From an uncultured Saprospiraceae bacterium (GTDB lineage Bacteria > Bacteroidota > Bacteroidia > Chitinophagales > Saprospiraceae): a DNA stretch of 64,000 nucleotides. Below, piece by piece: positions 1 to 64,000 of the stretch; the stretch's first letter is position 1; each line of letters opens with the position of its first letter. The stretch lies in contig CALIAU010000022.1 in assembly GCA_938045585.1 (NCBI GenBank), positions 1-64,000 of the forward strand, in the 5' to 3' direction. The notes under the pieces are model-generated. The model was not told where the DNA came from and did no database searches. It saw nothing but the letters and a program-made list of their open reading frames with translations. A program made the translations under genes and the position numbers.

Positions 1-1197
1 TGTCGGTGGTCTAGGGGCAATCGCAATATTGTTAATCATATACTTATCTGGATCTGATAAAAATTTGATCAGCTTAATGTAACTCATTAAGTGTATTCTT
101 ATCATTGAAGAGATTCCTGAGAAAGACCAATTTCTCTTCACTTTTGCTTTTATAATTTTTATTAACAGATCGGCAATCAAGGCACACCATACTTGTATTT
201 TTATTGTGTTTGCATTATCTCCAAGAAAATTCCTTAGTGGGTAATTTTGTTTGAGTCTTTTAAACAAAAGCTCTATTTGCCAACGACGTTTATAGATCAA
301 GGATATCGATTTAGCGGACAGCTTTCGGTTGTTGGTTATAAAATTAAAATGCTTCTTATTTTCCTTGTCATAAAACTTGACTAGCCTTGCTTTTGTCCTT
401 GGCTTTGTCCCTCTGCTGGTTCCGCCAAGTAGAATGTATTGATCACTTACTACTCCAGATTCAATGTCATTTTGTGTTATGTTTCTTTGTGAAACGATCT
501 CGTGTGGGCCGTTGTTTTTGAGTCTTGTAATCCAAGAAACTTTCTGCTTTTCCCATAAATCATATTGTACATAATTGATGTATCCCTTATCAAAAGTTAC
601 TATAGAACCCATGGGCAGCCTTAGTTTGTCTATGAAAAAGACATCACTACTCGCCGCATCTGTTAGTTTAACCAAGCACGGAACATCTTCTTCAGCCTTA
701 ATCATGGTATGTACTTTCATACCTCCTTTAGTCCTACCATCCATCCTACTTAACCCATTTGCTTTTAGTATCTCACTAAATAATTTTATGGTAGTCGAAT
801 CAATAATATATAGCTTATCAATCCATGAATTTCTTACTCGGCTGTCCGGTAAACTTTTTCTATATCTTCGAAATAAAGACATATAGATTGCTTCAAATAC
901 TTTATGGTTTCGATTTGCATTCGCTTCTGACAAAGTGCTTCTTCTTGGACAGTAAGTCATGCCTAAATGATTCAACTTATGCATGCTAGCCTGCATGCCC
1001 GTTGTTACTTCGCGCAATGAGGTGCATCGTTGATAAATCGTATACAACATCGTTACTAGATGATCGTATGTCTTGAATTTCTTATAATATTTATCCGATT
1101 CGTGAGATTTAGCTAATCGCTGAATTTTACTCCTTTTTATCAAAGAAAGTACTTGGGTAAAGATCGGCTGTCCGGTAAAATATTCATCTTTGCTCAT
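1..1197 (-). CDS. IS4-family transposase (3' end cut by window edge)
   Basis: This is a DDE transposase that would cut and paste its own insertion sequence. The frame is open from an ATG at 1197 to the left edge, 399 codons with no internal stop. The N-terminal part resembles the DUF4372 domain common in Bacteroidota IS4 elements. The catalytic triad is visible as D133 (IIDSTT), D203 (FDKGY) and E309 in the IS4 signature Y302-(2)-R305-(3)-E309-(6)-K316 (YKRRWQIELLFKRLK). These proteins are usually about 380-420 residues, so little should be missing at the C-terminus. The gene looks intact, so the element could be active. Its right terminus lies about 80 bp upstream of the start codon, at the edge of a repeat array. 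The family is certain; the exact IS name is not known to me. Confidence 0.9.
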   Translation of the reverse strand, partial: MSKDEYFTGQPIFTQVLSLIKRSKIQRLAKSHESDKYYKKFKTYDHLVTMLYTIYQRCTSLREVTTGMQASMHKLNHLGMTYCPRRSTLSEANANRNHKVFEAIYMSLFRRYRKSLPDSRVRNSWIDKLYIIDSTTIKLFSEILKANGLSRMDGRTKGGMKVHTMIKAEEDVPCLVKLTDAASSDVFFIDKLRLPMGSIVTFDKGYINYVQYDLWEKQKVSWITRLKNNGPHEIVSQRNITQNDIESGVVSDQYILLGGTSRGTKPRTKARLVKFYDKENKKHFNFITNNRKLSAKSISLIYKRRWQIELLFKRLKQNYPLRNFLGDNANTIKIQVWCALIADLLIKIIKAKVKRNWSFSGISSMIRIHLMSYIKLIKFLSDPDKYMINNIAIAPRPPT

Positions 1198-1284
1198 GGT
1201 GTATTTGTTTGTGTAGTTACTACAAATATCACCTTTGGCCGGGATTATCTTTAATCTCGGCCACTTTAACCGGACACCAATGAC
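1198..1284. mobile_element. Right terminal region of the IS4-type element
   Basis: Between the transposase start and the repeat array lies a hairpin, GGCCGGGATTA (1237-1247) paired with TAATCTCGGCC (1252-1262), with one G-T pair and a 4-nt loop. It is followed by TTTAACCGGACACCAATGA (about 1265-1283). A hairpin inside the terminus is typical of elements that block read-through into the transposase gene. The exact end and the target duplication cannot be fixed because the left end is outside the window. Related words (GGCTGTCCGGTAAA) occur inside the gene at about 841 and 1166 and may be coincidental. Confidence 0.55.
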
Positions 1285-1560
1285 TTGTACCTACGAATCC
1301 ATATTCTATTCCCGCTATGTAAGTTCACACCTCACGATTAGTAGGTTGTACCTACGAATCCATATTCTATTCCCGCTATGTAAGTTCACACCTCACGATT
1401 AGTAGGTTGTACCTACGAATCCATATCCTATCTCGCATTTATAGTTCACACTGCGCTATTCGTAGGTTGTACCTACGAATCCATATCCCATCTCGCATTT
1501 ATAGTTCACACTGCGCTATTCGTAGGTTGCACCTACGAATCCATATCCTGCCACGCTTTT
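1285..1560. repeat. Family-1 repeat block R1: 60/61-bp tandem array of a palindromic unit
   Basis: The word TTGTACCTACGAATCC (TTGCACC.. in the last copy) recurs at 1285, 1346, 1407, 1467 and 1527, a period of 61, 61, 60 and 60 bp. The linkers between copies (CGCTATGTAAGTTCACACCTCACGATT or CGCATTTATAGTTCACACTGCGCTATT types) are also nearly identical, so this is a true tandem array. Complete copies carry the palindrome ATTCGTAGGT-TGT-ACCTACGAAT; the first copy lacks its left arm at the IS boundary. The array ends about 60 bp before kdsA. Confidence 0.9.
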
Positions 1561-1622
1561 CATGTTTTGCAACTACCCATCCACATGCACACCCATATCC
1601 ACAAAAACCTTACTTTTACATC

Positions 1623-2429
1623 ATGTCAACATTAAACTATTCGCAACTAGGAAAAGAAAAACTCTTGCTCATTGCAGGTCCCTGCGTGATCGAAGACGAA
1701 AGTTCGCCTATAGACTTAGCTGAGGGAATATTAGAACAAATTGAAGGACTCGATGTAGAATTTGTTTTTAAGGCGTCGTATAGAAAAGCAAATCGATCTT
1801 CTTTACATTCGTTTACCGGGATCGGGGATGAGAAAGCTCTGAATGTGTTAAATGACATCAAAGAAAAATTTAAAGTACCAATCACGACAGATATTCATGC
1901 ACGCGATGAGGCAGCATGGGCCGCTGAAGTGGTAGACATCTTGCAAATACCTGCCTTCTTGTGCAGACAGACAGCCTTACTCTTAGCAGCAGGAGAAACA
2001 GGAAAGATAATCAATGTAAAAAAAGGCCAATTCTTATCACCTGAATCTATGCAGTTTATTGTGGAGAAATTAAGGTCAGTAAACGAACAGGTAATTCTGA
2101 CTGAACGCGGAGTGAGTTTTGGCTACCAAGATTTATTAGTGGATGTGCGTTCTATTCCTAAGATGCAAAAGACAAAGGCACCGGTCGTCATGGATTGTAC
2201 ACACGCGCTGCAAAAACCAAATCAAACGAAAGGAGTAACGGGGGGCGAACCTGAAATGATTGCCACCATTGCCAAAGCTGCAGTTGCAGTAGGTGCAGAT
2301 GGCCTTTTTATAGAATGCCACCCAGAACCTGCACGGGCAAAATCGGATGGAGCGAACATGTTAGAACTGAGTAAGTTGAGATCAGTGCTTACAGAGGTTC
2401 TTAAAATTAGAAAGGCACTGCAATCTTAG
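1623..2429 (+). CDS. kdsA: 3-deoxy-8-phosphooctulonate synthase
   Basis: KdsA condenses phosphoenolpyruvate with arabinose 5-phosphate to KDO 8-phosphate, the first committed cytoplasmic step of KDO synthesis for lipopolysaccharide inner core. The protein is 268 residues, the usual length, and has the GPCVIED opening, the KASYRKANRSS phosphate-binding region, DIHA, and the C-terminal ECHPEP segment typical of the family. The frame stays open upstream to 1407, but that part only translates the tandem repeat, so I place the start at the ATG at 1623 (MSTLNYSQ). The next gene starts 1 base after the stop, so the two are co-transcribed. No KDO transferase or other LPS gene lies nearby in the window. 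Confidence 0.95.
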   Translation: MSTLNYSQLGKEKLLLIAGPCVIEDESSPIDLAEGILEQIEGLDVEFVFKASYRKANRSSLHSFTGIGDEKALNVLNDIKEKFKVPITTDIHARDEAAWAAEVVDILQIPAFLCRQTALLLAAGETGKIINVKKGQFLSPESMQFIVEKLRSVNEQVILTERGVSFGYQDLLVDVRSIPKMQKTKAPVVMDCTHALQKPNQTKGVTGGEPEMIATIAKAAVAVGADGLFIECHPEPARAKSDGANMLELSKLRSVLTEVLKIRKALQS

Positions 2430-2430
2430 T

Positions 2431-3978
2431 ATGGCAGATATTGTAGAAATAAAATTAGCACCGGAACATATCAATGATCTGGATTACATTACGACTTTAC
2501 TTGTCAAAAAAGTGAAGGGCTTCCAGGGAGGCGATTGGTATATCCTACGAAAGTCCATTGATGCACGAAAGAAGAATCCATTTTATTTGCTTAGAATTCA
2601 ATTGGGAAAGAGGGAAGAAAGAATTTCTTTTAAAACCTCCATTAGAAGCAAGAGTGTACATGGAGCTAAGCCTATCCATATCATAGGTGCAGGACCTGCG
2701 GGTTATTTTGCTGCCTTAGAATGTATTCACTTAGGACGTAAACCTATCGTCTACGATAGAGGCAAAGACGTACAAAGAAGACGAAGAGATCTCAAAGCAA
2801 TACAACAAGACCATACTGTGAATCCGCATTCTAACTATTGCTTTGGAGAGGGTGGTGCAGGGACTTATTCCGATGGTAAACTGTATACACGTTCGCATAA
2901 AAGAGGGAAGATAGAAACAGTCTTGCAAATCCTACATGACCATGGTGCACAGGAAGATATTCTTATGGATGCCCATCCTCATATTGGTTCCAATAAACTG
3001 CCAAAGATTATTGCCGAACTGCGTGAGAGTATTTTACAAGCGGGAGGAGAAGTACATTTTGATGCCTTTGTAACAGATATTGAAATAGTAGATGGTAGTG
3101 TACAATCTATACGCTTAGAAGAGGGAGCACAAATTCCTGTCGATGATCTTGTACTTGCAACGGGACACTCTGCGCGCGATATATTTTATCTTTTGAATAA
3201 CAAAGGCATACGCATTGAAGCAAAAGATTTTGCCCTTGGAATCCGAATAGAACATCCGCAAGACTTTGTAGATCTGCGCCAGTATAATATATCCCCACGG
3301 CCTGAAAATTTGCCCGCCGCACCATACCGACTCAATACACAGGTAGATGATCAGGGTGTCTTTTCTTTCTGTATGTGTCCAGGCGGTCTCATTGTTCCAG
3401 CAGCAACCTCTCCAGGTGAATTAGTAGTGAATGGCATGAGTTTGTCCAAGCGCGATTCTCCCTTTGCAAATTCAGGACTAGTGACCTCTGTTTCTGTGGA
3501 CGAATTAAATAAAGAAGGATATACAGGTGTTTTTGCCTGCCTTGATTTTCAAAAAGAAATAGAGCAAGGCTTATTTGCTTATGGAGATGGTTCACAAAAA
3601 ATACCAGCCCAGCGAGTGCAAGATTTTGTACAGGGTGTTATTTCTGCAGACCTTCCCAAATCATCCTATATACCAGGAATGTATTCTGCACCTCTACACG
3701 ATCTACTTCCAGACTTCATATACAAGCGTCTGAGACAAGGCATCATCGATTTTGATGCGAAGATGAAACACTATCTGCATCCTGAAGCCATAGTGGTAGG
3801 AGTGGAGTCCAGAACGAGTTCGCCCATACGTATTCCTCGTGACAGAGAAACCTGTCAACATCCTCAGGTCAATGGTTTATTTCCATGTGGAGAAGGTGCT
3901 GGTTATGCGGGTGGAATTCTCAGTGCCTGTATGGATGGTATGCGTGTTGCGCGTGCTGTAGCTCAGATTGTAATTTAA
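2431..3978 (+). CDS. NAD(P)/FAD-dependent dehydrogenase (COG2509 type)
   Basis: This 515-residue protein belongs to the uncharacterised FAD-dependent dehydrogenase family COG2509. An N-terminal region of about 80 residues precedes a Rossmann FAD site (IIGAGPAGYFAALE, near residues 83-97). After this come the conserved GEGGAGTYSDGKLYTR segment, VLATGHSARD, FCMCPGG and a C-terminal PCGEGAGYAGGI flavin-contact motif. The length and motif order match full-length members. The true substrate is unknown for the family, so no reaction is assigned. It directly follows kdsA with a single base between them, but nothing ties its chemistry to KDO synthesis; such pairing may only reflect shared transcription. 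Confidence 0.85.
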   Translation: MADIVEIKLAPEHINDLDYITTLLVKKVKGFQGGDWYILRKSIDARKKNPFYLLRIQLGKREERISFKTSIRSKSVHGAKPIHIIGAGPAGYFAALECIHLGRKPIVYDRGKDVQRRRRDLKAIQQDHTVNPHSNYCFGEGGAGTYSDGKLYTRSHKRGKIETVLQILHDHGAQEDILMDAHPHIGSNKLPKIIAELRESILQAGGEVHFDAFVTDIEIVDGSVQSIRLEEGAQIPVDDLVLATGHSARDIFYLLNNKGIRIEAKDFALGIRIEHPQDFVDLRQYNISPRPENLPAAPYRLNTQVDDQGVFSFCMCPGGLIVPAATSPGELVVNGMSLSKRDSPFANSGLVTSVSVDELNKEGYTGVFACLDFQKEIEQGLFAYGDGSQKIPAQRVQDFVQGVISADLPKSSYIPGMYSAPLHDLLPDFIYKRLRQGIIDFDAKMKHYLHPEAIVVGVESRTSSPIRIPRDRETCQHPQVNGLFPCGEGAGYAGGILSACMDGMRVARAVAQIVI

Positions 3979-4052
3979 ATATTTTACCATTTTAGCAAAT
4001 ACATGATTTAATTCTGTATTTTAATCAGCTCATAATCATTCAATTGCCCTGC

Positions 4053-4940
4053 ATGATAAAACGACTACTCCGCATTAGCCTTATTGTCTTTCTAATTTTT
4101 GGCTTTTATGCCGCTAGAAACTATTACTATCGATACCAAGAACAAAAAGCACGCGATGCGTATATAGAAAATATAGTGGATACTTCTACACCTACAGTAT
4201 CCGTACTCCGAGATTCTATTTTTATTGATTACCAAAACGAAAAACGTACCATCCACGTCTATGTACCACCTAACTATACGGAAGATTCATTAACAAGGTA
4301 TCCGGTCATTTATATGATGGATGGAGAGTCATCCTTTAACGATATGGAGAATATGGCTCCAGAATGGGAAATAGATGAAGTAATAAATGCAGCAGCAGCT
4401 GCAGGTAAGCAAACTGCAATAGTCATAGGAATAGAACAATCCAAAGAGCGCGATAATGAATATACACCCTTTGTCATAGATGATGTACCCAAAGCCCATG
4501 GTACAGAATTTGCAAATTGGCTAGCTACAGACCTTAAGAATTGGGTAGATACAAACTATCGAACGCAAACAGAAGCCACAGCAACATCAATAGGGGGTAT
4601 ATCACGCTCAGGCATGATGGCATATTTTATACTCATGCAACATCCAGATGTGTTTGGGAATGCCCTAGTCCAGTCTCCCTCCATGTGGGTAGATTATGAC
4701 CGGCTCTTTGCTATGGAAATATCCGATGAAGACTTACAAGACAAAAAAATATTTGTAAGTGTAGGTCAGTACGAAGGCAATGCAATGATTTCATTTGCAG
4801 AAGATGTGTATAAGAAGTTTAAGGATAGAGGTCTTGATGCTGCGCATATCCACTATGAAATGATTCCTGATGAGTCACATTGGCATATGACCTGGCGCAA
4901 ATCATTTGCAAAAGCATATCCTTGGTTAATGGGTGGCTAA
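4053..4940 (+). CDS. Membrane-anchored or secreted esterase (enterochelin esterase/esterase D-like)
   Basis: This is an alpha/beta hydrolase of the putative esterase family that includes Fes and esterase D. An N-terminal hydrophobic stretch after MIKRLLR (residues about 6-22) looks like a signal anchor or signal peptide. The probable nucleophile is Ser184 in GISRSGM, and the C-terminal DESHWHMTW supplies a likely catalytic histidine. Strand and loop words YPVIYMMDGESSF and VIGIEQ are typical of the family. The frame also offers a TTG nine bases upstream (4044), but the ATG at 4053 directly precedes the hydrophobic segment, so I use it (295 residues). The substrate is unknown; there is no siderophore gene adjacent. 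It stands alone on this strand. Confidence 0.75.
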   Translation: MIKRLLRISLIVFLIFGFYAARNYYYRYQEQKARDAYIENIVDTSTPTVSVLRDSIFIDYQNEKRTIHVYVPPNYTEDSLTRYPVIYMMDGESSFNDMENMAPEWEIDEVINAAAAAGKQTAIVIGIEQSKERDNEYTPFVIDDVPKAHGTEFANWLATDLKNWVDTNYRTQTEATATSIGGISRSGMMAYFILMQHPDVFGNALVQSPSMWVDYDRLFAMEISDEDLQDKKIFVSVGQYEGNAMISFAEDVYKKFKDRGLDAAHIHYEMIPDESHWHMTWRKSFAKAYPWLMGG

Positions 4941-5374
4941 GCCTTCTAAGTCTTTTTTAGTCTAAATGAAGACCTAAGCATATTCCAATAAAAAAGGAGC
5001 GAGGAATTTCTTCCCCGCTCACAAAAAAAAGGGTGCTCCTCCACACTATTCGTGTAGAGGTTTCTCATAAATTAGATTTTTATTCTGCATTAGATTCTAT
5101 GAACTAACACATCAGCATTATAAGTATAGGGAGTTTTTTTATTTGGTGTAAACGTAAGAGGCTACGACTAGTTCCAAGGGTGTTTTGTAATTGCTTTCAT
5201 TCTAATTACATCCTTAAGACGAGAAGAAGACCTTTAGACACATGTATATGTACTCTTTTGAATACTAGCTTACAAAGCTTGTTGGAATTATAAACTAAGC
5301 GACAATTAGAGTAGTTGAAAAAAAGAGTGGGAAATCTAAGTAATGTGGAGCCTGTAATTGTTTGCCATCTACTC
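4941..5374. other. 434-bp intergenic gap with overlapping hairpins, otherwise nothing recognised
   Basis: This gap lies between the convergent ends of the esterase and the DUF1080 gene. Apart from hairpins between 4985 and 5062 (listed separately) I see no convincing gene, RNA or repeat. A weak short reading frame at 5206-5394 on the minus strand has no recognisable content and overlaps the DUF1080 gene. Confidence 0.5.
4985..5030 (-). terminator. Possible intrinsic terminator for the DUF1080 transcript
   Basis: On the minus strand GAGCGGGGAAGAAATTCCTCGCTC (4997-5020) forms a stem with one mismatch and is followed by CCTTTTTTATT. An alternative pairing AGGAGC (4995-5000) with GCTCCT (5035-5040) is mutually exclusive with it. 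The site is 340 bp beyond the DUF1080 stop codon, so assignment to that transcript is tentative. Confidence 0.4.
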
Positions 5375-6583
5375 TTAGTTAAGTATTTTCGCACTGCGTA
5401 TGTAGGCGCCTCCTCCTAGATTATTAAAAGAAATAGTGTTTTTATCTTTTAGATTTCCTACATCTTTTATCTCATAATCTAGAACAAGAGAGTTGTTTAG
5501 CCAATGCTGTACTGAACCTGCCTTGACAATAATATGGACTTGAGACCATTGATTGAAATATCTCACTGGTTTGTCTTTCTCTGGATTAGATAGGTTTTGT
5601 GCCTGCAATCTGTCATACAGCCCTCCAGTCTTATGTCCCTTCTTTTTCATATTGCTTCTATTGATATCATCAAGAATAGCATATGCTAATAATGTCTTGC
5701 CTGTTTTGTCTTGACCATATTCTATGGTTGCAGCCTCTCGTTTATTCACCTTATATTCTAGCTTGAGTTCAAAGTCACCCTCTACCTCTCCAAGCATTAC
5801 TTTGTTCTTCAGTTTCTCCCTGCCAGTGAATTGCTCACCCGCTAGTTTCCATCCTTCTTGGACTTCTCGCTCGCTCAATACATTATGTAATAAATTGATT
5901 TCTGGATCAGAATCTGCAATAGGCATCCTATGTGCATCAAAATTTCGTGTTACCAAGCGAATATTTTTCCACTGCACCTGGGTACCTGCTAAATCTTCTT
6001 TGCCAATATCATGTACCTGAAAACCAATGAATCCAGCATAACTTGCAGTGTCTAACAAGTTGGCAGTGTTGACTCCATTAATCCATACCCGGATACTATT
6101 GCCTATGGCCTCTATATGATAAGCATTCCATTCGTCATTTTTAAATGCTGACCTGGCCTTTTCATTATGTGCTAAGCTGTGAATCCATCCTCGTCTGTTC
6201 TCTTCATAAATACCTCCACTCCATGCACGTGCACTTGGGTCTATTTCTACTTGAAGTCCCGCTACTGTTTCACGCCCTTTTACACTGACAGAATCACTTC
6301 TTATCTGTACACCTGAATTTAAACGCGGATCAATGGAAACCTGAAAGTCTAAAATAAAATCTTTGTACAAGGCTTTAGTACATAGGAAGGTATTGGGTGT
6401 ACCACTCTTAGAATACCCAGTGAGAATGCCATTCTCTAATTTGAATTCTGCATTCCCACCTCTCTGTATCATGTGATTTAGACTTGTATCTTCTAGCAAG
6501 TCGATGATGTTTTTTTGTACTACGGGTTCTGACTTACAGCCCAGTAAACACACTATAACAAATAAGAAGCAAATTCTAAACAT
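5375..6583 (-). CDS. Lipoprotein with two DUF1080 (3-keto-disaccharide hydrolase-like) domains
   Basis: The 402-residue protein starts with a lipoprotein signal (lipobox CLLGC, Cys16). It then carries a DUF1080 domain (about 25-210: FKLENGILTGY, LDFQVSIDPRLNSGVQIRS, WNAYHIEAIGNSIRVWINGV, GFIGFQVHD). A second, more diverged copy follows (about 235-400: EGWKLAGEQF, GDFELKLEYKV, WSQVHIIVKAGSVQHWLNN, GGGAYIRSAKI). DUF1080 proteins are concanavalin-like folds, some of which hydrolyse 3-keto-glycosides. Placement in the periplasm or on the membrane is inferred from the lipobox. It is divergent, with 73 bp between starts, from a dehydrogenase/cytochrome gene. That fits a sugar-oxidation pathway in which a 3-keto sugar is made and then hydrolysed, but the substrate is not shown by the sequence. 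Confidence 0.8.
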   Translation of the reverse strand: MFRICFLFVIVCLLGCKSEPVVQKNIIDLLEDTSLNHMIQRGGNAEFKLENGILTGYSKSGTPNTFLCTKALYKDFILDFQVSIDPRLNSGVQIRSDSVSVKGRETVAGLQVEIDPSARAWSGGIYEENRRGWIHSLAHNEKARSAFKNDEWNAYHIEAIGNSIRVWINGVNTANLLDTASYAGFIGFQVHDIGKEDLAGTQVQWKNIRLVTRNFDAHRMPIADSDPEINLLHNVLSEREVQEGWKLAGEQFTGREKLKNKVMLGEVEGDFELKLEYKVNKREAATIEYGQDKTGKTLLAYAILDDINRSNMKKKGHKTGGLYDRLQAQNLSNPEKDKPVRYFNQWSQVHIIVKAGSVQHWLNNSLVLDYEIKDVGNLKDKNTISFNNLGGGAYIRSAKILN

Positions 6584-6656
6584 ATTCGAAAATATGAATT
6601 AATATTTTTTAAAAACTAATTTTCTATAATCATTCACGCTTATTGTATATTTCGGT

Positions 6657-8888
6657 ATGCGATTACTTCCATTCATTATCTTATTATTCCTTGGCTCCTG
6701 TGCTTCTGAAAACAACAAGGAGATGGATGTTTTTAACATTCCTAAAGGAAAAACGCTGACGTGTATCGCTGAAGAGCCCATATTGAATGCGCCTGTTGCA
6801 ATCGACTTTGATGAACGTGGACGCATTTGGGTTTTAGAGATGCCTGCATATATGCCTAATGTAGATGGGAAAGGAGAAGATGAAGCCATAAATACAATTA
6901 AAATATTATCAGACACAGATGGGGATGGTAAAATAGATAGTGTAGATGTTTTTTTAGAAGACCTCGTATTACCTAGAACAATCTGCCTAGCCTATGGTGG
7001 TCTTATCTATGCTGAACCTCCTTTTTTATGGCATGTTGAAATAAATGATAACAAGCCTGCAAAGCGCACCCTTATTGATTCCAGTTATGCCGTCAACGGA
7101 AATGTAGAACATATGCCTAATTCCATTACTTGGAATATGGATAACTGGCTGTATAGTAGTAGTGCAAATACACGCTACAAACGAAAGAATGGAAAGTGGA
7201 TAAAAGAATATACTACACCGCGTGGTCAATGGGGCATGACGAAAGATAATTACGGCAGACTTATTTATAACAATAATGCTCTTTTGCTCGCGGGGGATAG
7301 AGTCATTCCCAATGCCTTATTTAGTAATCCCTACCTGAAACTGGAACAAAACAATTGGCAAATTCTGACTGACAACCAAAAAGTATATCCAGTGCAAGCA
7401 ACTGCTGTAAACAGAGGATATCAAGATGGAGTCCTGGATAAGGAGGGCAAACTTTTGGAAACAAGCTCTGCCTGCGCACCCGTGTATAATCGCGATGCCT
7501 TCGTAGATGATTGGGCACAAGCAGCATTTGTAGCTCTTCCAGAAATAAACGCGATTAAGAAGCTAAACATAAACCATACAGGATTTGATATCTCTGCAAA
7601 GGCAGACTCTGACAAGTCAGAATATCTAAGTTCGACCGACCAAGGTTTTCGCCCGGTACATTTAAAGTTTGGACCTGATGGAAATCTTTACATCGTTGAT
7701 ATGCATCGTGGAATAATTCAGCATAAGGCCTACATGACATCTTACCTAAAAGATATGATTGTGGAAAGAGAATTGGATGCTATAAAAGGGCAGGGGAGAA
7801 TCTACAAACTCTCTGCACCAGAAAATGAACTGCGTCCTCTGCATTATAATGTAGAGGACGATCCCATTTCTTATCTATGGTCTAATAATGCCTTTCTAAG
7901 GGATAAGGCACAACATACCATCGTTTACCAAAATAGGACAGAACTCATACCCAGATTAAAAGAGGTTCTATTCAAGGAACTGGGAGAGATAAATTTATTG
8001 CATACGCTCTGGACATTAGAAGGTCTAGGTGCTCTGACTGAATTCGAACTGATAAAATTATTAAACACACGATCCTCACATCTACGCTATCATGCGATGC
8101 ATATTCTTGCTGGGCGAACAAAAATTGTAAATAAAAAATGGTTACTCAGTGTTGTAAATAGCTTGTTGCGAAAAGAAGATCCAGAAATAGATTTTGCAAT
8201 AGCGAGTCATTTGGCAAGATTCAGACTAAGAGGGCCTATTCGCCTAGAACGTGATTATAGAAATATCTTAATGCGTAATGACACGAGTAAGTATTTTATA
8301 GAGGCTATTTTAGCAGATGCAGTTGCTTGGGAAAACCAAATGTATTCAAAATTTAAAGCAAGAAAGGATTCGACCTTTATTGATTTGCAAAATGGATTTG
8401 AGAATATTTTGAAAAGAAAAAAGAATAAGAATCCAGTGTACTATTACCAAGAGAATTTGCTTCTAGAAGATCGTAGAACAGTAGGCATGGAATTGTATAA
8501 TGGCTTTTGTGCGTCTTGTCATGGAATAGATGGGGCAGGTATTAAGAATATTGGTCCGCCCTTAGCAGATACTGATTTTGCCTCAGGAGATGATACAAAA
8601 TTGATCTTAGCTACCTTACATGGTATAAACGGTCCCCTGCATATTAACGGTGAGAAGTATACATTTAATAACGGTATGGTGGGTGTGCATGAAAACGACC
8701 TACTCAACGATGCCGATATCAATGATATTCTTAATTACATCCGTAATGCCTTTAACTCTGCGCCCTACACAGTAACAGAAGATAAAGTATGCATGCTGCG
8801 CAACTTCCCTCCTCCAAATGGTCAGGTATTTACTGAAGAGTCTCTAGAAGAAATGGTGAAGGAGGTGAAGAGAAATCTCACAAACTGA
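6657..8888 (+). CDS. Membrane-bound dehydrogenase-domain lipoprotein with C-terminal cytochrome c
   Basis: This 743-residue lipoprotein (lipobox LFLGSC, Cys15) has three parts. Residues about 25-380 form a beta-propeller of the membrane-bound dehydrogenase type (TIGR02604-like: VAIDFDERGRIWVLEMPAY, DGDGKIDSVDVFLEDL, HMPNSITWNMDNWLY, LKFGPDGNLYIVDMHRG). Residues about 390-590 are helical and HEAT-like. Residues about 600-740 form a cytochrome c domain with the haem motif CASCH. Such proteins are thought to oxidise sugars or polyols and pass electrons to haem, but the cofactor of the propeller is not established. The divergent neighbour encodes DUF1080 domains, a frequent companion in 3-keto-sugar pathways. 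The ATG at 6657 precedes the lipoprotein signal directly. Confidence 0.8.
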   Translation: MRLLPFIILLFLGSCASENNKEMDVFNIPKGKTLTCIAEEPILNAPVAIDFDERGRIWVLEMPAYMPNVDGKGEDEAINTIKILSDTDGDGKIDSVDVFLEDLVLPRTICLAYGGLIYAEPPFLWHVEINDNKPAKRTLIDSSYAVNGNVEHMPNSITWNMDNWLYSSSANTRYKRKNGKWIKEYTTPRGQWGMTKDNYGRLIYNNNALLLAGDRVIPNALFSNPYLKLEQNNWQILTDNQKVYPVQATAVNRGYQDGVLDKEGKLLETSSACAPVYNRDAFVDDWAQAAFVALPEINAIKKLNINHTGFDISAKADSDKSEYLSSTDQGFRPVHLKFGPDGNLYIVDMHRGIIQHKAYMTSYLKDMIVERELDAIKGQGRIYKLSAPENELRPLHYNVEDDPISYLWSNNAFLRDKAQHTIVYQNRTELIPRLKEVLFKELGEINLLHTLWTLEGLGALTEFELIKLLNTRSSHLRYHAMHILAGRTKIVNKKWLLSVVNSLLRKEDPEIDFAIASHLARFRLRGPIRLERDYRNILMRNDTSKYFIEAILADAVAWENQMYSKFKARKDSTFIDLQNGFENILKRKKNKNPVYYYQENLLLEDRRTVGMELYNGFCASCHGIDGAGIKNIGPPLADTDFASGDDTKLILATLHGINGPLHINGEKYTFNNGMVGVHENDLLNDADINDILNYIRNAFNSAPYTVTEDKVCMLRNFPPPNGQVFTEESLEEMVKEVKRNLTN

Positions 8889-8897
8889 ATAATATAA

Positions 8898-8943
8898 AGT
8901 CTGAAGTCAAAATCTAGTGTCTAGCGTCTAAAATCTAGCGTCT
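8898..8943. repeat. Short degenerate repeat of (A)TCTAGCGTCT words
   Basis: The text reads GTCTGAAGTC.. AATCTAGTGTCTAGCGTCTA.. AATCTAGCGTCT, a degenerate string of 7-12 bp words. The same words recur at 33297-33335 downstream of yaaA, so they form a small dispersed repeat. Confidence 0.55.
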
Positions 8944-9055
8944 TTACAAAACACTACAGTTCAACTTAGATTTTCTACAACTCACAAGTATTCCCTTTCA
9001 TCACAAGAAGTTTTAAGCCATATTTGAAATACATTCAACACAACAAATTTTTATT

Positions 9056-11485
9056 ATGGAACTACTAATAAAGAATCAGCCCACAAAGATTTTACTAAGC
9101 ATTCTAGTTTTACTTTTGAATTTCTGGAATATGCAAGCACAGTCCTCTGGACAGACGGTGAAAGGTGTAGTAACAGACCAACAGTCAGAAATGCCTTTGA
9201 TAGGTGCAACTGTTCTGATTTTGAACGAAGAAGGTGCTTTGGGATCCACAACTGATATTGATGGAGCATTCCAAATCACCTCTGTACCTCTCGGCCGCCA
9301 AAACTTTGAAGTGAGCTATTTAGGCTATGAGTCAATAACCATATCTAATATTGAAGTAACTGCTGGGAAAGAAGTATTTCTTCCCATCACACTCAAAGAG
9401 TCTTTGGTGAAATTGGATGAGGTTGTTATAACTGCTGAGGTAGATAAGGACCGCAGTATAAACGAAATGGCTACAGTCTCAACACGTCAGTTTAGCATGG
9501 AGGAAGTGAATCGATTTTCAGGGGGTAGATCGGATGTAGGTCGTCTAGCCGGAAATTTTGCAGGGGTAAGTACTGCAGATGATAGTCGTAATGATATAGT
9601 GATTAGAGGAAATAGTCCTACAGGTTTACTTTGGCGATTGGAAGGTATTCCTATCCCTTCACCGAACCATTTTTCTACAGTTGGAACAACAGGTGGACCT
9701 GTCAGTGCACTCAATCCTAATCTACTCAAAAATTCAGATTTCCTCACCTCTGCATTTCCTGCCGAATATGGAAATGCCTTATCAGGTGTTTTTGATCTGG
9801 GCTTTAGAAGTGGAAATAAAGACAAGAATGAATATAGTTTTCAATTAGGAGCGATAACCGGTTTTGAAGCTAGTATTGAAGGGCCCATGATGAAAAGTAA
9901 TAAAGGGAGCTTTTTAGTATCCGGTAGATATTCATTTGTTGGAATTGCGCAGGCTCTCGGAATGGATATAGGGACCAATGCAGTTCCAAATTACTACGAC
10001 CTGTCATTTAAACTAGACTTTGGAAAATCTTCAATAGGAAATGTCATCTTGTTTGGAGTAGGAGGAAGAAGTGATATCGAATTTCTAAGAGAAGAAGTAG
10101 ATGAAACGGATTTGTTTGCTGCTGATGATGAAGATGCACGTGCAGACTCACAGTTTGGGGTTGTAGGCTTAAAGCACAATCTTATAATTGGTGATAACAG
10201 TTATTTAAGAACTGTATTAGCTGCTTCTGGGAATACTGTTAGATTCACCAGAGACCGCTACTATCCATTTGAAGAAGAAATAAAGGCACCCTTTGTAATT
10301 GGTAATGACGGACTGGGTCGAGTTTCTCTGTCGTCGTATTACAATACCAAACATAATAGTCGACTTACAACACGTATTGGCTTTTTGGCAGAACAGGTTT
10401 CTGCAAGTTTGAGTTTTCAAAGCGCAGAACTAGGGGATGACATAAATGGAGATGGGATATTTGAGCTTAGAGAGATTTATGATTTTCAAGAAGGGACTCT
10501 ATTGTTACAGCCTTATGCACAAGGTGCATATAGAATCAGTGAACAACTTACGCTCAATTCAGGCCTACATGGTATGTACTACGACCTGAATGGTGATATG
10601 GCATTAGAACCACGTGCAGCGCTCAAGTATCAGGCTAACGATAGACATAGTATTTCCTTTGGATATGGATTACATTCCCAAACGCAGGCCATTCCAATCC
10701 AGATTACTAGTAAGGTGGATACAGAAACAGGAGCAGTGAGTTTTCCCAACAGAGACCTAGGCTTTACACGATCAAATCAATTTGTACTTGGACATGATTT
10801 TAGAATAAATAAAAGTTGGAGATCCAAGATTGAAGTCTACTACCAAAGACTCTCAAATGTGCCCGTGGAAAGAGAAATCACTTCATATTCTGCTCTTAAC
10901 GTAGGTGCTGACTTTGGTTTCCCTGTAGATAAAGATGACCTAGTCAATGGAGGCACAGGAAACAATAAGGGGGTAGAGTTAACCCTAGAAAAATTTTATG
11001 ATAGAGGCTATTATGTCCTATTAACGGGTTCTGTATTTGATTCAAAGTATACGGGCAGCGATGATATCGAACGCAACACAGCATTTAATAATCGATATGT
11101 ATTAAACGTACTAGCAGGGAAGGAATTAAAATGGGGCGGGAATGAGCAACATAGATTTACATTTGATACAAAACTTACAACGGCTGGGGGTAGATACACA
11201 ACACCTGTGGATCTGGAAGCATCGCGTGTAAATGGTATAGAGGTACGTGATTCCGAATTGGCCTATTCTGAAAGACAGTCGGCCTACTTTAGATGGGATG
11301 TCAAATTGGGAGTAAAGTTTAATAATGAAAAACGTGGCTTCTCTCAGGGTTTGTATTTTGACATCCAAAATGTCACGAACAATAAAAACATCTTTACAAA
11401 AAGATATAATAGATTGACAAATGATGTAAATGAAGTCTTTCAGATTGGCTTCTTTCCTAACTTTATGTATAAGATTGAATTTTAA
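9056..11485 (+). CDS. TonB-dependent outer membrane receptor
   Basis: This is an 809-residue outer-membrane receptor. A signal peptide (about 1-29, ending MQAQ) is followed by a carboxypeptidase-regulatory-like domain (about 33-125: VKGVVTDQQSEMPLIGATV, GAFQITSVPLG, VSYLGYESI). Next comes a plug domain (about 125-260: IVIRGNSPTGLLWRLEGIPIPSPNHF, AFPAEYGNALSGVFDLGFR) and a beta-barrel ending KIEF. No SusD-like partner follows, so it is not a canonical SusCD pair. The gene is followed after 11 bases by a LytS-type kinase and then a LytTR regulator, an arrangement that suggests co-transcription. The ligand cannot be told from sequence. The plug resembles barrels of the group annotated as collagen-binding-like or TonB-dependent receptors in Bacteroidota. 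Confidence 0.85.
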   Translation: MELLIKNQPTKILLSILVLLLNFWNMQAQSSGQTVKGVVTDQQSEMPLIGATVLILNEEGALGSTTDIDGAFQITSVPLGRQNFEVSYLGYESITISNIEVTAGKEVFLPITLKESLVKLDEVVITAEVDKDRSINEMATVSTRQFSMEEVNRFSGGRSDVGRLAGNFAGVSTADDSRNDIVIRGNSPTGLLWRLEGIPIPSPNHFSTVGTTGGPVSALNPNLLKNSDFLTSAFPAEYGNALSGVFDLGFRSGNKDKNEYSFQLGAITGFEASIEGPMMKSNKGSFLVSGRYSFVGIAQALGMDIGTNAVPNYYDLSFKLDFGKSSIGNVILFGVGGRSDIEFLREEVDETDLFAADDEDARADSQFGVVGLKHNLIIGDNSYLRTVLAASGNTVRFTRDRYYPFEEEIKAPFVIGNDGLGRVSLSSYYNTKHNSRLTTRIGFLAEQVSASLSFQSAELGDDINGDGIFELREIYDFQEGTLLLQPYAQGAYRISEQLTLNSGLHGMYYDLNGDMALEPRAALKYQANDRHSISFGYGLHSQTQAIPIQITSKVDTETGAVSFPNRDLGFTRSNQFVLGHDFRINKSWRSKIEVYYQRLSNVPVEREITSYSALNVGADFGFPVDKDDLVNGGTGNNKGVELTLEKFYDRGYYVLLTGSVFDSKYTGSDDIERNTAFNNRYVLNVLAGKELKWGGNEQHRFTFDTKLTTAGGRYTTPVDLEASRVNGIEVRDSELAYSERQSAYFRWDVKLGVKFNNEKRGFSQGLYFDIQNVTNNKNIFTKRYNRLTNDVNEVFQIGFFPNFMYKIEF

Positions 11486-11496
11486 GATAACTGGAA

Positions 11497-12558
11497 TTGT
11501 GTAATTTAACTGCAGTGAAGGATACTACACATATATATGGTTTTGATGACAGATGGTTGATGCTCTTTGGAATACCCATAGTGTCTGTGTCTGCAACAAT
11601 AATGATATTTGGTGTAAATGGTTTGATGAATTCCAATGGTATTTGTCTGATTGCTGGTGCCTTGTTTACCACGGCATATTGGTTTTCCTTTAGATATTTG
11701 CAAAAGAATTATCACATGAAATATCCTGGATACGAATTTACGAGTAGTAGGTTGTTCTATATTGGTTCCAGAATGTTATTCATGTTTTTGGCAGTAAAAT
11801 ATGCAATGTCTTTTGTTGTACATGCTATTCTGCCACCCCACATAGAGTATATGCAGGGAGGTGGAATAGGGATAGAGTCTACACTGATATCAATCCTCCT
11901 TATTGCATTTATCTTTTTTGTCTACGAAGGGATTTACTATTTGAATAGGTCCAAAACCATAGAGTTAGAAAAAAGAGAACTAGAACAAATTACATCCGAA
12001 CAAAAATTAAGTACACTCAAGAATCAAGTCAACCCACATTTTTTGTTTAATAGTCTTAATACGCTAGTGACAATAATTCCTGAAGAACCAGATCTCGCAA
12101 TCGAATTCGTCCAACAGATGTCCAAGACGTACAGAAATATATTAGAATATAGAGATGAAAAATTAGTTACAATTGAACAAGAATTAAAAGCACTGGATTC
12201 ATATATCTATCTTTTAAAGACGCGTTTCCATGGGAAAATTCATATCTATAATAATATTGATAAAAAACACTTTAAAGATTTTATCCTGCCACTTTCTTTG
12301 CAGATATTAATTGAGAATGCTGTCAAGCATAATATTACCTCAAACACGAAACCACTCAAGGTAGAACTCAATTCCACGGATGGATATATCACCGTGGTAA
12401 ATAACTTACAAAAGAAAACCCAAAATTATAATAGTACAAAGATGGGCTTGGCTAACATTAGATCAAGATATAAACTACTTGTCGATCAAGAGATTGAAGT
12501 ACATGAAACCCAAGACAATTTTATTGTAAGACTACCAATAATTAAATCAGCACAATGA
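11497..12558 (+). CDS. LytS/YehU-type sensor histidine kinase
   Basis: The protein is a membrane sensor kinase of the His_kinase (LytS/YehU) family. About four hydrophobic segments lie in the first 150 residues. They are followed by a short coiled region (KTIELEKRELEQ) and the phosphoacceptor motif NPHFLFNSLN, with His181 if translation starts at 11497. The ATP-binding half contains LQILIENAVKHN and MGLANIRSRY. The first in-frame starts are TTG at 11497 and GTG at 11515, with ATG only at 11556, so the true start is uncertain by up to 20 residues. Its stop overlaps the start of the regulator gene by four bases (ATGA), so the two proteins are almost certainly a pair. The gene lies only 11 bases after the TonB receptor. 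Confidence 0.85.
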   Translation: MCNLTAVKDTTHIYGFDDRWLMLFGIPIVSVSATIMIFGVNGLMNSNGICLIAGALFTTAYWFSFRYLQKNYHMKYPGYEFTSSRLFYIGSRMLFMFLAVKYAMSFVVHAILPPHIEYMQGGGIGIESTLISILLIAFIFFVYEGIYYLNRSKTIELEKRELEQITSEQKLSTLKNQVNPHFLFNSLNTLVTIIPEEPDLAIEFVQQMSKTYRNILEYRDEKLVTIEQELKALDSYIYLLKTRFHGKIHIYNNIDKKHFKDFILPLSLQILIENAVKHNITSNTKPLKVELNSTDGYITVVNNLQKKTQNYNSTKMGLANIRSRYKLLVDQEIEVHETQDNFIVRLPIIKSAQ

Positions 12559-13316
12559 GAGTACTTATCATAGAAGACGAGCACTATGCGGCCAAACGCA
12601 TAAAGCAGATGATTGCTGAAGAACTCCCTGATGCTAAGATCTTAGAAGTATTGGATTCTGTAGAAGACTCTTTGGCTTGGCTCGCAAGTCACGTAGAACC
12701 CAACCTTATCTTTTGTGATATCCAACTCGCAGATGGACTAAGTTTTCAAATTTTTGAACAAACCCAAGTAAAGTGCCCAATCATTTTTACTACTGCTTAT
12801 GATGAGTATGCACTGAACGCCTTTAAAGTAAATAGCATAGACTACCTACTTAAACCTATTGACAAACAGGCGATGCAAAGAGCTATTGCTAAATACCAGG
12901 AATTTTTCCCGAACAAAACAGCAACAGAGTTTGATTGGAAGAGCATTACGCACGAAATGTTTAATCCGAAAAGCCAATTCAAGCAACGATTCTTGATTAA
13001 ATCAGGAAATGCATATAGCTATTTGAATGTTTCTGATATCCATCTTATCTACTCAGAAGATGGTCTGAGTTTTAGTCTTGACCACTTGGGTAAGAAACAT
13101 CTAATAGACAAATCCTTGGATCACATTGAGAAAGATTTAGACCCTGGTGTTTTTTTCAGAATTAGTCGGAAACATATTGTAGCTCTGAATGGAGTCGATA
13201 AAGCCCATACTTATCTAAATGGAAGACTGAAACTGGATTTGAATCTAGCTTGTAATCAAGAATTAATTGTTTCCAGAGAAAAAGTGAAGAGATTCAAAGA
13301 GTGGTTAGGAGGCTAA
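12555..13316 (+). CDS. LytTR-family response regulator
   Basis: This 253-residue regulator has a receiver domain (about 1-120) with the phosphoacceptor Asp55 in FCDIQLADG, the conserved TTAYDEYAL switch region and Lys in DYLLKPI. It has a C-terminal LytTR DNA-binding domain (about 150-250: FLIKSGNAYSYLNVSDIHLIYSEDG, FFRISRKHIVALNGVDK). It overlaps the kinase gene by four bases. LytTR proteins bind pairs of short direct repeats upstream of target promoters, but I could not pick out a convincing site here. Likely targets are the upstream TonB receptor or the lipoprotein gene just downstream; this is inferred only from position. Confidence 0.9.
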   Translation: MRVLIIEDEHYAAKRIKQMIAEELPDAKILEVLDSVEDSLAWLASHVEPNLIFCDIQLADGLSFQIFEQTQVKCPIIFTTAYDEYALNAFKVNSIDYLLKPIDKQAMQRAIAKYQEFFPNKTATEFDWKSITHEMFNPKSQFKQRFLIKSGNAYSYLNVSDIHLIYSEDGLSFSLDHLGKKHLIDKSLDHIEKDLDPGVFFRISRKHIVALNGVDKAHTYLNGRLKLDLNLACNQELIVSREKVKRFKEWLGG

Positions 13317-13460
13317 ATAATTTCTTTTTGTATGAGCTCTTCATTCTCTAATAAAGAAAAATTCCTTCAATAGTTAATATTATCTTAATCGCATTTACCT
13401 TTTTCCACCTAGGATAACATAGGAGTGTTATCATTAATTTAAAAACTAAACAATATTATC

Positions 13461-13988
13461 ATGAATGCGTTCAAGCAACTTTCAAACCTCCTATGCCTAT
13501 TACTCTGTGTAGTCACGATTGGCTTTTTATCTTCTTGCGAAGCTGATATACCTGCTGTAGATACCCAGCCGCCTACTGTCCGATTTACCATCTTAGGAAA
13601 TGGAATTAATGAAATAATGGAAAATCCTCCACAAGAAGTGTATGAGGGTCCGGGAGGAATACAATACTTAGATTTAAGTAGTGGAGTCTCTTACGATTTT
13701 ACAGTCATAGCAGCAGATGCTGGAGGTGTACGTAAAGTATCACTACGGGTCCCTTTTGATGCAGTAGTAGAAGCAGACGGAGCGGCTACAGTGTCAACAA
13801 TGGGTTTACATCAATTTATAACAATTGAGGGAGATCCCTCAGATCCATTAACAGGTTTGGCAATTAGTGGAAGTATTACACTACCTAGAGGTCTTGCCTT
13901 TGATTTTATTCCATCCGCTCTTGATTATGGAGGCCAGAATGGGACATCAAATTCAAGGTTAATGGTAGTCTCCGCTTTTAGCCAATAG
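13461..13988 (+). CDS. Hypothetical lipoprotein
   Basis: The 175-residue product begins with a lipoprotein signal (FLSSC lipobox). The rest is beta-rich, with PPTVRFTILGNG and an Ig-like pattern (YDFTVIAADAGGVRKVSLRV). That pattern resembles Ig/cadherin-like folds in which AADAGGV-type turns are common. I do not recognise a named family. It is preceded by a 144-bp gap after the LytTR regulator and followed by a strong terminator, so it may form its own transcript. A role at the cell surface or periplasmic face of the outer membrane is inferred from the lipobox. Confidence 0.65.
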   Translation: MNAFKQLSNLLCLLLCVVTIGFLSSCEADIPAVDTQPPTVRFTILGNGINEIMENPPQEVYEGPGGIQYLDLSSGVSYDFTVIAADAGGVRKVSLRVPFDAVVEADGAATVSTMGLHQFITIEGDPSDPLTGLAISGSITLPRGLAFDFIPSALDYGGQNGTSNSRLMVVSAFSQ

Positions 13989-14016
13989 CAAGAAGCGTTT
14001 TACGAATTTAATTTGG

Positions 14017-14056
14017 CACCTCGAGCTATGTATTAGCTTGAGGTGTTTTGTTTTTT
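14017..14056 (+). terminator. Intrinsic terminator after the lipoprotein gene
   Basis: CACCTCGAGCT (14017-14027) pairs with AGCTTGAGGTG (14035-14045) with one mismatch, followed by TTTTGTTTTTT. This is a classical rho-independent terminator for the plus strand. Confidence 0.8.
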
Positions 14057-14093
14057 ATTCCCTAAAAGAAGTACTGGAATGCACGTACCACAA

Positions 14094-14900
14094 TTAGATA
14101 ACTGTTCTTAGGAAGTCTATAATCATGTCATCTACCGCCTTGTCACGTAATCTGTGTCCATAACCAGCAGTCCGCTTATACGTGCAGTTTTTCCAAGTTT
14201 TTGCAATCATATCACTGCCCGCAACAGGTAAGGTTCTATCTTCTTCATCATGGACAAGCAAGGAAGGCAGCGTAAGATCTTTTACAAAATTGGCAGAATT
14301 AAATTCTTTAGGAATTACATCGTAGACCTGTATAAAATGACTCCGTAAATTACTTATAGCTCTAGTACTTAATCCAAGTATACTTTTCATGCCAGTGAAT
14401 ACATCTTCCATAGAATAGGTAGGAGCTAATATGACACAGCACTTCAGTTTATTTGGTATGCTAGATAAATAATACAAGGATGCAAACCCACCCGCTGAAT
14501 GCCCCAATAATATTTCAATCTTAGCTTCAGTTATGATATGGTGCGCTGCCTCTGCAAATTTTATAGGCGTAAATTCTGTTCCCGTACTATTACCATGGCC
14601 AGGGGCATCCATCGCATAGATATTGTAATTTTCTTGCCGTAGTTTTTTTATCAATGGTCTCCAGCGTGAAGCATTGGATTCCCAACCATGCAAAAGAAGA
14701 ATAGAAGGACCAGTTCCTTCCCAATGGTAACCTGCATACGTTTCTCCATGTTCTTCAAAACTAAAATTAGCTGCCTCCGCTAAGAAATTCAACATATTAG
14801 TTTTAATAGGTTTAGGCCTAGGCTTCAGTAATAAGCTAAGTAAAATTCTACCCGAACGTTTGGGTGCAACCAGTGAGAGAAGATTTAAACACTTCCCCAC
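14094..14900 (-). CDS. Alpha/beta hydrolase
   Basis: This 268-residue cytoplasmic alpha/beta hydrolase has the oxyanion-region motif LLLHGWESNASRW, a DAPGHG turn and the nucleophile elbow LLGHSAGGFAS (GHSAG). It also has a late acid in VHDEEDRTLP and a catalytic His in GYGHRLRD. The start is the GTG at 14900, the only usable start in the open frame. A -7-like promoter box lies about 50 bases upstream. The substrate is unknown; family members include lipases, esterases and C-C hydrolases. It points away from the DoxX/HAD pair. Confidence 0.8.
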   Translation of the reverse strand: MGKCLNLLSLVAPKRSGRILLSLLLKPRPKPIKTNMLNFLAEAANFSFEEHGETYAGYHWEGTGPSILLLHGWESNASRWRPLIKKLRQENYNIYAMDAPGHGNSTGTEFTPIKFAEAAHHIITEAKIEILLGHSAGGFASLYYLSSIPNKLKCCVILAPTYSMEDVFTGMKSILGLSTRAISNLRSHFIQVYDVIPKEFNSANFVKDLTLPSLLVHDEEDRTLPVAGSDMIAKTWKNCTYKRTAGYGHRLRDKAVDDMIIDFLRTVI

Positions 14901-14950
14901 AAACTTTACCTTATTAAATCCTTGTTTAGCGATACCTCTAAATTATTAAG

Positions 14951-14958
14951 CAAAAGTA
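14951..14958 (-). promoter_or_regulatory. Candidate -7 box TACTTTTG for the alpha/beta hydrolase gene
   Basis: On the minus strand TACTTTTG matches the Bacteroidota -7 consensus TAnnTTTG and lies 50 bases upstream of the GTG start. No clear -33 TTTG element is seen, so the call rests on the one box. Confidence 0.35.
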
Positions 14959-15072
14959 GCTTTTTTAACTCTTGTTCCTAGTATGAGTAAGCCTCTTGTT
15001 GGTAGAATATTCTAATGAATCCATATAAAGCAAAGCCATTCGTCCAAAAAAAAATATATCTTCACTCCGAGT

Positions 15073-15489
15073 ATGAAAGACATAGCAGATCTTATAGGAA
15101 GAGTGCTTCTAGGCTTCATTTTTTTATATGAAGTACTAGATTCTGTAGTTTACTTTGAAAGTACAAAGCAAACTATGATTTCCTATGGTCTCAGCTGGAA
15201 ACCAGATATCCTTTTAATAGGAGCCATTACTCTTCTTGTAATAGGAAGTTTTTCCGTACTAATAGGCTATCACGCACGCGTAGGTGCCACCTGCTTATTG
15301 ATTTATTGGTTAGTATTTACTCTGGTTGTTTATAGTTTTTGGAACGATCCAGAAGAAGTAAAGCAGCTGCACGCACTCTACTTTATGCGTAATCTTGCCA
15401 TCTGTGGCGGACTCTTTATCCTAATAGCGAATGGAGCAGGGAAGTATAGCGTCAACCGATTAATACATGTAATGCGATTGCCCAAGTAA
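15073..15489 (+). CDS. DoxX-family membrane protein
   Basis: This 138-residue integral membrane protein of the DoxX family has four hydrophobic segments (about 7-25, 45-65, 70-92, 105-125). It also has the typical opening LIGRVLLGFIFLYEVL and a late LYFMRNLAICGGLFIL. DoxX-like proteins have varied or unknown roles in redox or sulphur metabolism; no specific function is shown here. The stop codon overlaps the start of the next gene (TAATG), so the two are translationally coupled. Confidence 0.8.
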   Translation: MKDIADLIGRVLLGFIFLYEVLDSVVYFESTKQTMISYGLSWKPDILLIGAITLLVIGSFSVLIGYHARVGATCLLIYWLVFTLVVYSFWNDPEEVKQLHALYFMRNLAICGGLFILIANGAGKYSVNRLIHVMRLPK

Positions 15490-16172
15490 TGAAGTATACA
15501 CATCTCCTTTTTGATCTGGATAACACACTGATGGATTTTACGAAAAGTAGTGTCTTTGCATTTAAAGACATGCTGCATCATTTTCAAATTCCTGAAGAAC
15601 AAGATTTTCACCCTGTTTATAAAAAAATAAACAGAAAGGTATGGCAGGAATTGGAAACAGGAAAAATTAACCAAGAGACCCTAAGAGAAAAACGCTTTCG
15701 TTTATTTTTCGAATATATTGGAACTACCGAACTTGATCCACTAGAAGCAAATAAAGTGTATTTGCAAGGGATAGTAGATCACCCTGTGTACGTTGAGGGC
15801 GTACTTGAGCTTTTAGAAGAATTCAAAGATGACTTTGTAATGTGCATAGTGACGAATGGATTGAAAGAAGTCCAGCGACCAAGACTTGAACATAAACTAA
15901 AGGACTATTTTCGTAGTGTAACTGTCTCAGATGAAATTGGTGTTGCAAAACCACACAAAGAGTTTTTTGATATTACTTTTGAATCTATTCCAGAAGCTAA
16001 AAAAGAAAACACCTTAATGATAGGGGACTCCTTAGGTTCTGATATCTTAGGCGGGAATAATTATGGCTTAGATACCTGCTGGATGAATTATCATAAAACA
16101 AAAAATGATACGGAAATTATTCCAAGCTATTCTATCACCCAGATGAAGGATTTGAAGGACTATGTTCGTTAA
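15489..16172 (+). CDS. HAD-family noncanonical pyrimidine nucleotidase (YjjG type)
   Basis: This is a 227-residue haloacid-dehalogenase-superfamily hydrolase. Motif I is FDLDNTLMDF, motif II is the IVTNG segment, and motif III with IV is KPHKEFFD and MIGDSLGSDILGG. The DLDNTL form and overall length match YjjG-type nucleotidases, which remove phosphate from noncanonical pyrimidine monophosphates. That substrate is carried over from the family. It overlaps the upstream DoxX gene by one base. Its last 38 bases overlap the 3' end of the convergent channel gene. Confidence 0.8.
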   Translation: MKYTHLLFDLDNTLMDFTKSSVFAFKDMLHHFQIPEEQDFHPVYKKINRKVWQELETGKINQETLREKRFRLFFEYIGTTELDPLEANKVYLQGIVDHPVYVEGVLELLEEFKDDFVMCIVTNGLKEVQRPRLEHKLKDYFRSVTVSDEIGVAKPHKEFFDITFESIPEAKKENTLMIGDSLGSDILGGNNYGLDTCWMNYHKTKNDTEIIPSYSITQMKDLKDYVR

Positions 16173-17037
16173 GTAGGTTACCACACTGATGGCAATAAAT
16201 AGCCTCAATGTCATGGCCTTCTTCCATGCAAAATTTACAGGCCTGCGTAGACACATCCTCATCCTTCGTTTCTTCAGCCTTCATAAGTTCGCTGCCCACA
16301 ATTCCTGTTGGCACTGCGATGACAGCATAACCCATAATCATCACAATAGCAGCAATAAATTGACCTAAAGGCGTGCTGGGGGAAATGTCGCCATAACCCA
16401 CGGTCGTTAGAGTAACAATAGCCCAGTAAATACTTCTAGGAATATTATCAAACTGCTCATTATTACCATTGTGTTCTACGAGATACATGATCGAACCAAA
16501 GATGCAGACAAGAATAAGTACGGCAAATAGGAAAACGATAATCTTATCCTTACTTGCCTTCAAGGCATCTGCTAGCACTCTTCCTTGCTTTAGGTAGGAA
16601 CCTAATTTAAATATCCTAAACACACGTAGTAAGCGCAATGCACGGATAACCACTAAAGATTGGGTACCTACCATGAACAAACTAATATACGTTGGGAGGA
16701 TAGATAGTAAATCTACAATACCATAAAAGCTAGTTGCGTATTTCCTTGGACTGTAAACCACATAAAGCCGTGTAACATATTCTATTGTAAAGAAAATAGT
16801 AAATACCCATTCCAAAAACACAAAAAGATCGTGGTACCTAGCATTATAAGAATCCACTGTTTCTAACATCACCACAAGCACACTCATAATAATCATGACA
16901 AGCAAAGCCTCATCAAACCATTTACCCAATTTGGTGTCCGCCTCAAAAATAATCTCGTGTAGCCTTTCTCTCCGGGGAGAAAAGTTCAATTCTTTAAGCT
17001 TCTGTTTGCGTGCCTGTCTAAATTTATCGCCTCTCAT
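16135..17037 (-). CDS. Voltage-gated-type ion channel with C-terminal zinc-ribbon motif
   Basis: This 300-residue six-transmembrane channel has S1-S4 in the first half, a voltage-sensor-like S4 with regularly spaced arginines (RALRLLRVFRIFK), and a pore loop with the potassium selectivity filter TVGYGD near residue 210. After S6 comes a cytoplasmic tail with two CxxC pairs (CKFC and CHQC) that look like a small zinc ribbon. Potassium selectivity is inferred from the filter. It starts 1 base after the stop of the HExxH lipoprotein gene, so the two form an operon. Its last 38 bases overlap the convergent HAD gene. Confidence 0.85.
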   Translation of the reverse strand: MRGDKFRQARKQKLKELNFSPRRERLHEIIFEADTKLGKWFDEALLVMIIMSVLVVMLETVDSYNARYHDLFVFLEWVFTIFFTIEYVTRLYVVYSPRKYATSFYGIVDLLSILPTYISLFMVGTQSLVVIRALRLLRVFRIFKLGSYLKQGRVLADALKASKDKIIVFLFAVLILVCIFGSIMYLVEHNGNNEQFDNIPRSIYWAIVTLTTVGYGDISPSTPLGQFIAAIVMIMGYAVIAVPTGIVGSELMKAEETKDEDVSTQACKFCMEEGHDIEAIYCHQCGNLLNEHSPSNPSSG

Positions 17038-17038
17038 G

Positions 17039-18085
17039 TTATTTATCTGAAAGATATGCGTACAATTTCTCTATAAGCGCCTTGCCTTTTTCAGAATACC
17101 GACTAAAATCATTTAATGCATAGGCATTCACCATAAGCATAAAATTATCAGCCATTATTTCATCAGGATGTATGATATACTGCGTATTGTCTGCTATGCT
17201 TTCGAAAAAACTGTTAAAATACGTAGCGTCCACATCTGTAGAAACACCATTAGATAGTACAATTTTCTTACCATCTTTCTCTACCAACCTATATAAATCA
17301 AACTTTAAATAGGTAAAGTAGTCCTTCACATTCGGTTTATAGTCATCATAGGTACTATAAATCAAAGGGACTGCCTGCATTTCACCCCCTTTTCCATTGC
17401 TTAGAGTGATATAACTATTTGTCGCCAATCCATCAGGATTTAACAGTAATCGCTGAGCTAACACAGGATCATCCACTACCGGATCACTAGACATCGGCTG
17501 GAAACCTATCATTTTATATATCTCTTCCTTTGCCTTAGTATTATACCGCGAATAGATATGAAACAATTCATGCAGCATCACTGTCCTGAGTTCCTCTGAA
17601 GTATTTTCCAATTGGGACTCAGGAATCACTATCGTATTCTCGCGTGTATAATAGGCCTGCTTACCATAGCCTCCACCGGTTGTTTTTATCAAAACGATCT
17701 CATCCAGCCCTAGATCAATCTGAATTGTCTTTAAGGTCGATTGTATATCTGAAAAAATCGACTGCATTTTCTGTTTATCACTCTTAGAAAACGCAAGCAC
17801 CTGTTCCGCAATAAACTGCTTATATTCCTGCACATAGCTTGAGGCATCTAATTCCGCTACCGGCCTTTGCATTTGTATTGCCGCATCTAAAATTTGGATA
17901 GTTTCAAAGAAGCCTTCAACCTTATCCTGAGTCAAAAGTTCCTTAGCTAAGTTTTCTTCAGCAAACGAAATGTGAAATCCGTTCTGACTAGCTGCAGTTA
18001 CAAGCTGCTTATCTTTTTGCTGAAAACATGCAGTATGTACTAGGGTAGTAGACAAAATCAAAATGGAGATAACAAGCTTTTTCAT
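17039..18085 (-). CDS. Lipoprotein with HExxH metallopeptidase-like motif
   Basis: The 348-residue product has a lipoprotein signal (VHTAC lipobox) and, near residues 170-176, the sequence LHELFHIYSRYN, a zinc-metallopeptidase HExxH signature. The rest is not recognisable to me; it is helix-rich near the N-terminus (LDAAIQMQRP, YVQEYKQFIAEQ). Peptidase activity is suggested only by the motif. The gene is upstream of the ion channel in the same operon with a 1-base gap. A periplasmic or outer-membrane location follows from the lipobox. Confidence 0.65.
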   Translation of the reverse strand: MKKLVISILILSTTLVHTACFQQKDKQLVTAASQNGFHISFAEENLAKELLTQDKVEGFFETIQILDAAIQMQRPVAELDASSYVQEYKQFIAEQVLAFSKSDKQKMQSIFSDIQSTLKTIQIDLGLDEIVLIKTTGGGYGKQAYYTRENTIVIPESQLENTSEELRTVMLHELFHIYSRYNTKAKEEIYKMIGFQPMSSDPVVDDPVLAQRLLLNPDGLATNSYITLSNGKGGEMQAVPLIYSTYDDYKPNVKDYFTYLKFDLYRLVEKDGKKIVLSNGVSTDVDATYFNSFFESIADNTQYIIHPDEIMADNFMLMVNAYALNDFSRYSEKGKALIEKLYAYLSDK

Positions 18086-18775
18086 TGCGCATAAAGTTAG
18101 TGGTAATCGGGCACTAATGTTATTGTTTTAGCAAATTTTATGGGGCCTTCCCTGCATGCGCAGGGTCGCTACGTTCCAGGGCCTGCTTGCTTACACTGGT
18201 AGGCAGGCTCACAAGTATGCTCGGCCACATGCATAGCCTGTGTCTTTCACCCTTACACATCGCTAGTCCGAAAAGTATACATGATACACTTACTTAACTA
18301 AAAACTTAATAATGCCTTTTACCTACTAGATGTCGCAGGAATACTATTAAACTATATGAAACTATGTTTGAAATCTTGGAAAACGAGAAGGGAAGATCCG
18401 TTAGACAAAAAAAGAAAACTACATACCTAAAAATTATCTCTTTATGGAGCCTTGGGAGCTCCGCATCGGTTTGTGAGATGACCTCTATTGGTATATAGTT
18501 TTCACTAAGGATCTCAAGAAAACTAATTTTTCTTACAACGCTTTCGCTGATTGCTCAAATGTAACATTTGATTACATATTATAAAAATATTTAATATGTT
18601 ATTTTCACATTTTAATTTAATAAATAATTGAAAATCATATATGTATGTATGACTAATAATCATAATATGTTGATTTAGAATCTAATACCCCAAAGTATTA
18701 TCAGATTCTCATTAGGAGAAGTATCTAAGCATATTGCAGATACGTTTTTCGTAGCATCGTACAGTGCATAAGTAT
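18086..18775. other. 690-bp intergenic gap: one family-2 element, then AT-rich sequence
   Basis: The first third holds a family-2 element (separate entry). A small hairpin GGAGC..GCTCC lies at 18446-18462. From about 18550 to 18700 the sequence is very AT-rich with no credible reading frame. I see no tRNA or gene. Confidence 0.5.
18142..18264. repeat. Family-2 structured repeat, degenerate copy
   Basis: This stretch is GC-rich compared with its surroundings and starts GGGGCCTTCC. It contains CCCTGC-ATGC-GCAGGG (perfect 6-bp stem) and GCCTGC..GCAGGC, and ends CACCCTTACACATCGC. Start and end words resemble the elements at 24533 and 52403. Confidence 0.45.
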
Positions 18776-20329
18776 TTATCTATTAAAATACCGTAAGCCA
18801 ATATTAAAAGTATGTGAAATACGGTTTGGAGTCGTGTCCAAAAACAAAGTATACAGACTCTCTATCTCAAGAGAAGAATGAATAAAATACTTAAAGCCAG
18901 CACCTAGCTGTGTAAAGCCATTGAAATCTATATTCTTAGATCCACCACCTGAGCTTACAGTCATTCGCGGTGCGACCCCTAGCAGACCATAGTAAGTAAC
19001 TCCAGATCTAGGAAAGAAATTTAATATGGCAGTCGTAGGCAGTCCAAATTGCGTAAAACCAGATGCATCGCTTGAACTAAAAACATGGGAACCTATATTA
19101 TCTATGAGCAAACCAAAGTCCACAAACAACTCCTTTTTAAGACCAAGTGATTTGGTATAGAATAGCTGATTATTTATACTGATGTTATCCCAGTCAATAT
19201 AACGGCCAGTTCCTTGTCCTTCCAAATTATCACCAGTCGGTACAAAAAGGGTATGGGTGATATTTATATTACTATGAGAAGCAAAAGGAGCATAACGCAC
19301 AAATGGATAAACCGCTGTTATTCCAGAGCGTGTATATCCTATATTCCTGTCATTTATATCTATCCGCGTTTCCTCACGCGCAAATCGTAATGCCTTAAAA
19401 ACACCATCTGTTGATGATCTATCCTGATAAACTGATCTTGCACGTACACCCAGTCCTACATTTAGTCTGTTATTAATGCCTACTAAAAGTGCAGTTAAAA
19501 TGGAATTGAAATTATGACGACCAAAATTAAATTCCTCATAACTACCAGTCTCTTTCTGTGTATAATAGTTATTAAAGACATGTATTTCAAATTCACCCCT
19601 GTTGTACAGACGTGTAGCAAGGTAACGTTTCACATTGGGCACTACAGAAAGACTATTTAGTGACCAGTCATAGCTTTGGTATTGTACGGTGTAATCGGCA
19701 AGATCTTTATCTGGGAAATACGGTGTCAGAAAACTCTTTATATCACTGCCAAAATCATTTGTAAACCAGTTAAAAATAGCATTGGGCTGTATCTCCTTTT
19801 TACTATCATCAAAATCTAACATCCTTGGATTTGCTAATGCTGCTTGCGTTGCTCTTTCCAGCTCTTCTTCTAAGTTACCCATCGTTACTAGTGTAGGACT
19901 CAGTTCTGGACAAGACTTTGCACCACATACGAGTATAAAATGTATCCTTGGGTCAGGTTTTAAACTGAGTATGTTCTTTTCCAATGCATTCAAACTTAAC
20001 TCTTCGCCAAACACCATATGCTTTCTATCAAAGAAGGCCGCATTGGACTTAACACTGGAGATAGGGTAGAGCTTAGTGACTTCCCGAAGTACAATAAGAT
20101 TATACGCATTTATCTTTGCTGCAACCTGCGCTTCCACAGCCTGTATCATCATTTCATGGCCTAGAAAAGCATCCACAGCTTCTATAAATCCTGCCTCATT
20201 TAATTTTAAATGCTTATAGTCTACACCCTTTTCTGTTATGCTCCTTTCTAATATCTGATCCAGCTCACCCTGACCCTGCAATTGCAATAGCACACAAATA
20301 AATAAAAGAACACTTAATTTTGATTTCAT
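18776..20329 (-). CDS. DUF547 domain fused to a C-terminal beta-barrel-like region
   Basis: The 517-residue protein has a signal peptide (to about residue 20). A DUF547 domain follows (about 22-225) with INAYNLIVLREV, YPISSVKSN, FGEELSLNALE and DPRIHFILVCGAKSCP. DUF547 proteins are usually about 230-270 residues and end there. Here another 290 residues follow with alternating aromatic/polar strands, e.g. GEFEIHVFNNYYT and LGVGARSVYQ-like stretches. The chain ends IGLRYFNR, whose terminal aromatic-rich strand is typical of outer membrane proteins. I read this as a fusion placing DUF547 in the periplasm on a barrel. DUF547 has no settled function. Confidence 0.65.
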   Translation of the reverse strand: MKSKLSVLLFICVLLQLQGQGELDQILERSITEKGVDYKHLKLNEAGFIEAVDAFLGHEMMIQAVEAQVAAKINAYNLIVLREVTKLYPISSVKSNAAFFDRKHMVFGEELSLNALEKNILSLKPDPRIHFILVCGAKSCPELSPTLVTMGNLEEELERATQAALANPRMLDFDDSKKEIQPNAIFNWFTNDFGSDIKSFLTPYFPDKDLADYTVQYQSYDWSLNSLSVVPNVKRYLATRLYNRGEFEIHVFNNYYTQKETGSYEEFNFGRHNFNSILTALLVGINNRLNVGLGVRARSVYQDRSSTDGVFKALRFAREETRIDINDRNIGYTRSGITAVYPFVRYAPFASHSNINITHTLFVPTGDNLEGQGTGRYIDWDNISINNQLFYTKSLGLKKELFVDFGLLIDNIGSHVFSSSDASGFTQFGLPTTAILNFFPRSGVTYYGLLGVAPRMTVSSGGGSKNIDFNGFTQLGAGFKYFIHSSLEIESLYTLFLDTTPNRISHTFNIGLRYFNR

Positions 20330-20444
20330 AACTCTACTAACGTTGAAAACTTAGATTTTGATCTAGCAAAAATGTAAGCTAGAAGATGTTTCGCGATTCA
20401 AAAGTAAATATTATCCTTGAACACGCTGCTATAAGTACTCGCTA

Positions 20445-20590
20445 TTCCTTAGCTATTCGCAGCTTGTATTCCGCTATTCGTAGGTTGTACCTACGAATCC
20501 ATATCCTTAGCACCCCGCTATTCGTAGCTTAACCTACGAATCCATATCCTTCCTCCTCGCTATTCCTAATTTCCACTACATATCCATATC
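20445..20590. repeat. Family-1 palindromic repeat block R2
   Basis: Two clear units are present. A perfect palindrome ATTCGTAGGT-TGT-ACCTACGAAT lies at 20476-20498, followed by CCATATCC. A variant ATTCGTAG..CCTACGAAT lies at 20520-20541. They are flanked by decayed pieces (GCTATTCGC, CGCTATTCCTAATTTCC, ATCCATATC). The block fills the gap between two minus-strand genes. Confidence 0.85.
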
Positions 20591-20599
20591 AACACCCAT

Positions 20600-21454
20600 T
20601 CACTGTCTACCCCGCTTCAGCTCTTCTTTTAATTCCTTTTCCATATAATTGTAAAACCCATCAATCCACCCAGGCGCCATCGCTGGACTTGTACGACAAT
20701 CTTCTTGCTTATAGCTTTCTTTTTCTTCCACAAAAATGGTTTCTAAGCTATCGATATATCCATGCGCTTTCAATGCAACAATATCAAATGACTTTGACAA
20801 TGCAATGGAATCTTTATATGTCATCATTGGACTTAGGATATCTAAATCCCACATGACTCCCTTTTCTAAATATATGCTCATAAGTTCTTTACGGTAAGTA
20901 GGAAACCACTGAAGCAATCCAAATTTATTTTTTGCCCAGTATTCTTCATGACATATTTGATCCTCGTATATGATTTCGAGCACTAATTTGGAAGCAACGG
21001 GAACTAGGTCCTTTAATGCCGGTTCCCAAAGTGTAACTAGCAGTTTATCTTTTATCCGATTCTCTGAAATGGATTCTACACAGTGACTTATTGTTTTTAC
21101 ATCGGAAACTTGACCAGAACTATCTATTTCAAGCCTAAAAGTGGATCTATATCTCTCATGAAATCCACTACTAGCCATTCTAAAATTCGATTCAATTTCA
21201 CTAAAGACTGAAACTCTCTTTATAGGATAGCTAGCACTTTTATCACCATCAGATAATTCCCACGCCAAACAATGATGTAACGCATCAAACTCTACTGCAG
21301 GTGCCTGCTTGCATTTTATAAATTCTGGCACCCTATTAGTTTGACCTCTTAAGTTGAAGATGTCGTACAGCTCAAGTGTATCCTCTACCTGGCCTGAACA
21401 CATAGAGTAATTAAGAAAGAAAACAGACACAAATACTAAGTATTTCAATTTCAT
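20600..21454 (-). CDS. Secreted protein of unknown function, TonB-C-like core
   Basis: The product (284 residues from the ATG at 21454) begins with a signal peptide (MKLKYLVFVSVFFLNYSMCSGQ). A TTG 15 bases upstream is in frame but adds residues before the positive signal start, so I prefer the ATG. The middle (FRLEIDSSGQVSDVKTISHC, LLVTLWEPALKDLVPVASKLVLEI) resembles the fold of TonB C-terminal domains found in periplasmic proteins. There is no membrane anchor or proline-rich linker. The function is unknown. Repeat blocks lie on both sides of the gene. Confidence 0.6.
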   Translation of the reverse strand: MKLKYLVFVSVFFLNYSMCSGQVEDTLELYDIFNLRGQTNRVPEFIKCKQAPAVEFDALHHCLAWELSDGDKSASYPIKRVSVFSEIESNFRMASSGFHERYRSTFRLEIDSSGQVSDVKTISHCVESISENRIKDKLLVTLWEPALKDLVPVASKLVLEIIYEDQICHEEYWAKNKFGLLQWFPTYRKELMSIYLEKGVMWDLDILSPMMTYKDSIALSKSFDIVALKAHGYIDSLETIFVEEKESYKQEDCRTSPAMAPGWIDGFYNYMEKELKEELKRGRQ

Positions 21455-21477
21455 ATTTAGTCTTATCAATTTTAAAT

Positions 21478-21735
21478 CCCGCTATTCGCCCGCTATTCGT
21501 AGGTTGTACCTACGAATCCATATCATAGCACCTCACTATACGCATTCCACTCCTCGCTATTCGTAGGTTGTACCTACGAATCCATATCCTTCCTTTCCGC
21601 TTTTCCTTCCGCTATTCGTAGGTTGACCTACGAATCCATATCTCGCACCGCTAATTATAGCTTGACTACGCTTCCATGTTCCTTTCTGCTACTTTCCGCT
21701 ATTCATAACTTAATCTACGAACCCATATCCACACT
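21478..21735. repeat. Family-1 palindromic repeat block R3
   Basis: Three intact palindromes lie at 21495-21517, 21559-21581 (both 10+3+10) and 21614-21635 (10+2+10), each followed by CCATATC. Two decayed units follow (about 21655-21677 and 21700-21730). The last one overlaps the 3' end of the next minus-strand gene. Confidence 0.85.
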
Positions 21736-22077
21736 CCGCAAGCTCTTAAACAAACTCCCACTCAATCCAGCAAGCCCACCTAACAAGCCAAACACCAATC
21801 CATTTACACCCACTATAAGACCTCCCGGCAAACCACCAAACACATCACCTATAACTCCAGCAAGCCTAAAACCATCCTGCATACTTATAGCGAGAGGATA
21901 GAGCGCCCACACAAGAAAGACTGCTAAAAAAGAAACGAAAAATGCCCTGCGCCAATTGTCTGCTAATAAGAGTCCATACATAAACGTCAGAATAACAAGA
22001 GCATACCACGGAAGGACAAACTGCGCCAGAAAAATCACTAGAGCTAATACAACTATTTGAATAATACTTCGCTTCAT
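21715..22077 (-). CDS. Small glycine-rich membrane protein
   Basis: The 120-residue product has four hydrophobic segments and a glycine-rich C-terminal half (GGLPGGLIVGVNGLVFGLLGG). No family is recognised. It starts inside the stop region of the upstream penicillin-acylase gene (four-base overlap, ATGA), so translation is coupled. Its last codons and stop (Met-Gly-Ser-stop, 21715-21726) lie within a decayed family-1 repeat, so the C-terminus has probably been supplied by the repeat. Confidence 0.6.
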   Translation of the reverse strand: MKRSIIQIVVLALVIFLAQFVLPWYALVILTFMYGLLLADNWRRAFFVSFLAVFLVWALYPLAISMQDGFRLAGVIGDVFGGLPGGLIVGVNGLVFGLLGGLAGLSGSLFKSLRSVDMGS

Positions 22078-24461
22078 GATTTCTTCTGTATTGTAAGTGT
22101 CCGACTTGCTGTTAATTCTTCTGCCTTAGGCTGCATTTCTATCTTATAGTATTTACCATCAATCCAATGTTGCAGCATATCCGTATAATACTTTGAAGCA
22201 GGATTACCCGACTGGCCACCAGGATATACTCCATAGGCTTCTATCTTGTCACCCATACCCACTACCATCCGCCATGATGGTCCAAATCTTGTACGCGTTG
22301 CATTCAGTGCTTCTCCGGCACCACCCACAGCAATATTCCCACGGCCCAATCCCGATATCTTAGCCACATGATCAATATGCAAGGGGCGATACTGAGACCA
22401 ACGCTTGTCCGTCATATTATCCATCGTTTCGCAGGCTTTGACAAAACTTTCTCTAATAATATCATCTCTTGTTTCCACCTGATCTGTTTCCAGTTTGTCA
22501 TAAATTTTGTGTTCCGGATAATCCCGAGTTAATTCATATATTTTCCAATCAAATGGATACTTCAAATAGACCTCATCCCTGTGCGGAATAAATTCATCAA
22601 AGATCATTCTCTTATATTCTGTATACCACCTATAAAATAGGGTAGCAGCCTCACTATCCTTAGTATATCGAAAGTCCCATGCTTGCAAAAGATTTTTATA
22701 CGCACTGTTATCATTCTCTTCTACAGCAGCAAGAAATAATGGTAAAAAATCATGCGCCTTGATACTATAATCGTCCAGTTGAAATTTCTTAAAATCCTCA
22801 GGAGTAAAAGATTCCCCATCCGCTAATAAAGAATTGATTCGCTCACCCCTATACGTTGCAAAAATCCCATTATAATAATACGGATAATCTGCAGCTGTCG
22901 ATCGCTGATTCGCAGAGGATACAAATCCACGTTCTGGGTTCTTACTATGTGGTAGCTGATCGATTGGGATAAATTTATCATATCCTGCCTCTGGATTAGA
23001 ACCATCTTTTACAAATTTACCATCTCCCTTTTTCTTCGCAGGAAAAGCACCATTGACACGTATCCCAATGTTAGATCTATCTACACAGATAAAGTTCTGA
23101 GCTGGACTTACATAGCCAGAAGAGTACGCTACAAATTCATCGTAACTCTTACTGCGCATACAATCAACATACACACTCGGCTCATGCGCTGTTGCACGAT
23201 ACGACCGAACCCAATGCATTGCATAATCTCCAGTTTCTTGGCCGTGCACAATAGGACCCCAAGCCGTATATGCTACCTTCTCCACATGATCCGCCGCACC
23301 ACGTCTCTTGATAGTTTCATCCTTAATCTCTATTGCACGTTCCGTCTCTCCATACACATAATTTGACTTACTCGCGTCCGTATATTTTATTTTGTAAAAA
23401 TCCTTTATGTCATGCCCTACATTCGTCATCCCCCAAGCAATGTTTTCGTTAAAACCAATCATACAACCGGCCAAGCCAGGCACACTTACTCCATGCGCAT
23501 GCATCTCTGGTGTATGCAACTCTATCTCATACCATATAGAAGGCAAGGACAAGCCCAGATGGGGATCATTAGCTAGTATAGGCATCCCTGACTTCGATTT
23601 CTCTCCAGCCACCGCCCAGTTATTACTACCCGCACCAAATATCCTATTGGGACTAAACTCAGATTTATAAATCTTCCCATAACTATGCATAGTGCTATCA
23701 TAACTGTCTTTCTCCGCTGCTGCACCATATACCGTTCCTTCTGGAATGACAGGAGCCTTGACCTGGAAATTTTCTCCATACAGAAACGCATGTAACTCGG
23801 GCCCTAAGACCTCTCTTAGATTGTTATTTTCAAAATCATCTGCACGACCTGCAAGCATATCCGCCATCGTAATCAGTACATATATAGACTTCTCTTCCGT
23901 CCACGGACTAGGCGTAAAATCCATTAACTTGTACTCTATCGGATAATCCTTTGGCGCTAATCCAGCAATATAATGATTCACCCCCTCCGTATAATATTTT
24001 AGGTACTGCTTAGTCTTATCCTTTTTAAACTCCTGCATCAAAAATGCAGCAGTAGACCTATGTCCCTTCCGCACTGATTCCACATCTTTTTGGAACACTA
24101 CTGCATTCCCAGCAATTACCTCTGATAAATTCCCTGAGACCGACCGCGACATCATATCCATCTGAAACAACCTATTCTGCGCCTCCAGATATCCCTGGGC
24201 AAAAAGAGCATCCTCCATACTTTGCGCATACACATGAGGCACATAACGTTCATCATATACAATTGTAATATCGCCCTGCACTAAACTTGACTCAAGCTGT
24301 AGATCAGATAATCCTCGCTCTGCATTTTGCCAAAATCCACCATGCGGATTTAAGACCTTACCCAAGGGCGGAAAGTAAGACTCCAAGCTTATATTTCCAT
24401 TTAAAAAAAGCGTCGCAGCAAGAGTCAGAAGACTCAATAAAACAGGCATCACATACTTCAA
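22074..24461 (-). CDS. Penicillin acylase (Ntn hydrolase) family protein
   Basis: This 795-residue member of the penicillin amidase/acyl-homoserine-lactone acylase family has a hydrophobic N-terminus (to about residue 25). The alpha-part carries VYDERYVPHVYAQS and AQGYLEAQNRLFQMDMM. The self-cleavage point is at FGAGSNNWAV, where the Ser becomes the catalytic N-terminal residue of the beta-chain. LANDPHLGLSLPSIWYEIELH follows. Family enzymes cleave amide bonds of penicillins, N-acyl homoserine lactones or other amides; the real substrate is unknown. I keep the TTG at 24461 (MKYVMPVLL), though an ATG at 24449 is possible. The small membrane protein gene overlaps its end. Confidence 0.85.
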   Translation of the reverse strand: MKYVMPVLLSLLTLAATLFLNGNISLESYFPPLGKVLNPHGGFWQNAERGLSDLQLESSLVQGDITIVYDERYVPHVYAQSMEDALFAQGYLEAQNRLFQMDMMSRSVSGNLSEVIAGNAVVFQKDVESVRKGHRSTAAFLMQEFKKDKTKQYLKYYTEGVNHYIAGLAPKDYPIEYKLMDFTPSPWTEEKSIYVLITMADMLAGRADDFENNNLREVLGPELHAFLYGENFQVKAPVIPEGTVYGAAAEKDSYDSTMHSYGKIYKSEFSPNRIFGAGSNNWAVAGEKSKSGMPILANDPHLGLSLPSIWYEIELHTPEMHAHGVSVPGLAGCMIGFNENIAWGMTNVGHDIKDFYKIKYTDASKSNYVYGETERAIEIKDETIKRRGAADHVEKVAYTAWGPIVHGQETGDYAMHWVRSYRATAHEPSVYVDCMRSKSYDEFVAYSSGYVSPAQNFICVDRSNIGIRVNGAFPAKKKGDGKFVKDGSNPEAGYDKFIPIDQLPHSKNPERGFVSSANQRSTAADYPYYYNGIFATYRGERINSLLADGESFTPEDFKKFQLDDYSIKAHDFLPLFLAAVEENDNSAYKNLLQAWDFRYTKDSEAATLFYRWYTEYKRMIFDEFIPHRDEVYLKYPFDWKIYELTRDYPEHKIYDKLETDQVETRDDIIRESFVKACETMDNMTDKRWSQYRPLHIDHVAKISGLGRGNIAVGGAGEALNATRTRFGPSWRMVVGMGDKIEAYGVYPGGQSGNPASKYYTDMLQHWIDGKYYKIEMQPKAEELTASRTLTIQKKS

Positions 24462-24532
24462 AATATTTCCATTTTGTTCATCCTAAAGTACTGAAAAACA
24501 ACGACCATGTTTAGCATCTTTTCTATTTTTAT

Positions 24533-24623
24533 TTGGGCGATCCCCTCCTTACAGTCAGGTCAGGCTATTCAGGGGTTCCGTCACATACGTGACCGCCACT
24601 GGCGCCCTTACTATCCTTATCGC
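24533..24623. repeat. Family-2 structured repeat
   Basis: The element runs from TTGGGCG through TCAGGCTATTCAGGGGTTCC and a stem GTCAC-ATAC-GTGAC to CCTTACTATCCTTATCGC. From memory, elements with a GGCTATCC core and a CTTACTATCCCTAACGC end are frequent between genes in Bacteroidota; I could not check this. Confidence 0.55.
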
Positions 24624-24627
24624 AATG

Positions 24628-24960
24628 CCACGCTATTCGTAGCTTGACCTACAAATCCATCCGCTATCCGTACTCTCCGCTATTCGTAGGTTGCACCTAC
24701 GAATCCATATCCTTTACCACGCTATTCCTAGTTTCCACATCGCTATTCGTAGGTTGACCTACGAATCCATATCCTTCTTTCATTATTTGCAGCTTCTACA
24801 CCCCGCTATTCGTAGGTTGACCTACGAACCCACATCCTTTCTTCGCTATTCGTAGGTTGTACCTACCAATCCATATCTCTCTGACCTACGAATCCATATC
24901 CTTTACTACGCCATTCCTAGTTTCCACCCCGCTTTTCGCAGCTTGCCCCCACAATTCCAT
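24628..24960. repeat. Family-1 palindromic repeat block R4
   Basis: At least five recognisable units (about 24633, 24680, 24744, 24807 and 24847) carry the ATTCGTAGGT..ACCTACGAA(T) palindrome or close variants. Decayed pieces (CTATTCCTAGTTTCCAC) lie between them, followed by the degenerate GACCTACGAATCCATATCC at about 24883. Together with the family-2 element it fills most of the 611-bp gap before the imelysin operon. Confidence 0.85.
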
Positions 24961-25032
24961 CTACTATCTGACACTTTATAAACCCCTCAAAAAAAACCTC
25001 AATATTCATTCACACTATATCACGAACTTTTC

Positions 25033-25040
25033 TAAATTTG
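25033..25040 (+). promoter_or_regulatory. Candidate -7 box TAAATTTG for the DUF4856-imelysin operon
   Basis: TAAATTTG matches the Bacteroidota -7 consensus TAnnTTTG exactly and lies 33 bases before the GTG start (42 before the ATG). The -33 element is not clear. Confidence 0.5.
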
Positions 25041-25072
25041 CAGTCTATTAAGATTTAATCTAAATAAAAACA

Positions 25073-26290
25073 GTGAAGAGAATGACCTCAAAAATCCTTA
25101 TAATACCAACACTTCTCCTCCTTTTCCTCTCTGCTTGTACAGACAATACACTAGACGTACAGATAGAAACACCTATCAGCTATGAATTTACCCGCGATGG
25201 TAATTCAACTGTCTCATTTTCAGGACAAACGACACGAATAAGCATGGCAGAAGAACTATCTAGCGCCCTGCTAAACTTTGATAAATCAGCAGCCTCCCTC
25301 ATAGAGATGTATGCTAACGAAACAGCAGCTGGTGCAGATGCAGACCCATTCTTGTCAGCAGAGCTAAACGCGTCTACAAAAAGCATACGATCAAAAGTGG
25401 CAGCTTCCCATGATTTCTTCTATTCAAATCAAGTAGAAGCAGCAAGTATAAAAATGGATATTGAATCTTGGATTTCTGCGCAAATAACAGAGGTATTTCC
25501 ACATAAAGACCAATTAGCAGCTTTAGGAACTGCTGGACAAATAGCAGATGGTAGCACAGCAAGATATGTAAGTGCTAAAGGACTAGAATACAACCAAGCT
25601 GTATTAAAATCTTTAATAGGTGCATTAATGGTAGATCAAATGCTCAACAACTATCTAAGTACTTCTGTATTAGATGAAGCATCTAATATATCCGATAATG
25701 ACAATGGAGTACTTGTAGATGGTCAGTCTTATACTACCATGGAACACAAATGGGATGAAGCCTATGGCTACCTCTATGGTACACCTGGTGCAAATTATAC
25801 AGACGCGATGGAAACACTTGGAAGTGGAAGCTTCTTAAACAAGTACCTGGGTAGAGTGGATGGCGATGCTGATTTTTCTGGAATTGCACAAGATATTTAC
25901 GATGCATTGAAACTGGGAAGGGCCGCCATAGTCGCTAAAGACTATGATTTAAGAGACGCACAAGCAAATATTATAAGAGAAAAAATTTCTAAAGTCATTG
26001 CAGTAAGAACAGTATACTACCTACAACAAGGAAAAATTGCCAAAGCAAATGATGATCTAGGAGGAGCCTTCCATGATCTTTCAGAAGGATTTGGGTTTGT
26101 CTATTGTCTGCGCTTCTTAAGAATACCTAATAGCGAAGCTGCCTACTTCTCTCGAACAGAAGTTGATAATTTTATCGAGCTCTTATCAGCTGGCAATGGT
26201 TTCTGGGATATTGAAGATGCTACACTTGATCAGATTTCTGCAGATATCGCTGCTAAATTCGACTTTACAGTAGAACAGGCAGGAAGCTAA
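25073..26290 (+). CDS. DUF4856 lipoprotein
   Basis: The 405-residue product has a lipoprotein signal (LLFLSAC lipobox). It then has the features of DUF4856: the opening YEFTRDGNSTVSFSGQTTRI, a long helical region, HKWDEAYGYLYG and a late EGFGFVYCLRFL. Two starts are possible, GTG at 25073 or ATG at 25082; both keep the signal. DUF4856 proteins are found beside imelysin genes in Bacteroidota and are thought to act with them at the cell envelope. Six bases separate it from the imelysin gene, and the next two genes overlap, so it heads a four-gene operon. Confidence 0.8.
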   Translation: MKRMTSKILIIPTLLLLFLSACTDNTLDVQIETPISYEFTRDGNSTVSFSGQTTRISMAEELSSALLNFDKSAASLIEMYANETAAGADADPFLSAELNASTKSIRSKVAASHDFFYSNQVEAASIKMDIESWISAQITEVFPHKDQLAALGTAGQIADGSTARYVSAKGLEYNQAVLKSLIGALMVDQMLNNYLSTSVLDEASNISDNDNGVLVDGQSYTTMEHKWDEAYGYLYGTPGANYTDAMETLGSGSFLNKYLGRVDGDADFSGIAQDIYDALKLGRAAIVAKDYDLRDAQANIIREKISKVIAVRTVYYLQQGKIAKANDDLGGAFHDLSEGFGFVYCLRFLRIPNSEAAYFSRTEVDNFIELLSAGNGFWDIEDATLDQISADIAAKFDFTVEQAGS

Positions 26291-26296
26291 ACACCC

Positions 26297-27400
26297 ATGT
26301 TTAAGAAAACAAGCATATTACTCTGTTTATTTCTCACTTGCTTTGCTTGCAGTGATCCCATGGAAACTTCCATGTTCACAGATAATTTTGACAGAGCTGA
26401 AATGTTAGAGTTTTGGGCGGATGATATTATTATCCCTGCTTTTCAATCGTATGCTGAAAATTTAGATGGACTTGATCAAGCAGCGAGTAGCTTTTTTACA
26501 GACGCAACAGCTACTAACTTAGAAGGATTCAGATCTGCATGGCTAGCTGCCTATCTTGCGTGGCAAGAAGTATCCTTATTCGATATTGGAAAAGCGGAGG
26601 AATTAGGTCTACGAAATTTCACAAACATCTATCCAACAAATACCGATCTTATCCTTAGTAATATTTCTAGTCAAGATCTTAACCTGGAACTACCTTCCAA
26701 TTTTTCAGCGCAGGGTTTTCCAGCCTTAGATTATATGTTATTTGGAATTGAAGAGGATGATGCGCTTATTCTTGCAAGACTTACAGAAGAAAATGTAGTA
26801 CAGTATGTTCAGACCCTTATAGATAGACTCATAGACTTAAATGCAAGTGTATTACTTGATTGGGAAGAAAACTTCAGAGATGAGTTTATAGCGAATGCCG
26901 GTTCGTCTGCAACAGCTTCCACAGATAAAATGGTCAATGATTTTCTATTTTATTACGAACGATTTGTACGTGCTTCAAAAGTAGGTATTCCAGCAGGTAT
27001 ATTTTCAGGAAGTACGGAAGCAGAATTGGTGGAAGCAAGATATGCAGACATCTATTCTAAAGAACTGTTCGAAAGAAGTTTTTTATCTGTAAAGAATTTC
27101 TTTCGAGGTATCTCTTTTGACAGAACCCAAGAGGGGAACAGTCTTGAAGACTATCTAGATCATATTAGAGCTACCAACGGGCTGGAGTTGGACTTAGCAA
27201 ATAGTATCATAAGTCAATGGGATTCTGTTGATTCAGCACTCACTGAGCTAAGCCCAAGTTTTGCAAATCAGGTGACTACGGATAATACTAAAATGCTAGC
27301 TCTCTACGACGAAATGCAAAAGGCAGTACCCCTGCTAAAAGTTGATATGCTGTCCGCATTGAATATTCAAGTAGATTTTGTTGATGCTGATGGAGATTGA
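26297..27400 (+). CDS. Imelysin (M75-like) family lipoprotein
   Basis: This 367-residue lipoprotein (lipobox CFAC) of the imelysin family has the helical bundle motifs FWADDIIIPAFQSY, FRSAWLAAYLAWQEV, NIYPTNTDLI and QGFPALDYMLFG. The last is the conserved region that carries the GxHxxE-type site in classical imelysins; here the His is replaced (GFPALD). Imelysins include the periplasmic iron-binding EfeO/IrpA relatives, so a role in iron or other metal uptake is likely but unproven. It sits between DUF4856 and HTTM genes and overlaps the latter's start. Confidence 0.85.
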   Translation: MFKKTSILLCLFLTCFACSDPMETSMFTDNFDRAEMLEFWADDIIIPAFQSYAENLDGLDQAASSFFTDATATNLEGFRSAWLAAYLAWQEVSLFDIGKAEELGLRNFTNIYPTNTDLILSNISSQDLNLELPSNFSAQGFPALDYMLFGIEEDDALILARLTEENVVQYVQTLIDRLIDLNASVLLDWEENFRDEFIANAGSSATASTDKMVNDFLFYYERFVRASKVGIPAGIFSGSTEAELVEARYADIYSKELFERSFLSVKNFFRGISFDRTQEGNSLEDYLDHIRATNGLELDLANSIISQWDSVDSALTELSPSFANQVTTDNTKMLALYDEMQKAVPLLKVDMLSALNIQVDFVDADGD

Positions 27401-28752
27401 TGCAACAACAGGTCATAACATATTTAAATGAAAAAACGATGGCCGCCCCGTTAGCGGTCTTTCGTATTTTATTTGGCCTTCTCATGGTATTCAGCCTCAT
27501 TCGATTTTGGTATTATGATTGGATAGCAAAGTTTTATATTTTACCCAAAACCCACTTTCATTACTACGGTTTTGAATGGGTGCAAGTACCTGGGAATTGG
27601 ACCTATCTACTGTTTATAATTTGTGGATTCTCTGCCTTATTTTTCGCCATAGGGTTCAAGTACCGAATTTCTATTGTAGTCTTTTTCCTCAGCTTTAGCT
27701 ACATAGAACTCATGGATAAAACCACCTATCTAAATCATTACTACTTTGTCTCGCTTGTTGCCTTTCTCCTCATTTGGATTCCGGCACATGTGCATTTTTC
27801 TGTAGACGCGCATAGAAATAGTACACTGCGTTGTGAATTTGTTCCACGTTGGTACCTGACGGCCTTGCAGGCTATGATCTCTATAGTATACATCTATGCA
27901 GGACTCGCTAAACTGAATAAAGATTGGATGCTTGATGCACTACCTTTAAGTATCTGGTTACGGAGTAAGGTAGACCTACCCCTTATAGGTCAGATTATGG
28001 ACGAACGCTGGTTACACTTCATGTTTAGCTGGGGTGGCGCATTATATGATCTATGTATTGTCTTTTTTCTTATCTGGTCACGAACCAGAATATTTGCCTT
28101 TGTTATCGTCTTGTTTTTTCACCTCATGACTAAGATCTTGTTCCCCATAGGAATGTTTCCCTATCTAATGATTACAGCGACACTCTTGTTTTTTAGTGGG
28201 GAATTCCACACGAGGATACTGAAAGGGGTTTCAAAACTTTGTAGTATTTCCTACAAGAAGTTTTGTAATGGCATAAGCTTTAGATCGGAGAAATACATGC
28301 AAAATTTGACCGTCAGTGTTTTTACTGTTTTTTTTCTTTTACAAGTTTTAATTCCTCTGCGCGGCTTCGCCTATCCCGGTAATATGTTTTGGACAGAACA
28401 AGGCTATCGATTCTCCTGGCGCGTTATGCTTATGGAAAAAACAGCCTATGCAAATTTCAAGGTAGTGGATAGCCTAAGTGGAAAAAGATTCTATGTTCAA
28501 AACGAAGACTTCCTAACAGCCTTCCAGCAAAAGCAAATGGCAACCCAAGCAGATTTTATGATAGAATACGCACACTATCTAGCAGATCATTTTGAAAGCC
28601 AAGGGCATGAAAATTTGCAAATATTTGTTGAAAGCTATGCCTCGTTAAATGGTAGAAAAAGTCAGGTCTATATGGATCCCAATGTTGACCTGCTTACCTT
28701 AAAAGATGATTGGAAACACAGATCGTATATTAAAGCACTAAAAGATGATTAG
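27400..28752 (+). CDS. HTTM-domain membrane protein (vitamin-K-dependent gamma-carboxylase-like)
   Basis: This 450-residue integral membrane protein of the HTTM family has many hydrophobic segments through about residue 320 and a soluble tail. Visible family words are APLAVFRILFGLLMVFSLIRFWYYDW, MDKTTYLNHYYFVSL, IYAGLAKLNKDWM and FHLMTKILFPIGMFPYLM. HTTM was defined from gamma-glutamyl carboxylases; the bacterial members here are uncharacterised, and carboxylation cannot be claimed. The track-like frame begins at TTG 27397, but the ATG at 27400, overlapping the imelysin stop as TGATG, is the natural start. It overlaps the TonB receptor gene by eight bases. Confidence 0.8.
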   Translation: MQQQVITYLNEKTMAAPLAVFRILFGLLMVFSLIRFWYYDWIAKFYILPKTHFHYYGFEWVQVPGNWTYLLFIICGFSALFFAIGFKYRISIVVFFLSFSYIELMDKTTYLNHYYFVSLVAFLLIWIPAHVHFSVDAHRNSTLRCEFVPRWYLTALQAMISIVYIYAGLAKLNKDWMLDALPLSIWLRSKVDLPLIGQIMDERWLHFMFSWGGALYDLCIVFFLIWSRTRIFAFVIVLFFHLMTKILFPIGMFPYLMITATLLFFSGEFHTRILKGVSKLCSISYKKFCNGISFRSEKYMQNLTVSVFTVFFLLQVLIPLRGFAYPGNMFWTEQGYRFSWRVMLMEKTAYANFKVVDSLSGKRFYVQNEDFLTAFQQKQMATQADFMIEYAHYLADHFESQGHENLQIFVESYASLNGRKSQVYMDPNVDLLTLKDDWKHRSYIKALKDD

Positions 28753-31210
28753 ATGTCTTGCCATCATATGCGGACTATTCTTATCGTGCTTGACTAACGC
28801 ACAGATACAGGGGATTGTTCTTGATCAGAGCAGTCAAACCCCAATAGCAGATGCTGAGCTGCTTGAACTCAGTACAGGTATCAGTTGCTTTACAGACTCA
28901 GAAGGGAAGTTCCTTTTGGAAACCATAAATACACTCTCTACCCAATTTATTATCTATAAAGAAGGCTACCAAGTCTTAGATGTTATTTTGGGACAAGTAA
29001 AAGATGAATATATATTCCAGCTCGAGAAATTACAAGTTGAATTGTCTGGAGTTGAGCTGATAGCGCAACGCAAAGAAATATTCGCTACCAAAAAATTAAA
29101 AGACATTGACGGTACTTCTATTTACGCCGGAAAGAAAACAGAGGTAGTTGTCCTGGATCTTATAAAGGCAAACACGGCTGCTAATGTAAGTAGACAGGTC
29201 TATGCACAGATCAGTGGACTTAATATTTATGAAGGCTCTGATGGAGGGGTTCAACTCAACATTGGTGGAAGAGGACTGGACCCGAATAGGACCTCTAATT
29301 TTAATACCCGCCAAAATGGTTATGACATTAGTGCTGACGTATTAGGTTACCCAGAAAATTACTATACGCCACCCTCAGATGCCTTGGAAGAAATTAGAAT
29401 ACTGCGTGGTGCCAGTTCTTTACAGTATGGGACTCAGTTTGGAGGCTTAATAGATTTTAGAATTCGCAAAATCCCAAGATTCAAAACCTGGGATATCCGT
29501 ACAAAGCAAACGAAAGGTTCTTTTGGATTCTACAATAGCTTTAATGCCCTCAGTTATAACAACAAGAACTTTGCTATTGATGCCTTTTATAATTATAAGC
29601 AGGGTGATGGGTATCGAAATAATAGTGTGTTTACGGCGCACAATGCCTTTATTGCTACTCGTTTCTTTTTATCAAAGAAAACACAACTAGATCTCGAGTT
29701 TAGCTACTTTAATTATTTGGCAAAACAAGCTGGTGGATTGACAGATGTACAATTTGCAGAAAATTCAAGACTCAGTACCAGAGATCGGAATTGGTTTCTT
29801 GTAGATTGGCAGCTCTATAATGCTAAGCTACATCATGACTTTACTAAGGATAGTCGACTAGAGCTTAACCTGTTTGCCCTGAATGCGAAAAGAAATTCTG
29901 TAGGCTTCCGCGGAAATCCAATAGTGCTAAACGAAAACCCCATCTTGGCACTTGATGAACAAAACAATGCCGGAGAATATGTAAATCCACGTGACCTTAT
30001 TTTAGGAGAATTCCGTAACGCTGCACTTGAAATTAAACTCCTCAATAAATTTCAACTCAAACAGGTACTTGGAACCTGGCTGATAGGAGCGAAGTACTAT
30101 AAAGCAAACAATACATCTATCCAAGGCCCTGGCTCCATTGGAACAGATGCAAATTTTGAATTGCAAACTTCTAGTTTTCCGGACTATGCAAATCAATCTA
30201 ATTTTATCTTACCTAACTTGAATTTTGCTGCATTTACAGAAAGCATATTTTATCTGAATAACAATCTGTCAATTACTCCAGGACTGCGCTTAGAATATAT
30301 AAAAACCGAAAGTGAAGGAAGTTTTCAAGAAGTAGTTTACGACCTTGCCGGGAATCCATTAAGTAATACCAGCTTTGAAGAAACAACGAGTCTACTGCGT
30401 AGATTTCTAATTGCAGGTATTGGGATTGATTACAGCTTTGCAGAGCAACATAAATTTTCGATAAACCTCTCACAAAATTATCGCTCCGTAACCTTTAGCG
30501 ATATCCGAGTAACTAACCCTAGTTTTATAGTAGACGAAAACATTTCGGACGAGAAAGGATTTTCTCTGACAGCTGGCATCTCCGGAAGACTACAATCAAA
30601 GTTTTCTTACGATCTGAGTTTGTATTCGATCTTATATAATCAACGGATTGGTATCATCTTAGATGATAGGGCAAATAGAGTGCGTACTAACATTGGCGAT
30701 GCAATTATAGCAGGTACAGAATCTCTTATAAACTTCATTCCGTACCAAATAATCAAAAACGACAAAAAACTATTTCAAGTAAAGACCTTTTTAAATACTG
30801 CATTTACGCTTTCGGAATACCTCAATTCATTATCAAACAATGTGGTAGGGAATCAAGTAGAGTTCATCCCTCTGATAAATATAAAAACAGGTCTTACATT
30901 AGACTATAAAAATCTAAGCAGCTCTCTACAATATAGCTTTGTGTCAAAACAGTATACAGACGCACAAAATAGCCAAGCCTCTCTCAGTGATGATTTGCGA
31001 AGTGGAATAGTAGGTGAGATCCCTCAGTACCAAATTCTAGATCTATCATTGCGCTACGCATGGAACTCTGTGTCCTTAGAAGCAGGCATCAATAATCTTC
31101 TAGATGCAGCATACTTTACACGCCGTGCTACTGGCTATCCAGGTCCTGGTATAATACCTTCTGATGGAAGATCATTTTATTTGACTGCTGGCTATTCTTT
31201 TCAAGAATAA
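28745..31210 (+). CDS. TonB-dependent receptor of the imelysin/HTTM operon
   Basis: The 821-residue receptor has a signal peptide (to about residue 19, LTNAQ) and a carboxypeptidase-regulatory-like domain (about 20-100, VLDQSSQTPIADAELLELS). A plug follows (about 110-240: AQISGLNIYEGSDGGVQLNIGGRGLDPNR, ALEEIRILRGASSLQYGTQFGG), then a 22-strand-type barrel. The plug has the form seen in FecA/FhuA-like metal or siderophore receptors. In operon with DUF4856, imelysin and HTTM genes, it probably imports a metal complex or related ligand; the ligand is unknown. It is the last gene of the operon. Confidence 0.85.
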   Translation: MIRCLAIICGLFLSCLTNAQIQGIVLDQSSQTPIADAELLELSTGISCFTDSEGKFLLETINTLSTQFIIYKEGYQVLDVILGQVKDEYIFQLEKLQVELSGVELIAQRKEIFATKKLKDIDGTSIYAGKKTEVVVLDLIKANTAANVSRQVYAQISGLNIYEGSDGGVQLNIGGRGLDPNRTSNFNTRQNGYDISADVLGYPENYYTPPSDALEEIRILRGASSLQYGTQFGGLIDFRIRKIPRFKTWDIRTKQTKGSFGFYNSFNALSYNNKNFAIDAFYNYKQGDGYRNNSVFTAHNAFIATRFFLSKKTQLDLEFSYFNYLAKQAGGLTDVQFAENSRLSTRDRNWFLVDWQLYNAKLHHDFTKDSRLELNLFALNAKRNSVGFRGNPIVLNENPILALDEQNNAGEYVNPRDLILGEFRNAALEIKLLNKFQLKQVLGTWLIGAKYYKANNTSIQGPGSIGTDANFELQTSSFPDYANQSNFILPNLNFAAFTESIFYLNNNLSITPGLRLEYIKTESEGSFQEVVYDLAGNPLSNTSFEETTSLLRRFLIAGIGIDYSFAEQHKFSINLSQNYRSVTFSDIRVTNPSFIVDENISDEKGFSLTAGISGRLQSKFSYDLSLYSILYNQRIGIILDDRANRVRTNIGDAIIAGTESLINFIPYQIIKNDKKLFQVKTFLNTAFTLSEYLNSLSNNVVGNQVEFIPLINIKTGLTLDYKNLSSSLQYSFVSKQYTDAQNSQASLSDDLRSGIVGEIPQYQILDLSLRYAWNSVSLEAGINNLLDAAYFTRRATGYPGPGIIPSDGRSFYLTAGYSFQE

Positions 31211-31384
31211 ACTCATGGTTACCTGTTTTTCTAGATGTATTTCCCTGCTTTTATCCTCCCTTTAAAAGTAGAATCAATCAACAGCAATTTTTTTTATAAA
31301 TAAATACTGCTAGCCATTTACCTTTTCTATTACCAGACCACTAAGGTAGGTAAACTCTATTTTAACTAACCAATAAAATGCATT

Positions 31385-32638
31385 ATGAATAACTTTTTAC
31401 TCGTACTTATATTCACTTTAACTTCAGTACATTTCGCTACAGCGCAATATTGTAGTGCTAGTAGTAGCATCTCAAGCTTCGAATGGATTGAACGCGTCAG
31501 TTTTGGCTTTGACAAACAAGAAACAGGAAATAATGGAGGCTACTATGATGGCGTATTAGATGCCCCCATGCACGCAAGTATAGGTGAATGTTTTTATGTG
31601 ACCGCAGAACCTGGCTATTCAGGTTTTGAATATACTGAGTACTGGGGAATATGGATGGACTTTAACCAAGATGGTGACTATAATGATACAGGAGAAAATG
31701 TCTTCCTTAGTAGTACACCAACAAATTACGGGATGTCTTCTTCCATTACAATACCCGACTGGGCACCAGCAGGATGGACGCAAATGCGTGTTATTATGAA
31801 ATGGGGGTCTGCACCTACTCCATGTGGAAGCTTTAGCTATGGAGAGGTAGAAGATTATTCGTTGTATATCGAAGATGGATTATATTCATGTGAGAATGAT
31901 GGTGCGAATAGTACTTGGGAATGGATTGATGGGGTAGGCGTAGGAGACTTGTATCTGTTCAATGGAATCAACGATGGCTTTCATGCAGACTATTGCCAAT
32001 TATATACCACTGATCTGAGTGATGATTTATTTATCTCTTGGACTCCAGGCTACTTCGGTACTGTCTATGAAGAATTTGTCAAGGTCAGCTTTGATGCAAA
32101 CAATGATAACTTTTTTAGTGCTGCTGAGACGCAAAGTTTTTCAGGCTTAGATGGACCGGGAAATGTGACCTTCCCATTAGACCCTTCGATAGAACCAAAC
32201 GTATGTCACCGTTTCCGAATCCAGTTATCCTATTATGATAGCGAGCTTTGCCATTATTTCACGTATGGCGAAGTAGAGGAATATGCTGTATACATAACCG
32301 ACCTCTACAATATACACGCACTCGCAGATCCTAGTGCTGAGACCAGAAGAAAACATAACGATGGCGACCCAAGACAGATGAAGCTAAGTACTGTAGAGCT
32401 GTATCCTAACCCTGCAAGAGATAATGCAACATTGGAATTTACTGGAGCAAATACTGAAGAATCAGCAAATATTAGCCTTTTAGATATCACAGGTAAAGTA
32501 TTACTTAGAGATACTAAAAAAGAGTTTGAGCTAACAAAACAGTTGGATCTTAGCAGTATACAAAATGGTACATATATTATCCAAATCAGATATGCGAATC
32601 ACATTGAAACAAAATCCATTATAATCACCAGAAAATAA
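31385..32638 (+). CDS. GEVED-domain surface protein with T9SS sorting domain
   Basis: The 417-residue secreted protein starts with a signal peptide (to about residue 20). It has two GEVED domains: residues about 20-165 (WMDFNQDGDYND, SYGEVEDYSLYI) and about 170-310 (SFDANNDNFF, TYGEVEEYAVYI). A C-terminal T9SS type A sorting domain (about 338-417, VELYPNPARDNATLEF, NGTYIIQI) follows a linker. The signal and sorting domain predict export through the inner membrane and then T9SS-dependent secretion and cell-surface attachment. The GEVED domains are of unknown binding function. A strong terminator follows. Confidence 0.85.
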   Translation: MNNFLLVLIFTLTSVHFATAQYCSASSSISSFEWIERVSFGFDKQETGNNGGYYDGVLDAPMHASIGECFYVTAEPGYSGFEYTEYWGIWMDFNQDGDYNDTGENVFLSSTPTNYGMSSSITIPDWAPAGWTQMRVIMKWGSAPTPCGSFSYGEVEDYSLYIEDGLYSCENDGANSTWEWIDGVGVGDLYLFNGINDGFHADYCQLYTTDLSDDLFISWTPGYFGTVYEEFVKVSFDANNDNFFSAAETQSFSGLDGPGNVTFPLDPSIEPNVCHRFRIQLSYYDSELCHYFTYGEVEEYAVYITDLYNIHALADPSAETRRKHNDGDPRQMKLSTVELYPNPARDNATLEFTGANTEESANISLLDITGKVLLRDTKKEFELTKQLDLSSIQNGTYIIQIRYANHIETKSIIITRK

Positions 32639-32666
32639 ATAGAATAATTTAAACTCAATAATGTGC

Positions 32667-32704
32667 GTCGGGTTCATCGTATACGATGGACCCGCTTAAT
32701 TTTT
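32667..32704 (+). terminator. Intrinsic terminator after the GEVED/T9SS gene
   Basis: CGGGTTCATCG (32669-32679) pairs with CGATGGACCCG (32684-32694), an 11-bp stem with one G-T pair and a TATA loop, followed by a T-rich tail. It separates two convergent genes. Confidence 0.75.
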
Positions 32705-32718
32705 ATGCCATGTAGAAC

Positions 32719-33195
32719 TTAAAATGGACAATCGCCAGGAAGAGGTTCTTGTTCCTCTAATCCAATAGCAAAATCGGCTGCAAGAGAATCCTGCACTAAT
32801 CCATCATTCAAGACGATTCCTTTAAACACCTGAGTACCATAAGAGAGATTATTCATATGCGCCCTTACTATTATAGTATCTGTAGGACCCACTTGCACAG
32901 GACCCCCACTTCTTGTAAATGGTTGTTCGTTTACATGACTATGCCCGAGTATGCGCCTATATACCAACTCACCTTCGGGAGTAATCACCTCCCACCAGTT
33001 AGCGTATTGATCACAACCCGTATCTGGACTCTCAATCGTAACACTTAGTGTATAATCATTTGGTCCACCGGTACACTCTACTTGGATGATTTTAGCAGAC
33101 TCTTGGGAGTTAGCATTCATGTCTTCTGAGTTTTCACTGTCGCACGCAACGCATAATAAAAGGAGCAGTGGTAAAAAGGAACAAAATTTATTCAT
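32719..33195 (-). CDS. Hypothetical lipoprotein
   Basis: The product (158 residues from ATG 33195) has a lipoprotein signal (MNKFCSFLPLLLLLCVAC). A TTG at 33213 gives six more residues but the ATG fits the signal better. The mature part is beta-rich (YTLSVTIES, WWEVITPEGELVYRRIL, DTIIVRAHM) and ends ..PGDCPF. I do not recognise the family. The paired cysteines (VECTGG, TGCDQY, GDCPF) may form disulfides. It is convergent with the GEVED gene. Confidence 0.65.
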   Translation of the reverse strand: MNKFCSFLPLLLLLCVACDSENSEDMNANSQESAKIIQVECTGGPNDYTLSVTIESPDTGCDQYANWWEVITPEGELVYRRILGHSHVNEQPFTRSGGPVQVGPTDTIIVRAHMNNLSYGTQVFKGIVLNDGLVQDSLAADFAIGLEEQEPLPGDCPF

Positions 33196-33296
33196 AAAGT
33201 AAAATTTAATCAATCTCCATAATTACATCAAAATTAACTTAGAAAGTATCTAAGAATTGTCGCCAAGCCCATTTTTTTGTCTTTTTAGAAAAGGCC

Positions 33297-33335
33297 CTAA
33301 ATCTAGCGTCTAACGTCTAGATTCTAGCGTCTATC
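33297..33335. repeat. Second copy of the (A)TCTAGCGTCT short repeat
   Basis: The text AAATCTAGCGTCTAACGTCT followed by AGATTCTAGCGTCT matches the words seen at 8898-8943. It lies just downstream of yaaA. Confidence 0.5.
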
Positions 33336-33339
33336 TAAG

Positions 33340-34104
33340 CTATCGCACAAAATACATCTCACTATCATTACTAATAGCAGCATCAAATCTATACTCCTCC
33401 ACATTAAATGTCTCCAAAGCACGCGGAGTTTTGATCTTATTTTCTATGACATAACGCGCCATAAGCCCACGTGCTTTTTTCGCATCAAAGGAGATAAATT
33501 TCATTTTACCATCCTTGATATTTCTGAAATGAATATCCAGTACAGGTTTTTTAAGCTTCGTTCTATTTATTGCCCCAAAATATTCCTGGCTAGCAAGATT
33601 GAGTACATATTCCGATTGCGTATCTTTTAGATCCTTATTCACCTTTCTAGTAATCTTATCACCCCAAAATGCATATAAGTCTTTCCCTTTTTCATTCTTC
33701 AGCTTTGTTCCCATTTCTAAACGGTAGGGTTGTATGAGATCCATTGGTTTTAGATAACCATACATACCAGATAAGATGCGTAAATGAGCCTGTGCAAATC
33801 CCAATTCTTTTTTCTTAAACTCTCTTCCGCGCAGCCCCTGATAAACACCACCATCAAAAGTAAAAATAGCAGCCGTACTGCTCTTTTCTGTATGCGTTTT
33901 TTTGAATGCTTGGAAGCGATGATAATTCTGCTCAGCAAGCTTATCACTGATATGCATTAATTTTTTTATGTCCTTTTGTTGATAAACCTTCAGCACAGCT
34001 GCTAAGGCAAATGCATCTTTCCTAAAATCTGCTTGGCTTGTACCGATAGGCGAGGGGAGTCGCTCTGTATTTAAAGTCTTTGCTGGAGAAAGTAAAATTA
34101 TCAT
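33340..34104 (-). CDS. yaaA: Peroxide stress protein YaaA
   Basis: This 254-residue protein of the DUF328/UPF0246 family begins with the diagnostic MIILLSPAKTLN and has FTFDGGVYQGL, GLRGREF-like and the NLASQEYFGA segments. In E. coli YaaA lowers intracellular free iron during peroxide stress, and the fold is a DNA-binding-like one; a similar protective role here is carried over. It is cytoplasmic with no signal. It stands between the secreted-protein cassette and a lipoprotein gene, with no obvious partner. Confidence 0.9.
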   Translation of the reverse strand: MIILLSPAKTLNTERLPSPIGTSQADFRKDAFALAAVLKVYQQKDIKKLMHISDKLAEQNYHRFQAFKKTHTEKSSTAAIFTFDGGVYQGLRGREFKKKELGFAQAHLRILSGMYGYLKPMDLIQPYRLEMGTKLKNEKGKDLYAFWGDKITRKVNKDLKDTQSEYVLNLASQEYFGAINRTKLKKPVLDIHFRNIKDGKMKFISFDAKKARGLMARYVIENKIKTPRALETFNVEEYRFDAAISNDSEMYFVR

Positions 34105-34197
34105 ATTTCTATTTTAATATAAGCTTACAACGAGCTACGCTTACTAGAGTTCAAAGAAAAGCAAAGTTTTGAAAAACTAAATATCTGGAGCTAAAAT

Positions 34198-34995
34198 CTA
34201 TCTAAAAATAAACAGTTTTTGCGTAGAAAGAATCGCCTGCTTATTATTTAAAAACTGTACAATATAGACACCAGCTGGAATCCGCTTTATACTTAGCTGA
34301 GCATCTTGTTCCACGGTTTCACTTAGTAGGATTTCACCCTGTAGGTTTATCATCTCTATACTACTAACCCCCTCTACTAAATCAACTTGAATCTGATCAG
34401 TAGCTGGATTAGGAAATACAGTACTTTGAAGATCAGGAAGAAGTGCATTATCTACACTTACCATGGTACTGTCTCCAACAGAATAGCTACATACCTGATG
34501 ATAGTCATTGTCTTTATTATTGCAGTTATTCCCAATCAGAATGCCAGATGGTATAATATTAGTACGTATGCAATGCACACCTGTTTCTTCAGTATCCGTC
34601 GAGTATTCTCCAATTTCACTTTCTTCTCGCACCTCATAGCTTACAGTAAATTCAAAGCAGCCTGCTGGTATGGTAGTAAATTGTTCTGCGATCGAACAAT
34701 TAAAAAAGCTGCCCATTTGGAAATAACTCATTGCGGAGCCTTCAAATACCGTAACCTGTAATAGATTATTTACAGCAGGGCAGAAGTTGATTCGCACTCC
34801 ACCATTCGGATCCATGGGCAATGCTTCTTCTCGATTACAAATCGTCCAGCTTATTTCATTTGCCTCTTCTAAGTCCAAGGGCTCTACCTCAAAGTCACCT
34901 CCTTCAATGTCTAGTTCGTAGCATTGTGCATACATAGAGAAACTAGTATAAATAAGTAATAAGCAGATAGTATATATTTTCTTGTGTAACATCAT
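34198..34995 (-). CDS. Cassette protein B3: secreted eight-cysteine domain with T9SS sorting domain
   Basis: The 265-residue protein is the third B gene of the repeated cassette. After a signal peptide (MMLHKKIY..MYAQ) it has the B domain (about 24-175) with eight cysteines in the contexts QCYEL, TICNR, INFCP, FFNCS, AGCFE, VHCIR, NNCNN and QVCSY. A T9SS sorting domain follows (about 190-265, STVFPNPATDQIQV, PAGVYIVQF). It lacks the roughly 80-residue module between them found in B1 and B2. It lies 22 bases after A3. I know no named family for the B domain; export and surface attachment are inferred from signal and sorting domain. Confidence 0.75.
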   Translation of the reverse strand: MMLHKKIYTICLLLIYTSFSMYAQCYELDIEGGDFEVEPLDLEEANEISWTICNREEALPMDPNGGVRINFCPAVNNLLQVTVFEGSAMSYFQMGSFFNCSIAEQFTTIPAGCFEFTVSYEVREESEIGEYSTDTEETGVHCIRTNIIPSGILIGNNCNNKDNDYHQVCSYSVGDSTMVSVDNALLPDLQSTVFPNPATDQIQVDLVEGVSSIEMINLQGEILLSETVEQDAQLSIKRIPAGVYIVQFLNNKQAILSTQKLFIFR

Positions 34996-35017
34996 TTCAA
35001 TTTTTGAAAGCCAAAGC

Positions 35018-35548
35018 CTATTTGATAAAGTGTGTGATGGCTTCTACGTCTACATTATTACTTTCGTTTGTATCTCCACCGCTGCCACTTGCTATGGATA
35101 CTGTATACACAACTTCTCCATCTTCCTGGGTATCATAATTAAAAATAAAACCTATGGAAGATTTTCCATTAGCGGGAATCGTATCTTCTAAGGTAAAAAC
35201 ATGAAAGTCTGGATCGGAGTCATCATAGGTCCAAACTGCATTATTTACAATATAAAGACCTGCGATCGCCAAGGAGGGGTCATATACAAAGTCTAAATTG
35301 TCATCCTTCTCTAAACGAATCGTGATCGTCCCGACTGTTGCATCGCCAGCCACCTCATACACATCTATAATTCCAAACTCGAAGGTATTACCATCCATTA
35401 TTGAGGAGAGAATATTAAAGGTACAGGCAAGGTCGGGAATGAGTAAGGGAGGATTCTTTATATTAGCTGCCTGCGCAGGCAAACAAATACTAAACATAAA
35501 TATAAACAAGAAAGCTACCGGTAGAAATTTCTGAATTCCCTTTTTCAT
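35018..35548 (-). CDS. Cassette protein A3: secreted DUF11-like protein
   Basis: The 176-residue protein has a signal peptide (KKGIQKFLP..PAQA). A single domain (about 35-176) starts IPDLACTFNILSSIMDG, with IIDVYEVAGDAT, DFVYDPSL, IVNNAVWTYDD and a closing SGSGGDTNESNNVDV. The beta-sandwich pattern resembles DUF11/CARDB-type folds. It has no T9SS sorting domain, so it must reach or leave the surface another way or stay periplasmic. It shares the runs LNILSSIMDG (here FNILSSIMDG) and IIDVYEVAGDAT with A1. B3 follows 22 bases downstream. Confidence 0.7.
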   Translation of the reverse strand: MKKGIQKFLPVAFLFIFMFSICLPAQAANIKNPPLLIPDLACTFNILSSIMDGNTFEFGIIDVYEVAGDATVGTITIRLEKDDNLDFVYDPSLAIAGLYIVNNAVWTYDDSDPDFHVFTLEDTIPANGKSSIGFIFNYDTQEDGEVVYTVSIASGSGGDTNESNNVDVEAITHFIK

Positions 35549-35616
35549 CTGTGGATTAATTTTCTACAAGTTAGGCTTTAACAACTTTGTCCAGAACAAT
35601 AATGTACAGATTTAAC

Positions 35617-35647
35617 AAAAAAAAAGCAAGAACCTTAGGTCCTTGCT
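35617..35647 (-). terminator. Intrinsic terminator after cassette 2 (A2-B2)
   Basis: On the minus strand GCAAGGACCTAAGGTTCTTGC folds into a stem with two mismatches, followed by nine T. It lies 75 bases after the B2 stop and before A3, so A2-B2 forms its own transcript. Confidence 0.75.
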
Positions 35648-35721
35648 CTGATATCTCAATCTCCTTTTTTATTTAGACAATGTTCTAGGGTGTCTGCTCT
35701 TCTGTTTATATATCACCAATA

Positions 35722-36777
35722 CTATTTTTTTACATACAGCTTTTCAGTAAATTTTAAATTCCCTTGCTTGTTTAAAACAGTTACTGAATATGTGCCATCT
35801 AATATACCACCTAACTCAAAACGAGCACCTTCTTCAACGTCGAATTTTTTTACTTCCTTACCTTCAGTATTATACAAGTATACCTGATCGCCTACTTCAG
35901 TCCCAAAGATTTGAATAAAATCTGAACTAGGATTAGGGTAGAAACTAATTGATTTTTCCTCCCCATCAAATGCAAATACTCTAACTTCTGAATATTCAAA
36001 TGCCCCATCAAAATCTACTTGTTTTAACCTATAATAGTTAATACCTAGTGCTGGATCTGTATCTACAAACTGGTAGTCTAGTCTATCATTAGAATTTCCA
36101 TGACCTTCTATTCTGCCTATAGTTGTATATGTGCTGCCATCTTTCGAGTGCTCAATACTAAAAAAATCGTTGTTGACTTCCGATGCAGTTACCCATTCAA
36201 GTAAAGATTTAGAACCTACTTGCCTCGCTTCAAAACTGATCAACTCGACTGGAACATCAATATATAATGCCCAAGTACAATCCCATTCCTCATCATTTTC
36301 AGTGTCATTGCATGCATTCGCTATTAATATATTAGAAGGTATTATATTTGATTGTACGCAACTGAGCCCATCCTCTCCTCCTATAAATGAACCTGGAGAA
36401 TTTGAAGCATGTGGTAACACGGTTATTTCTATGGTAAAGCAGCCAGTTGGTATTGTAGCAGTTTGATCTAAAACCTCACAACCTGTTACATCAGAAAAAG
36501 AAAAATAAGGACTGCCAGTTCCTGAAAAATTGCTATTTAGATTGTAAATATAACTTTCAGCCAAACATATGTTGAGTTTAACTCCACCGTGTGGACCTAC
36601 AGGTAAAGGGTCTTCATTATTGCATATTTCCAAAGTGTACAGTTGGCTAAAATCTACTCCAAGTGGGGTATATTCAAATTCTCCACTGACTATTTCCAGA
36701 TCATAACATTGCGAGAATGAGAATTGTACTATTAGGCAAAGCAGGCTTGTAAAAATTATATGTTTTGAATATTTCAT
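35722..36777 (-). CDS. Cassette protein B2: secreted eight-cysteine domain, module and T9SS domain
   Basis: The 351-residue protein has a signal peptide (to about residue 22, FSFSQ). The B domain (about 23-170) has all eight cysteines (QCYDL, EICNN, LNICL, TGCEV, TGCFT, LSCVQ, NACND, WDCTW). A middle module (about 178-265: VELISFEARQV, VNNDFFSIEHSKDGSTY, GINYYRLKQVDFDG) is common before T9SS domains in this phylum. A C-terminal sorting domain follows (about 275-351: ISFYPNPSSDFIQIF, LDGTYSVTVL). It is the most divergent B copy in the first domain. It starts 14 bases after A2. Confidence 0.8.
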   Translation of the reverse strand: MKYSKHIIFTSLLCLIVQFSFSQCYDLEIVSGEFEYTPLGVDFSQLYTLEICNNEDPLPVGPHGGVKLNICLAESYIYNLNSNFSGTGSPYFSFSDVTGCEVLDQTATIPTGCFTIEITVLPHASNSPGSFIGGEDGLSCVQSNIIPSNILIANACNDTENDEEWDCTWALYIDVPVELISFEARQVGSKSLLEWVTASEVNNDFFSIEHSKDGSTYTTIGRIEGHGNSNDRLDYQFVDTDPALGINYYRLKQVDFDGAFEYSEVRVFAFDGEEKSISFYPNPSSDFIQIFGTEVGDQVYLYNTEGKEVKKFDVEEGARFELGGILDGTYSVTVLNKQGNLKFTEKLYVKK

Positions 36778-36791
36778 TTTCTCGAGTTATA

Positions 36792-37610
36792 TTAGTTAAA
36801 TCGGATGACAGTTTCTGTATCTAGGTTATTCATAAAATTACCCCCTTCTCCACCACTTCCTGCTATAACTGTTGCAGAATAGGTGATTACAGAATTTGAG
36901 ACAACACTAAAAATTCCTTCAAGACCTATTATGGAGGCTCCCATACCTGTGATAGGAATATCAGATACCCATATATGAAAACTAGTATTACTCCCATCAT
37001 AGGTCCAGTCCGCATTGTTAATTGCTGTAGAGGATAAAGTGCTCAGAGAATTGTCATAGTTGAATGTAAAATTATTATCTCTTGGAAATATCACAGTTAT
37101 AGTTCCATTGGTAATATTACCTGTTGTTTCATAGAGCGAAATGAATAGATTAGAATTTGTAGTTCCTTCAATTATGGTGTTTTCAATGAAAAGGCTTAAT
37201 GATAAGTCTGGAATACCCGCGTAACCATCTACACCCGCATCTACATCCGTATCAAGAATAACATTAAATGTTTCTGGATCTGTACCTTCTGACTGTTGGA
37301 GCTCTACTGGAAAATCAGGGTCGCTTTCATCCACATCAACAGTGGTCATCCCTGGGATCACAACTGCAGTCCAATCACCATTTCCATCCGTAACAGCTGT
37401 TAATGTGGTGCCATCAGACTGTGTAATAATTACATCAATCAATGGAATGCCCGCATCAGTGCCATCTTCAATACTATTATTATTAGCATCAAAATATATA
37501 TGACCGTGTATACTAGTAACGATCTCAATAGGTGGACTAGCGCCTAAGGCAAAGGCCTGTCCACAAAGAATCATTATTATACCGAGGCTCTCTAATAAGG
37601 GTTTTTTCAT
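36792..37610 (-). CDS. Cassette protein A2: SdrD-B-like domain plus DUF11-like domain
   Basis: The 272-residue protein has a signal peptide (to about residue 24). A Cna-B/SdrD-like domain (about 30-130: GHIYFDANNNSIEDGTDAG, IPLIDVIITQSDG, VDADVDAG-like DVDAGVDGYA) comes next. The A domain follows (about 131-272: IPDLSLSLFIENTI, NFTFNYDNSL, INNADWTYDGSNTSFHIW, SGGEGGNFMNNLDTE). The first domain is absent from A1 and A3. Calcium binding is possible from the DANNN-type loop but is an inference. It has no T9SS sorting domain. The B2 gene follows at 14 bases. Confidence 0.75.
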   Translation of the reverse strand: MKKPLLESLGIIMILCGQAFALGASPPIEIVTSIHGHIYFDANNNSIEDGTDAGIPLIDVIITQSDGTTLTAVTDGNGDWTAVVIPGMTTVDVDESDPDFPVELQQSEGTDPETFNVILDTDVDAGVDGYAGIPDLSLSLFIENTIIEGTTNSNLFISLYETTGNITNGTITVIFPRDNNFTFNYDNSLSTLSSTAINNADWTYDGSNTSFHIWVSDIPITGMGASIIGLEGIFSVVSNSVITYSATVIAGSGGEGGNFMNNLDTETVIRFN

Positions 37611-37885
37611 CTTTAATTAGTTTGTTAAATATGTAGGATAAAATCCTAAATAATATTCGAATCTAAAGTAATGACTTCACTACTATAATCAAATTACTGA
37701 TAAGATGTGACAAGTAAAAATATTAAACTTGGTTTTGGAGGTGCAATTTTATAAACAGACCTCTGCCTATATTAGTAGATTAAATGCATGCATGAGCAGG
37801 TAGGAATAATACCAAGTGAAACATAGAACTACTCTAGTGCACACGGTGTCCCTATTCCAAGGTTATGCAGCCAGGCTATGGAATA
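37611..37885. other. 275-bp gap between cassettes 1 and 2
   Basis: No gene is seen. A perfect 7-bp inverted repeat TATTCCA (37853-37859) / TGGAATA (37879-37885) lies directly after the B1 stop on the minus strand but has no T-tract, so I do not call a terminator. This gap probably contains the promoter of A2-B2. Confidence 0.4.
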
Positions 37886-38944
37886 TTAATGTGTAATGAA
37901 AAGCTTTTGCGTATGGATAAACTCTCCTTGCTCGTTTTTTACTTTAGCAAGGTAGTTGCCTGATGGTAAATCAGATACATTGATATCTGCATAATCACTG
38001 ACATGTATCTGCTTCCACACCTTACCAGTTAAATCCAATACATGTAAAATACAATTCGCTTCTATACCCTGTACACGAATATATTCACTTGCGGGATTTG
38101 GTAAAATAGTCATATTTCGCACAGCGTCAAACTGTACTGTCTGTATAGCAGAAAGTGTCCTTGTTCCATTTAAATCTACCTGTTGTAATCTATAGTAATT
38201 AGAACCCAAAAGAGGACTTTGGTCAGTGAAGCTATAAGATTGCGTTTCGTCCGTTGTACCATTTCCTGGAACGTTTCCTAAAGATTCAAATTGCTTTCCA
38301 TCTACTGATCGTTCGATAAGGAAGTAGTCATTATTAATTTCTGAATCTGTTTCCCAGGTAAGGAGGCTCGTGTTTCTATTTTTTTGTGCTTTAAAATACT
38401 TAAGGTCAACGGATAGGATACCTGCTGGTATTGAATAATTACACATACTATGACCATCGTCAGATGATTCATTGCAACTGTTTCCGGCAACAATTCCTGA
38501 AGGAATAATATTTGTGCTTATGCAATGCACCCCTGTATTTTCCCCATTTCCAGTAAATTCTCCTATATGACTTATGGATTTAGGCTCATAGCTTACCTTA
38601 ATTTCAAAACAACCTGTAGGTATAGTTGTGAACTGTTCAGCAATAGAACAGTTGACAAAACTTGCGAAAGAGAAAAAACTCGTACCACTTCCTGAAAAAG
38701 TAGAGACCTGTAATAAATTATTTACAGATGGACAAATGTTGATGCGTAGCCCCCCGTTCGGATCCATTGGAATAGGATCTGCATCATTGCAAAATTCATA
38801 CGTCACCTCTGTAGCTTCACCTACAGTCATTGGTGAATCTGCAAAAACTCCACTAGAAATATTGATATCATAACATTGCGCATGAAGATTTGAAAAAAAG
38901 ATAAGCAGAATGAAGTTTAATATAGAGTGTTTGAAATTCATCAT
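37886..38944 (-). CDS. Cassette protein B1: secreted eight-cysteine domain, module and T9SS domain
   Basis: The 352-residue protein has a signal peptide (to about residue 22, LHAQ) and the B domain (about 23-172) with eight cysteines (QCYDI, EFCND, INICP, VNCSI, TGCFE, VHCIS, NSCNE, SMCNY). The middle module (about 178-265: VDLKYFKAQKN, INNDYFLIERSVDG, SNYYRLQQVDLNGT) and a sorting domain (about 275-352: MTILPNPASEYIRVQG, PSGNYLAKV) follow. The first domain is much closer to B3 than to B2 (CSIAEQFTTIP shared). A1 ends 35 bases upstream. Surface localisation is inferred. Confidence 0.8.
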   Translation of the reverse strand: MMNFKHSILNFILLIFFSNLHAQCYDINISSGVFADSPMTVGEATEVTYEFCNDADPIPMDPNGGLRINICPSVNNLLQVSTFSGSGTSFFSFASFVNCSIAEQFTTIPTGCFEIKVSYEPKSISHIGEFTGNGENTGVHCISTNIIPSGIVAGNSCNESSDDGHSMCNYSIPAGILSVDLKYFKAQKNRNTSLLTWETDSEINNDYFLIERSVDGKQFESLGNVPGNGTTDETQSYSFTDQSPLLGSNYYRLQQVDLNGTRTLSAIQTVQFDAVRNMTILPNPASEYIRVQGIEANCILHVLDLTGKVWKQIHVSDYADINVSDLPSGNYLAKVKNEQGEFIHTQKLFITH

Positions 38945-38979
38945 ATTAATTTTAAAAGTTGACGCAAATAATTATCCTA

Positions 38980-39585
38980 CTATTGCTGGAAATAAGTAAC
39001 AGTCTGGTTGTCTGAATTATTACTACCATTGGTTTCACCACCACTCCCCAAAAATACACTGGCCGCATAAGTAGTAATTCCATCTCCGTTAGGAACGTAG
39101 TTAAATAGTACTCCTATGGAAGATTTTCCATTTGCATTTATGGCATTTGATGTAGTCCAAACATGAAACGCAGAATTTGTGCCATCATAGGTCCAATCAG
39201 CATTATTTACTACATATGGTCCAGCTAGAACCATATTTGTATCGTAAGTGAATGTCAAGTTAGGATCCTTAGGCATGGTCACTGTAATCTCACCACTGGT
39301 TGCATCTCCAGCTACTTCATAGACATCAATGATTACAAACTCAAATGTGCTACCATCCATAATACTTGAAAGTATATTTAAGGTACAAGTAAGATCTGGT
39401 ATCATAGAACCTGAAAACAAGGGGCTATTCGATTGCGTAATTGAAGAAGCCGCTGTTGCAAGAATTGTTTCTTCTTGTAATTGTATAGAGGTATTATTTC
39501 CTTGAAGTTCTACTCCAGTAGAGAATCCAAGGCTGTTCATGAAAAATATTGCAAGAAGACTAAGAGTGAATTTAGTAGATGTCAT
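38980..39585 (-). CDS. Cassette protein A1: secreted DUF11-like protein
   Basis: The 201-residue protein has a signal peptide (to about residue 24). A low-complexity Ser/Thr/Gln stretch (about 25-60) and the A domain (about 62-201) follow. The A domain contains IPDLTCTLNILSSIMDG, IIDVYEVAGDATSGEI, FTYDTNM, VVNNADWTYDGTNSAFHVW and a closing GSGGETNGSNNSDNQ. It lacks a T9SS sorting domain, like the other A proteins. It is the first gene of the first cassette and is followed by B1 after 35 bases. The start is the ATG at 39585, immediately before the signal. Confidence 0.75.
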   Translation of the reverse strand: MTSTKFTLSLLAIFFMNSLGFSTGVELQGNNTSIQLQEETILATAASSITQSNSPLFSGSMIPDLTCTLNILSSIMDGSTFEFVIIDVYEVAGDATSGEITVTMPKDPNLTFTYDTNMVLAGPYVVNNADWTYDGTNSAFHVWTTSNAINANGKSSIGVLFNYVPNGDGITTYAASVFLGSGGETNGSNNSDNQTVTYFQQ

Positions 39586-39761
39586 AGCTTAAATTTGGTC
39601 GTCGTGAACTGTATTTAATCCCTAACGAATATAGAGCTTTATTTTACTAACTAAATGATGTTATTCTAAATTTTATGAATTGACGTCTGGGTGACATTAT
39701 CTGTCCTATATCTTAAAGGCGGCTTACAGACGATAGGTACTTCATTGTAGAATAGCTTAAA

Positions 39762-39792
39762 TAAAAAAAGCCCAACTACAGGGTAGTCAGGC
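39762..39792 (-). terminator. Intrinsic terminator after the DUF1573 gene
   Basis: On the minus strand GCCTGACTACCCTGTAGTTGGGC forms a stem (GCC/GGC and ACTAC/GTAGT arms) followed by TTTTTTTAT. It lies 29 bases after the DUF1573 stop. Confidence 0.65.
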
Positions 39793-39820
39793 TATATATT
39801 GTTTAAAACGTAGTCTCGAA

Positions 39821-40315
39821 TTAATTTCCGCTGCCGCCGCCAAAAATAGAAGGCTCTGCTGCTGGTACTGCTTCTTTCTCTTCTTCTACTAAAACCTTTC
39901 CGTGTACTTTTATAACGTGTGGCTTAGTGCCTACTTCGTTTGTTGTTAATGTAACAGTTTTGCTAAAAGGTCCTTTTCTGTTCGTTGCATATCTAATTTC
40001 TAAATATTCAGTTTCTCCTGGAAGGATAGGCTCTTTAGGCCAAATAGGAACTGTACATCCGCAACTTCCTCTTGCATTCTTGATAACTAAAGGCTCCGTG
40101 CCAGTATTCTCAAACTTAAGCTTTCTTAATGGCTCAGAATTTTGTTCTATTGTACCGTAGTCAACATCCATCGCTTCAAAGGTCATAATTGGACCACTTT
40201 TAGCAACTTCTTCTGTAGTTTCTGTCTTTTCTACCTTAGGAACATCTTTAAATTGCGCAGTTGCTAGATTTACACTAAATACGCTAAGAACTGCTAAGAG
40301 GAAAAATTGTCTCAT
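39821..40315 (-). CDS. DUF1573 secreted protein
   Basis: The 164-residue protein has a signal peptide (to about residue 20, NLATAQ). A DUF1573 domain (about 45-140) follows with FEAMDVDYGTIEQNSEPLRKLKFENTG, the conserved GSCGCTVPIWPKEPILPGE and a C-terminal IKVHGKV strand. DUF1573 is an Ig-like, ASPM/SPD2-like fold common in Bacteroidota; its function is unknown. The last 25 residues are charged then glycine-rich. It is preceded by a TACATTTG promoter box and followed by a terminator, so it is a single-gene transcript. Confidence 0.85.
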   Translation of the reverse strand: MRQFFLLAVLSVFSVNLATAQFKDVPKVEKTETTEEVAKSGPIMTFEAMDVDYGTIEQNSEPLRKLKFENTGTEPLVIKNARGSCGCTVPIWPKEPILPGETEYLEIRYATNRKGPFSKTVTLTTNEVGTKPHVIKVHGKVLVEEEKEAVPAAEPSIFGGGSGN

Positions 40316-40333
40316 TATTATAATTATTTAAAG

Positions 40334-40341
40334 CAAATGTA
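40334..40341 (-). promoter_or_regulatory. Candidate -7 box TACATTTG for the DUF1573 gene
   Basis: On the minus strand TACATTTG is an exact TAnnTTTG match, 19 bases upstream of the ATG; the same eight bases precede mraZ. Confidence 0.5.
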
Positions 40342-40588
40342 AAATATATACGGCAATTAAGCTATTAAAGAAGTTTTAATAACTTGTTAATACCTCATTT
40401 TATGCCATTTTCATGCCGTTTAATACAAGGAATAAACAACAATTGATAGCTTTTTAGTTTCAATAAGAGCTGGAAGTTTATTTTTCTGTCCTTGGAGTTA
40501 ATAATTTTGCGATTCTTAGAATCATTTTCCAGCGGACTTTTTATGCGTAGCTTATGGACTTTCTAAGCTTGAAAGCACTTAAATTTTG

Positions 40589-40596
40589 TACCTTTA
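40589..40596 (+). promoter_or_regulatory. Weak candidate -7 box TACCTTTA for the E1 gene
   Basis: TACCTTTA differs from TAnnTTTG at the last base and lies 24 bases before the ATG at 40620. Confidence 0.25.
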
Positions 40597-40619
40597 TCGC
40601 AATCACAACCTGATAGAAT

Positions 40620-43010
40620 ATGCTTGACAACTCCGTTCTGAAAACTGTAAAACGCAAAGGTAGAACTAAGGAGGATAAATTTATAAACGAGGTCTTTAAT
40701 GATCTCTGGATTTGCCTTGTTAGTAGAGAGGTAAGTATACTCGGAAGAAAGGAAGTATTGACAGGAAAGGCAAAATTTGGCATACTCGGCGATGGTAAAG
40801 AAGTACCACAGGTAGCGATGGCCAAGTTTTTCAAAAAGGGAGACTTTAGATCAGGTTATTATAGAGACCAAACCTTTATGTTTGCTCTTGGCTTATCGAC
40901 AGTAGAAGAATACTTTGCACAATTATATGCAGATCCTGAACGTGATCCCTTCTCTAGTGGTCGTCAAATGAATGCACATTTTGCAACTCCATTTATAGAC
41001 TCAAATGATAATTTCATAGATTTTACAGAACATTATAATGTTACGAGTGACATTTCTAGTACTGGGGGACAAATGGCTAGGGCTCTAGGTGTAGCCTTTG
41101 CTTCCAAGAAATTTAGAGAGCAGAAAGAATTAAAAAGCTTTGATACCTTATCAAAAAATGGCAATGAGGTTTCTTTTTGTACCATTGGAGATGCAAGTAC
41201 CTCAGAAGGAGTATTCTGGGAATCTATAAATGCAGCCGCTGTTTTGCAAGTTCCGCTCGCTGTCTCTGTATGGGATGATGGCTACGGTATATCTGTTCCT
41301 ATTGAATTACAAACAACGAAAGGCTCTATTTCTAGAGCCCTAGAAGGGTTTTTAGAAAATGAATACGGCAAAGGTATCATGATCTATAAGGTCAATGGAT
41401 GGGATTACCCTGAAGTTTGTGCGACCTACGAAAGAGCAATTGCCAAAGCTAGAAAAACACACCAGCCCTGTCTCATTCATGTTAAAGAGCTTACACAACA
41501 ATTAGGACATTCAACGTCTGGTTCCCATGAACGCTACAAGAATAAAGAACGTCTGCAATGGGAAAAAGATACGGATTGTATCGAGAAGATGATAGAGTGG
41601 ATGATTGAGGCTGGAGTAGCAACAACTGAACAAATACAAACTCTAAGAGCTGAGGCACGCATATTTGTCAAGGATGCAAAAAATAGAGCATGGAAAAGCT
41701 TTAATACAAGAAACCAAGAGTTAGCACCCCAGCTTATTGCAGCGGCAAAAGTGGCAGCACAGGAATTAGCTGATCAAAATATTACAAAACTTGTTAATGG
41801 ACTTTCTAGCGCACAGTATGTTAGCTTTCATGAAATTACCCAAAATGCACGAAGGGTTTTACTTTTTGCACAAGGCAGAGATTTTTCAACGAAGGGAAAG
41901 ATTCAAGATTTTATAAATGAATCGGAAGAGCTCGCGGAGGATTGGTACCACACACATTTATATAGTGAAACAGAAAAAAATGCCTTACGTGTTCCATATG
42001 TTGCTCCTGTGTATGCAAAGGATCCTGTAAAAATGAATGGCTATGAATTATTAAATTCATTCTTCGATAAGAAATTAGCTGAAATGCCAGAGTTTTTTGC
42101 CTTCGGTGAAGATGTAGGAATGATCGGCGCTGTGAATCAAGGCTTTGCTGGATTACAATTAAAGTATGGCACTGAACGTGTATTCGATACAGGTATAAGA
42201 GAATGGACGATAGTTGGCCAAGCAATAGGAATGGCTATACGTGGCTTACGCCCGTTAGCAGAAATTCAATATCTAGACTATCTTGCCTATGCTTTTTCTC
42301 CACTTACAGACGATCTTGCTACCCTGCGTTATAGAAGCGGTGGCCTCCAATGTGCTCCTGTAATTATACGTACTCGAGGACATAGATTAGAAGGCATTTG
42401 GCATGCTGGTTCACCTCTAGGAATGATGGTAAATGCTATGCATGGAATCTATATCTGTGTTCCAAGAAATATGGTGCAAGCTGCAGGTATGTATAATACC
42501 TTGCTACAATCAAATGATCCAGCAATCGTCGTTGAGTGTTTAAATGGGTACAGACTCAAAGAAGATGTTCCAGAAAATGTAGGACAATATACCACACCTC
42601 TTGGTCAAATAGATGTGTTAACGGAAGGCAATGATATTACCTTGGTTACCTATGGATCTTGCGTACGAATAGCACAAAAGGCATTGGAGCTTATAGAGCA
42701 TACCGGAATATCTGTAGAACTTATTGATGTCCAAACTTTGATCCCATTTGATCTTTCGGAAGGAATTCTAAACTCATTGAAGAAAACAAGTAAAATAATT
42801 TTCCTTGATGAAGATGTACCAGGTGGTGCCACCGCATATATGATGCAACAGGTCATGGATCGGGATGGAGCCTATCACTATCTGGATGCTAAGCCAGTCA
42901 CTATAACTGCAAAAAATCACCGAACTCCATTTGGATCAGACGGTGACTATTTCACTAAACCCAATGCAGAAGATATTGCAGAAGCAATTGTAGAACTGTA
43001 TCAGGAGTAG
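40620..43010 (+). CDS. Fused alpha/beta E1 subunit of a 2-oxoacid dehydrogenase complex
   Basis: This 796-residue protein joins both E1 chains. Residues about 1-400 match E1 alpha, with KFGILGDGKEVPQVAMAKFFKKGDFRSGYYRDQT and the ThDP site GDASTSEGVFWESINAA. Residues about 460-796 match E1 beta, with FAFGEDVGMIGAVNQGFAGLQ, FDTGIREWTIVGQAIGMA and a C-terminal FLDEDVPGGATAYMMQQ. E1 uses thiamine diphosphate to decarboxylate a 2-oxoacid and transfer the acyl group to E2 lipoate; branched-chain 2-oxoacids or pyruvate are the likely substrates. Fused E1 proteins of this size are usual in Bacteroidota. E2 and E3 are not in the window. Confidence 0.85.
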   Translation: MLDNSVLKTVKRKGRTKEDKFINEVFNDLWICLVSREVSILGRKEVLTGKAKFGILGDGKEVPQVAMAKFFKKGDFRSGYYRDQTFMFALGLSTVEEYFAQLYADPERDPFSSGRQMNAHFATPFIDSNDNFIDFTEHYNVTSDISSTGGQMARALGVAFASKKFREQKELKSFDTLSKNGNEVSFCTIGDASTSEGVFWESINAAAVLQVPLAVSVWDDGYGISVPIELQTTKGSISRALEGFLENEYGKGIMIYKVNGWDYPEVCATYERAIAKARKTHQPCLIHVKELTQQLGHSTSGSHERYKNKERLQWEKDTDCIEKMIEWMIEAGVATTEQIQTLRAEARIFVKDAKNRAWKSFNTRNQELAPQLIAAAKVAAQELADQNITKLVNGLSSAQYVSFHEITQNARRVLLFAQGRDFSTKGKIQDFINESEELAEDWYHTHLYSETEKNALRVPYVAPVYAKDPVKMNGYELLNSFFDKKLAEMPEFFAFGEDVGMIGAVNQGFAGLQLKYGTERVFDTGIREWTIVGQAIGMAIRGLRPLAEIQYLDYLAYAFSPLTDDLATLRYRSGGLQCAPVIIRTRGHRLEGIWHAGSPLGMMVNAMHGIYICVPRNMVQAAGMYNTLLQSNDPAIVVECLNGYRLKEDVPENVGQYTTPLGQIDVLTEGNDITLVTYGSCVRIAQKALELIEHTGISVELIDVQTLIPFDLSEGILNSLKKTSKIIFLDEDVPGGATAYMMQQVMDRDGAYHYLDAKPVTITAKNHRTPFGSDGDYFTKPNAEDIAEAIVELYQE

Positions 43011-43071
43011 TGAGCACTCAGCCCAGCCTCAGTACCATGATACCAGCCCGCAAGGCAGATACCATCTTTAC

Positions 43072-44946
43072 TCATACTTCGACTACTAAATCCGTCCTAT
43101 ATCCCTTATCATAAGTGAATGCATAGGTACCGCCTATCGTTTCCATGCGTTCTTGCATGTTCTTCAAACCCTGACCAGCTTTGCTAAGCGTTTTCTCAGA
43201 ACCATTATCCGCTATTTGTATGTGTAGAATATTTTTTCTGTTAGACAAGAGAATTTGGACTCTATCTCCATCAGAGTGTTTAAGAATATTATAAATAGAT
43301 TCCTTAAATACTAAATATAGGGCGTGCTTTACTTCTAAACTTAAAGGCTTAAAATTTTTCGATATCGTATTTTTAAAAGTACAATCGATATTGGATCCTT
43401 CCAAGGTGGTCGAAACATAATCTTTCATCTTATACTCAAGATCTATAGGTGAACTATTCCGCGCATCTACTGCCCAAATCATGTCCCGCATTTTTGTAAT
43501 TGCTTGACCTGATTTTTTTGTTATACTTTGTATTTTGGATGCATGTTCAGAACGCACACTTGATTCTAATAATTGGGATTGAAAGGAAATCCCCGCAAGG
43601 ATAGTACCAACATCATCGTGTAGGTCTTTTGAAATTTTAGAACGCAGCTGTTCTAGGCGCAGTTCTTCCTTCAGACGACGTGATTTTAACCACACAAAAA
43701 ATAGAAAAGCTCCTAATAAGAATGACATCGTCATAAGTCCCAATAGGATATTGCGTATGCGTACTTTATATGCTTCCGCTTCATGGAGTTTAACCAATTC
43801 TTGGTTTTCAAGAATCTTGGATTCCAGAACAAATTCTTTTTCATTCCATTTAGAAGCATCACTATCAAGACGTGCCAATTTTGCTGTATAGATGTCTTCT
43901 ATCTTTGCAGTCAACTCCTTTATCTTGGAAGTATTATTTCTACCTGCGTACAAGTTGATCAACTCTGTTGCTAAGTCTAAGAATTCCTTGTCATCATGTC
44001 CATCACTTACGGAGATTGCTTTTTGTAAATATTTTAAAGCTTCTTTCTCTTTGCCTTGCTCCACGTAAAAGTATCCTAATCGCAGATATGACATACTATG
44101 GCTTATGGTGCTATCCTTTTCCATAATGTGCATAGCCTCTAATAAATGTTTTTCATAGCCAAGCAAGTTTCCCTGTTCTTTGGCATGAATTGCAAGATTG
44201 TTCTCTAGATAAAATAATCCTTTTCCAAAGGGTATCTTACGCCATATGTCATCGGCTTTAGAATAATAATCGTATGCCTCCTTGTATTTTTTCTCCTTCT
44301 GGTATGTGTGACCAAGGTTTAGAAAAACATAGCCTGTGATTTCTTTGCTTTCACATTTCTCAATGAGTTCGCTCGCACTAAATAGATATTTTTTTGCTGC
44401 CTCTAAATCATTTTCTTGGTTGTAGACTAGGGCATGATTAATTAAGGATTGGAGCTGACCAGAGTAAAAATCAATAGAACGACTTATGTCTCCAGCCTGT
44501 TTGAAAAGTAAAAGTGCCTGATCAGGATTTTTTTCTTTCATCTCAATCAAACCTTTGATCAATTTTGTAAAGACGCATATTCTGTTTTCACAACCACTCT
44601 CTGGAAGATGTGATTCTGCTTCTTCTAATGCTGCTTTGGATTGAATAAATTGTCCATCATTGTAATATATGATTCCTGCCAGAGTTAGAATTTTTGATTT
44701 GATATCACACTTTTGATCTAAGACTTGCTGGTATAAGTAGGGTGTAAGCTTCCTAGTCTGAGCAGTTTCTTCATGATTGTATTCAAAGATCGAATCAATG
44801 ATTGCCTCTATTTGCTCGCAGGGTATGGGAGTGTCTATCGCTGCTACAAGAGATGAGGGTGCTAAGAAAAGAAAATACAAAACCATTAGGCATATTAGAG
44901 CCTGAATGGAGTTTTGGAATTGTTGTGCTATTATTTGTAATCTCAT
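43072..44946 (-). CDS. Orphan TPR sensor histidine kinase (HisKA_3/NarL-type)
   Basis: The 624-residue protein has an N-terminal hydrophobic segment and then tetratricopeptide repeats over about residues 80-340 (e.g. SKAALEEAESHLPE, AYDYYSKADDIWRK, EALKYLQKAISVSD). A transmembrane helix near 395-420 and a short coiled coil lead to a HisKA_3 domain with the phosphoacceptor His443 in SKDLHDDVGTIL. A C-terminal ATPase domain follows (FKESIYNILKHS, GQGLKNMQERMETIGG). Such kinases normally pair with LuxR-type regulators; none is nearby, so it is an orphan. The TPR part is expected on the periplasmic side. Confidence 0.85.
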   Translation of the reverse strand: MRLQIIAQQFQNSIQALICLMVLYFLFLAPSSLVAAIDTPIPCEQIEAIIDSIFEYNHEETAQTRKLTPYLYQQVLDQKCDIKSKILTLAGIIYYNDGQFIQSKAALEEAESHLPESGCENRICVFTKLIKGLIEMKEKNPDQALLLFKQAGDISRSIDFYSGQLQSLINHALVYNQENDLEAAKKYLFSASELIEKCESKEITGYVFLNLGHTYQKEKKYKEAYDYYSKADDIWRKIPFGKGLFYLENNLAIHAKEQGNLLGYEKHLLEAMHIMEKDSTISHSMSYLRLGYFYVEQGKEKEALKYLQKAISVSDGHDDKEFLDLATELINLYAGRNNTSKIKELTAKIEDIYTAKLARLDSDASKWNEKEFVLESKILENQELVKLHEAEAYKVRIRNILLGLMTMSFLLGAFLFFVWLKSRRLKEELRLEQLRSKISKDLHDDVGTILAGISFQSQLLESSVRSEHASKIQSITKKSGQAITKMRDMIWAVDARNSSPIDLEYKMKDYVSTTLEGSNIDCTFKNTISKNFKPLSLEVKHALYLVFKESIYNILKHSDGDRVQILLSNRKNILHIQIADNGSEKTLSKAGQGLKNMQERMETIGGTYAFTYDKGYRTDLVVEV

Positions 44947-45080
44947 ATAATTTTAACCACTGCTAAAATGAAGAGTACATAATGTATAATTACAAAAAAT
45001 ACTTTGAGAAAGATTTATTTTATAAAATTAATTAGGCCTAGCTTTCAAAAACCTATCGTAATTAGTGTACAATATTTCCC

Positions 45081-45088
45081 TATCTTTG
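45081..45088 (+). promoter_or_regulatory. Candidate -7 box TATCTTTG for the glycosyltransferase gene
   Basis: TATCTTTG is an exact TAnnTTTG match. Transcription would begin near 45095, which rules out the upstream GTG at 45065 and supports the TTG at 45107 as start. Confidence 0.45.
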
Positions 45089-45106
45089 GCTCTTAGAATA
45101 GACGCT

Positions 45107-45829
45107 TTGGACAAGTACTTAGTAATTATACCTACATACAACGAAAAGGAAAATATTGAGAAGATCATCGATGCAGTACTTGCCTATGATACTGGTTACC
45201 ATGTACTTATTGTAGATGATAATTCACCAGATGGTACAGGAGACATAGTAAATGCTTTAAAGGAGAAAGAAGGGGAGCGTATTCATGTTCTACATCGCAA
45301 AGAAAAAAATGGTCTGGGACCAGCCTATATAGCTGGATTCAAATATGCCTTGGAACAAAATTTTGACTACATCTTTGAAATGGATGCTGACTTCAGTCAT
45401 AATCCAGATGACCTAGATAGATTATTGGCAGCTTGTAAACAAGACGATTGTGATCTAGCAGTTGGCTCGCGCTACACAAAGGGAGGTGGAGTCGGAGATA
45501 GTTGGGGCTGGTATCGACATTTCTTATCCTTTGGTGCTTCTATGTATGTGCGGATGATAACGTTCATGCCAGTTATGGACCCGACAGCAGGATTCAAATG
45601 CTACACTAGAAAAGTTTTAGAAACTATTAATTTAGATAATATTTCATTTGCAGGATATGCTTTTCAAATTGAAATGAAGTATTCTGCATATAGACGCGGT
45701 TTTAAAATCAAAGAGGTTCCAATTTTGTTTGTAGATAGAGAACTAGGAACCTCAAAAATGAATACCAGTATAATCGGAGAGGCGATATTTGGGGTACTTC
45801 GTATGCGATTCGTAAAGAAATTTAAATAA
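45107..45829 (+). CDS. Polyprenol-phosphate-mannose-synthase-like glycosyltransferase (GT2)
   Basis: The protein (240 residues from the TTG at 45107) is a family 2 glycosyltransferase of the DPM1 type. It has LVIIPTYNEKENIEKII, the LIVDDNSPDGTGD nucleotide-binding turn, the DXD-like EMDADFSHNPDDL, DPTAGFKCYTRKVL, and EVPILFVDRELGTSKM. It has no membrane helix, like bacterial single-domain forms. It would transfer a sugar, most likely mannose or glucose, from the nucleotide sugar to polyprenyl phosphate at the cytoplasmic face. The open frame extends to a GTG at 45065, but the added residues look non-coding and contain a promoter box. The moaC gene follows after 7 bases. Confidence 0.8.
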   Translation: MDKYLVIIPTYNEKENIEKIIDAVLAYDTGYHVLIVDDNSPDGTGDIVNALKEKEGERIHVLHRKEKNGLGPAYIAGFKYALEQNFDYIFEMDADFSHNPDDLDRLLAACKQDDCDLAVGSRYTKGGGVGDSWGWYRHFLSFGASMYVRMITFMPVMDPTAGFKCYTRKVLETINLDNISFAGYAFQIEMKYSAYRRGFKIKEVPILFVDRELGTSKMNTSIIGEAIFGVLRMRFVKKFK

Positions 45830-45836
45830 GGTAACT

Positions 45837-46313
45837 ATGGCTGATTTTTCTCATTTAGATAAGGAAGGAAATCCTACTATGGTAGATGTAGCTGCTAAAG
45901 CAGTCACAGAAAGAATGGCAAAGGCACGGACGCGCATGGTATTAGATGAGGCCATCCTACAAAAACTAGAATCTGACGAAATACATACAAAAAAAGGACC
46001 CGTATTTCAGACAGCGATTTTGGCTGGAATCATGGCTGTAAAAAGAACGGCAGATCTTATCCCTCTTTGCCATCCTCTCAATATTTCAAAAAGCAAAGTG
46101 GATATCCATGTCAATGATGCAAGAGAAATTGAAATATTGTGCGAGGTTCGTTTGTCAGGAAAGACTGGAGTAGAAATGGAAGCGCTTACTGGCTGTTCAG
46201 TTGCTGCCTTGACCATCTACGATATGTGTAAAGGGTTTTCGCATAATATTATAATAAAGGAAACACGCTTAATCGAAAAGAAGGGTGGTAAGAGTGATTT
46301 TATCCATAGCTAA
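45837..46313 (+). CDS. moaC: Cyclic pyranopterin monophosphate synthase
   Basis: MoaC converts 3',8-cyclo-7,8-dihydro-GTP to cyclic pyranopterin monophosphate, the first intermediate of molybdenum cofactor synthesis, together with MoaA. The 158-residue protein has the expected FSHLDKEGNPTMVDV, KKGPVFQTAILAGIMAVKRT, LIPLCHPLNISK, and VRLSGKTGVEMEALTGCSVAALTIYDMCK motifs. It is the first of a plus-strand pair with the mobA-like gene, 18 bases apart. MoaA, MoaD, MoaE and MoeA lie within 6 kb. Confidence 0.95.
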   Translation: MADFSHLDKEGNPTMVDVAAKAVTERMAKARTRMVLDEAILQKLESDEIHTKKGPVFQTAILAGIMAVKRTADLIPLCHPLNISKSKVDIHVNDAREIEILCEVRLSGKTGVEMEALTGCSVAALTIYDMCKGFSHNIIIKETRLIEKKGGKSDFIHS

Positions 46314-46331
46314 ATTCAGAAGATTTATCTT

Positions 46332-47459
46332 ATGATGCAGGAAGAAAAAAAACATACAAAACATACCGCCCTTATCAAACCTTTGGGAGGTGCGTTTCAT
46401 AGAAACGAATGGGCATTACTCGGAGCCCCCTGCGATCGTATAGATGCTTTGATAAGAAGTTTAAATAAAATACTTTCCGGCAGGTATAAATTAGGTTATA
46501 TCGATGCTGCCCATAATGCTGCGCAACAAGAAGGTAGATTGTATTCTGAATATACGGATAAAATTAACTTCCAAAGTTTTACTACAAATTACGCACCCCA
46601 ACAAAAGCAGTATAGAAAGTTTTTTAATGATTTAGATATACTATTTGTAAACGGAAATCATTTTAAAGGATCCAAGCAAATTGTAATTCTTAATGAGAAA
46701 AAGAAAGAGTCTCTAAGTCGAAAATTGGACAGGTTGACAGACGTACGTCTACTTATTACGGATGGAGGAGAATGCTACGGTTTTTTAACTGACATAGTAC
46801 CTCATGGAACACCTCAGATAGATATTTCGGCAGTTGAACAAATCGCTGCCTACATAGAGAAAGAACACATGTCGCAAGTAGCTCCTCTTTTTGGTTTGGT
46901 CCTAGCAGGAGGAAAGAGTCAACGTATGGGTTCAGATAAGGGCGCACTTGATTATAAAGGAAAGCCGCATAGAGAATACACTGCAGACCTCATCAATACA
47001 TTTTGTAAAAAAACCTATCTCTCTTGTAGAAGAGAACAAAAAGAATCCATAGAAACTAACTATGAAACGCTAATGGATAGTTTTACTGGTCTTGGTCCAT
47101 ATGGTGCGATCTTATCCGCTTTCAGAGAGCACCCAAATCACGCTTGGTTAAGTATCGCCTGTGATCTTCCATTTATGGATGAAGCTACGATTAGAGAATT
47201 AGTAGAACAAAGAGATCCTTCTAAACTTGCAAGCTGTTTTCATAATCCTGAGACAGAGTTTCCGGAACCCTTGATTACGATATGGGAACCACGGGCATAT
47301 CCCGTTCTGCTAGAGTTTTTAAGTCAAGGATATTCGTGCCCTAGGAAGGTTTTAATAAATACAGATATACAAGAGATTTTAATCTCAAATAAAAAAGCAA
47401 TGCTGAATGCGAATGATAAGGAAGCATTCCTTATGGCAAAGAATCAACTTTCTAATTAA
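46332..47459 (+). CDS. MobA-like molybdopterin nucleotidyltransferase with extra N-terminal domain
   Basis: The 375-residue protein ends in a MobA-type NTP-transferase domain (about 188-375) with the signature VLAGGKSQRMGSDKGAL, FTGLGPYGAILSAF and IACDLPFMD. MobA couples a nucleotide to molybdopterin to form the dinucleotide cofactor. Residues about 1-185 (KPLGGAFHRNEWALLGAPCDRIDALI, KQIVILNEKK) are not an obvious MobB or MoaB domain to me and may be a degenerate MobB-like part. The gene is 18 bases after moaC. The next gene is on the other strand. Confidence 0.8.
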   Translation: MMQEEKKHTKHTALIKPLGGAFHRNEWALLGAPCDRIDALIRSLNKILSGRYKLGYIDAAHNAAQQEGRLYSEYTDKINFQSFTTNYAPQQKQYRKFFNDLDILFVNGNHFKGSKQIVILNEKKKESLSRKLDRLTDVRLLITDGGECYGFLTDIVPHGTPQIDISAVEQIAAYIEKEHMSQVAPLFGLVLAGGKSQRMGSDKGALDYKGKPHREYTADLINTFCKKTYLSCRREQKESIETNYETLMDSFTGLGPYGAILSAFREHPNHAWLSIACDLPFMDEATIRELVEQRDPSKLASCFHNPETEFPEPLITIWEPRAYPVLLEFLSQGYSCPRKVLINTDIQEILISNKKAMLNANDKEAFLMAKNQLSN

Positions 47460-47465
47460 TTCTTA

Positions 47466-48533
47466 TTACACAATTGCACTTACTTGATTTACGACTCGCA
47501 TAGCACTTGATACAGCACCATCCATGTAACCACCAAATTGAGAGCTAGTTTCTGAGCCAGCAAAAAATAATCTATCCTGAAGATATGAAGCTTGATAAAG
47601 AGGATGCCCATTGTTCTCATGTGGTAAGACATGTCTACTGTATGGTACACTGGTATGCTTCTCGTGCACCCAAACTAACTCTTCGTAGCTTAAGTAGTCT
47701 TCTGCAATTTCACCGTAATATTTTTTTAGCTGAATCATTATCATTTGCAGTCGTTCTTCTTTAGACAGATTATAATATGCTCCATTCAAAAATCCCATGA
47801 GGGCATAGTATTTATTTTCATAATCAGAATGGTCATACATTTCTGGTATGGGTCCAACACTGCTAAAAATGGATCCACTTAAATTATTTTTTTGCCAGAA
47901 TGCGTCCTTATATCTTAAAGCAACTTTTATAGATTCTCCCATCCAGGTATGCGTGCCTAATCCTAATTCAATCAATTCAGATGGGAGAGAAGGCGAAGTT
48001 TTTACACTGTCAAAAAATAAGGCGGGTGGGAGTGTAGATATAACCAGATCACATCTAAATTGCTTTTTTGAAGTATTAAGAATTAACTGCCTTCCATCCG
48101 TTTCTATAGATTGTACTTGAGTATTTAAATATATTTGCTCTTGCAATATATGAGCTGCCAAGGCATCAATTAAACTACTCGTACCATGCTTTATACGAAA
48201 ACTTGGTTCGTCATTTGGAGGGAGCCGTACTATTTGAGGAGGACTTGTTGAGATAGGCTCATACACTGCTGTCTTGCCAAGCACTTGCGGAAAAATATCT
48301 ATATCTAGACTTTGTAATAAATCAATCAAGTTCCTATGTTTCTTGCCTAACCAAGTTGCACCCATTTCTACCTTTGCCTCACCAGGTCTCTTTATACTTA
48401 GTATTCTGCCTCCTATTCGATTACGTGCTTCTAAAATCTTACTATCTATATTATTTTTCTTCAATAAGTATGCTGTACATAATCCAGCAAGTCCTGCGCC
48501 TAAAATTATAATGTCTTTGGGTTTAGTATGCAT
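47466..48533 (-). CDS. Flavin amine-oxidase-family protein
   Basis: This 355-residue FAD protein of the amine oxidase/phytoene desaturase group has an N-terminal Rossmann motif DIIILGAGLAGLCTAYLL, RNRIGGRI and a C-terminal FAGSETSSQFGGYMDGAV segment typical of monoamine oxidases. It is shorter than usual (about 430-500). It overlaps no gene and lies between the mobA-like gene and moeA, 11 bases before moeA's 3' end in the same direction, so it is probably transcribed with moeA-moaA. No substrate can be given and no link with molybdenum cofactor is known. Confidence 0.7.
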   Translation of the reverse strand: MHTKPKDIIILGAGLAGLCTAYLLKKNNIDSKILEARNRIGGRILSIKRPGEAKVEMGATWLGKKHRNLIDLLQSLDIDIFPQVLGKTAVYEPISTSPPQIVRLPPNDEPSFRIKHGTSSLIDALAAHILQEQIYLNTQVQSIETDGRQLILNTSKKQFRCDLVISTLPPALFFDSVKTSPSLPSELIELGLGTHTWMGESIKVALRYKDAFWQKNNLSGSIFSSVGPIPEMYDHSDYENKYYALMGFLNGAYYNLSKEERLQMIMIQLKKYYGEIAEDYLSYEELVWVHEKHTSVPYSRHVLPHENNGHPLYQASYLQDRLFFAGSETSSQFGGYMDGAVSSAMRVVNQVSAIV

Positions 48534-48544
48534 AAGTGCCTTGT

Positions 48545-49741
48545 TTAACGATACATAAAAATGGGAAAAACTTCTCCAGCCTGAAAGTGGTCCCTGCCTT
48601 GCGGTAGTTCTATAAACGCATCTCCGCGCATCAAATTTGCTAAATCTCCGGACCCGTTTCCTTTTTTAGGAGTGGCTAATATCCTTCCATCTTTTGAATA
48701 TCTAATTTTTACTTCCAGGTAATATGTAAGGTCAGGTGAAAACTGAACGTTTTTTTCAAGTACTGCATACCGCTGTGAAGCTTCTTCATTTTTCAAAGAA
48801 AGATGTAGCCAAGCTAAAAAGTATCGCTGCATACAAAGGAAGGAAGAAACTGGATTTCCAGGAAGGGCAAAAACAGTGCAGCTGTCTTTATACTTACCAA
48901 ACCAAAACGGTTTGCCAGGTCGTTGGGCAACTTTATGAAATAGCTTTTCGACTCCAAGTGTATCCATTACTTGTGGGATAAAATCAAATTTACCTTTGGA
49001 CACACCTCCACTTAGAATTAAGATATCATATGTTCTTAAATATACTTCTACTTTTTCTGTTATCTCCTGAAGATCGTCTTGGAGATGCGCTGTGTCAGCC
49101 TCTATATTGTACGCTTGTAGACTGCAAGCAAGTCGGTATACATTCGACTTTCTTATTTGAAAGGCAGCTGGCGATTGATCTATTTCTACAAGCTCGTCAC
49201 CTGTAGATATAACTAGTACTTTTGGCAGCTTAGCAACTCTAATTCTATGTTTGCCCAGACTTGCGCCTATACCAATTTCAGCAGCAGAAATTTGTGTGTC
49301 AAAGGGAACAATCAACTCTCCTGCCTGCCTATCTTTTGCCTGGGCATGCACATTTTGATGTTTTTGGATAGTATCTACAAGAACCTTAGCCACGCCATCT
49401 ACTATGTCTACATCTTCGTAGCGTATAACACTATCCGTATTAGAAGGTAAGATGCTTCCAGTCATGACTTCTAAACAAGCCTTATCGTCTGCCATTTCTT
49501 GTTGTGGACTCCCCGCTGCCGCAATGCCTTCTATCCGAAAATCGCGTTGGCCTAACTGAAATGCTTCATACAGTATGGCTATCCCATCCATACTCACTCT
49601 ATTATAAGGAGGGAGATCACGATCAGCAAACCAATCTTCTTTTAATATTCTGTTTAGCCCATCCTTGAGGGCTATTTCTTCAGTCTCAAATTCTACCTGA
49701 TGTGCGGAAATAATGTCTAAGGCATGTTCTGTTGTTATCAT
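48545..49741 (-). CDS. moeA: Molybdopterin molybdenumtransferase
   Basis: MoeA inserts molybdate into adenylylated molybdopterin. The 398-residue protein has LPPYNRVSMDGIAI, the GAAGSPQQ-like loop, VLVISTGDELVEI, ILSGGVSKGKFDFIPQVM and ALPGNPVSSF, all usual MoeA motifs. It overlaps the end of moaA (ATGA at 49738-49741), so translation is coupled. The downstream neighbour is an amine-oxidase-like gene. Motifs and length are normal for the family. Confidence 0.95.
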   Translation of the reverse strand: MITTEHALDIISAHQVEFETEEIALKDGLNRILKEDWFADRDLPPYNRVSMDGIAILYEAFQLGQRDFRIEGIAAAGSPQQEMADDKACLEVMTGSILPSNTDSVIRYEDVDIVDGVAKVLVDTIQKHQNVHAQAKDRQAGELIVPFDTQISAAEIGIGASLGKHRIRVAKLPKVLVISTGDELVEIDQSPAAFQIRKSNVYRLACSLQAYNIEADTAHLQDDLQEITEKVEVYLRTYDILILSGGVSKGKFDFIPQVMDTLGVEKLFHKVAQRPGKPFWFGKYKDSCTVFALPGNPVSSFLCMQRYFLAWLHLSLKNEEASQRYAVLEKNVQFSPDLTYYLEVKIRYSKDGRILATPKKGNGSGDLANLMRGDAFIELPQGRDHFQAGEVFPIFMYR

Positions 49742-50730
49742 CCGCCTATGGTTGCCATGGATTCAGAAACATGCGGATTAATCTTTCTTTTGGCTTCTGC
49801 TTCAAAACCATCTTTTGCTCTATGGCTACACGCTTCCTTTACAGCAGCAATAATTTCATTATCTGTAGCCCCTGCTCTCATAATGTCTCTGATGTTAAAA
49901 ATACCATCATCATACAAGCAGGTTTTAATAGATCCCTGTGGAGTCAATCGTAGACGATTACAAGATCCACAAAACGATCGTGTATAGGCTGGGATAATTC
50001 CAAAACTTCCTGCAAAGCCTTCTAATCCATAGTTCAGAGAAGTGGAATTTTTACCATCATCTAACTTTATTGCCTTACCAAAAGTACTTTCAATATGCTG
50101 CAGTATTTTAATATAGTTCCAATGTGTTTCTTTGTTGAACTTACCATCCCCATTAAAAGGCATCTCTTCTATGAATCGAACAGAAATGTTTTTTTCTTGT
50201 GTTAGTCTGACCATAGGGATGATGTCTTCTATATTTTGATCTGCCATAACAACACAGTTCAGCTTTAACTCTATGTCCTCTCGAGCTGACATTTGTTCAA
50301 AACAAGACCACACCTCGTCAAAAGAATCCCTACGTGTGATTTTTTCAAATCTAGCTTTATCTATACTGTCAATGCTCAGATTAAAAGAACGGATTCCCAT
50401 ATGCACCAAGGCATCTAAATGTCGCAGAGTGATAGTACCATTTGTGGTAATAGCTATTTTATTAATTCCTTCAATTGCACTAAGATTTTCTAGAAAAGAA
50501 ACTAAGTCTTTTCTAAGAAAGGGCTCACCACCTGTTATCCTTATTTTAGAAATTCCTTCCTGCGCTAATAAACGCATTAATCGTAAGAGTTCTTCGTAGC
50601 TCAGTAAGGCATCCTTTTTTAAAAACTGGATACCATCCTCTGGCATACAATAAAAACATCGAAGATTACATCTGTCTGTAACAGCGAGACGCAGGTAGTC
50701 AATTGTTCTTCCGTGGTTATCAATAATCAC
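49738..50730 (-). CDS. moaA: GTP 3',8-cyclase
   Basis: MoaA is a radical SAM enzyme that starts molybdenum cofactor synthesis by cyclising GTP. The 330-residue protein begins at a GTG and has the CxxxCxxC cluster motif (CNLRCFYC) near residue 20, the GGEPFLRKD SAM motif, and the second C-terminal iron-sulphur motif CGSCNRL with a later Cys (IKTCLYDDG). It ends in Gly-Gly, as functional MoaA proteins do. It heads a minus-strand operon with moeA and the amine-oxidase-like gene. Confidence 0.95.
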   Translation of the reverse strand: MIIDNHGRTIDYLRLAVTDRCNLRCFYCMPEDGIQFLKKDALLSYEELLRLMRLLAQEGISKIRITGGEPFLRKDLVSFLENLSAIEGINKIAITTNGTITLRHLDALVHMGIRSFNLSIDSIDKARFEKITRRDSFDEVWSCFEQMSAREDIELKLNCVVMADQNIEDIIPMVRLTQEKNISVRFIEEMPFNGDGKFNKETHWNYIKILQHIESTFGKAIKLDDGKNSTSLNYGLEGFAGSFGIIPAYTRSFCGSCNRLRLTPQGSIKTCLYDDGIFNIRDIMRAGATDNEIIAAVKEACSHRAKDGFEAEAKRKINPHVSESMATIGG

Positions 50731-50833
50731 AATGCAGTATTCTTAGTTTTAAAAGTATTAATTTATATAGCAATTATTAGAGTAATTATTGGAATTTCCT
50801 TAGAATGTGGTAAATGATGGATTAATAGACCAA

Positions 50834-51598
50834 ATGCCACCAATTGAACTCATCTTTTTCTTTTTTTTGATAGCCATCCTGTATTCCGCTGTGGGGTTTG
50901 GAGGAGGATCTAGTTATCTAGCCATTTTGGCCTTATACGGAATCGACTATAAATTATTGAGATTAGTAGCACTCATTTGCAATATTGTGGTTGTGACAGG
51001 AGGAAGTTATATTTTCTGGAAGAAAGGCTTTGTTCCTTGGAAAAAAATAATACCACTTATTATTCTTAGTGTGCCCTTAGCATTCTTAGGTGGAAGTATA
51101 CAGTTATCAGAATCCATATTTTTTATCATTTTAGGTATGGTACTAACGATTGCTGGACTAACAGTATTTTTTATAAAATCTAGAGTGGATGATGGCCATG
51201 TAGATTCTATTGAAACGAATGCTATCGTGAATGGATCTATGGGAGGATCTATCGGCTTTATTTCTGGCCTAGTTGGAATTGGTGGCGGTATCTTCTTATC
51301 TCCCTTGTTACATCTGATGCAATGGGATAGGGCCAAAATTATTTCTGCTTCTTGTAGCGTTTTCATTTTAGTAAACTCTATGGCAGGTGTAGCTGGCCAG
51401 TTAACAGCGGATGCAAGTGGTTTAGATTACAAGTTTATAGGATATTTAGCCGCAGCTGTATTTTTAGGAGGCCAAATAGGTTCGCGCTTAGGAGCAGTGC
51501 GCTTATCCAATAATCAAATAAGAAAATGGACAGCAATTTTAGTTGTATTTGTCGGTTTACGTCTATTATATAAATATGGAATAAGCTATTCGTTTTAA
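50834..51598 (+). CDS. TauE/SafE-family membrane transporter
   Basis: This 254-residue membrane protein of the TauE/SafE (sulphite exporter) family has about eight helices with the repeated glycine motifs AVGFGGGSSYLA (N-terminal) and GLVGIGGGIFLSPLL (second half), and IGSRLGA. The frame is open to a GTG at 50807; the ATG at 50834 gives a more usual N-terminus. Family members export sulphite or sulphoacetate or are of unknown substrate. Here it sits in a molybdenum cofactor cluster, so a link with sulphur chemistry is possible but only by context. moaD starts 16 bases after its stop. Confidence 0.8.
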   Translation: MPPIELIFFFFLIAILYSAVGFGGGSSYLAILALYGIDYKLLRLVALICNIVVVTGGSYIFWKKGFVPWKKIIPLIILSVPLAFLGGSIQLSESIFFIILGMVLTIAGLTVFFIKSRVDDGHVDSIETNAIVNGSMGGSIGFISGLVGIGGGIFLSPLLHLMQWDRAKIISASCSVFILVNSMAGVAGQLTADASGLDYKFIGYLAAAVFLGGQIGSRLGAVRLSNNQIRKWTAILVVFVGLRLLYKYGISYSF

Positions 51599-51614
51599 GC
51601 AGTATATTAGTAGT

Positions 51615-51854
51615 ATGAAACTAACCCTCATTTCCTACGGCATAGCTAAAGAAATATTACCTGCCCATAAGCATGAAATAGATCTACCCGTACATACCAT
51701 AGATGAGCTCAAATCTAGTTTATTCAAAAGCTATCCTGCCTTAGAAAAATTGCAATCTATATCATTCGCAGTAAATGAAGAATACAGAGAGGATTCGTTC
51801 TCTCTATCTGAAAATGATGAAGTGGTAATTATTCCTCCTGTCGCTGGAGGTTAA
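51615..51854 (+). CDS. moaD: Molybdopterin synthase sulphur carrier subunit
   Basis: MoaD is the small subunit of molybdopterin synthase. This 79-residue ubiquitin-like protein ends in VVIIPPVAGG; the terminal Gly-Gly is adenylylated by MoeB and then carries sulphur as thiocarboxylate. moaE starts 13 bases downstream, so the two subunits are made together. A ThiF/MoeB-type activating protein with a rhodanese domain is encoded 740 bases away. Confidence 0.9.
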   Translation: MKLTLISYGIAKEILPAHKHEIDLPVHTIDELKSSLFKSYPALEKLQSISFAVNEEYREDSFSLSENDEVVIIPPVAGG

Positions 51855-51867
51855 AATGCGCTAGTAA

Positions 51868-52284
51868 ATGATTGACATCAAAATTTTATCTGAGCCCCTA
51901 AACGTCGAACTCTGTACAGCTAAAGTGCAGGATGATGGAGCTGGCGGTATCGTCGTTTTCGTTGGAACAGTACGCAATCATACAAAGGGTAAAACGGTAC
52001 GCTGTCTTGAATTCGAAGCCTATGAATCTATGGCAGTTTCTGAGATGCAAAAAATTGCAAAGACGATTGAAGAAAAATGGAACACCTATCATGTATGTAT
52101 GCATCACAGAGTAGGATCGCTCGGTATCCAAGATATCGCAGTCATCATAGCAGTTTCTTGTGCGCACCGCAAAGCAGCTTTTGAAGCCTGCCAGTATGCC
52201 ATTGATACACTAAAACAAACTGTTCCTATTTGGAAAAAAGAAATTTTTGAAGATGGAGAAGAGTGGGTTTCGGCGCATCCTTAA
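51868..52284 (+). CDS. moaE: Molybdopterin synthase catalytic subunit
   Basis: MoaE with MoaD converts cyclic pyranopterin monophosphate to molybdopterin. The 138-residue protein has GGIVVFVGTVRNHTKGKTV, LEFEAYESMA, HRVGSLGIQDIAVIIAVSCAHRKAAFEAC and the C-terminal PIWKKEIFEDGEEWV, in which the lysines (KK) contribute to catalysis. It is the last gene of the TauE-moaD-moaE transcript. Confidence 0.95.
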   Translation: MIDIKILSEPLNVELCTAKVQDDGAGGIVVFVGTVRNHTKGKTVRCLEFEAYESMAVSEMQKIAKTIEEKWNTYHVCMHHRVGSLGIQDIAVIIAVSCAHRKAAFEACQYAIDTLKQTVPIWKKEIFEDGEEWVSAHP

Positions 52285-52592
52285 AGAGCCGGTTTTAATT
52301 TTGAGTGGGACGATCTGAGCCTAACCATCTAGTATTTCTTACACTTTTATTTACTGCTATACGTATAGCTTCTTAAACACAATTGTATCAGTTTTATTTT
52401 TTAGGGCATCTCACAAAACATACTATGTTTTGTGACCGCGCTATCCAGGACGCCGCGTTCGCTTTGGTGCTGCGCACTCTGCTTTCAGCAGATCCTTACT
52501 ATCCCTGATGCGTAGATAATCACAATTTAAATTTATCAAATCCGAGTAAGTCTGTATAGTTAAGGTGTGATTGAATTAATGTATACACTTGA
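52285..52592. other. 308-bp gap between convergent moaE and moeB, with a family-2 element
   Basis: The gap contains a family-2 repeat (52403-52512). Outside it I see no gene, and no clear T-tract terminator. Confidence 0.5.
52403..52512. repeat. Family-2 structured repeat with 12-bp inverted repeat
   Basis: The element starts AGGGCATC, then has the perfect inverted repeat TCACAAAACATA-C-TATGTTTTGTGA (52411-52435), CCGCGCTATCCAGGACGCC, a small stem CTGCT-TTC-AGCAG and the end CCTTACTATCCCTGATGCG. Start and end match the 24533 copy. Confidence 0.6.
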
Positions 52593-53738
52593 TTATGTGA
52601 AGTCTTGAATGGTCTTCTTGCCCATCATTTCTTCCCAGGCTATAATGCCACCCTTTAAATTATACAGATTGTCATAGTCGTAATTTTTCTGCAATAATTG
52701 GATCACAGCTGAACTGCGTGCACCACTCTTGCAATGAACGACTACCATGTCATCGTCAGATATTTTCTCTAGATGCTGATACACTACGGGAGCAGGTATG
52801 AGCTCAGCTCCCATATTGTGCTCTGCATATTCGTCTGGGTTACGCACGTCAATCACTTGTATGTCCTTCTGTGTCTTTAATTTTTCCACTAGGCTGTTTA
52901 TGTCGATCTCTTTAATCATAGTGTCGTTTGTAATTCCGCAAAACAAGTCGTAATCAATTAGTTGAATAGAATCCGCTAATTCAGTTCGAATAGTATTATC
53001 TGCACGTTTCGAAAATCGTATGCTCCTCGTTGAGATGGAGTCAAGATTTACACAGAGCAATTTCCCAGAGAGCTCGGTACCTATTCCTGCTGCAATCTTA
53101 ATTATCTCATTAGCTTGTAGGCTGCCCATAACGCCTGCAATCGAACCTATAACACCGGCTTCTTCGCAATTAGGAATACTATCAGGTTTAGGGGGAGTTG
53201 GAAAGAGGTCACGATAATTTGGTCCATATTCTCCATTGGCCCCCTTATAATTGAATACACTCATTTGGCCTTCAAACCTATGGATAGAAGCAAATACATT
53301 TTGCTTCCCCAATTTTACACAGGCATCATTAATAAGGTATCGGGTAGGAAAATTGTCTGTACCATCTGCAACAATGTCATAGTCTTTCATTATCTCCAGC
53401 GCATTGGAAGCGTCCAGCTTGAGGTGATAAGTTTTAATTTCAATGTGCGGATTAATCGCTCTTAGTCGTTCTGCAGCTATTTCAACCTTTGGTCTTCCTA
53501 CATCCTGTGTAGTAAAAAGAATCTGTCGATGTAGATTGTGAATTTCTACACGATCATGATCTACTGCACCTATAGTACCAACCCCAGCTGCAGCAAGATA
53601 TCTAAGTAGGGGGGAACCTAGTCCACCGCAACCTATTACTAGGACCTTTGTATTCTTGAGTGCTACTTGACCGGTCTCTCCAAGTTCGGGAAGCCTTATT
53701 TGCCTGCTATATCTTTTATGTTCTTCTTGACTGAGCAC
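52593..53738 (-). CDS. MoeB/ThiF-type adenylyltransferase with C-terminal rhodanese domain
   Basis: The 381-residue protein has an N-terminal E1-like domain (about 1-245) with VLVIGCGGLGSPLLRYLAAAGVG, IVADGTDNFPTRYLIND and NPH/FASIHRFEGQMSVF. A C-terminal rhodanese domain (about 275-375) carries the catalytic Cys in VVHCKSGARSSAV. This arrangement activates the Gly-Gly end of MoaD (and perhaps ThiS) and supplies sulphur. I see no CxxC zinc pairs in the E1 domain. The start is GTG at 53738. It is convergent with moaE, across a family-2 repeat. Confidence 0.9.
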   Translation of the reverse strand: MLSQEEHKRYSRQIRLPELGETGQVALKNTKVLVIGCGGLGSPLLRYLAAAGVGTIGAVDHDRVEIHNLHRQILFTTQDVGRPKVEIAAERLRAINPHIEIKTYHLKLDASNALEIMKDYDIVADGTDNFPTRYLINDACVKLGKQNVFASIHRFEGQMSVFNYKGANGEYGPNYRDLFPTPPKPDSIPNCEEAGVIGSIAGVMGSLQANEIIKIAAGIGTELSGKLLCVNLDSISTRSIRFSKRADNTIRTELADSIQLIDYDLFCGITNDTMIKEIDINSLVEKLKTQKDIQVIDVRNPDEYAEHNMGAELIPAPVVYQHLEKISDDDMVVVHCKSGARSSAVIQLLQKNYDYDNLYNLKGGIIAWEEMMGKKTIQDFT

Positions 53739-54061
53739 GATTTTTTTAGTCTTAATCTTTTACGATAGTCTAAAGTAAGAATATATGAATCATTATACAC
53801 TGCAATATATAACCAGGGGTCTTTTGATAGAAAATTTTGAAAAACTCAGAAGCAAACTTGCGCTAGATCTTAGCTCAGAATAAGGCAGATTTAACAGTAT
53901 ATGAAATATGCCAATTCAAAATACTAATAACCAAATCAATACATATTAAATAAATTCACTATATTTATTATACGAAAACAGTAAAACGCACTATATATAG
54001 GCGTTTCCCATCCCTTTTTTCTAATTCAACCACGGTATTCATAAGTATTCTATTTATTATA

Positions 54062-54080
54062 TGTAAGCATATTGCTTACA
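54062..54080. promoter_or_regulatory. Perfect inverted repeat TGTAAGCA-TAT-TGCTTACA
   Basis: Two 8-bp arms with a 3-nt spacer, 126 bases upstream of mraZ. The lack of a T-tract speaks against a terminator; a dimeric regulator site is the simplest reading. Confidence 0.35.
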
Positions 54081-54122
54081 AGTTCTAACGAATTAGAAAA
54101 CAAAATATATGTTTTGTGTAAA

Positions 54123-54150
54123 AAAGTGGTAGAAAGTGGTAAATCTTGGT
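54123..54150 (+). promoter_or_regulatory. MraZ-type operator: three 10-bp-spaced boxes
   Basis: AAAGTGGT at 54123-54130 and 54133-54140 and a third, weaker ATCTTGGT at 54143-54150 repeat every 10 bp. MraZ proteins are known to bind direct repeats of GTGGG/AAAGTGK type with this period just upstream of the dcw cluster. The boxes lie immediately upstream of the -7 box, so binding should repress. Confidence 0.7.
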
Positions 54151-54160
54151 AATTCTGTCT

Positions 54161-54168
54161 TACATTTG
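54161..54168 (+). promoter_or_regulatory. Candidate -7 box TACATTTG of the dcw cluster promoter
   Basis: TACATTTG is an exact TAnnTTTG match, 20 bases before the mraZ ATG at 54188 and directly after the MraZ boxes. Confidence 0.5.
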
Positions 54169-54187
54169 AATCAACGATCCAACTGAG

Positions 54188-54685
54188 ATGACAGGAAAGT
54201 ACCGATTTCTAGGCGAGTACGAGTGTAAGCTCGATACCAAAGGAAGGTTAAAACTTCCAAGTGCACTAGTGCGCCAGATAGGCGAATCAGGGACTTTGAA
54301 TTTCGTAATCCATCGGGGTTCAGAAAAGCATCTCAGTTTGTATCCGCAAGTTGTTTGGGATAAAAAGACGAACGAGTTAATAAACCGACTCAATCTCTAC
54401 AACACAGAACATAAGCAAATATTAAGGTATTGGAATAGAGGAGCGACGCAGTTGTCGGCCGATTCCACAGACAGAATACTCATACCTAGAACTCTCATCG
54501 AGTTTGCAGGTCTAGAAAAAGTAGTCGTATTGAATTCTGTCTTAGATGAAATCGAAATATGGGATAAGGCAATGTATCAGTCTTATATCATAGATAACGA
54601 GCCTAAAGAAATGGCGCATCTTATGCAAAAACATCTGGGTGGTAGTAGGGATAATTCTTCTTCAGCAATATCGGACAATGGATAG
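54188..54685 (+). CDS. mraZ: Transcriptional regulator MraZ
   Basis: MraZ is an AbrB-fold DNA-binding regulator that controls its own division/cell wall cluster. The 165-residue protein has two MraZ repeats: GKYRFLGEYECKLDTKGRLKLPSALVRQI at the start and LSADSTDRILIPRTLIEFAG in the second half (about 90-130). It is slightly longer than the usual 140-150 residues because of a Ser-rich tail. Its stop overlaps the rsmH start by 8 bases. Three MraZ-type boxes lie upstream. Confidence 0.93.
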   Translation: MTGKYRFLGEYECKLDTKGRLKLPSALVRQIGESGTLNFVIHRGSEKHLSLYPQVVWDKKTNELINRLNLYNTEHKQILRYWNRGATQLSADSTDRILIPRTLIEFAGLEKVVVLNSVLDEIEIWDKAMYQSYIIDNEPKEMAHLMQKHLGGSRDNSSSAISDNG

Positions 54686-55586
54686 TTATCATATACCTGT
54701 GCTTCTTATGGAAAGTGTAGATGCTTTGATAACAGATAAAAACGGTGTGTATTTAGATTTGACTTTTGGCGGTGGAGGACATTCAGCAGAAATTCTAAAT
54801 AGACTCGATAGTAAAGCAACATTGTATGCCTTTGATCAAGACGATGAAGCCTTGGCAAATGTATTAGATGATAAACGAATAAGGTTTGTAAAGTCAAACT
54901 TTAGATACCATAGAAGGTTTTTGAAATATTATAATCAACCCCATGTGCATGGTGTACTTGCGGACCTGGGAATTTCTTCGCATCAGATAGATGTGGATTA
55001 TAGAGGATTCTCATTTAGGTTTCACGGCGACTTAGATATGCGTATGTCTTCAGGGATTCAATTAAAAGCTTCAGATGTATTAAATACATACTCGGAAGAA
55101 AAGCTACAAAGAATGTTCTGGGATTATGGAGAATTGAAACGGGGTAGGAAGTTGGCAGCGGCTGTTGTTTCTAGAAGAAAGCAAATGCCCTTTGTTCGGA
55201 TAGAAGACTTTGTGTCTTTTTTAGATGATTTTGTAAAAAGTCAACCGGCAAAATTTATGGCTAAAGTGTTTCAGGCGCTTCGAATAGAAGTAAATGGGGA
55301 AATGGAGGCTTTAAAAAAGATGCTTACAGATTTGCTGTATGTTTTAAAGCCAGGGTCAAGAGTAGTGATAATAAGTTATCATTCGCTGGAAGATCGCTTG
55401 GTGAAAAACTTTTTTAAAACTGGAAATATAGAAGGGAATTTGATTAAAGATGATTTTGGAAATGTGATCAACCCTCTTAAAGAAATAAATAGAAAGATCA
55501 TTATTCCTTCAGAGGAAGAAATAGAAAGAAATAATAGATCAAGGAGTGCAAAGATGCGAGTAGCAGAATATGTAGGACTTAAATAA
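54678..55586 (+). CDS. rsmH: 16S rRNA (cytosine(1402)-N(4))-methyltransferase
   Basis: RsmH methylates N4 of C1402 in 16S rRNA. The 302-residue protein has HIPVLLMESVDAL, the SAM-binding DLTFGGGGHSAEIL, GVLADLGISSHQID, and the C-terminal VIISYHSLEDRLVKNFFK. The frame is open up to 54639, but the ATG at 54678 (MDSYHIPVLL) gives the family N-terminus. It overlaps mraZ by 8 bases. It is the normal second gene of the cluster. Confidence 0.95.
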   Translation: MDSYHIPVLLMESVDALITDKNGVYLDLTFGGGGHSAEILNRLDSKATLYAFDQDDEALANVLDDKRIRFVKSNFRYHRRFLKYYNQPHVHGVLADLGISSHQIDVDYRGFSFRFHGDLDMRMSSGIQLKASDVLNTYSEEKLQRMFWDYGELKRGRKLAAAVVSRRKQMPFVRIEDFVSFLDDFVKSQPAKFMAKVFQALRIEVNGEMEALKKMLTDLLYVLKPGSRVVIISYHSLEDRLVKNFFKTGNIEGNLIKDDFGNVINPLKEINRKIIIPSEEEIERNNRSRSAKMRVAEYVGLK

Positions 55587-55601
55587 AAATATAGGAATAC
55601 A

Positions 55602-55874
55602 GTGAAAATAAGATACTTAAATAATGTTCCGTTTTTATGCTTCATCGCATTGCTGGGCGTGATTTATATATCGAATGCACATAGTGTTGAAAAGAAATTG
55701 CGGAAGATTGAGCTGCTGAAAAAAGAAGTGAAAGAAGAAAAGTGGAAGTACATGGAGGTGCAAACTAAAATAATCCATGAGAGCACAGAAAGTCAGTTAG
55801 CAAAAAAATTGAACGACAAAGAAATTAAGATAAATGATGAGGCTCCGGTCAAGCTCAATGGAGCAGGAGAATAA
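55602..55874 (+). CDS. ftsL: FtsL-like cell division protein
   Basis: The 90-residue product starts at a GTG, has one transmembrane helix (about 8-25, PFLCFIALLGVIYIS) followed by a coiled coil (VEKKLRKIELLKKEVKEEKW). This is the layout of FtsL, a bitopic protein that joins FtsB and FtsQ to recruit FtsW/FtsI. Sequence conservation of FtsL is low; the call rests on topology and position between rsmH and ftsI. Confidence 0.8.
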   Translation: MKIRYLNNVPFLCFIALLGVIYISNAHSVEKKLRKIELLKKEVKEEKWKYMEVQTKIIHESTESQLAKKLNDKEIKINDEAPVKLNGAGE

Positions 55875-55886
55875 TCTGATCGACGA

Positions 55887-58001
55887 ATGGACAGAAAAAA
55901 GGAACTACTTATTCGAGCATACTTTGTGCTATTGTGTTTCGTCCTGTACGCTTTATTGATTGCGTTTAGAGTTGTCAATATAAGTGTAGTAGAAGGAGAA
56001 AAGTGGAGGAAAAAAGGAGGACACAATGTGAAATGGATGCAGGTGGAAGCCGAGCGAGGTAATATCTATGATAAAAATGGAAACCTCATGGCTACATCAC
56101 TACCGTTCTTTGAAATACGGATGGATTTACTTGTGCCGAGAAAAGATGTATTTAATAAAGGCATAGACTCTTTATCCATATGTCTTGCAAATTTCTTTCC
56201 AAAAGGAAAATCTGCGGCAGAATGGAAGTCAGAATTAGTAAATAAACGAAAAGACGGTCAAAACGGAAAACCAGGATCGCGCTATCATTTTATTGCTAAA
56301 AATCTTGGCTATGATCAGGTCCAGACACTTAGAAAGTATCCCATATTTAGAGAAGGGAGATCAAGTGGAGGATTTATAGTCGAGAAAGAAAGCAGAAGGC
56401 AAAAACCTTTTAAAGCTTTGGCTTCTAGGACTATTGGTTCGCATGACGAGAAAAAGGGAAACAGAGGACTGGAAAAGAATTTTGATACTGTATTGCGCGG
56501 AAAATCTGAGCAAAAGTTGATGAAAAAAATTCCACCAGGATTTTGGGTCCCAGTCTATGAGCCAAGTGAAATTGATAATGCCAAAGGGGATGATGTGGTT
56601 ACAACTCTAGATGTACATTTTCAAGACATAGTACATGAGGAATTGTTGGGGACTTTAGAGCAGTTTTCTGCAGAGAAAGGGTGTGCCATTTTAATGGAAG
56701 TGTCAACTGGGGCAATTCGAGCCATATCTAATTTGGAACGGCTTAAATCTGGAAAATATGCAGAACGTTGGAATCATGCGATTGCAACCTCTTCAGAGCC
56801 AGGCTCTACCTTGAAATTAGCAAGTGCCTTAGCCTTATTAGAAAGTAATTATGCAGATATGCATACAAAGGTGGACTTGCAGGGAGGAAGAAAAAAGTTC
56901 TTTGACATATGGATGCATGATTCAGAACCTCATGGAAAAAGAGAGGTGACATTTAAAGATGCCTTTATTCTGTCTTCAAATGTGGGAATTGCTACACTTA
57001 CTGCTCGGGCATTTAATAAGAAGGATAGAAGAGAAGATTTTGTGAACTATTATAGAAAATTTGGATTGACGAATAAGACGGATATTTCTATAGTTGGAGA
57101 ACCACTTCCATTGATTAAAGATCCTATAAAAGATAAGCATAATTGGTATGCTACTACAATTCCTTGGATGTCACATGGATATGAAATGATGATGACACCA
57201 TTGCAGATACTGTCTTTTTATAATGCAGTTGCAAATAAAGGGAAAAGAATGAAGCCATATTTAGTTAGTGATATTCTACGAGATGGTTCAGAATATAAAA
57301 CGTACAAGCCAACTGTTGTAGGTGAAAATATAGCTTCTTCCGCCTCTATTGATAAGGTACATCAAATGCTAGTGGAAACAGTGACAAGAGGAACAGGAAA
57401 AAGAGTGAGTTCTACAAAAGTAGAGATTGCAGGAAAAACAGGAACAACAAAAGTAGAGTACGGAAAAGATAAAGACTCAAAAAAGTACAACGCATCCTTT
57501 GCTGGTTATTTTCCAGCAAGTGCGCCAAAGTACTCACTGATTGTGATCGTGTATAAACCAAAAGAATCTTACTACGGTGGGGTTGTTGCGGGGCCAGCTT
57601 TTAAAAGGATAGCAGAACGAGTGGCAGCAAAAGAAGTGGATATTCAAGAATTTGCAGATATCGATCATATAGCTGGACATGGATACCAACCAACAAATGT
57701 GGTGGGGTACTCAAAAGACTTTCAGCAACTCATGAGCTACTTAAATCTTGGATTTAAGAAACGAACAAAAAGTAAGTGGGTGCATATTGATTCTGAACAG
57801 GATGATATAGTGATTAAGAATGAAAAGATTAAACGAAGCGAGGTGCCCGATGTGCGCGGAATGGGATTAAGAGATGCAGTCTATGTGTTGGAAAACCTTG
57901 GGATGCAAGTACAAGTAAAAGGATATGGAATAGTGCATAACCAATCCATCAAACCAGGACTAAAAAATAAGGGGCAAGAAATCGAATTATTCTTGCACTG
58001 A
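55887..58001 (+). CDS. ftsI: Peptidoglycan transpeptidase FtsI/PBP3 with PASTA domain
   Basis: This 704-residue penicillin-binding protein has one N-terminal transmembrane helix (about 9-28) and a PBP dimer domain (about 50-215, ERGNIYDKNGNLMATS). The transpeptidase domain (about 235-590) has the active Ser307 in GSTLK, the SSN motif near 363-365 and K517-TGT (GKTGTTK). A C-terminal PASTA domain (about 640-704, EVPDVRGMGLRDAVYVLENLGM) follows. It cross-links septal peptidoglycan. It sits between ftsL and murE. Confidence 0.93.
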   Translation: MDRKKELLIRAYFVLLCFVLYALLIAFRVVNISVVEGEKWRKKGGHNVKWMQVEAERGNIYDKNGNLMATSLPFFEIRMDLLVPRKDVFNKGIDSLSICLANFFPKGKSAAEWKSELVNKRKDGQNGKPGSRYHFIAKNLGYDQVQTLRKYPIFREGRSSGGFIVEKESRRQKPFKALASRTIGSHDEKKGNRGLEKNFDTVLRGKSEQKLMKKIPPGFWVPVYEPSEIDNAKGDDVVTTLDVHFQDIVHEELLGTLEQFSAEKGCAILMEVSTGAIRAISNLERLKSGKYAERWNHAIATSSEPGSTLKLASALALLESNYADMHTKVDLQGGRKKFFDIWMHDSEPHGKREVTFKDAFILSSNVGIATLTARAFNKKDRREDFVNYYRKFGLTNKTDISIVGEPLPLIKDPIKDKHNWYATTIPWMSHGYEMMMTPLQILSFYNAVANKGKRMKPYLVSDILRDGSEYKTYKPTVVGENIASSASIDKVHQMLVETVTRGTGKRVSSTKVEIAGKTGTTKVEYGKDKDSKKYNASFAGYFPASAPKYSLIVIVYKPKESYYGGVVAGPAFKRIAERVAAKEVDIQEFADIDHIAGHGYQPTNVVGYSKDFQQLMSYLNLGFKKRTKSKWVHIDSEQDDIVIKNEKIKRSEVPDVRGMGLRDAVYVLENLGMQVQVKGYGIVHNQSIKPGLKNKGQEIELFLH

Positions 58002-58034
58002 TACATATTGCTTTGCAAAAGTGAATAAAGCAAA

Positions 58035-59480
58035 TTGAAGAAACTCATTGACATATTAGATAACATTAAAACTCAAAATGTTGTAGGTGATACCCAGATA
58101 GAAATTGAAGGAATTACCGATGATTCTAGGAAGGTAAAGCCAGGCTACCTCTTTATAGCGGTGAAAGGTGTAAGTGTAGACGGCCATGATTATATCGAGA
58201 AAGCGATTAAGCAGGGTGCAGTTGGAATTGTGGTAGAATCAGACATAAAAGACGAAACTGTTGTTGTAATCCAAGTAGAAGATTCGCAGAGAGCGAAAGG
58301 AAGAATTGCGCAAGCATATTTTGACTTTCCTTCCTCCAAATTGAAGCTGATTGGAGTAACAGGAACAAATGGTAAAAGTACAATTGCTACTCTACTATAT
58401 AATCTTTTTGAGGCAGAGGGATATAAGACAGGTTTAATCTCAACGATTGAATACAAAGTGTCTAAGGAAGCATTCCCTTCTACTCACACAACGCCTGATG
58501 TTTTAAGAGTATATGAGATATTAAATCATATGGTAAAAGCCAAATGCAAATTCGCTGTAATGGAAGTGAGTTCGCATGCCATTGACCAGAAACGGATCGA
58601 GGGCTTAGAATTTGACTGTGCTGTCTTTACAAATTTGACACATGATCACATTAATTACCATGGTAGTTTTGATAATTACCGAGAGACAAAGAAAAAGTTG
58701 TTTGACTCTCTTGATGCAGATGCTTATGCAATCGTAAATGTAGATGACTCAAATGGAGAGATCATGGTACAAAATACGGATGCAAAAATCTTGCATTACA
58801 GTCTAAGGAAAATGGCTGATTATAAGGCTAAGATTATAGGCAATACAATTGAAGGATTAGAATTAGAGATAAATGGCACTAAAGTACATCTGCAATTTGT
58901 AGGGATGTTTAATGCGTACAATCTTTTAGCAGTGTATGCGGTAGCGGATAAGATGTTGGATAACACCGACAGTATTATGCAGACTCTGAGTGGCTTAAGA
59001 CATGTGGAGGGGCGATTTGATCTGGTCAGAGGACGAGAAAGTAAATTGACAGGGATAGTAGATTACGCACATACGCCGGATGCCTTGGAAAATGTTCTTA
59101 GAACAATTGGCCAAGTGAAAACAAAAGATGCAAGTGTAGTTACAGTAGTGGGATGTGGTGGAGATAGAGATGTTACAAAAAGACCTCGAATGGCAAAAAT
59201 TGCCCAGGCTTTAAGTGATGTTGTGATTTTGACCTCAGATAATCCACGAACAGAAGATCCAGAAAAAATTCTGGATATGATGGAAGCGGGTTTAGAAGAA
59301 GATGTTAAGAATGTTGTGCGCATTACAGATAGAAAGATAGCGATCCAAACTGCAACGATGATGGCCTCAGAAGGAGATATCATTTTAGTAGCAGGAAAGG
59401 GTCATGAGAAATATCAAGATATAAATGGTGAGAAGTCACCATTCGATGATAAACAAATATTACAAGCCTTGTTAGGTTAG
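58035..59480 (+). CDS. murE: UDP-MurNAc-tripeptide synthetase
   Basis: MurE adds the third amino acid to the peptidoglycan stem. The 481-residue protein starts at a TTG (MKKLIDIL) and has DDSRKVKPGYLFIAVKG, the ATP loop VTGTNGKSTIATLL, EVSSHAIDQKR and the substrate-specificity motif DNPRTEDP. DNPR indicates meso-diaminopimelate as the added residue. It is followed by a strong hairpin and T-tract before mraY. Confidence 0.95.
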   Translation: MKKLIDILDNIKTQNVVGDTQIEIEGITDDSRKVKPGYLFIAVKGVSVDGHDYIEKAIKQGAVGIVVESDIKDETVVVIQVEDSQRAKGRIAQAYFDFPSSKLKLIGVTGTNGKSTIATLLYNLFEAEGYKTGLISTIEYKVSKEAFPSTHTTPDVLRVYEILNHMVKAKCKFAVMEVSSHAIDQKRIEGLEFDCAVFTNLTHDHINYHGSFDNYRETKKKLFDSLDADAYAIVNVDDSNGEIMVQNTDAKILHYSLRKMADYKAKIIGNTIEGLELEINGTKVHLQFVGMFNAYNLLAVYAVADKMLDNTDSIMQTLSGLRHVEGRFDLVRGRESKLTGIVDYAHTPDALENVLRTIGQVKTKDASVVTVVGCGGDRDVTKRPRMAKIAQALSDVVILTSDNPRTEDPEKILDMMEAGLEEDVKNVVRITDRKIAIQTATMMASEGDIILVAGKGHEKYQDINGEKSPFDDKQILQALLG

Positions 59481-59536
59481 GCAGTAATATTTAAAGATTA
59501 GGTTCTATTATCATTCTCAGGTTGGTTTTAACAGTT

Positions 59537-59590
59537 GCGATAGGTTTTTGCTCAAATAAAGATTTGACCTTCCTATCGCGCTGTTTTTTT
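59537..59590 (+). terminator. Intrinsic terminator or attenuator between murE and mraY
   Basis: GCGATAGG (59537-59544) pairs with CCTATCGC (59572-59579), and inside it TCAAAT (59552-59557) pairs with ATTTGA (59562-59567) across an AAAG loop. GCTG and seven T (59584-59590) follow. The structure is strong and correctly oriented to stop transcription of murE, yet the cluster continues 25 bases later with mraY. Confidence 0.65.
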
Positions 59591-59614
59591 AAGAAAATGA
59601 AGTTACAGAGATAG

Positions 59615-60880
59615 ATGTTATATCATTTATTTGAATTGTTAGAAAATAATTACGACTTGCCAGGTGCAGGTTTGTTTAGGTTTATATCATTTAGGTCTGG
59701 TGCTGCAATCATATTGTCATTAATAATTTCAGTATTGATTGGAGACAAGATCATAAGTTCTTTGAAAAGGCTGCAAATTGGAGAAACTGTGCGAGACTTA
59801 GGTCTAGACGGTCAGAAAGTAAAAGAAGGCACCCCAACAATGGGAGGTCTTATTATAATACTTTCGATTGTCATTCCTTGCTTATTGCTTGCACGGTTAG
59901 ATAACATATACATTATACTTATGCTTATCACAACCCTTTGGTTGGGTTTGATTGGCGGAGCTGATGATTATATAAAAGTGTTTAAGAAAGATAAGGGAGG
60001 TTTGAAAGGAAAGACTAAAGTCATAGGGCAAATTGGTCTTGGGGTAATAGTCGCTGTGGTAATGCTTAAACATTCTGACATCGTATTGCGGGTACCTCTT
60101 GATTATGCGCAAAAACATAATCTTGAAATAACAGAACAATTTACGGTAGATGTGCCAAGGATTAACGATGTACTCAGTGCACAAAAAATGGCTTATGTAA
60201 AAACGACACTTACAAATGTGCCATTCCTAAAGCAAAATAATTGGGATTATAAATATCTCTTGTTTTTTCTAGGAGATAATGCAGGGTCACTTGTGTACAT
60301 TGTCTTTGTTCCTATTCTTGTATTTATAATTACTGCAATCTCAAACGGTGCAAACCTTACAGATGGAGTGGATGGTTTATTGGCAGGAGTCTCTGCAATA
60401 ATAGCAGTAGTTCTAGCCATCTTTGCTTATGTTTCCTCAAATACGATTATAGCAGATTATCTGAATATATATTATATCCCACACTCAGAAGAATTAGTGA
60501 TTTTTTCAGCATGTTTTTTAGGAGCCTGTGTTGGCTTTCTCTGGTATAATAGTTTCCCAGCCAAAGTATTCATGGGAGATACGGGAAGTCTTGCAATCGG
60601 AGGTATAATTGCTGTGATGGCAATCTTGTTAAGAAAAGAATTATTGCTCCCACTCTTATGTGGAATATTCTTAATTGAAAATTTATCTGTGGTATTACAG
60701 GTAGGGTATTTTAAATACTCAAGAAAAAAATATGGTGAAGGAAGGAGAATCTTTTTAATGTCTCCCTTACATCATCATTATCAAAAGAAAGGAATTCATG
60801 AGGCAAAAATTGTTACGCGTTTCTGGATTATCGCGATCATTTTGGCCTTACTCACAATATTGACATTGAAGGTAAGATGA
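59615..60880 (+). CDS. mraY: Phospho-MurNAc-pentapeptide translocase
   Basis: MraY transfers phospho-MurNAc-pentapeptide to undecaprenyl phosphate, forming lipid I at the inner membrane. The 421-residue polytopic protein has [11 protein letters not shown], the catalytic [34 protein letters not shown] and [11 protein letters not shown], and [14 protein letters not shown]. It is about 60 residues longer than E. coli MraY because of an insertion after the second catalytic loop, which is usual in Bacteroidota. It overlaps murD by four bases. Confidence 0.95.
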
Positions 60881-62151
60881 TAGAGCATACGAGTATAGCA
60901 GTGTTAGGAGCGAAAGAAAGTGGAGTAGGTGCAGCTTTATTAGGCAAGCTAAAAGCAAAGGAAGTCTTTGTATCAGATTTTGGAAAAATTCCAGATGATT
61001 ACAAAAACGAACTTTTAGAAAATAACATCCCCTTTGAAGAAGGGGGACATAGTTTTGACATATTGGTAAAGCAGGATATTATAATTAAAAGTCCTGGTGT
61101 TCCTGAAAAAGCAGGTATTGTAAAACAATTACGTGCAGCAGGTAAAACCATTGTTTCTGAAATCGAATACGGTGCTTGGTTTTATTCAGCTAAAGTAATT
61201 GCGATTACAGGCAGCAATGGGAAGACGACAACAACGATGCTAGTGCACCACATTTTGACAGAATCTGGCTTGCAAGTCGGATTAGCTGGAAACGTGGGAA
61301 CAAGTTTCTGTAAATATCTTCTAAAAGAAGAACAGGATCCAGTTGTAGTCTTAGAGTTAAGCAGTTTTCAATTAGATGATATTCATCAGTTTAAAGCAGA
61401 TGTTGCTCTCTTATTGAATATAACACCAGACCATTTAGACAGATATGAGTATAGTCTTGATAAATACGCAGACTCTAAATTGCGCGTCTTCGAAAATCAG
61501 ACAGTGAAAGATGAAGCGATTTTTAATGAAGACGATCCTTTAATCGCTGCAAGAATAGAACGTATTCAAGGAGAACCAAGTCGCATTCCTTTTGGAGGTG
61601 ACTGGGATGACTTGAATTCAAATTTAAAAGGCAAACATAATGTATTTAATATACGATGTGCTGTCAGGATTGCAGAGTTGATGGGACTAAAAAGAGATCA
61701 AATTCAAGATGCATTAAAAAGCTTTAAAGCAGTCAAGCATAGATTAGAAACAGTGGCATTTGTTGATGAGGTTGAATATGTAAATGATAGCAAAGCAACA
61801 AATGTAGATGCAGTGAAATATGCTCTAGGTGGTATAGAAAAACCTATTGTTTGGATTGCAGGTGGGACAGATAAGGGAAATGACTATGCAGAACTATATG
61901 CAGAAGTTGGAAAAATTAAAGCTCTCCTGTGTTTAGGAGTAGATAATGAAAAATTGAAAACAAGCTTTACCGATAAGATTACAATAATTGAAGAATACCA
62001 AGATACCACAAAGGTGGTAAAAAGAGCAAGTGAGATAGCGACGAGTGGAGATATAGTATTACTCTCACCAGCCTGTGCAAGTTTTGATTTATTTAAAAAC
62101 TACATGGACAGGGGAGAACAATTTGAAAAAGCAGTTTTTGAACTTATTTAG
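60877..62151 (+). CDS. murD: UDP-MurNAc-alanine--D-glutamate ligase
   Basis: MurD adds D-glutamate to UDP-MurNAc-L-alanine in the cytoplasm. The 424-residue protein has an N-terminal UDP-binding Rossmann part ([31 protein letters not shown]), the ATP loop [27 protein letters not shown] and the C-terminal [19 protein letters not shown]. It overlaps mraY (ATGA) and ends 11 bases before ftsW. All motifs are normal. Confidence 0.95.
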
Positions 62152-62162
62152 TAAGAATTTAT

Positions 62163-63347
62163 TTGGCAACATTAGAGGCTACATATCAACATCTTAAAGG
62201 AGACAAGGCCATATGGTTTATTGTTCTCTTTCTTGGAATATTTTCCATCCTTGCAGTGTATTCTGCTACCGGAAGTATGGCCTATAAGATGCGTGATGGG
62301 AATACAGAATACTATTTGATTCAACAAATATTATTCATTCTCTTAGGAGCTGGACTAGTTTATACCTGTTATAGGTTAGACTACATGCATTACTCTAAGT
62401 TGGCACCCTTGCTCATGTTTATTGCAGTACCCTTATTGGTTTTTACAATAGGATTTGGTACTGAGGTAAACGATGCAAGACGATGGATAACGATTCCTTG
62501 GATTGATAAAACATTCCAAGTATCTGATTTCGCAAAATTGGCTCTTATTATTTATGTAGCTAGATCTATAGCAACAAAGCAGGAGTTTATTAAGGATTTT
62601 AATAGTGCCTTTGTGCCAATTATTATTCCTGTAGTTCTTGTGTGCGGATTGATTGCACCAGCAGATTTTTCAGGAGCAGGATTGCTCTTTGTAACCTGTG
62701 TGCTGATGATGTTTATCGGAAGGATTTCATTGAAATATGTATTCCTTCTAGTATTGATGGGTATAGGTTTATTGGGCTTACTGATTGTGCTTGGAACTCT
62801 ATTTCCAGATTATGTAAGACTAGATACCTGGGTAAATAGATATAATGAATTTATGTATAACACAGATGGAGGTTATCAGATTCAGCAATCTAAAATAGCA
62901 ATTGCAAGTGGAGAGTGGATAGGTTCAGGGCCAGGAAGTAGTGTGCAAAGAAATTATTTACCATCCCCGTATGCAGATTTTATTTATGCGATAATATGTG
63001 AGGAATATGGTTTGTTGGGAGGCTTAAGTATACTGGGAATATATCTCTGGTTAATGTTTAGATGTATGAGCATAATTACAGAATGTCCAAAAACGTTTGG
63101 GGCAATCTTGGCAGTAGGACTTTGTCTGAATATAGTGATACATGCTTTCGCAAACATTGCAGTGTCTGTCCACTTAGTGCCAGTGACAGGTTTGACATTA
63201 CCAGTAGTAAGTATGGGAGGAACATCAGTGTTATTTACCTGTATTTCCTTTGGGATTATTTTATCAGTGAGTAGATATGTAGAGAATGCAAAGGCACAGC
63301 GCATTGAATTGGAGAAAATGGAATTAATGAATGCGGATAATAATTAG
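62163..63347 (+). CDS. ftsW: Lipid II polymerase FtsW
   Basis: This SEDS-family glycosyltransferase polymerises lipid II at the septum with FtsI. The 394-residue protein has about ten transmembrane helices, starts at a TTG, and shows VYSATGSMAYK, the ARRWITI motif after helix 3, QPSDFAKLA-like QVSDFAKLALI, PADFSGAGLLF and the conserved extracellular GSGPGSSVQRNYLP and FGIILSVSR end. Its stop overlaps the murG start by 17 bases. Confidence 0.93.
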   Translation: MATLEATYQHLKGDKAIWFIVLFLGIFSILAVYSATGSMAYKMRDGNTEYYLIQQILFILLGAGLVYTCYRLDYMHYSKLAPLLMFIAVPLLVFTIGFGTEVNDARRWITIPWIDKTFQVSDFAKLALIIYVARSIATKQEFIKDFNSAFVPIIIPVVLVCGLIAPADFSGAGLLFVTCVLMMFIGRISLKYVFLLVLMGIGLLGLLIVLGTLFPDYVRLDTWVNRYNEFMYNTDGGYQIQQSKIAIASGEWIGSGPGSSVQRNYLPSPYADFIYAIICEEYGLLGGLSILGIYLWLMFRCMSIITECPKTFGAILAVGLCLNIVIHAFANIAVSVHLVPVTGLTLPVVSMGGTSVLFTCISFGIILSVSRYVENAKAQRIELEKMELMNADNN

Positions 63348-64000
63348 CGGCGGCGGAACAGGAGGTCATGTGTTTCCTGCTATAGCGATAGCAGATGCAA
63401 TGAAACGAAAAGATCCAAATGTAGAACTACTCTTTGTAGGTGCAAATGGAAAACTTGAAATGGAAAAAGTACCCAAAGCGGGTTACAATATAGAGGGATT
63501 AGATGTAGTGGGCTTCCACAGAAAAAGAATGTGGAGGAATATAGGATTTCCTTTTAAACTGTTTAAAAGTTTAAGGAAGGCCAAAACGATCATTGAAAAA
63601 TTTAGACCAGATGTAGTTGTAGGTGTCGGTGGATATGCAAGTGGTCCTGTACTAAAGCAAGCCCAAAGAATGGGGATTGCAACGGTAATTCAGGAACAAA
63701 ATTCATACCCTGGCGTAACGAACAAATTATTAGCTAAGCAAGCAAATAAGATTTGTGTGGCCTATGACAACATGGAGAGATTTTTCCCAAAAGAAAAATT
63801 AGTGCTGACGGGAAATCCGGTGCGTATGGATTTAGCCATTGACGAATCAGATTTGCCTGCAGCGTATAAGTATTATAAAATTAACTCTGATAAGAGGACT
63901 ACACTGATCATTGGAGGAAGTTTAGGAGCGAAGTCGCTTAATGAAGCGATGAAAAATAGTTTTGCTTTCCTGGAAGAAAGAAGTGATATACAGTTCATTT
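63331..64000 (+). CDS. murG: N-acetylglucosaminyl transferase MurG (cut by window edge)
   Basis: MurG adds GlcNAc to lipid I to make lipid II. The start ATG at 63331 gives the diagnostic glycine-rich loop IIISGGGTGGHVFPA, then LFVGANGKLEMEKVP, VVGVGGYASGPVL, IQEQNSYPGVTNK and GNPVR. Only the first 223 codons are in the window; the frame is open at the edge. It overlaps ftsW by 17 bases. Confidence 0.95.
   Translation, partial: MRIIISGGGTGGHVFPAIAIADAMKRKDPNVELLFVGANGKLEMEKVPKAGYNIEGLDVVGFHRKRMWRNIGFPFKLFKSLRKAKTIIEKFRPDVVVGVGGYASGPVLKQAQRMGIATVIQEQNSYPGVTNKLLAKQANKICVAYDNMERFFPKEKLVLTGNPVRMDLAIDESDLPAAYKYYKINSDKRTTLIIGGSLGAKSLNEAMKNSFAFLEERSDIQFI

Follow-up and report, generated by a model that had tools for sequence, protein, structure and literature searches.

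Sorting Signals and Tagged Enzymes in Described Systems

The substrates of the type IX secretion system (T9SS) are recognised through C-terminal sorting domains (CTDs), for one type of which, type C, a model is held by NCBIfam. In the cellulosome, enzymes are tagged, scaffolds bear the corresponding receptors, and connectors carry both. In PMC10202324, the T9SS CTDs are divided into the sequence families A, B and C, and PMC12618676 describes orphan type B substrates as using one common shuttle.

A Gene Pair in Three Copies

The window considered here, a stretch of 64,000 nucleotides from an uncultured Saprospiraceae bacterium, belongs to a genome in which the T9SS is represented by SprA (2108.9 bits). 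The first-pass annotation had described six minus-strand open reading frames alternating as A-B, A-B, A-B, and all six were confirmed at the positions given below, together with the gaps of 35, 14 and 22 bases from A to B and of 275 and 173 bases from B to A. The proteins of gene A end in a domain of about 140 residues, named here the A-tail, and those of gene B carry an unnamed domain, the B-head, as follows:

38980..39585, minus strand: A1, 201 aa; signal peptide (read by eye), short linker, A-tail
38983..39408, minus strand: A-tail of A1, profile match, residues 60-200 of A1
37886..38944, minus strand: B1, 352 aa; signal peptide (by eye), B-head, middle stretch, type A CTD
38432..38869, minus strand: B-head of B1, B-head profile
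37898..38104, minus strand: type A T9SS CTD of B1 (Por_Secre_tail, 36.9 bits)
36792..37610, minus strand: A2, 272 aa; signal peptide (by eye), SdrD_B-like domain below cut-off, A-tail
36795..37223, minus strand: A-tail of A2, profile match
35722..36777, minus strand: B2, 351 aa; signal peptide (by eye), B-head, middle stretch, type A CTD
36268..36702, minus strand: B-head of B2, B-head profile
35755..35940, minus strand: type A T9SS CTD of B2 (27.7 bits)
35018..35548, minus strand: A3, 176 aa; signal peptide (by eye), then the A-tail almost alone
35021..35443, minus strand: A-tail of A3, profile match
34198..34995, minus strand: B3, 265 aa; signal peptide (by eye), B-head and type A CTD; the middle stretch of B1 and B2 is absent
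34480..34917, minus strand: B-head of B3, B-head profile
34210..34419, minus strand: type A T9SS CTD of B3 (40.1 bits)
35623..35649, minus strand: terminator-like hairpin after cassette 2 (terminator scan)
39769..39793, minus strand: terminator-like hairpin upstream of cassette 1, between it and the upstream DUF1573 gene (terminator scan)

As had been proposed, the sorting domain is a property of B and not of A, since the CTDs of B1, B2 and B3 all exceed the Pfam cut-off of 27 bits and the same family scan gave no sorting-domain match in A1-A3. The middle stretch of B1 and B2 is taken by us to be Fn3-like. The strong terminator claimed after cassette 2 corresponds to a hairpin found there, and the terminator-like sites on both strands, 4 against 3.1 expected from shuffles, are not in excess of chance; weight is given only to long stems with T-runs.

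The identity between A1 and A3 (60%) and between B1 and B3 (57%) marks the cassettes as diverged duplicates, A2 and B2 being further from the other copies (34-42% and 35-38%, respectively). In trees built from 43 A-tails and from 22 B-heads of the genus, the window members and a syntenic pair of genome G473 form one clade each by topology, the A of that pair being nearest A2 and its B nearest B1/B3.

The A-Tail as a C-Terminal Module

No family in Pfam, NCBIfam or PDB sequences was matched by the A-tail, and related loci were searched for with the closer ten-row A-tail alignment as query. The label "DUF11-like" given to gene A proved weak, and identity with DUF11 (PF01345) was rejected, given that only 1 of 23 members matched it, at E 0.046 and below cut-off. 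DUF11, CARDB and DUF7933 were matched weakly by single members only, and the NN-containing end motif of the A-tail presumably resembles DUF11/CARDB. Against solved structures, neither the A-tail nor the B-head profile gave a meaningful match, the best (E 0.013) being to a chain named exoglucanase/xylanase.

The A-tail was internal in 0/88 proteins (including one truncated at a contig end), a count that omits two family-level matches in G493, a partial one in G473 and a contig-end fragment in G000. It was followed by 0-7 residues in 83 rows (one row cut by a contig end), and it never shared a protein with a type A T9SS CTD (0/88). The A-tails of L095, L131 and L176 are also C-terminal. Four partial matches of a wide A-tail profile, far weaker than family members (E 2e-5 to 5e-5), were internal, three of them in series in proteins of about 7600 aa, and because of these matches the remote relatives of the A-tail may be ordinary repeats. 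The N-termini of the A-tail proteins, read by eye, are mostly hydrophobic where complete; that of L060 reads as lipoprotein-like. A membrane-anchor or sortase-type C-terminus was rejected, since among 89 A-tail proteins the most hydrophobic segment of 19 residues within the final 40 averaged at most 1.42, with a mean of 0.32.

On secreted enzymes, the A-tail was verified to occupy the position otherwise taken by the T9SS CTD. In the window's genus it was found on an M36 peptidase, an M14 carboxypeptidase and a Vps10/BNR protein, whose homologues have a CTD, so that the cargo is interchangeable with that of the known CTD in each of these families. The M36 protein matched NF038113, "T9SS-dependent M36", with 917.3 bits (cut-off 885) over positions 8-779 of 869, which is all of the model except the CTD, and ends in the A-tail instead. 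The three cargo families were represented by 90 homologous open reading frames, of which 61 terminate in a type A CTD, 6 (all from the window's genus) in an A-tail and 23 in an end that was not assigned; M36 and M14 paralogues in the same genome retain the CTD. None of 23 A-tail members matched a CTD model of NCBIfam or Pfam at E 1, and comparison of the A-tail with the type A CTD profile by hhalign gave a probability of 0.1-0.3%, close to decoys.

The first-pass annotation had overlooked both this occupation of the sorting-domain place on known enzymes and the modular nature of the tail, which ends about two dozen secreted proteins of the genome, mostly with no adjacent B. The window's genome yielded 24 A-tail matches, one of them a fragment at a contig end. 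A role for A as a mere partner of B was rejected, since the tail is carried by many secreted proteins.

The B-Head and Its Pairing with the A-Tail

The B-head is a mostly N-terminal module, usually placed directly after the signal peptide, often on proteins with a terminal T9SS CTD. The eight cysteines reported for the N-terminal domain of the window's B proteins are present. An eight-cysteine core was discarded as the defining feature of B, since heads hold from 0 to 8 cysteines, eight occurring solely in B1-B3 and the G473 pair. By hhalign, the N-terminal domain of distant partners matched the window B-head with a probability of 96, E 2.4e-9 and a score of 58 against a decoy maximum of 12.7, a result that depends on the alignment: the initial comparison gave 27%, the whole set and the nearer subset 95-96%, and the more distant subset alone 2.3% (E 0.02). 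A sub-threshold match to Dockerin_1 was seen at the C-terminus of one B-head protein (L323).

Among 26 evaluable A-tail genes of distant genomes, 18 are followed by a gene for a CTD protein, versus 1 of 46 controls (Fisher 6e-10), with a CTD model in which 19 of 23 CTDs came from the partner genes themselves; a model built from five Pfam-confirmed CTDs alone recovered 14 of the 18 partners and 54 of 61 control CTDs. For 16 of the 25 distinct A-tail genes in distant genomes, the gene that follows encodes a recognisable B-head protein; rows of the head profile were taken from 11 of these partners. Additionally, at a threshold of E 1e-4, B-heads were detected in 14/24 A-tail-positive and 0/56 A-tail-negative genomes, the profile rows having come from 12 of the 14 head-positive genomes, and with those removed the comparison stands at 2/12 versus 0/56 (p 0.029). 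The 10 A-tail genomes without a B-head at that threshold include G249 and G756.

The adjacent-pair prediction held in the distant genomes and not in the window's genus, where A and B homologues are usually found apart: an adjacent B-head is rare there, occurring beside 4 of 23 A-tail genes in G000, to which a diverged pair on C21 is to be added, and beside 1 of 20 in G473. It accompanies 1 of 16 A-tail genes in G399, and the A-tail gene of Sediminicola luteus is solitary. The statement that one gene is never duplicated alone fails outside the window, in a genome where 24 A-tail matches and 15 B-heads are mostly not adjacent. The A-rich genomes G000, G399 and G473 hold 15, 17 and 7 B-heads, respectively, 27 of them outside the profile, and head and tail numbers are not closely tied (22 tails and 7 heads in G473, 2 tails and 5 heads in G434). 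Head and tail are fused in three distinct proteins (G000, G399 and G493), and two distinct proteins carry several heads, namely three heads and a CTD in G399 and two heads and a CTD in G607.

A Putative Docking Module and Its Alternatives

From these sequence comparisons, we give an even chance to a reading in which A and B together form an outer-surface docking module, A contributing the tail and B the head. The earlier suggestion of a functional partnership between A and B, in which the T9SS anchor comes from B, receives independent support from adjacency, genome co-occurrence and fusions, the binding of A to B being the part that we infer. In our reading, binding of the A-tail to the B-head would take place either at the surface or in the periplasm, and B, by virtue of the CTD that it carries, would be exported and anchored by the T9SS; an A-tailed protein would leave with B or be captured by it, and CTD-less enzymes would in this way reach the surface. 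Multi-head proteins would then act as scaffolds and head-plus-tail proteins as connectors, and the near-bare tails of A1 and A3 might be caps or structural subunits co-produced with their own B. The ancestral state was probably one in which the gene of every A-tailed protein had a B gene of its own as neighbour, and in the window's genus and G399 the tail would have spread to many proteins, which must use shared heads in trans. A fuller version, held tentatively and at somewhat less than even confidence, is a cellulosome-like plug-and-socket system of Bacteroidota, in which enzymes would have swapped the CTD for the A-tail and be exported in trans onto T9SS-anchored B-head scaffolds of one to three heads, with head-plus-tail connectors, the window array representing three dedicated sockets with nearly bare plugs.

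On the other hand, the A-tail could be a fourth class of T9SS C-terminal signal, read directly by the translocon or a shuttle, the B-head proteins being a co-regulated partner, ligand or dedicated attachment factor and not a carrier, which we consider unlikely. This would agree with the C-terminal position of the A-tail, with its standing in for the type A CTD in three cargo families, two of which have paralogues in the same genome, with the several CTD sequence families already known, with the resemblance of orphan A-tails without a nearby B to orphan type B substrates, and with the A-tail carriers in which no head was detected; the CTD swap and the head-plus-tail proteins are predicted equally well. 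However, the A-tail has neither a profile likeness to the type A CTD nor a match to an NCBIfam CTD model, and the CTD-bearing B-head neighbour, the head/tail co-occurrence among genomes and the multi-head proteins are left unexplained.

The absence of internal A-tails at family level, and an adjacency and genome co-occurrence far above control, render improbable a reading in which both domains are adhesin modules of an ordinary Ig-like kind that frequently occur together in large surface proteins, the A-tailed proteins having lost surface export and being periplasmic or released. Consistent with such modules are the single-member matches to DUF11, CARDB or DUF7933, the internal matches of the wide tail profile, and a weak likeness between heads and tails in part of the profile comparisons, where the probability reached 28 and exceeded that of every decoy; the window heads alone gave 0.1-0.2% against the tail profiles, within decoys. 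Finally, it is very improbable that the array arose by local tandem duplication of two secreted genes that are unrelated and not linked in function, for although tandem duplication of adjacent genes is common and A-tail and B-head stand mostly apart in the window's genome, the A-then-B order recurs with a homologous B-head in distant Saprospiraceae and in Dyadobacter jejuensis, and this recurrent pairing already disfavours such a reading.

If the A-tail replaces the signal on textbook T9SS enzymes, current annotation would miss some surface proteins, and export or assembly of enzymes in trans may occur in Bacteroidota. If the docking of A-tail on B-head is real, it would offer a new orthogonal pair for surface display, and the carriage by the T9SS of partners without their own signal would become directly testable.

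Comparison with Known Systems

The likeness of the A-tail to DUF11/CARDB consists of weak single-member matches below cut-offs, and the A-tail differs in being single and C-terminal here. The putative docking module may be likened to dockerin on cohesin, with which it shares only the arrangement, that is, a C-terminal tag on many enzymes, a receptor-like domain on anchored proteins, a few of them multi-receptor, and connectors with both. It differs in that cohesin and dockerin models found no match in A-tails or B-heads, in that the head is mostly N-terminal, and in that A-B binding is only putative. Like the A-tail, the T9SS CTDs of type A (TIGR04183/PF18962) and type B (TIGR04131/PF13585) are C-terminal modules on secreted cargo, and it is the place of type A that the A-tail takes on the same enzymes, although it shares no family or profile match with either and spans about 140 aa. 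Type B cargo is encoded beside PorP/SprF-like shuttles, and A-tail genes, too, often precede the gene of a dedicated partner, while orphans occur at other places in the genome; however, the type B partner is an outer-membrane shuttle, whereas that of the A-tail is a secreted protein with its own CTD.

The array and its genome

Re-reading of the open reading frames reproduced the order, gaps and strand that the first-pass annotation had described for the six-gene array. A family scan likewise bore out its proposal that each of B1, B2 and B3 is closed by a sorting domain of the type IX secretion system (T9SS C-terminal domain, CTD), identified this domain as type A, and found, as had been claimed, no sorting-domain match in the A proteins. 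The features concerned are:

34198-39585, minus strand: three cassettes, A1-B1, A2-B2 and A3-B3
31385-32638: protein close to the array that combines a GEVED domain with a type A CTD
32719-33213: small gene, lipoprotein-like by eye, with no family match above cut-off

The genome containing the window (4.3 Mb, 98% complete) encodes the T9SS translocon protein SprA. A1 and A3 comprise a signal peptide, a C-terminal domain of about 140 aa (A-tail) and little else. In genus trees, the window A-tails group together, as do the N-terminal domains of the B proteins (B-heads), joined by a pair from the genus mate G473, which occupies the same position beside a YaaA-like gene. Since this pair combines an A2-like tail with a B1/B3-like B protein, pairs can be reshuffled.

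Position and spread of the A-tail

When A3 was used as query, 25 places were found in the window genome, and ORF reconstruction showed that the A-tail closes 23 proteins, 176 to 1884 aa long, some of which lose their N-terminus at a contig end. A profile built from the window-genome A-tails was run on loci of the same genus, of genome G399 and of more distant genomes, and 83 of 83 matches ended 0-7 residues before the ORF end, with one cut by a contig end; in a second count of 88 A-tail proteins, none had the domain internally and none combined it with a type A CTD. It corresponds to no family in Pfam or NCBIfam. At L060 (9030-9563), the A-tail belongs to a protein of 177 aa with an N-terminus resembling, as read, a lipoprotein signal.

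The domain is rare across the phylum, being detected in 6/395 genomes with the narrow profile and 10/395 with the wide one (own genome included). Within the family, where at most ten candidates were scored per genome, it is in 21/398. It is abundant in three genomes, with 24 matches in the window genome, 22 in G473 and at least 16 genes in G399. The nearest named relatives of the window A-tails belong to uncultured Saprospiraceae, and more distant ones to Sediminicola luteus and Dyadobacter jejuensis. In the four genomes added by the wide profile, every match was weak, partial (E 2e-5 to 5e-5) and internal (L177, L179 and L180 in G013, G131 and G034; L178 in G208); in three of the four genomes, the matches are serial repeats of proteins of about 7600 aa. 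These matches hint at a remote kinship of the A-tail with ordinary repeat domains.

The A-tail in place of the sorting domain

A-tails are carried by an M36 peptidase, an M14 carboxypeptidase, an M43 peptidase and an alpha/beta hydrolase, as well as by Vps10/BNR, beta-helix and SdrD-rich proteins. The A-tailed M36 protein scores above the cut-off of the NCBIfam model for T9SS-dependent M36 peptidases and lacks the final ~90 positions of that model, which correspond to the CTD. Homologues of the cargo were sought in 40 related genomes, and ends were classed for the 30 matches listed per search, of many more: A-tail, CTD and neither class accounted for 2, 23 and 5 M36 homologues, 2, 24 and 4 M14 homologues, and 2, 14 and 14 Vps10/BNR homologues, 15 of the 23 ends in neither class being ORFs truncated at a locus edge. 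Among these matches, all six A-tail ends came from the window genus, and M36 and M14 paralogues, the two families classed in this respect, keep the CTD within the same genomes. A different tail, with a pattern like GF....F.A.I..C, stands at the CTD position in M36 and Vps10/BNR homologues at L219, L254 and L255 and is possibly a further sorting module.

Adjacency of A and B genes

The pairing of A and B as neighbours, described for the window in the first-pass annotation, recurred in distant genomes and proved rarer in the A-rich ones. In the former, a same-strand type A CTD protein follows the A-tail gene within 160 bases in 18 of 26 evaluable cases (three more were not evaluable), versus 1 of 46 evaluable genes in a control of 61 long type-A-CTD genes. 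The CTD model, used also to class the cargo ends above, was made from 23 CTDs, 19 of them taken from A-tail partners; a model from five Pfam-confirmed CTDs recovers 54 of the 61 control CTDs and re-finds 14 of the 18 distant partners. These partners measure 333-373 or 268-270 aa, the sizes of B1/B2 and B3, respectively, and profile comparison showed their N-domain to be homologous to that of the window B proteins. In the A-rich genomes, a CTD partner comes next in 5/23 cases in the window genome (three being those of the window), 2/19 in G473 and 1/15 in G399, and only 4, 1 and 1 of these partners, respectively, are B-head proteins.

Elsewhere in the window genome, contig C21 holds one more diverged pair, and a cluster on C9 runs in the order A-tail protein, head, head, head without CTD, window-type B and head-plus-tail protein. 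Three window-type B genes stand in tandem on C16 (L047, 3904-7334), and the 10 kb covered there contain no A-tail; the first of the three genes reads as 151 aa only, without CTD.

Distribution and architecture of the B-head

B-heads of the narrow window type occur in the genus only, apart from one weak match in G399 (3/398 genomes). A broad profile of 24 diverse heads (alignment A7) was related to no family in Pfam or NCBIfam, and PDB offered no meaningful match to it. Across 80 genomes, B-heads were found in 14/24 A-positive versus 0/56 A-negative genomes; as 12 of the 14 supplied rows of the profile, the independent part is 2/12 versus 0/56. Beyond this, 27 heads outside the profile occur in the A-rich genomes (15/17 in G399, 6/15 in the window genome and 6/7 in G473).

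Among 64 B-head ORFs (60 distinct, four being seen twice in overlapping loci), the head starts within the first 60 residues in 60. A type A CTD closes 39, and an A-tail closes four, representing three distinct proteins (window genome, G399 and G493); of the 21 with neither end, seven are cut by the locus end, two have a type B CTD and one has a sub-threshold dockerin-like end. One G399 protein has PKD domains and a type A CTD in addition to three heads, and a G607 protein has two heads and a CTD. The type B CTDs (TIGR04131) belong to L327 and L337, one of which has many SprB repeats. At L323, L325 and L336 (G399, G190), B-head proteins end, by eye, in a dockerin-like D.N.DG.....D...W..NN, Dockerin_1 falling just under cut-off in one of them.

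Proposed mechanism and comparison with known systems

The analysis established the positions of the A-tail and the B-head, the exchange of CTD for A-tail, the adjacency and co-occurrence of tail and head, and the existence of head-plus-tail proteins. In the mechanism we favour, the tail would bind the head, B would carry or capture the A-tailed protein, and the CTD of B would supply the anchoring. No such tail, head or pair is described among the literature matches listed, as judged by title and start of abstract, most subscription papers lying outside this scope. T9SS CTD types have been listed (PMC10202324), type A CTDs adopt an Ig-like fold (PMC11285876), and cohesins and dockerins are reported to be absent from the Bacteroidetes genome treated in PMC5831590. 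A parallel to the A-tail/B arrangement can be drawn with type B cargo, which is accompanied by adjacent SprF-like shuttles, with orphan cargo sharing one shuttle (PMC12618676).
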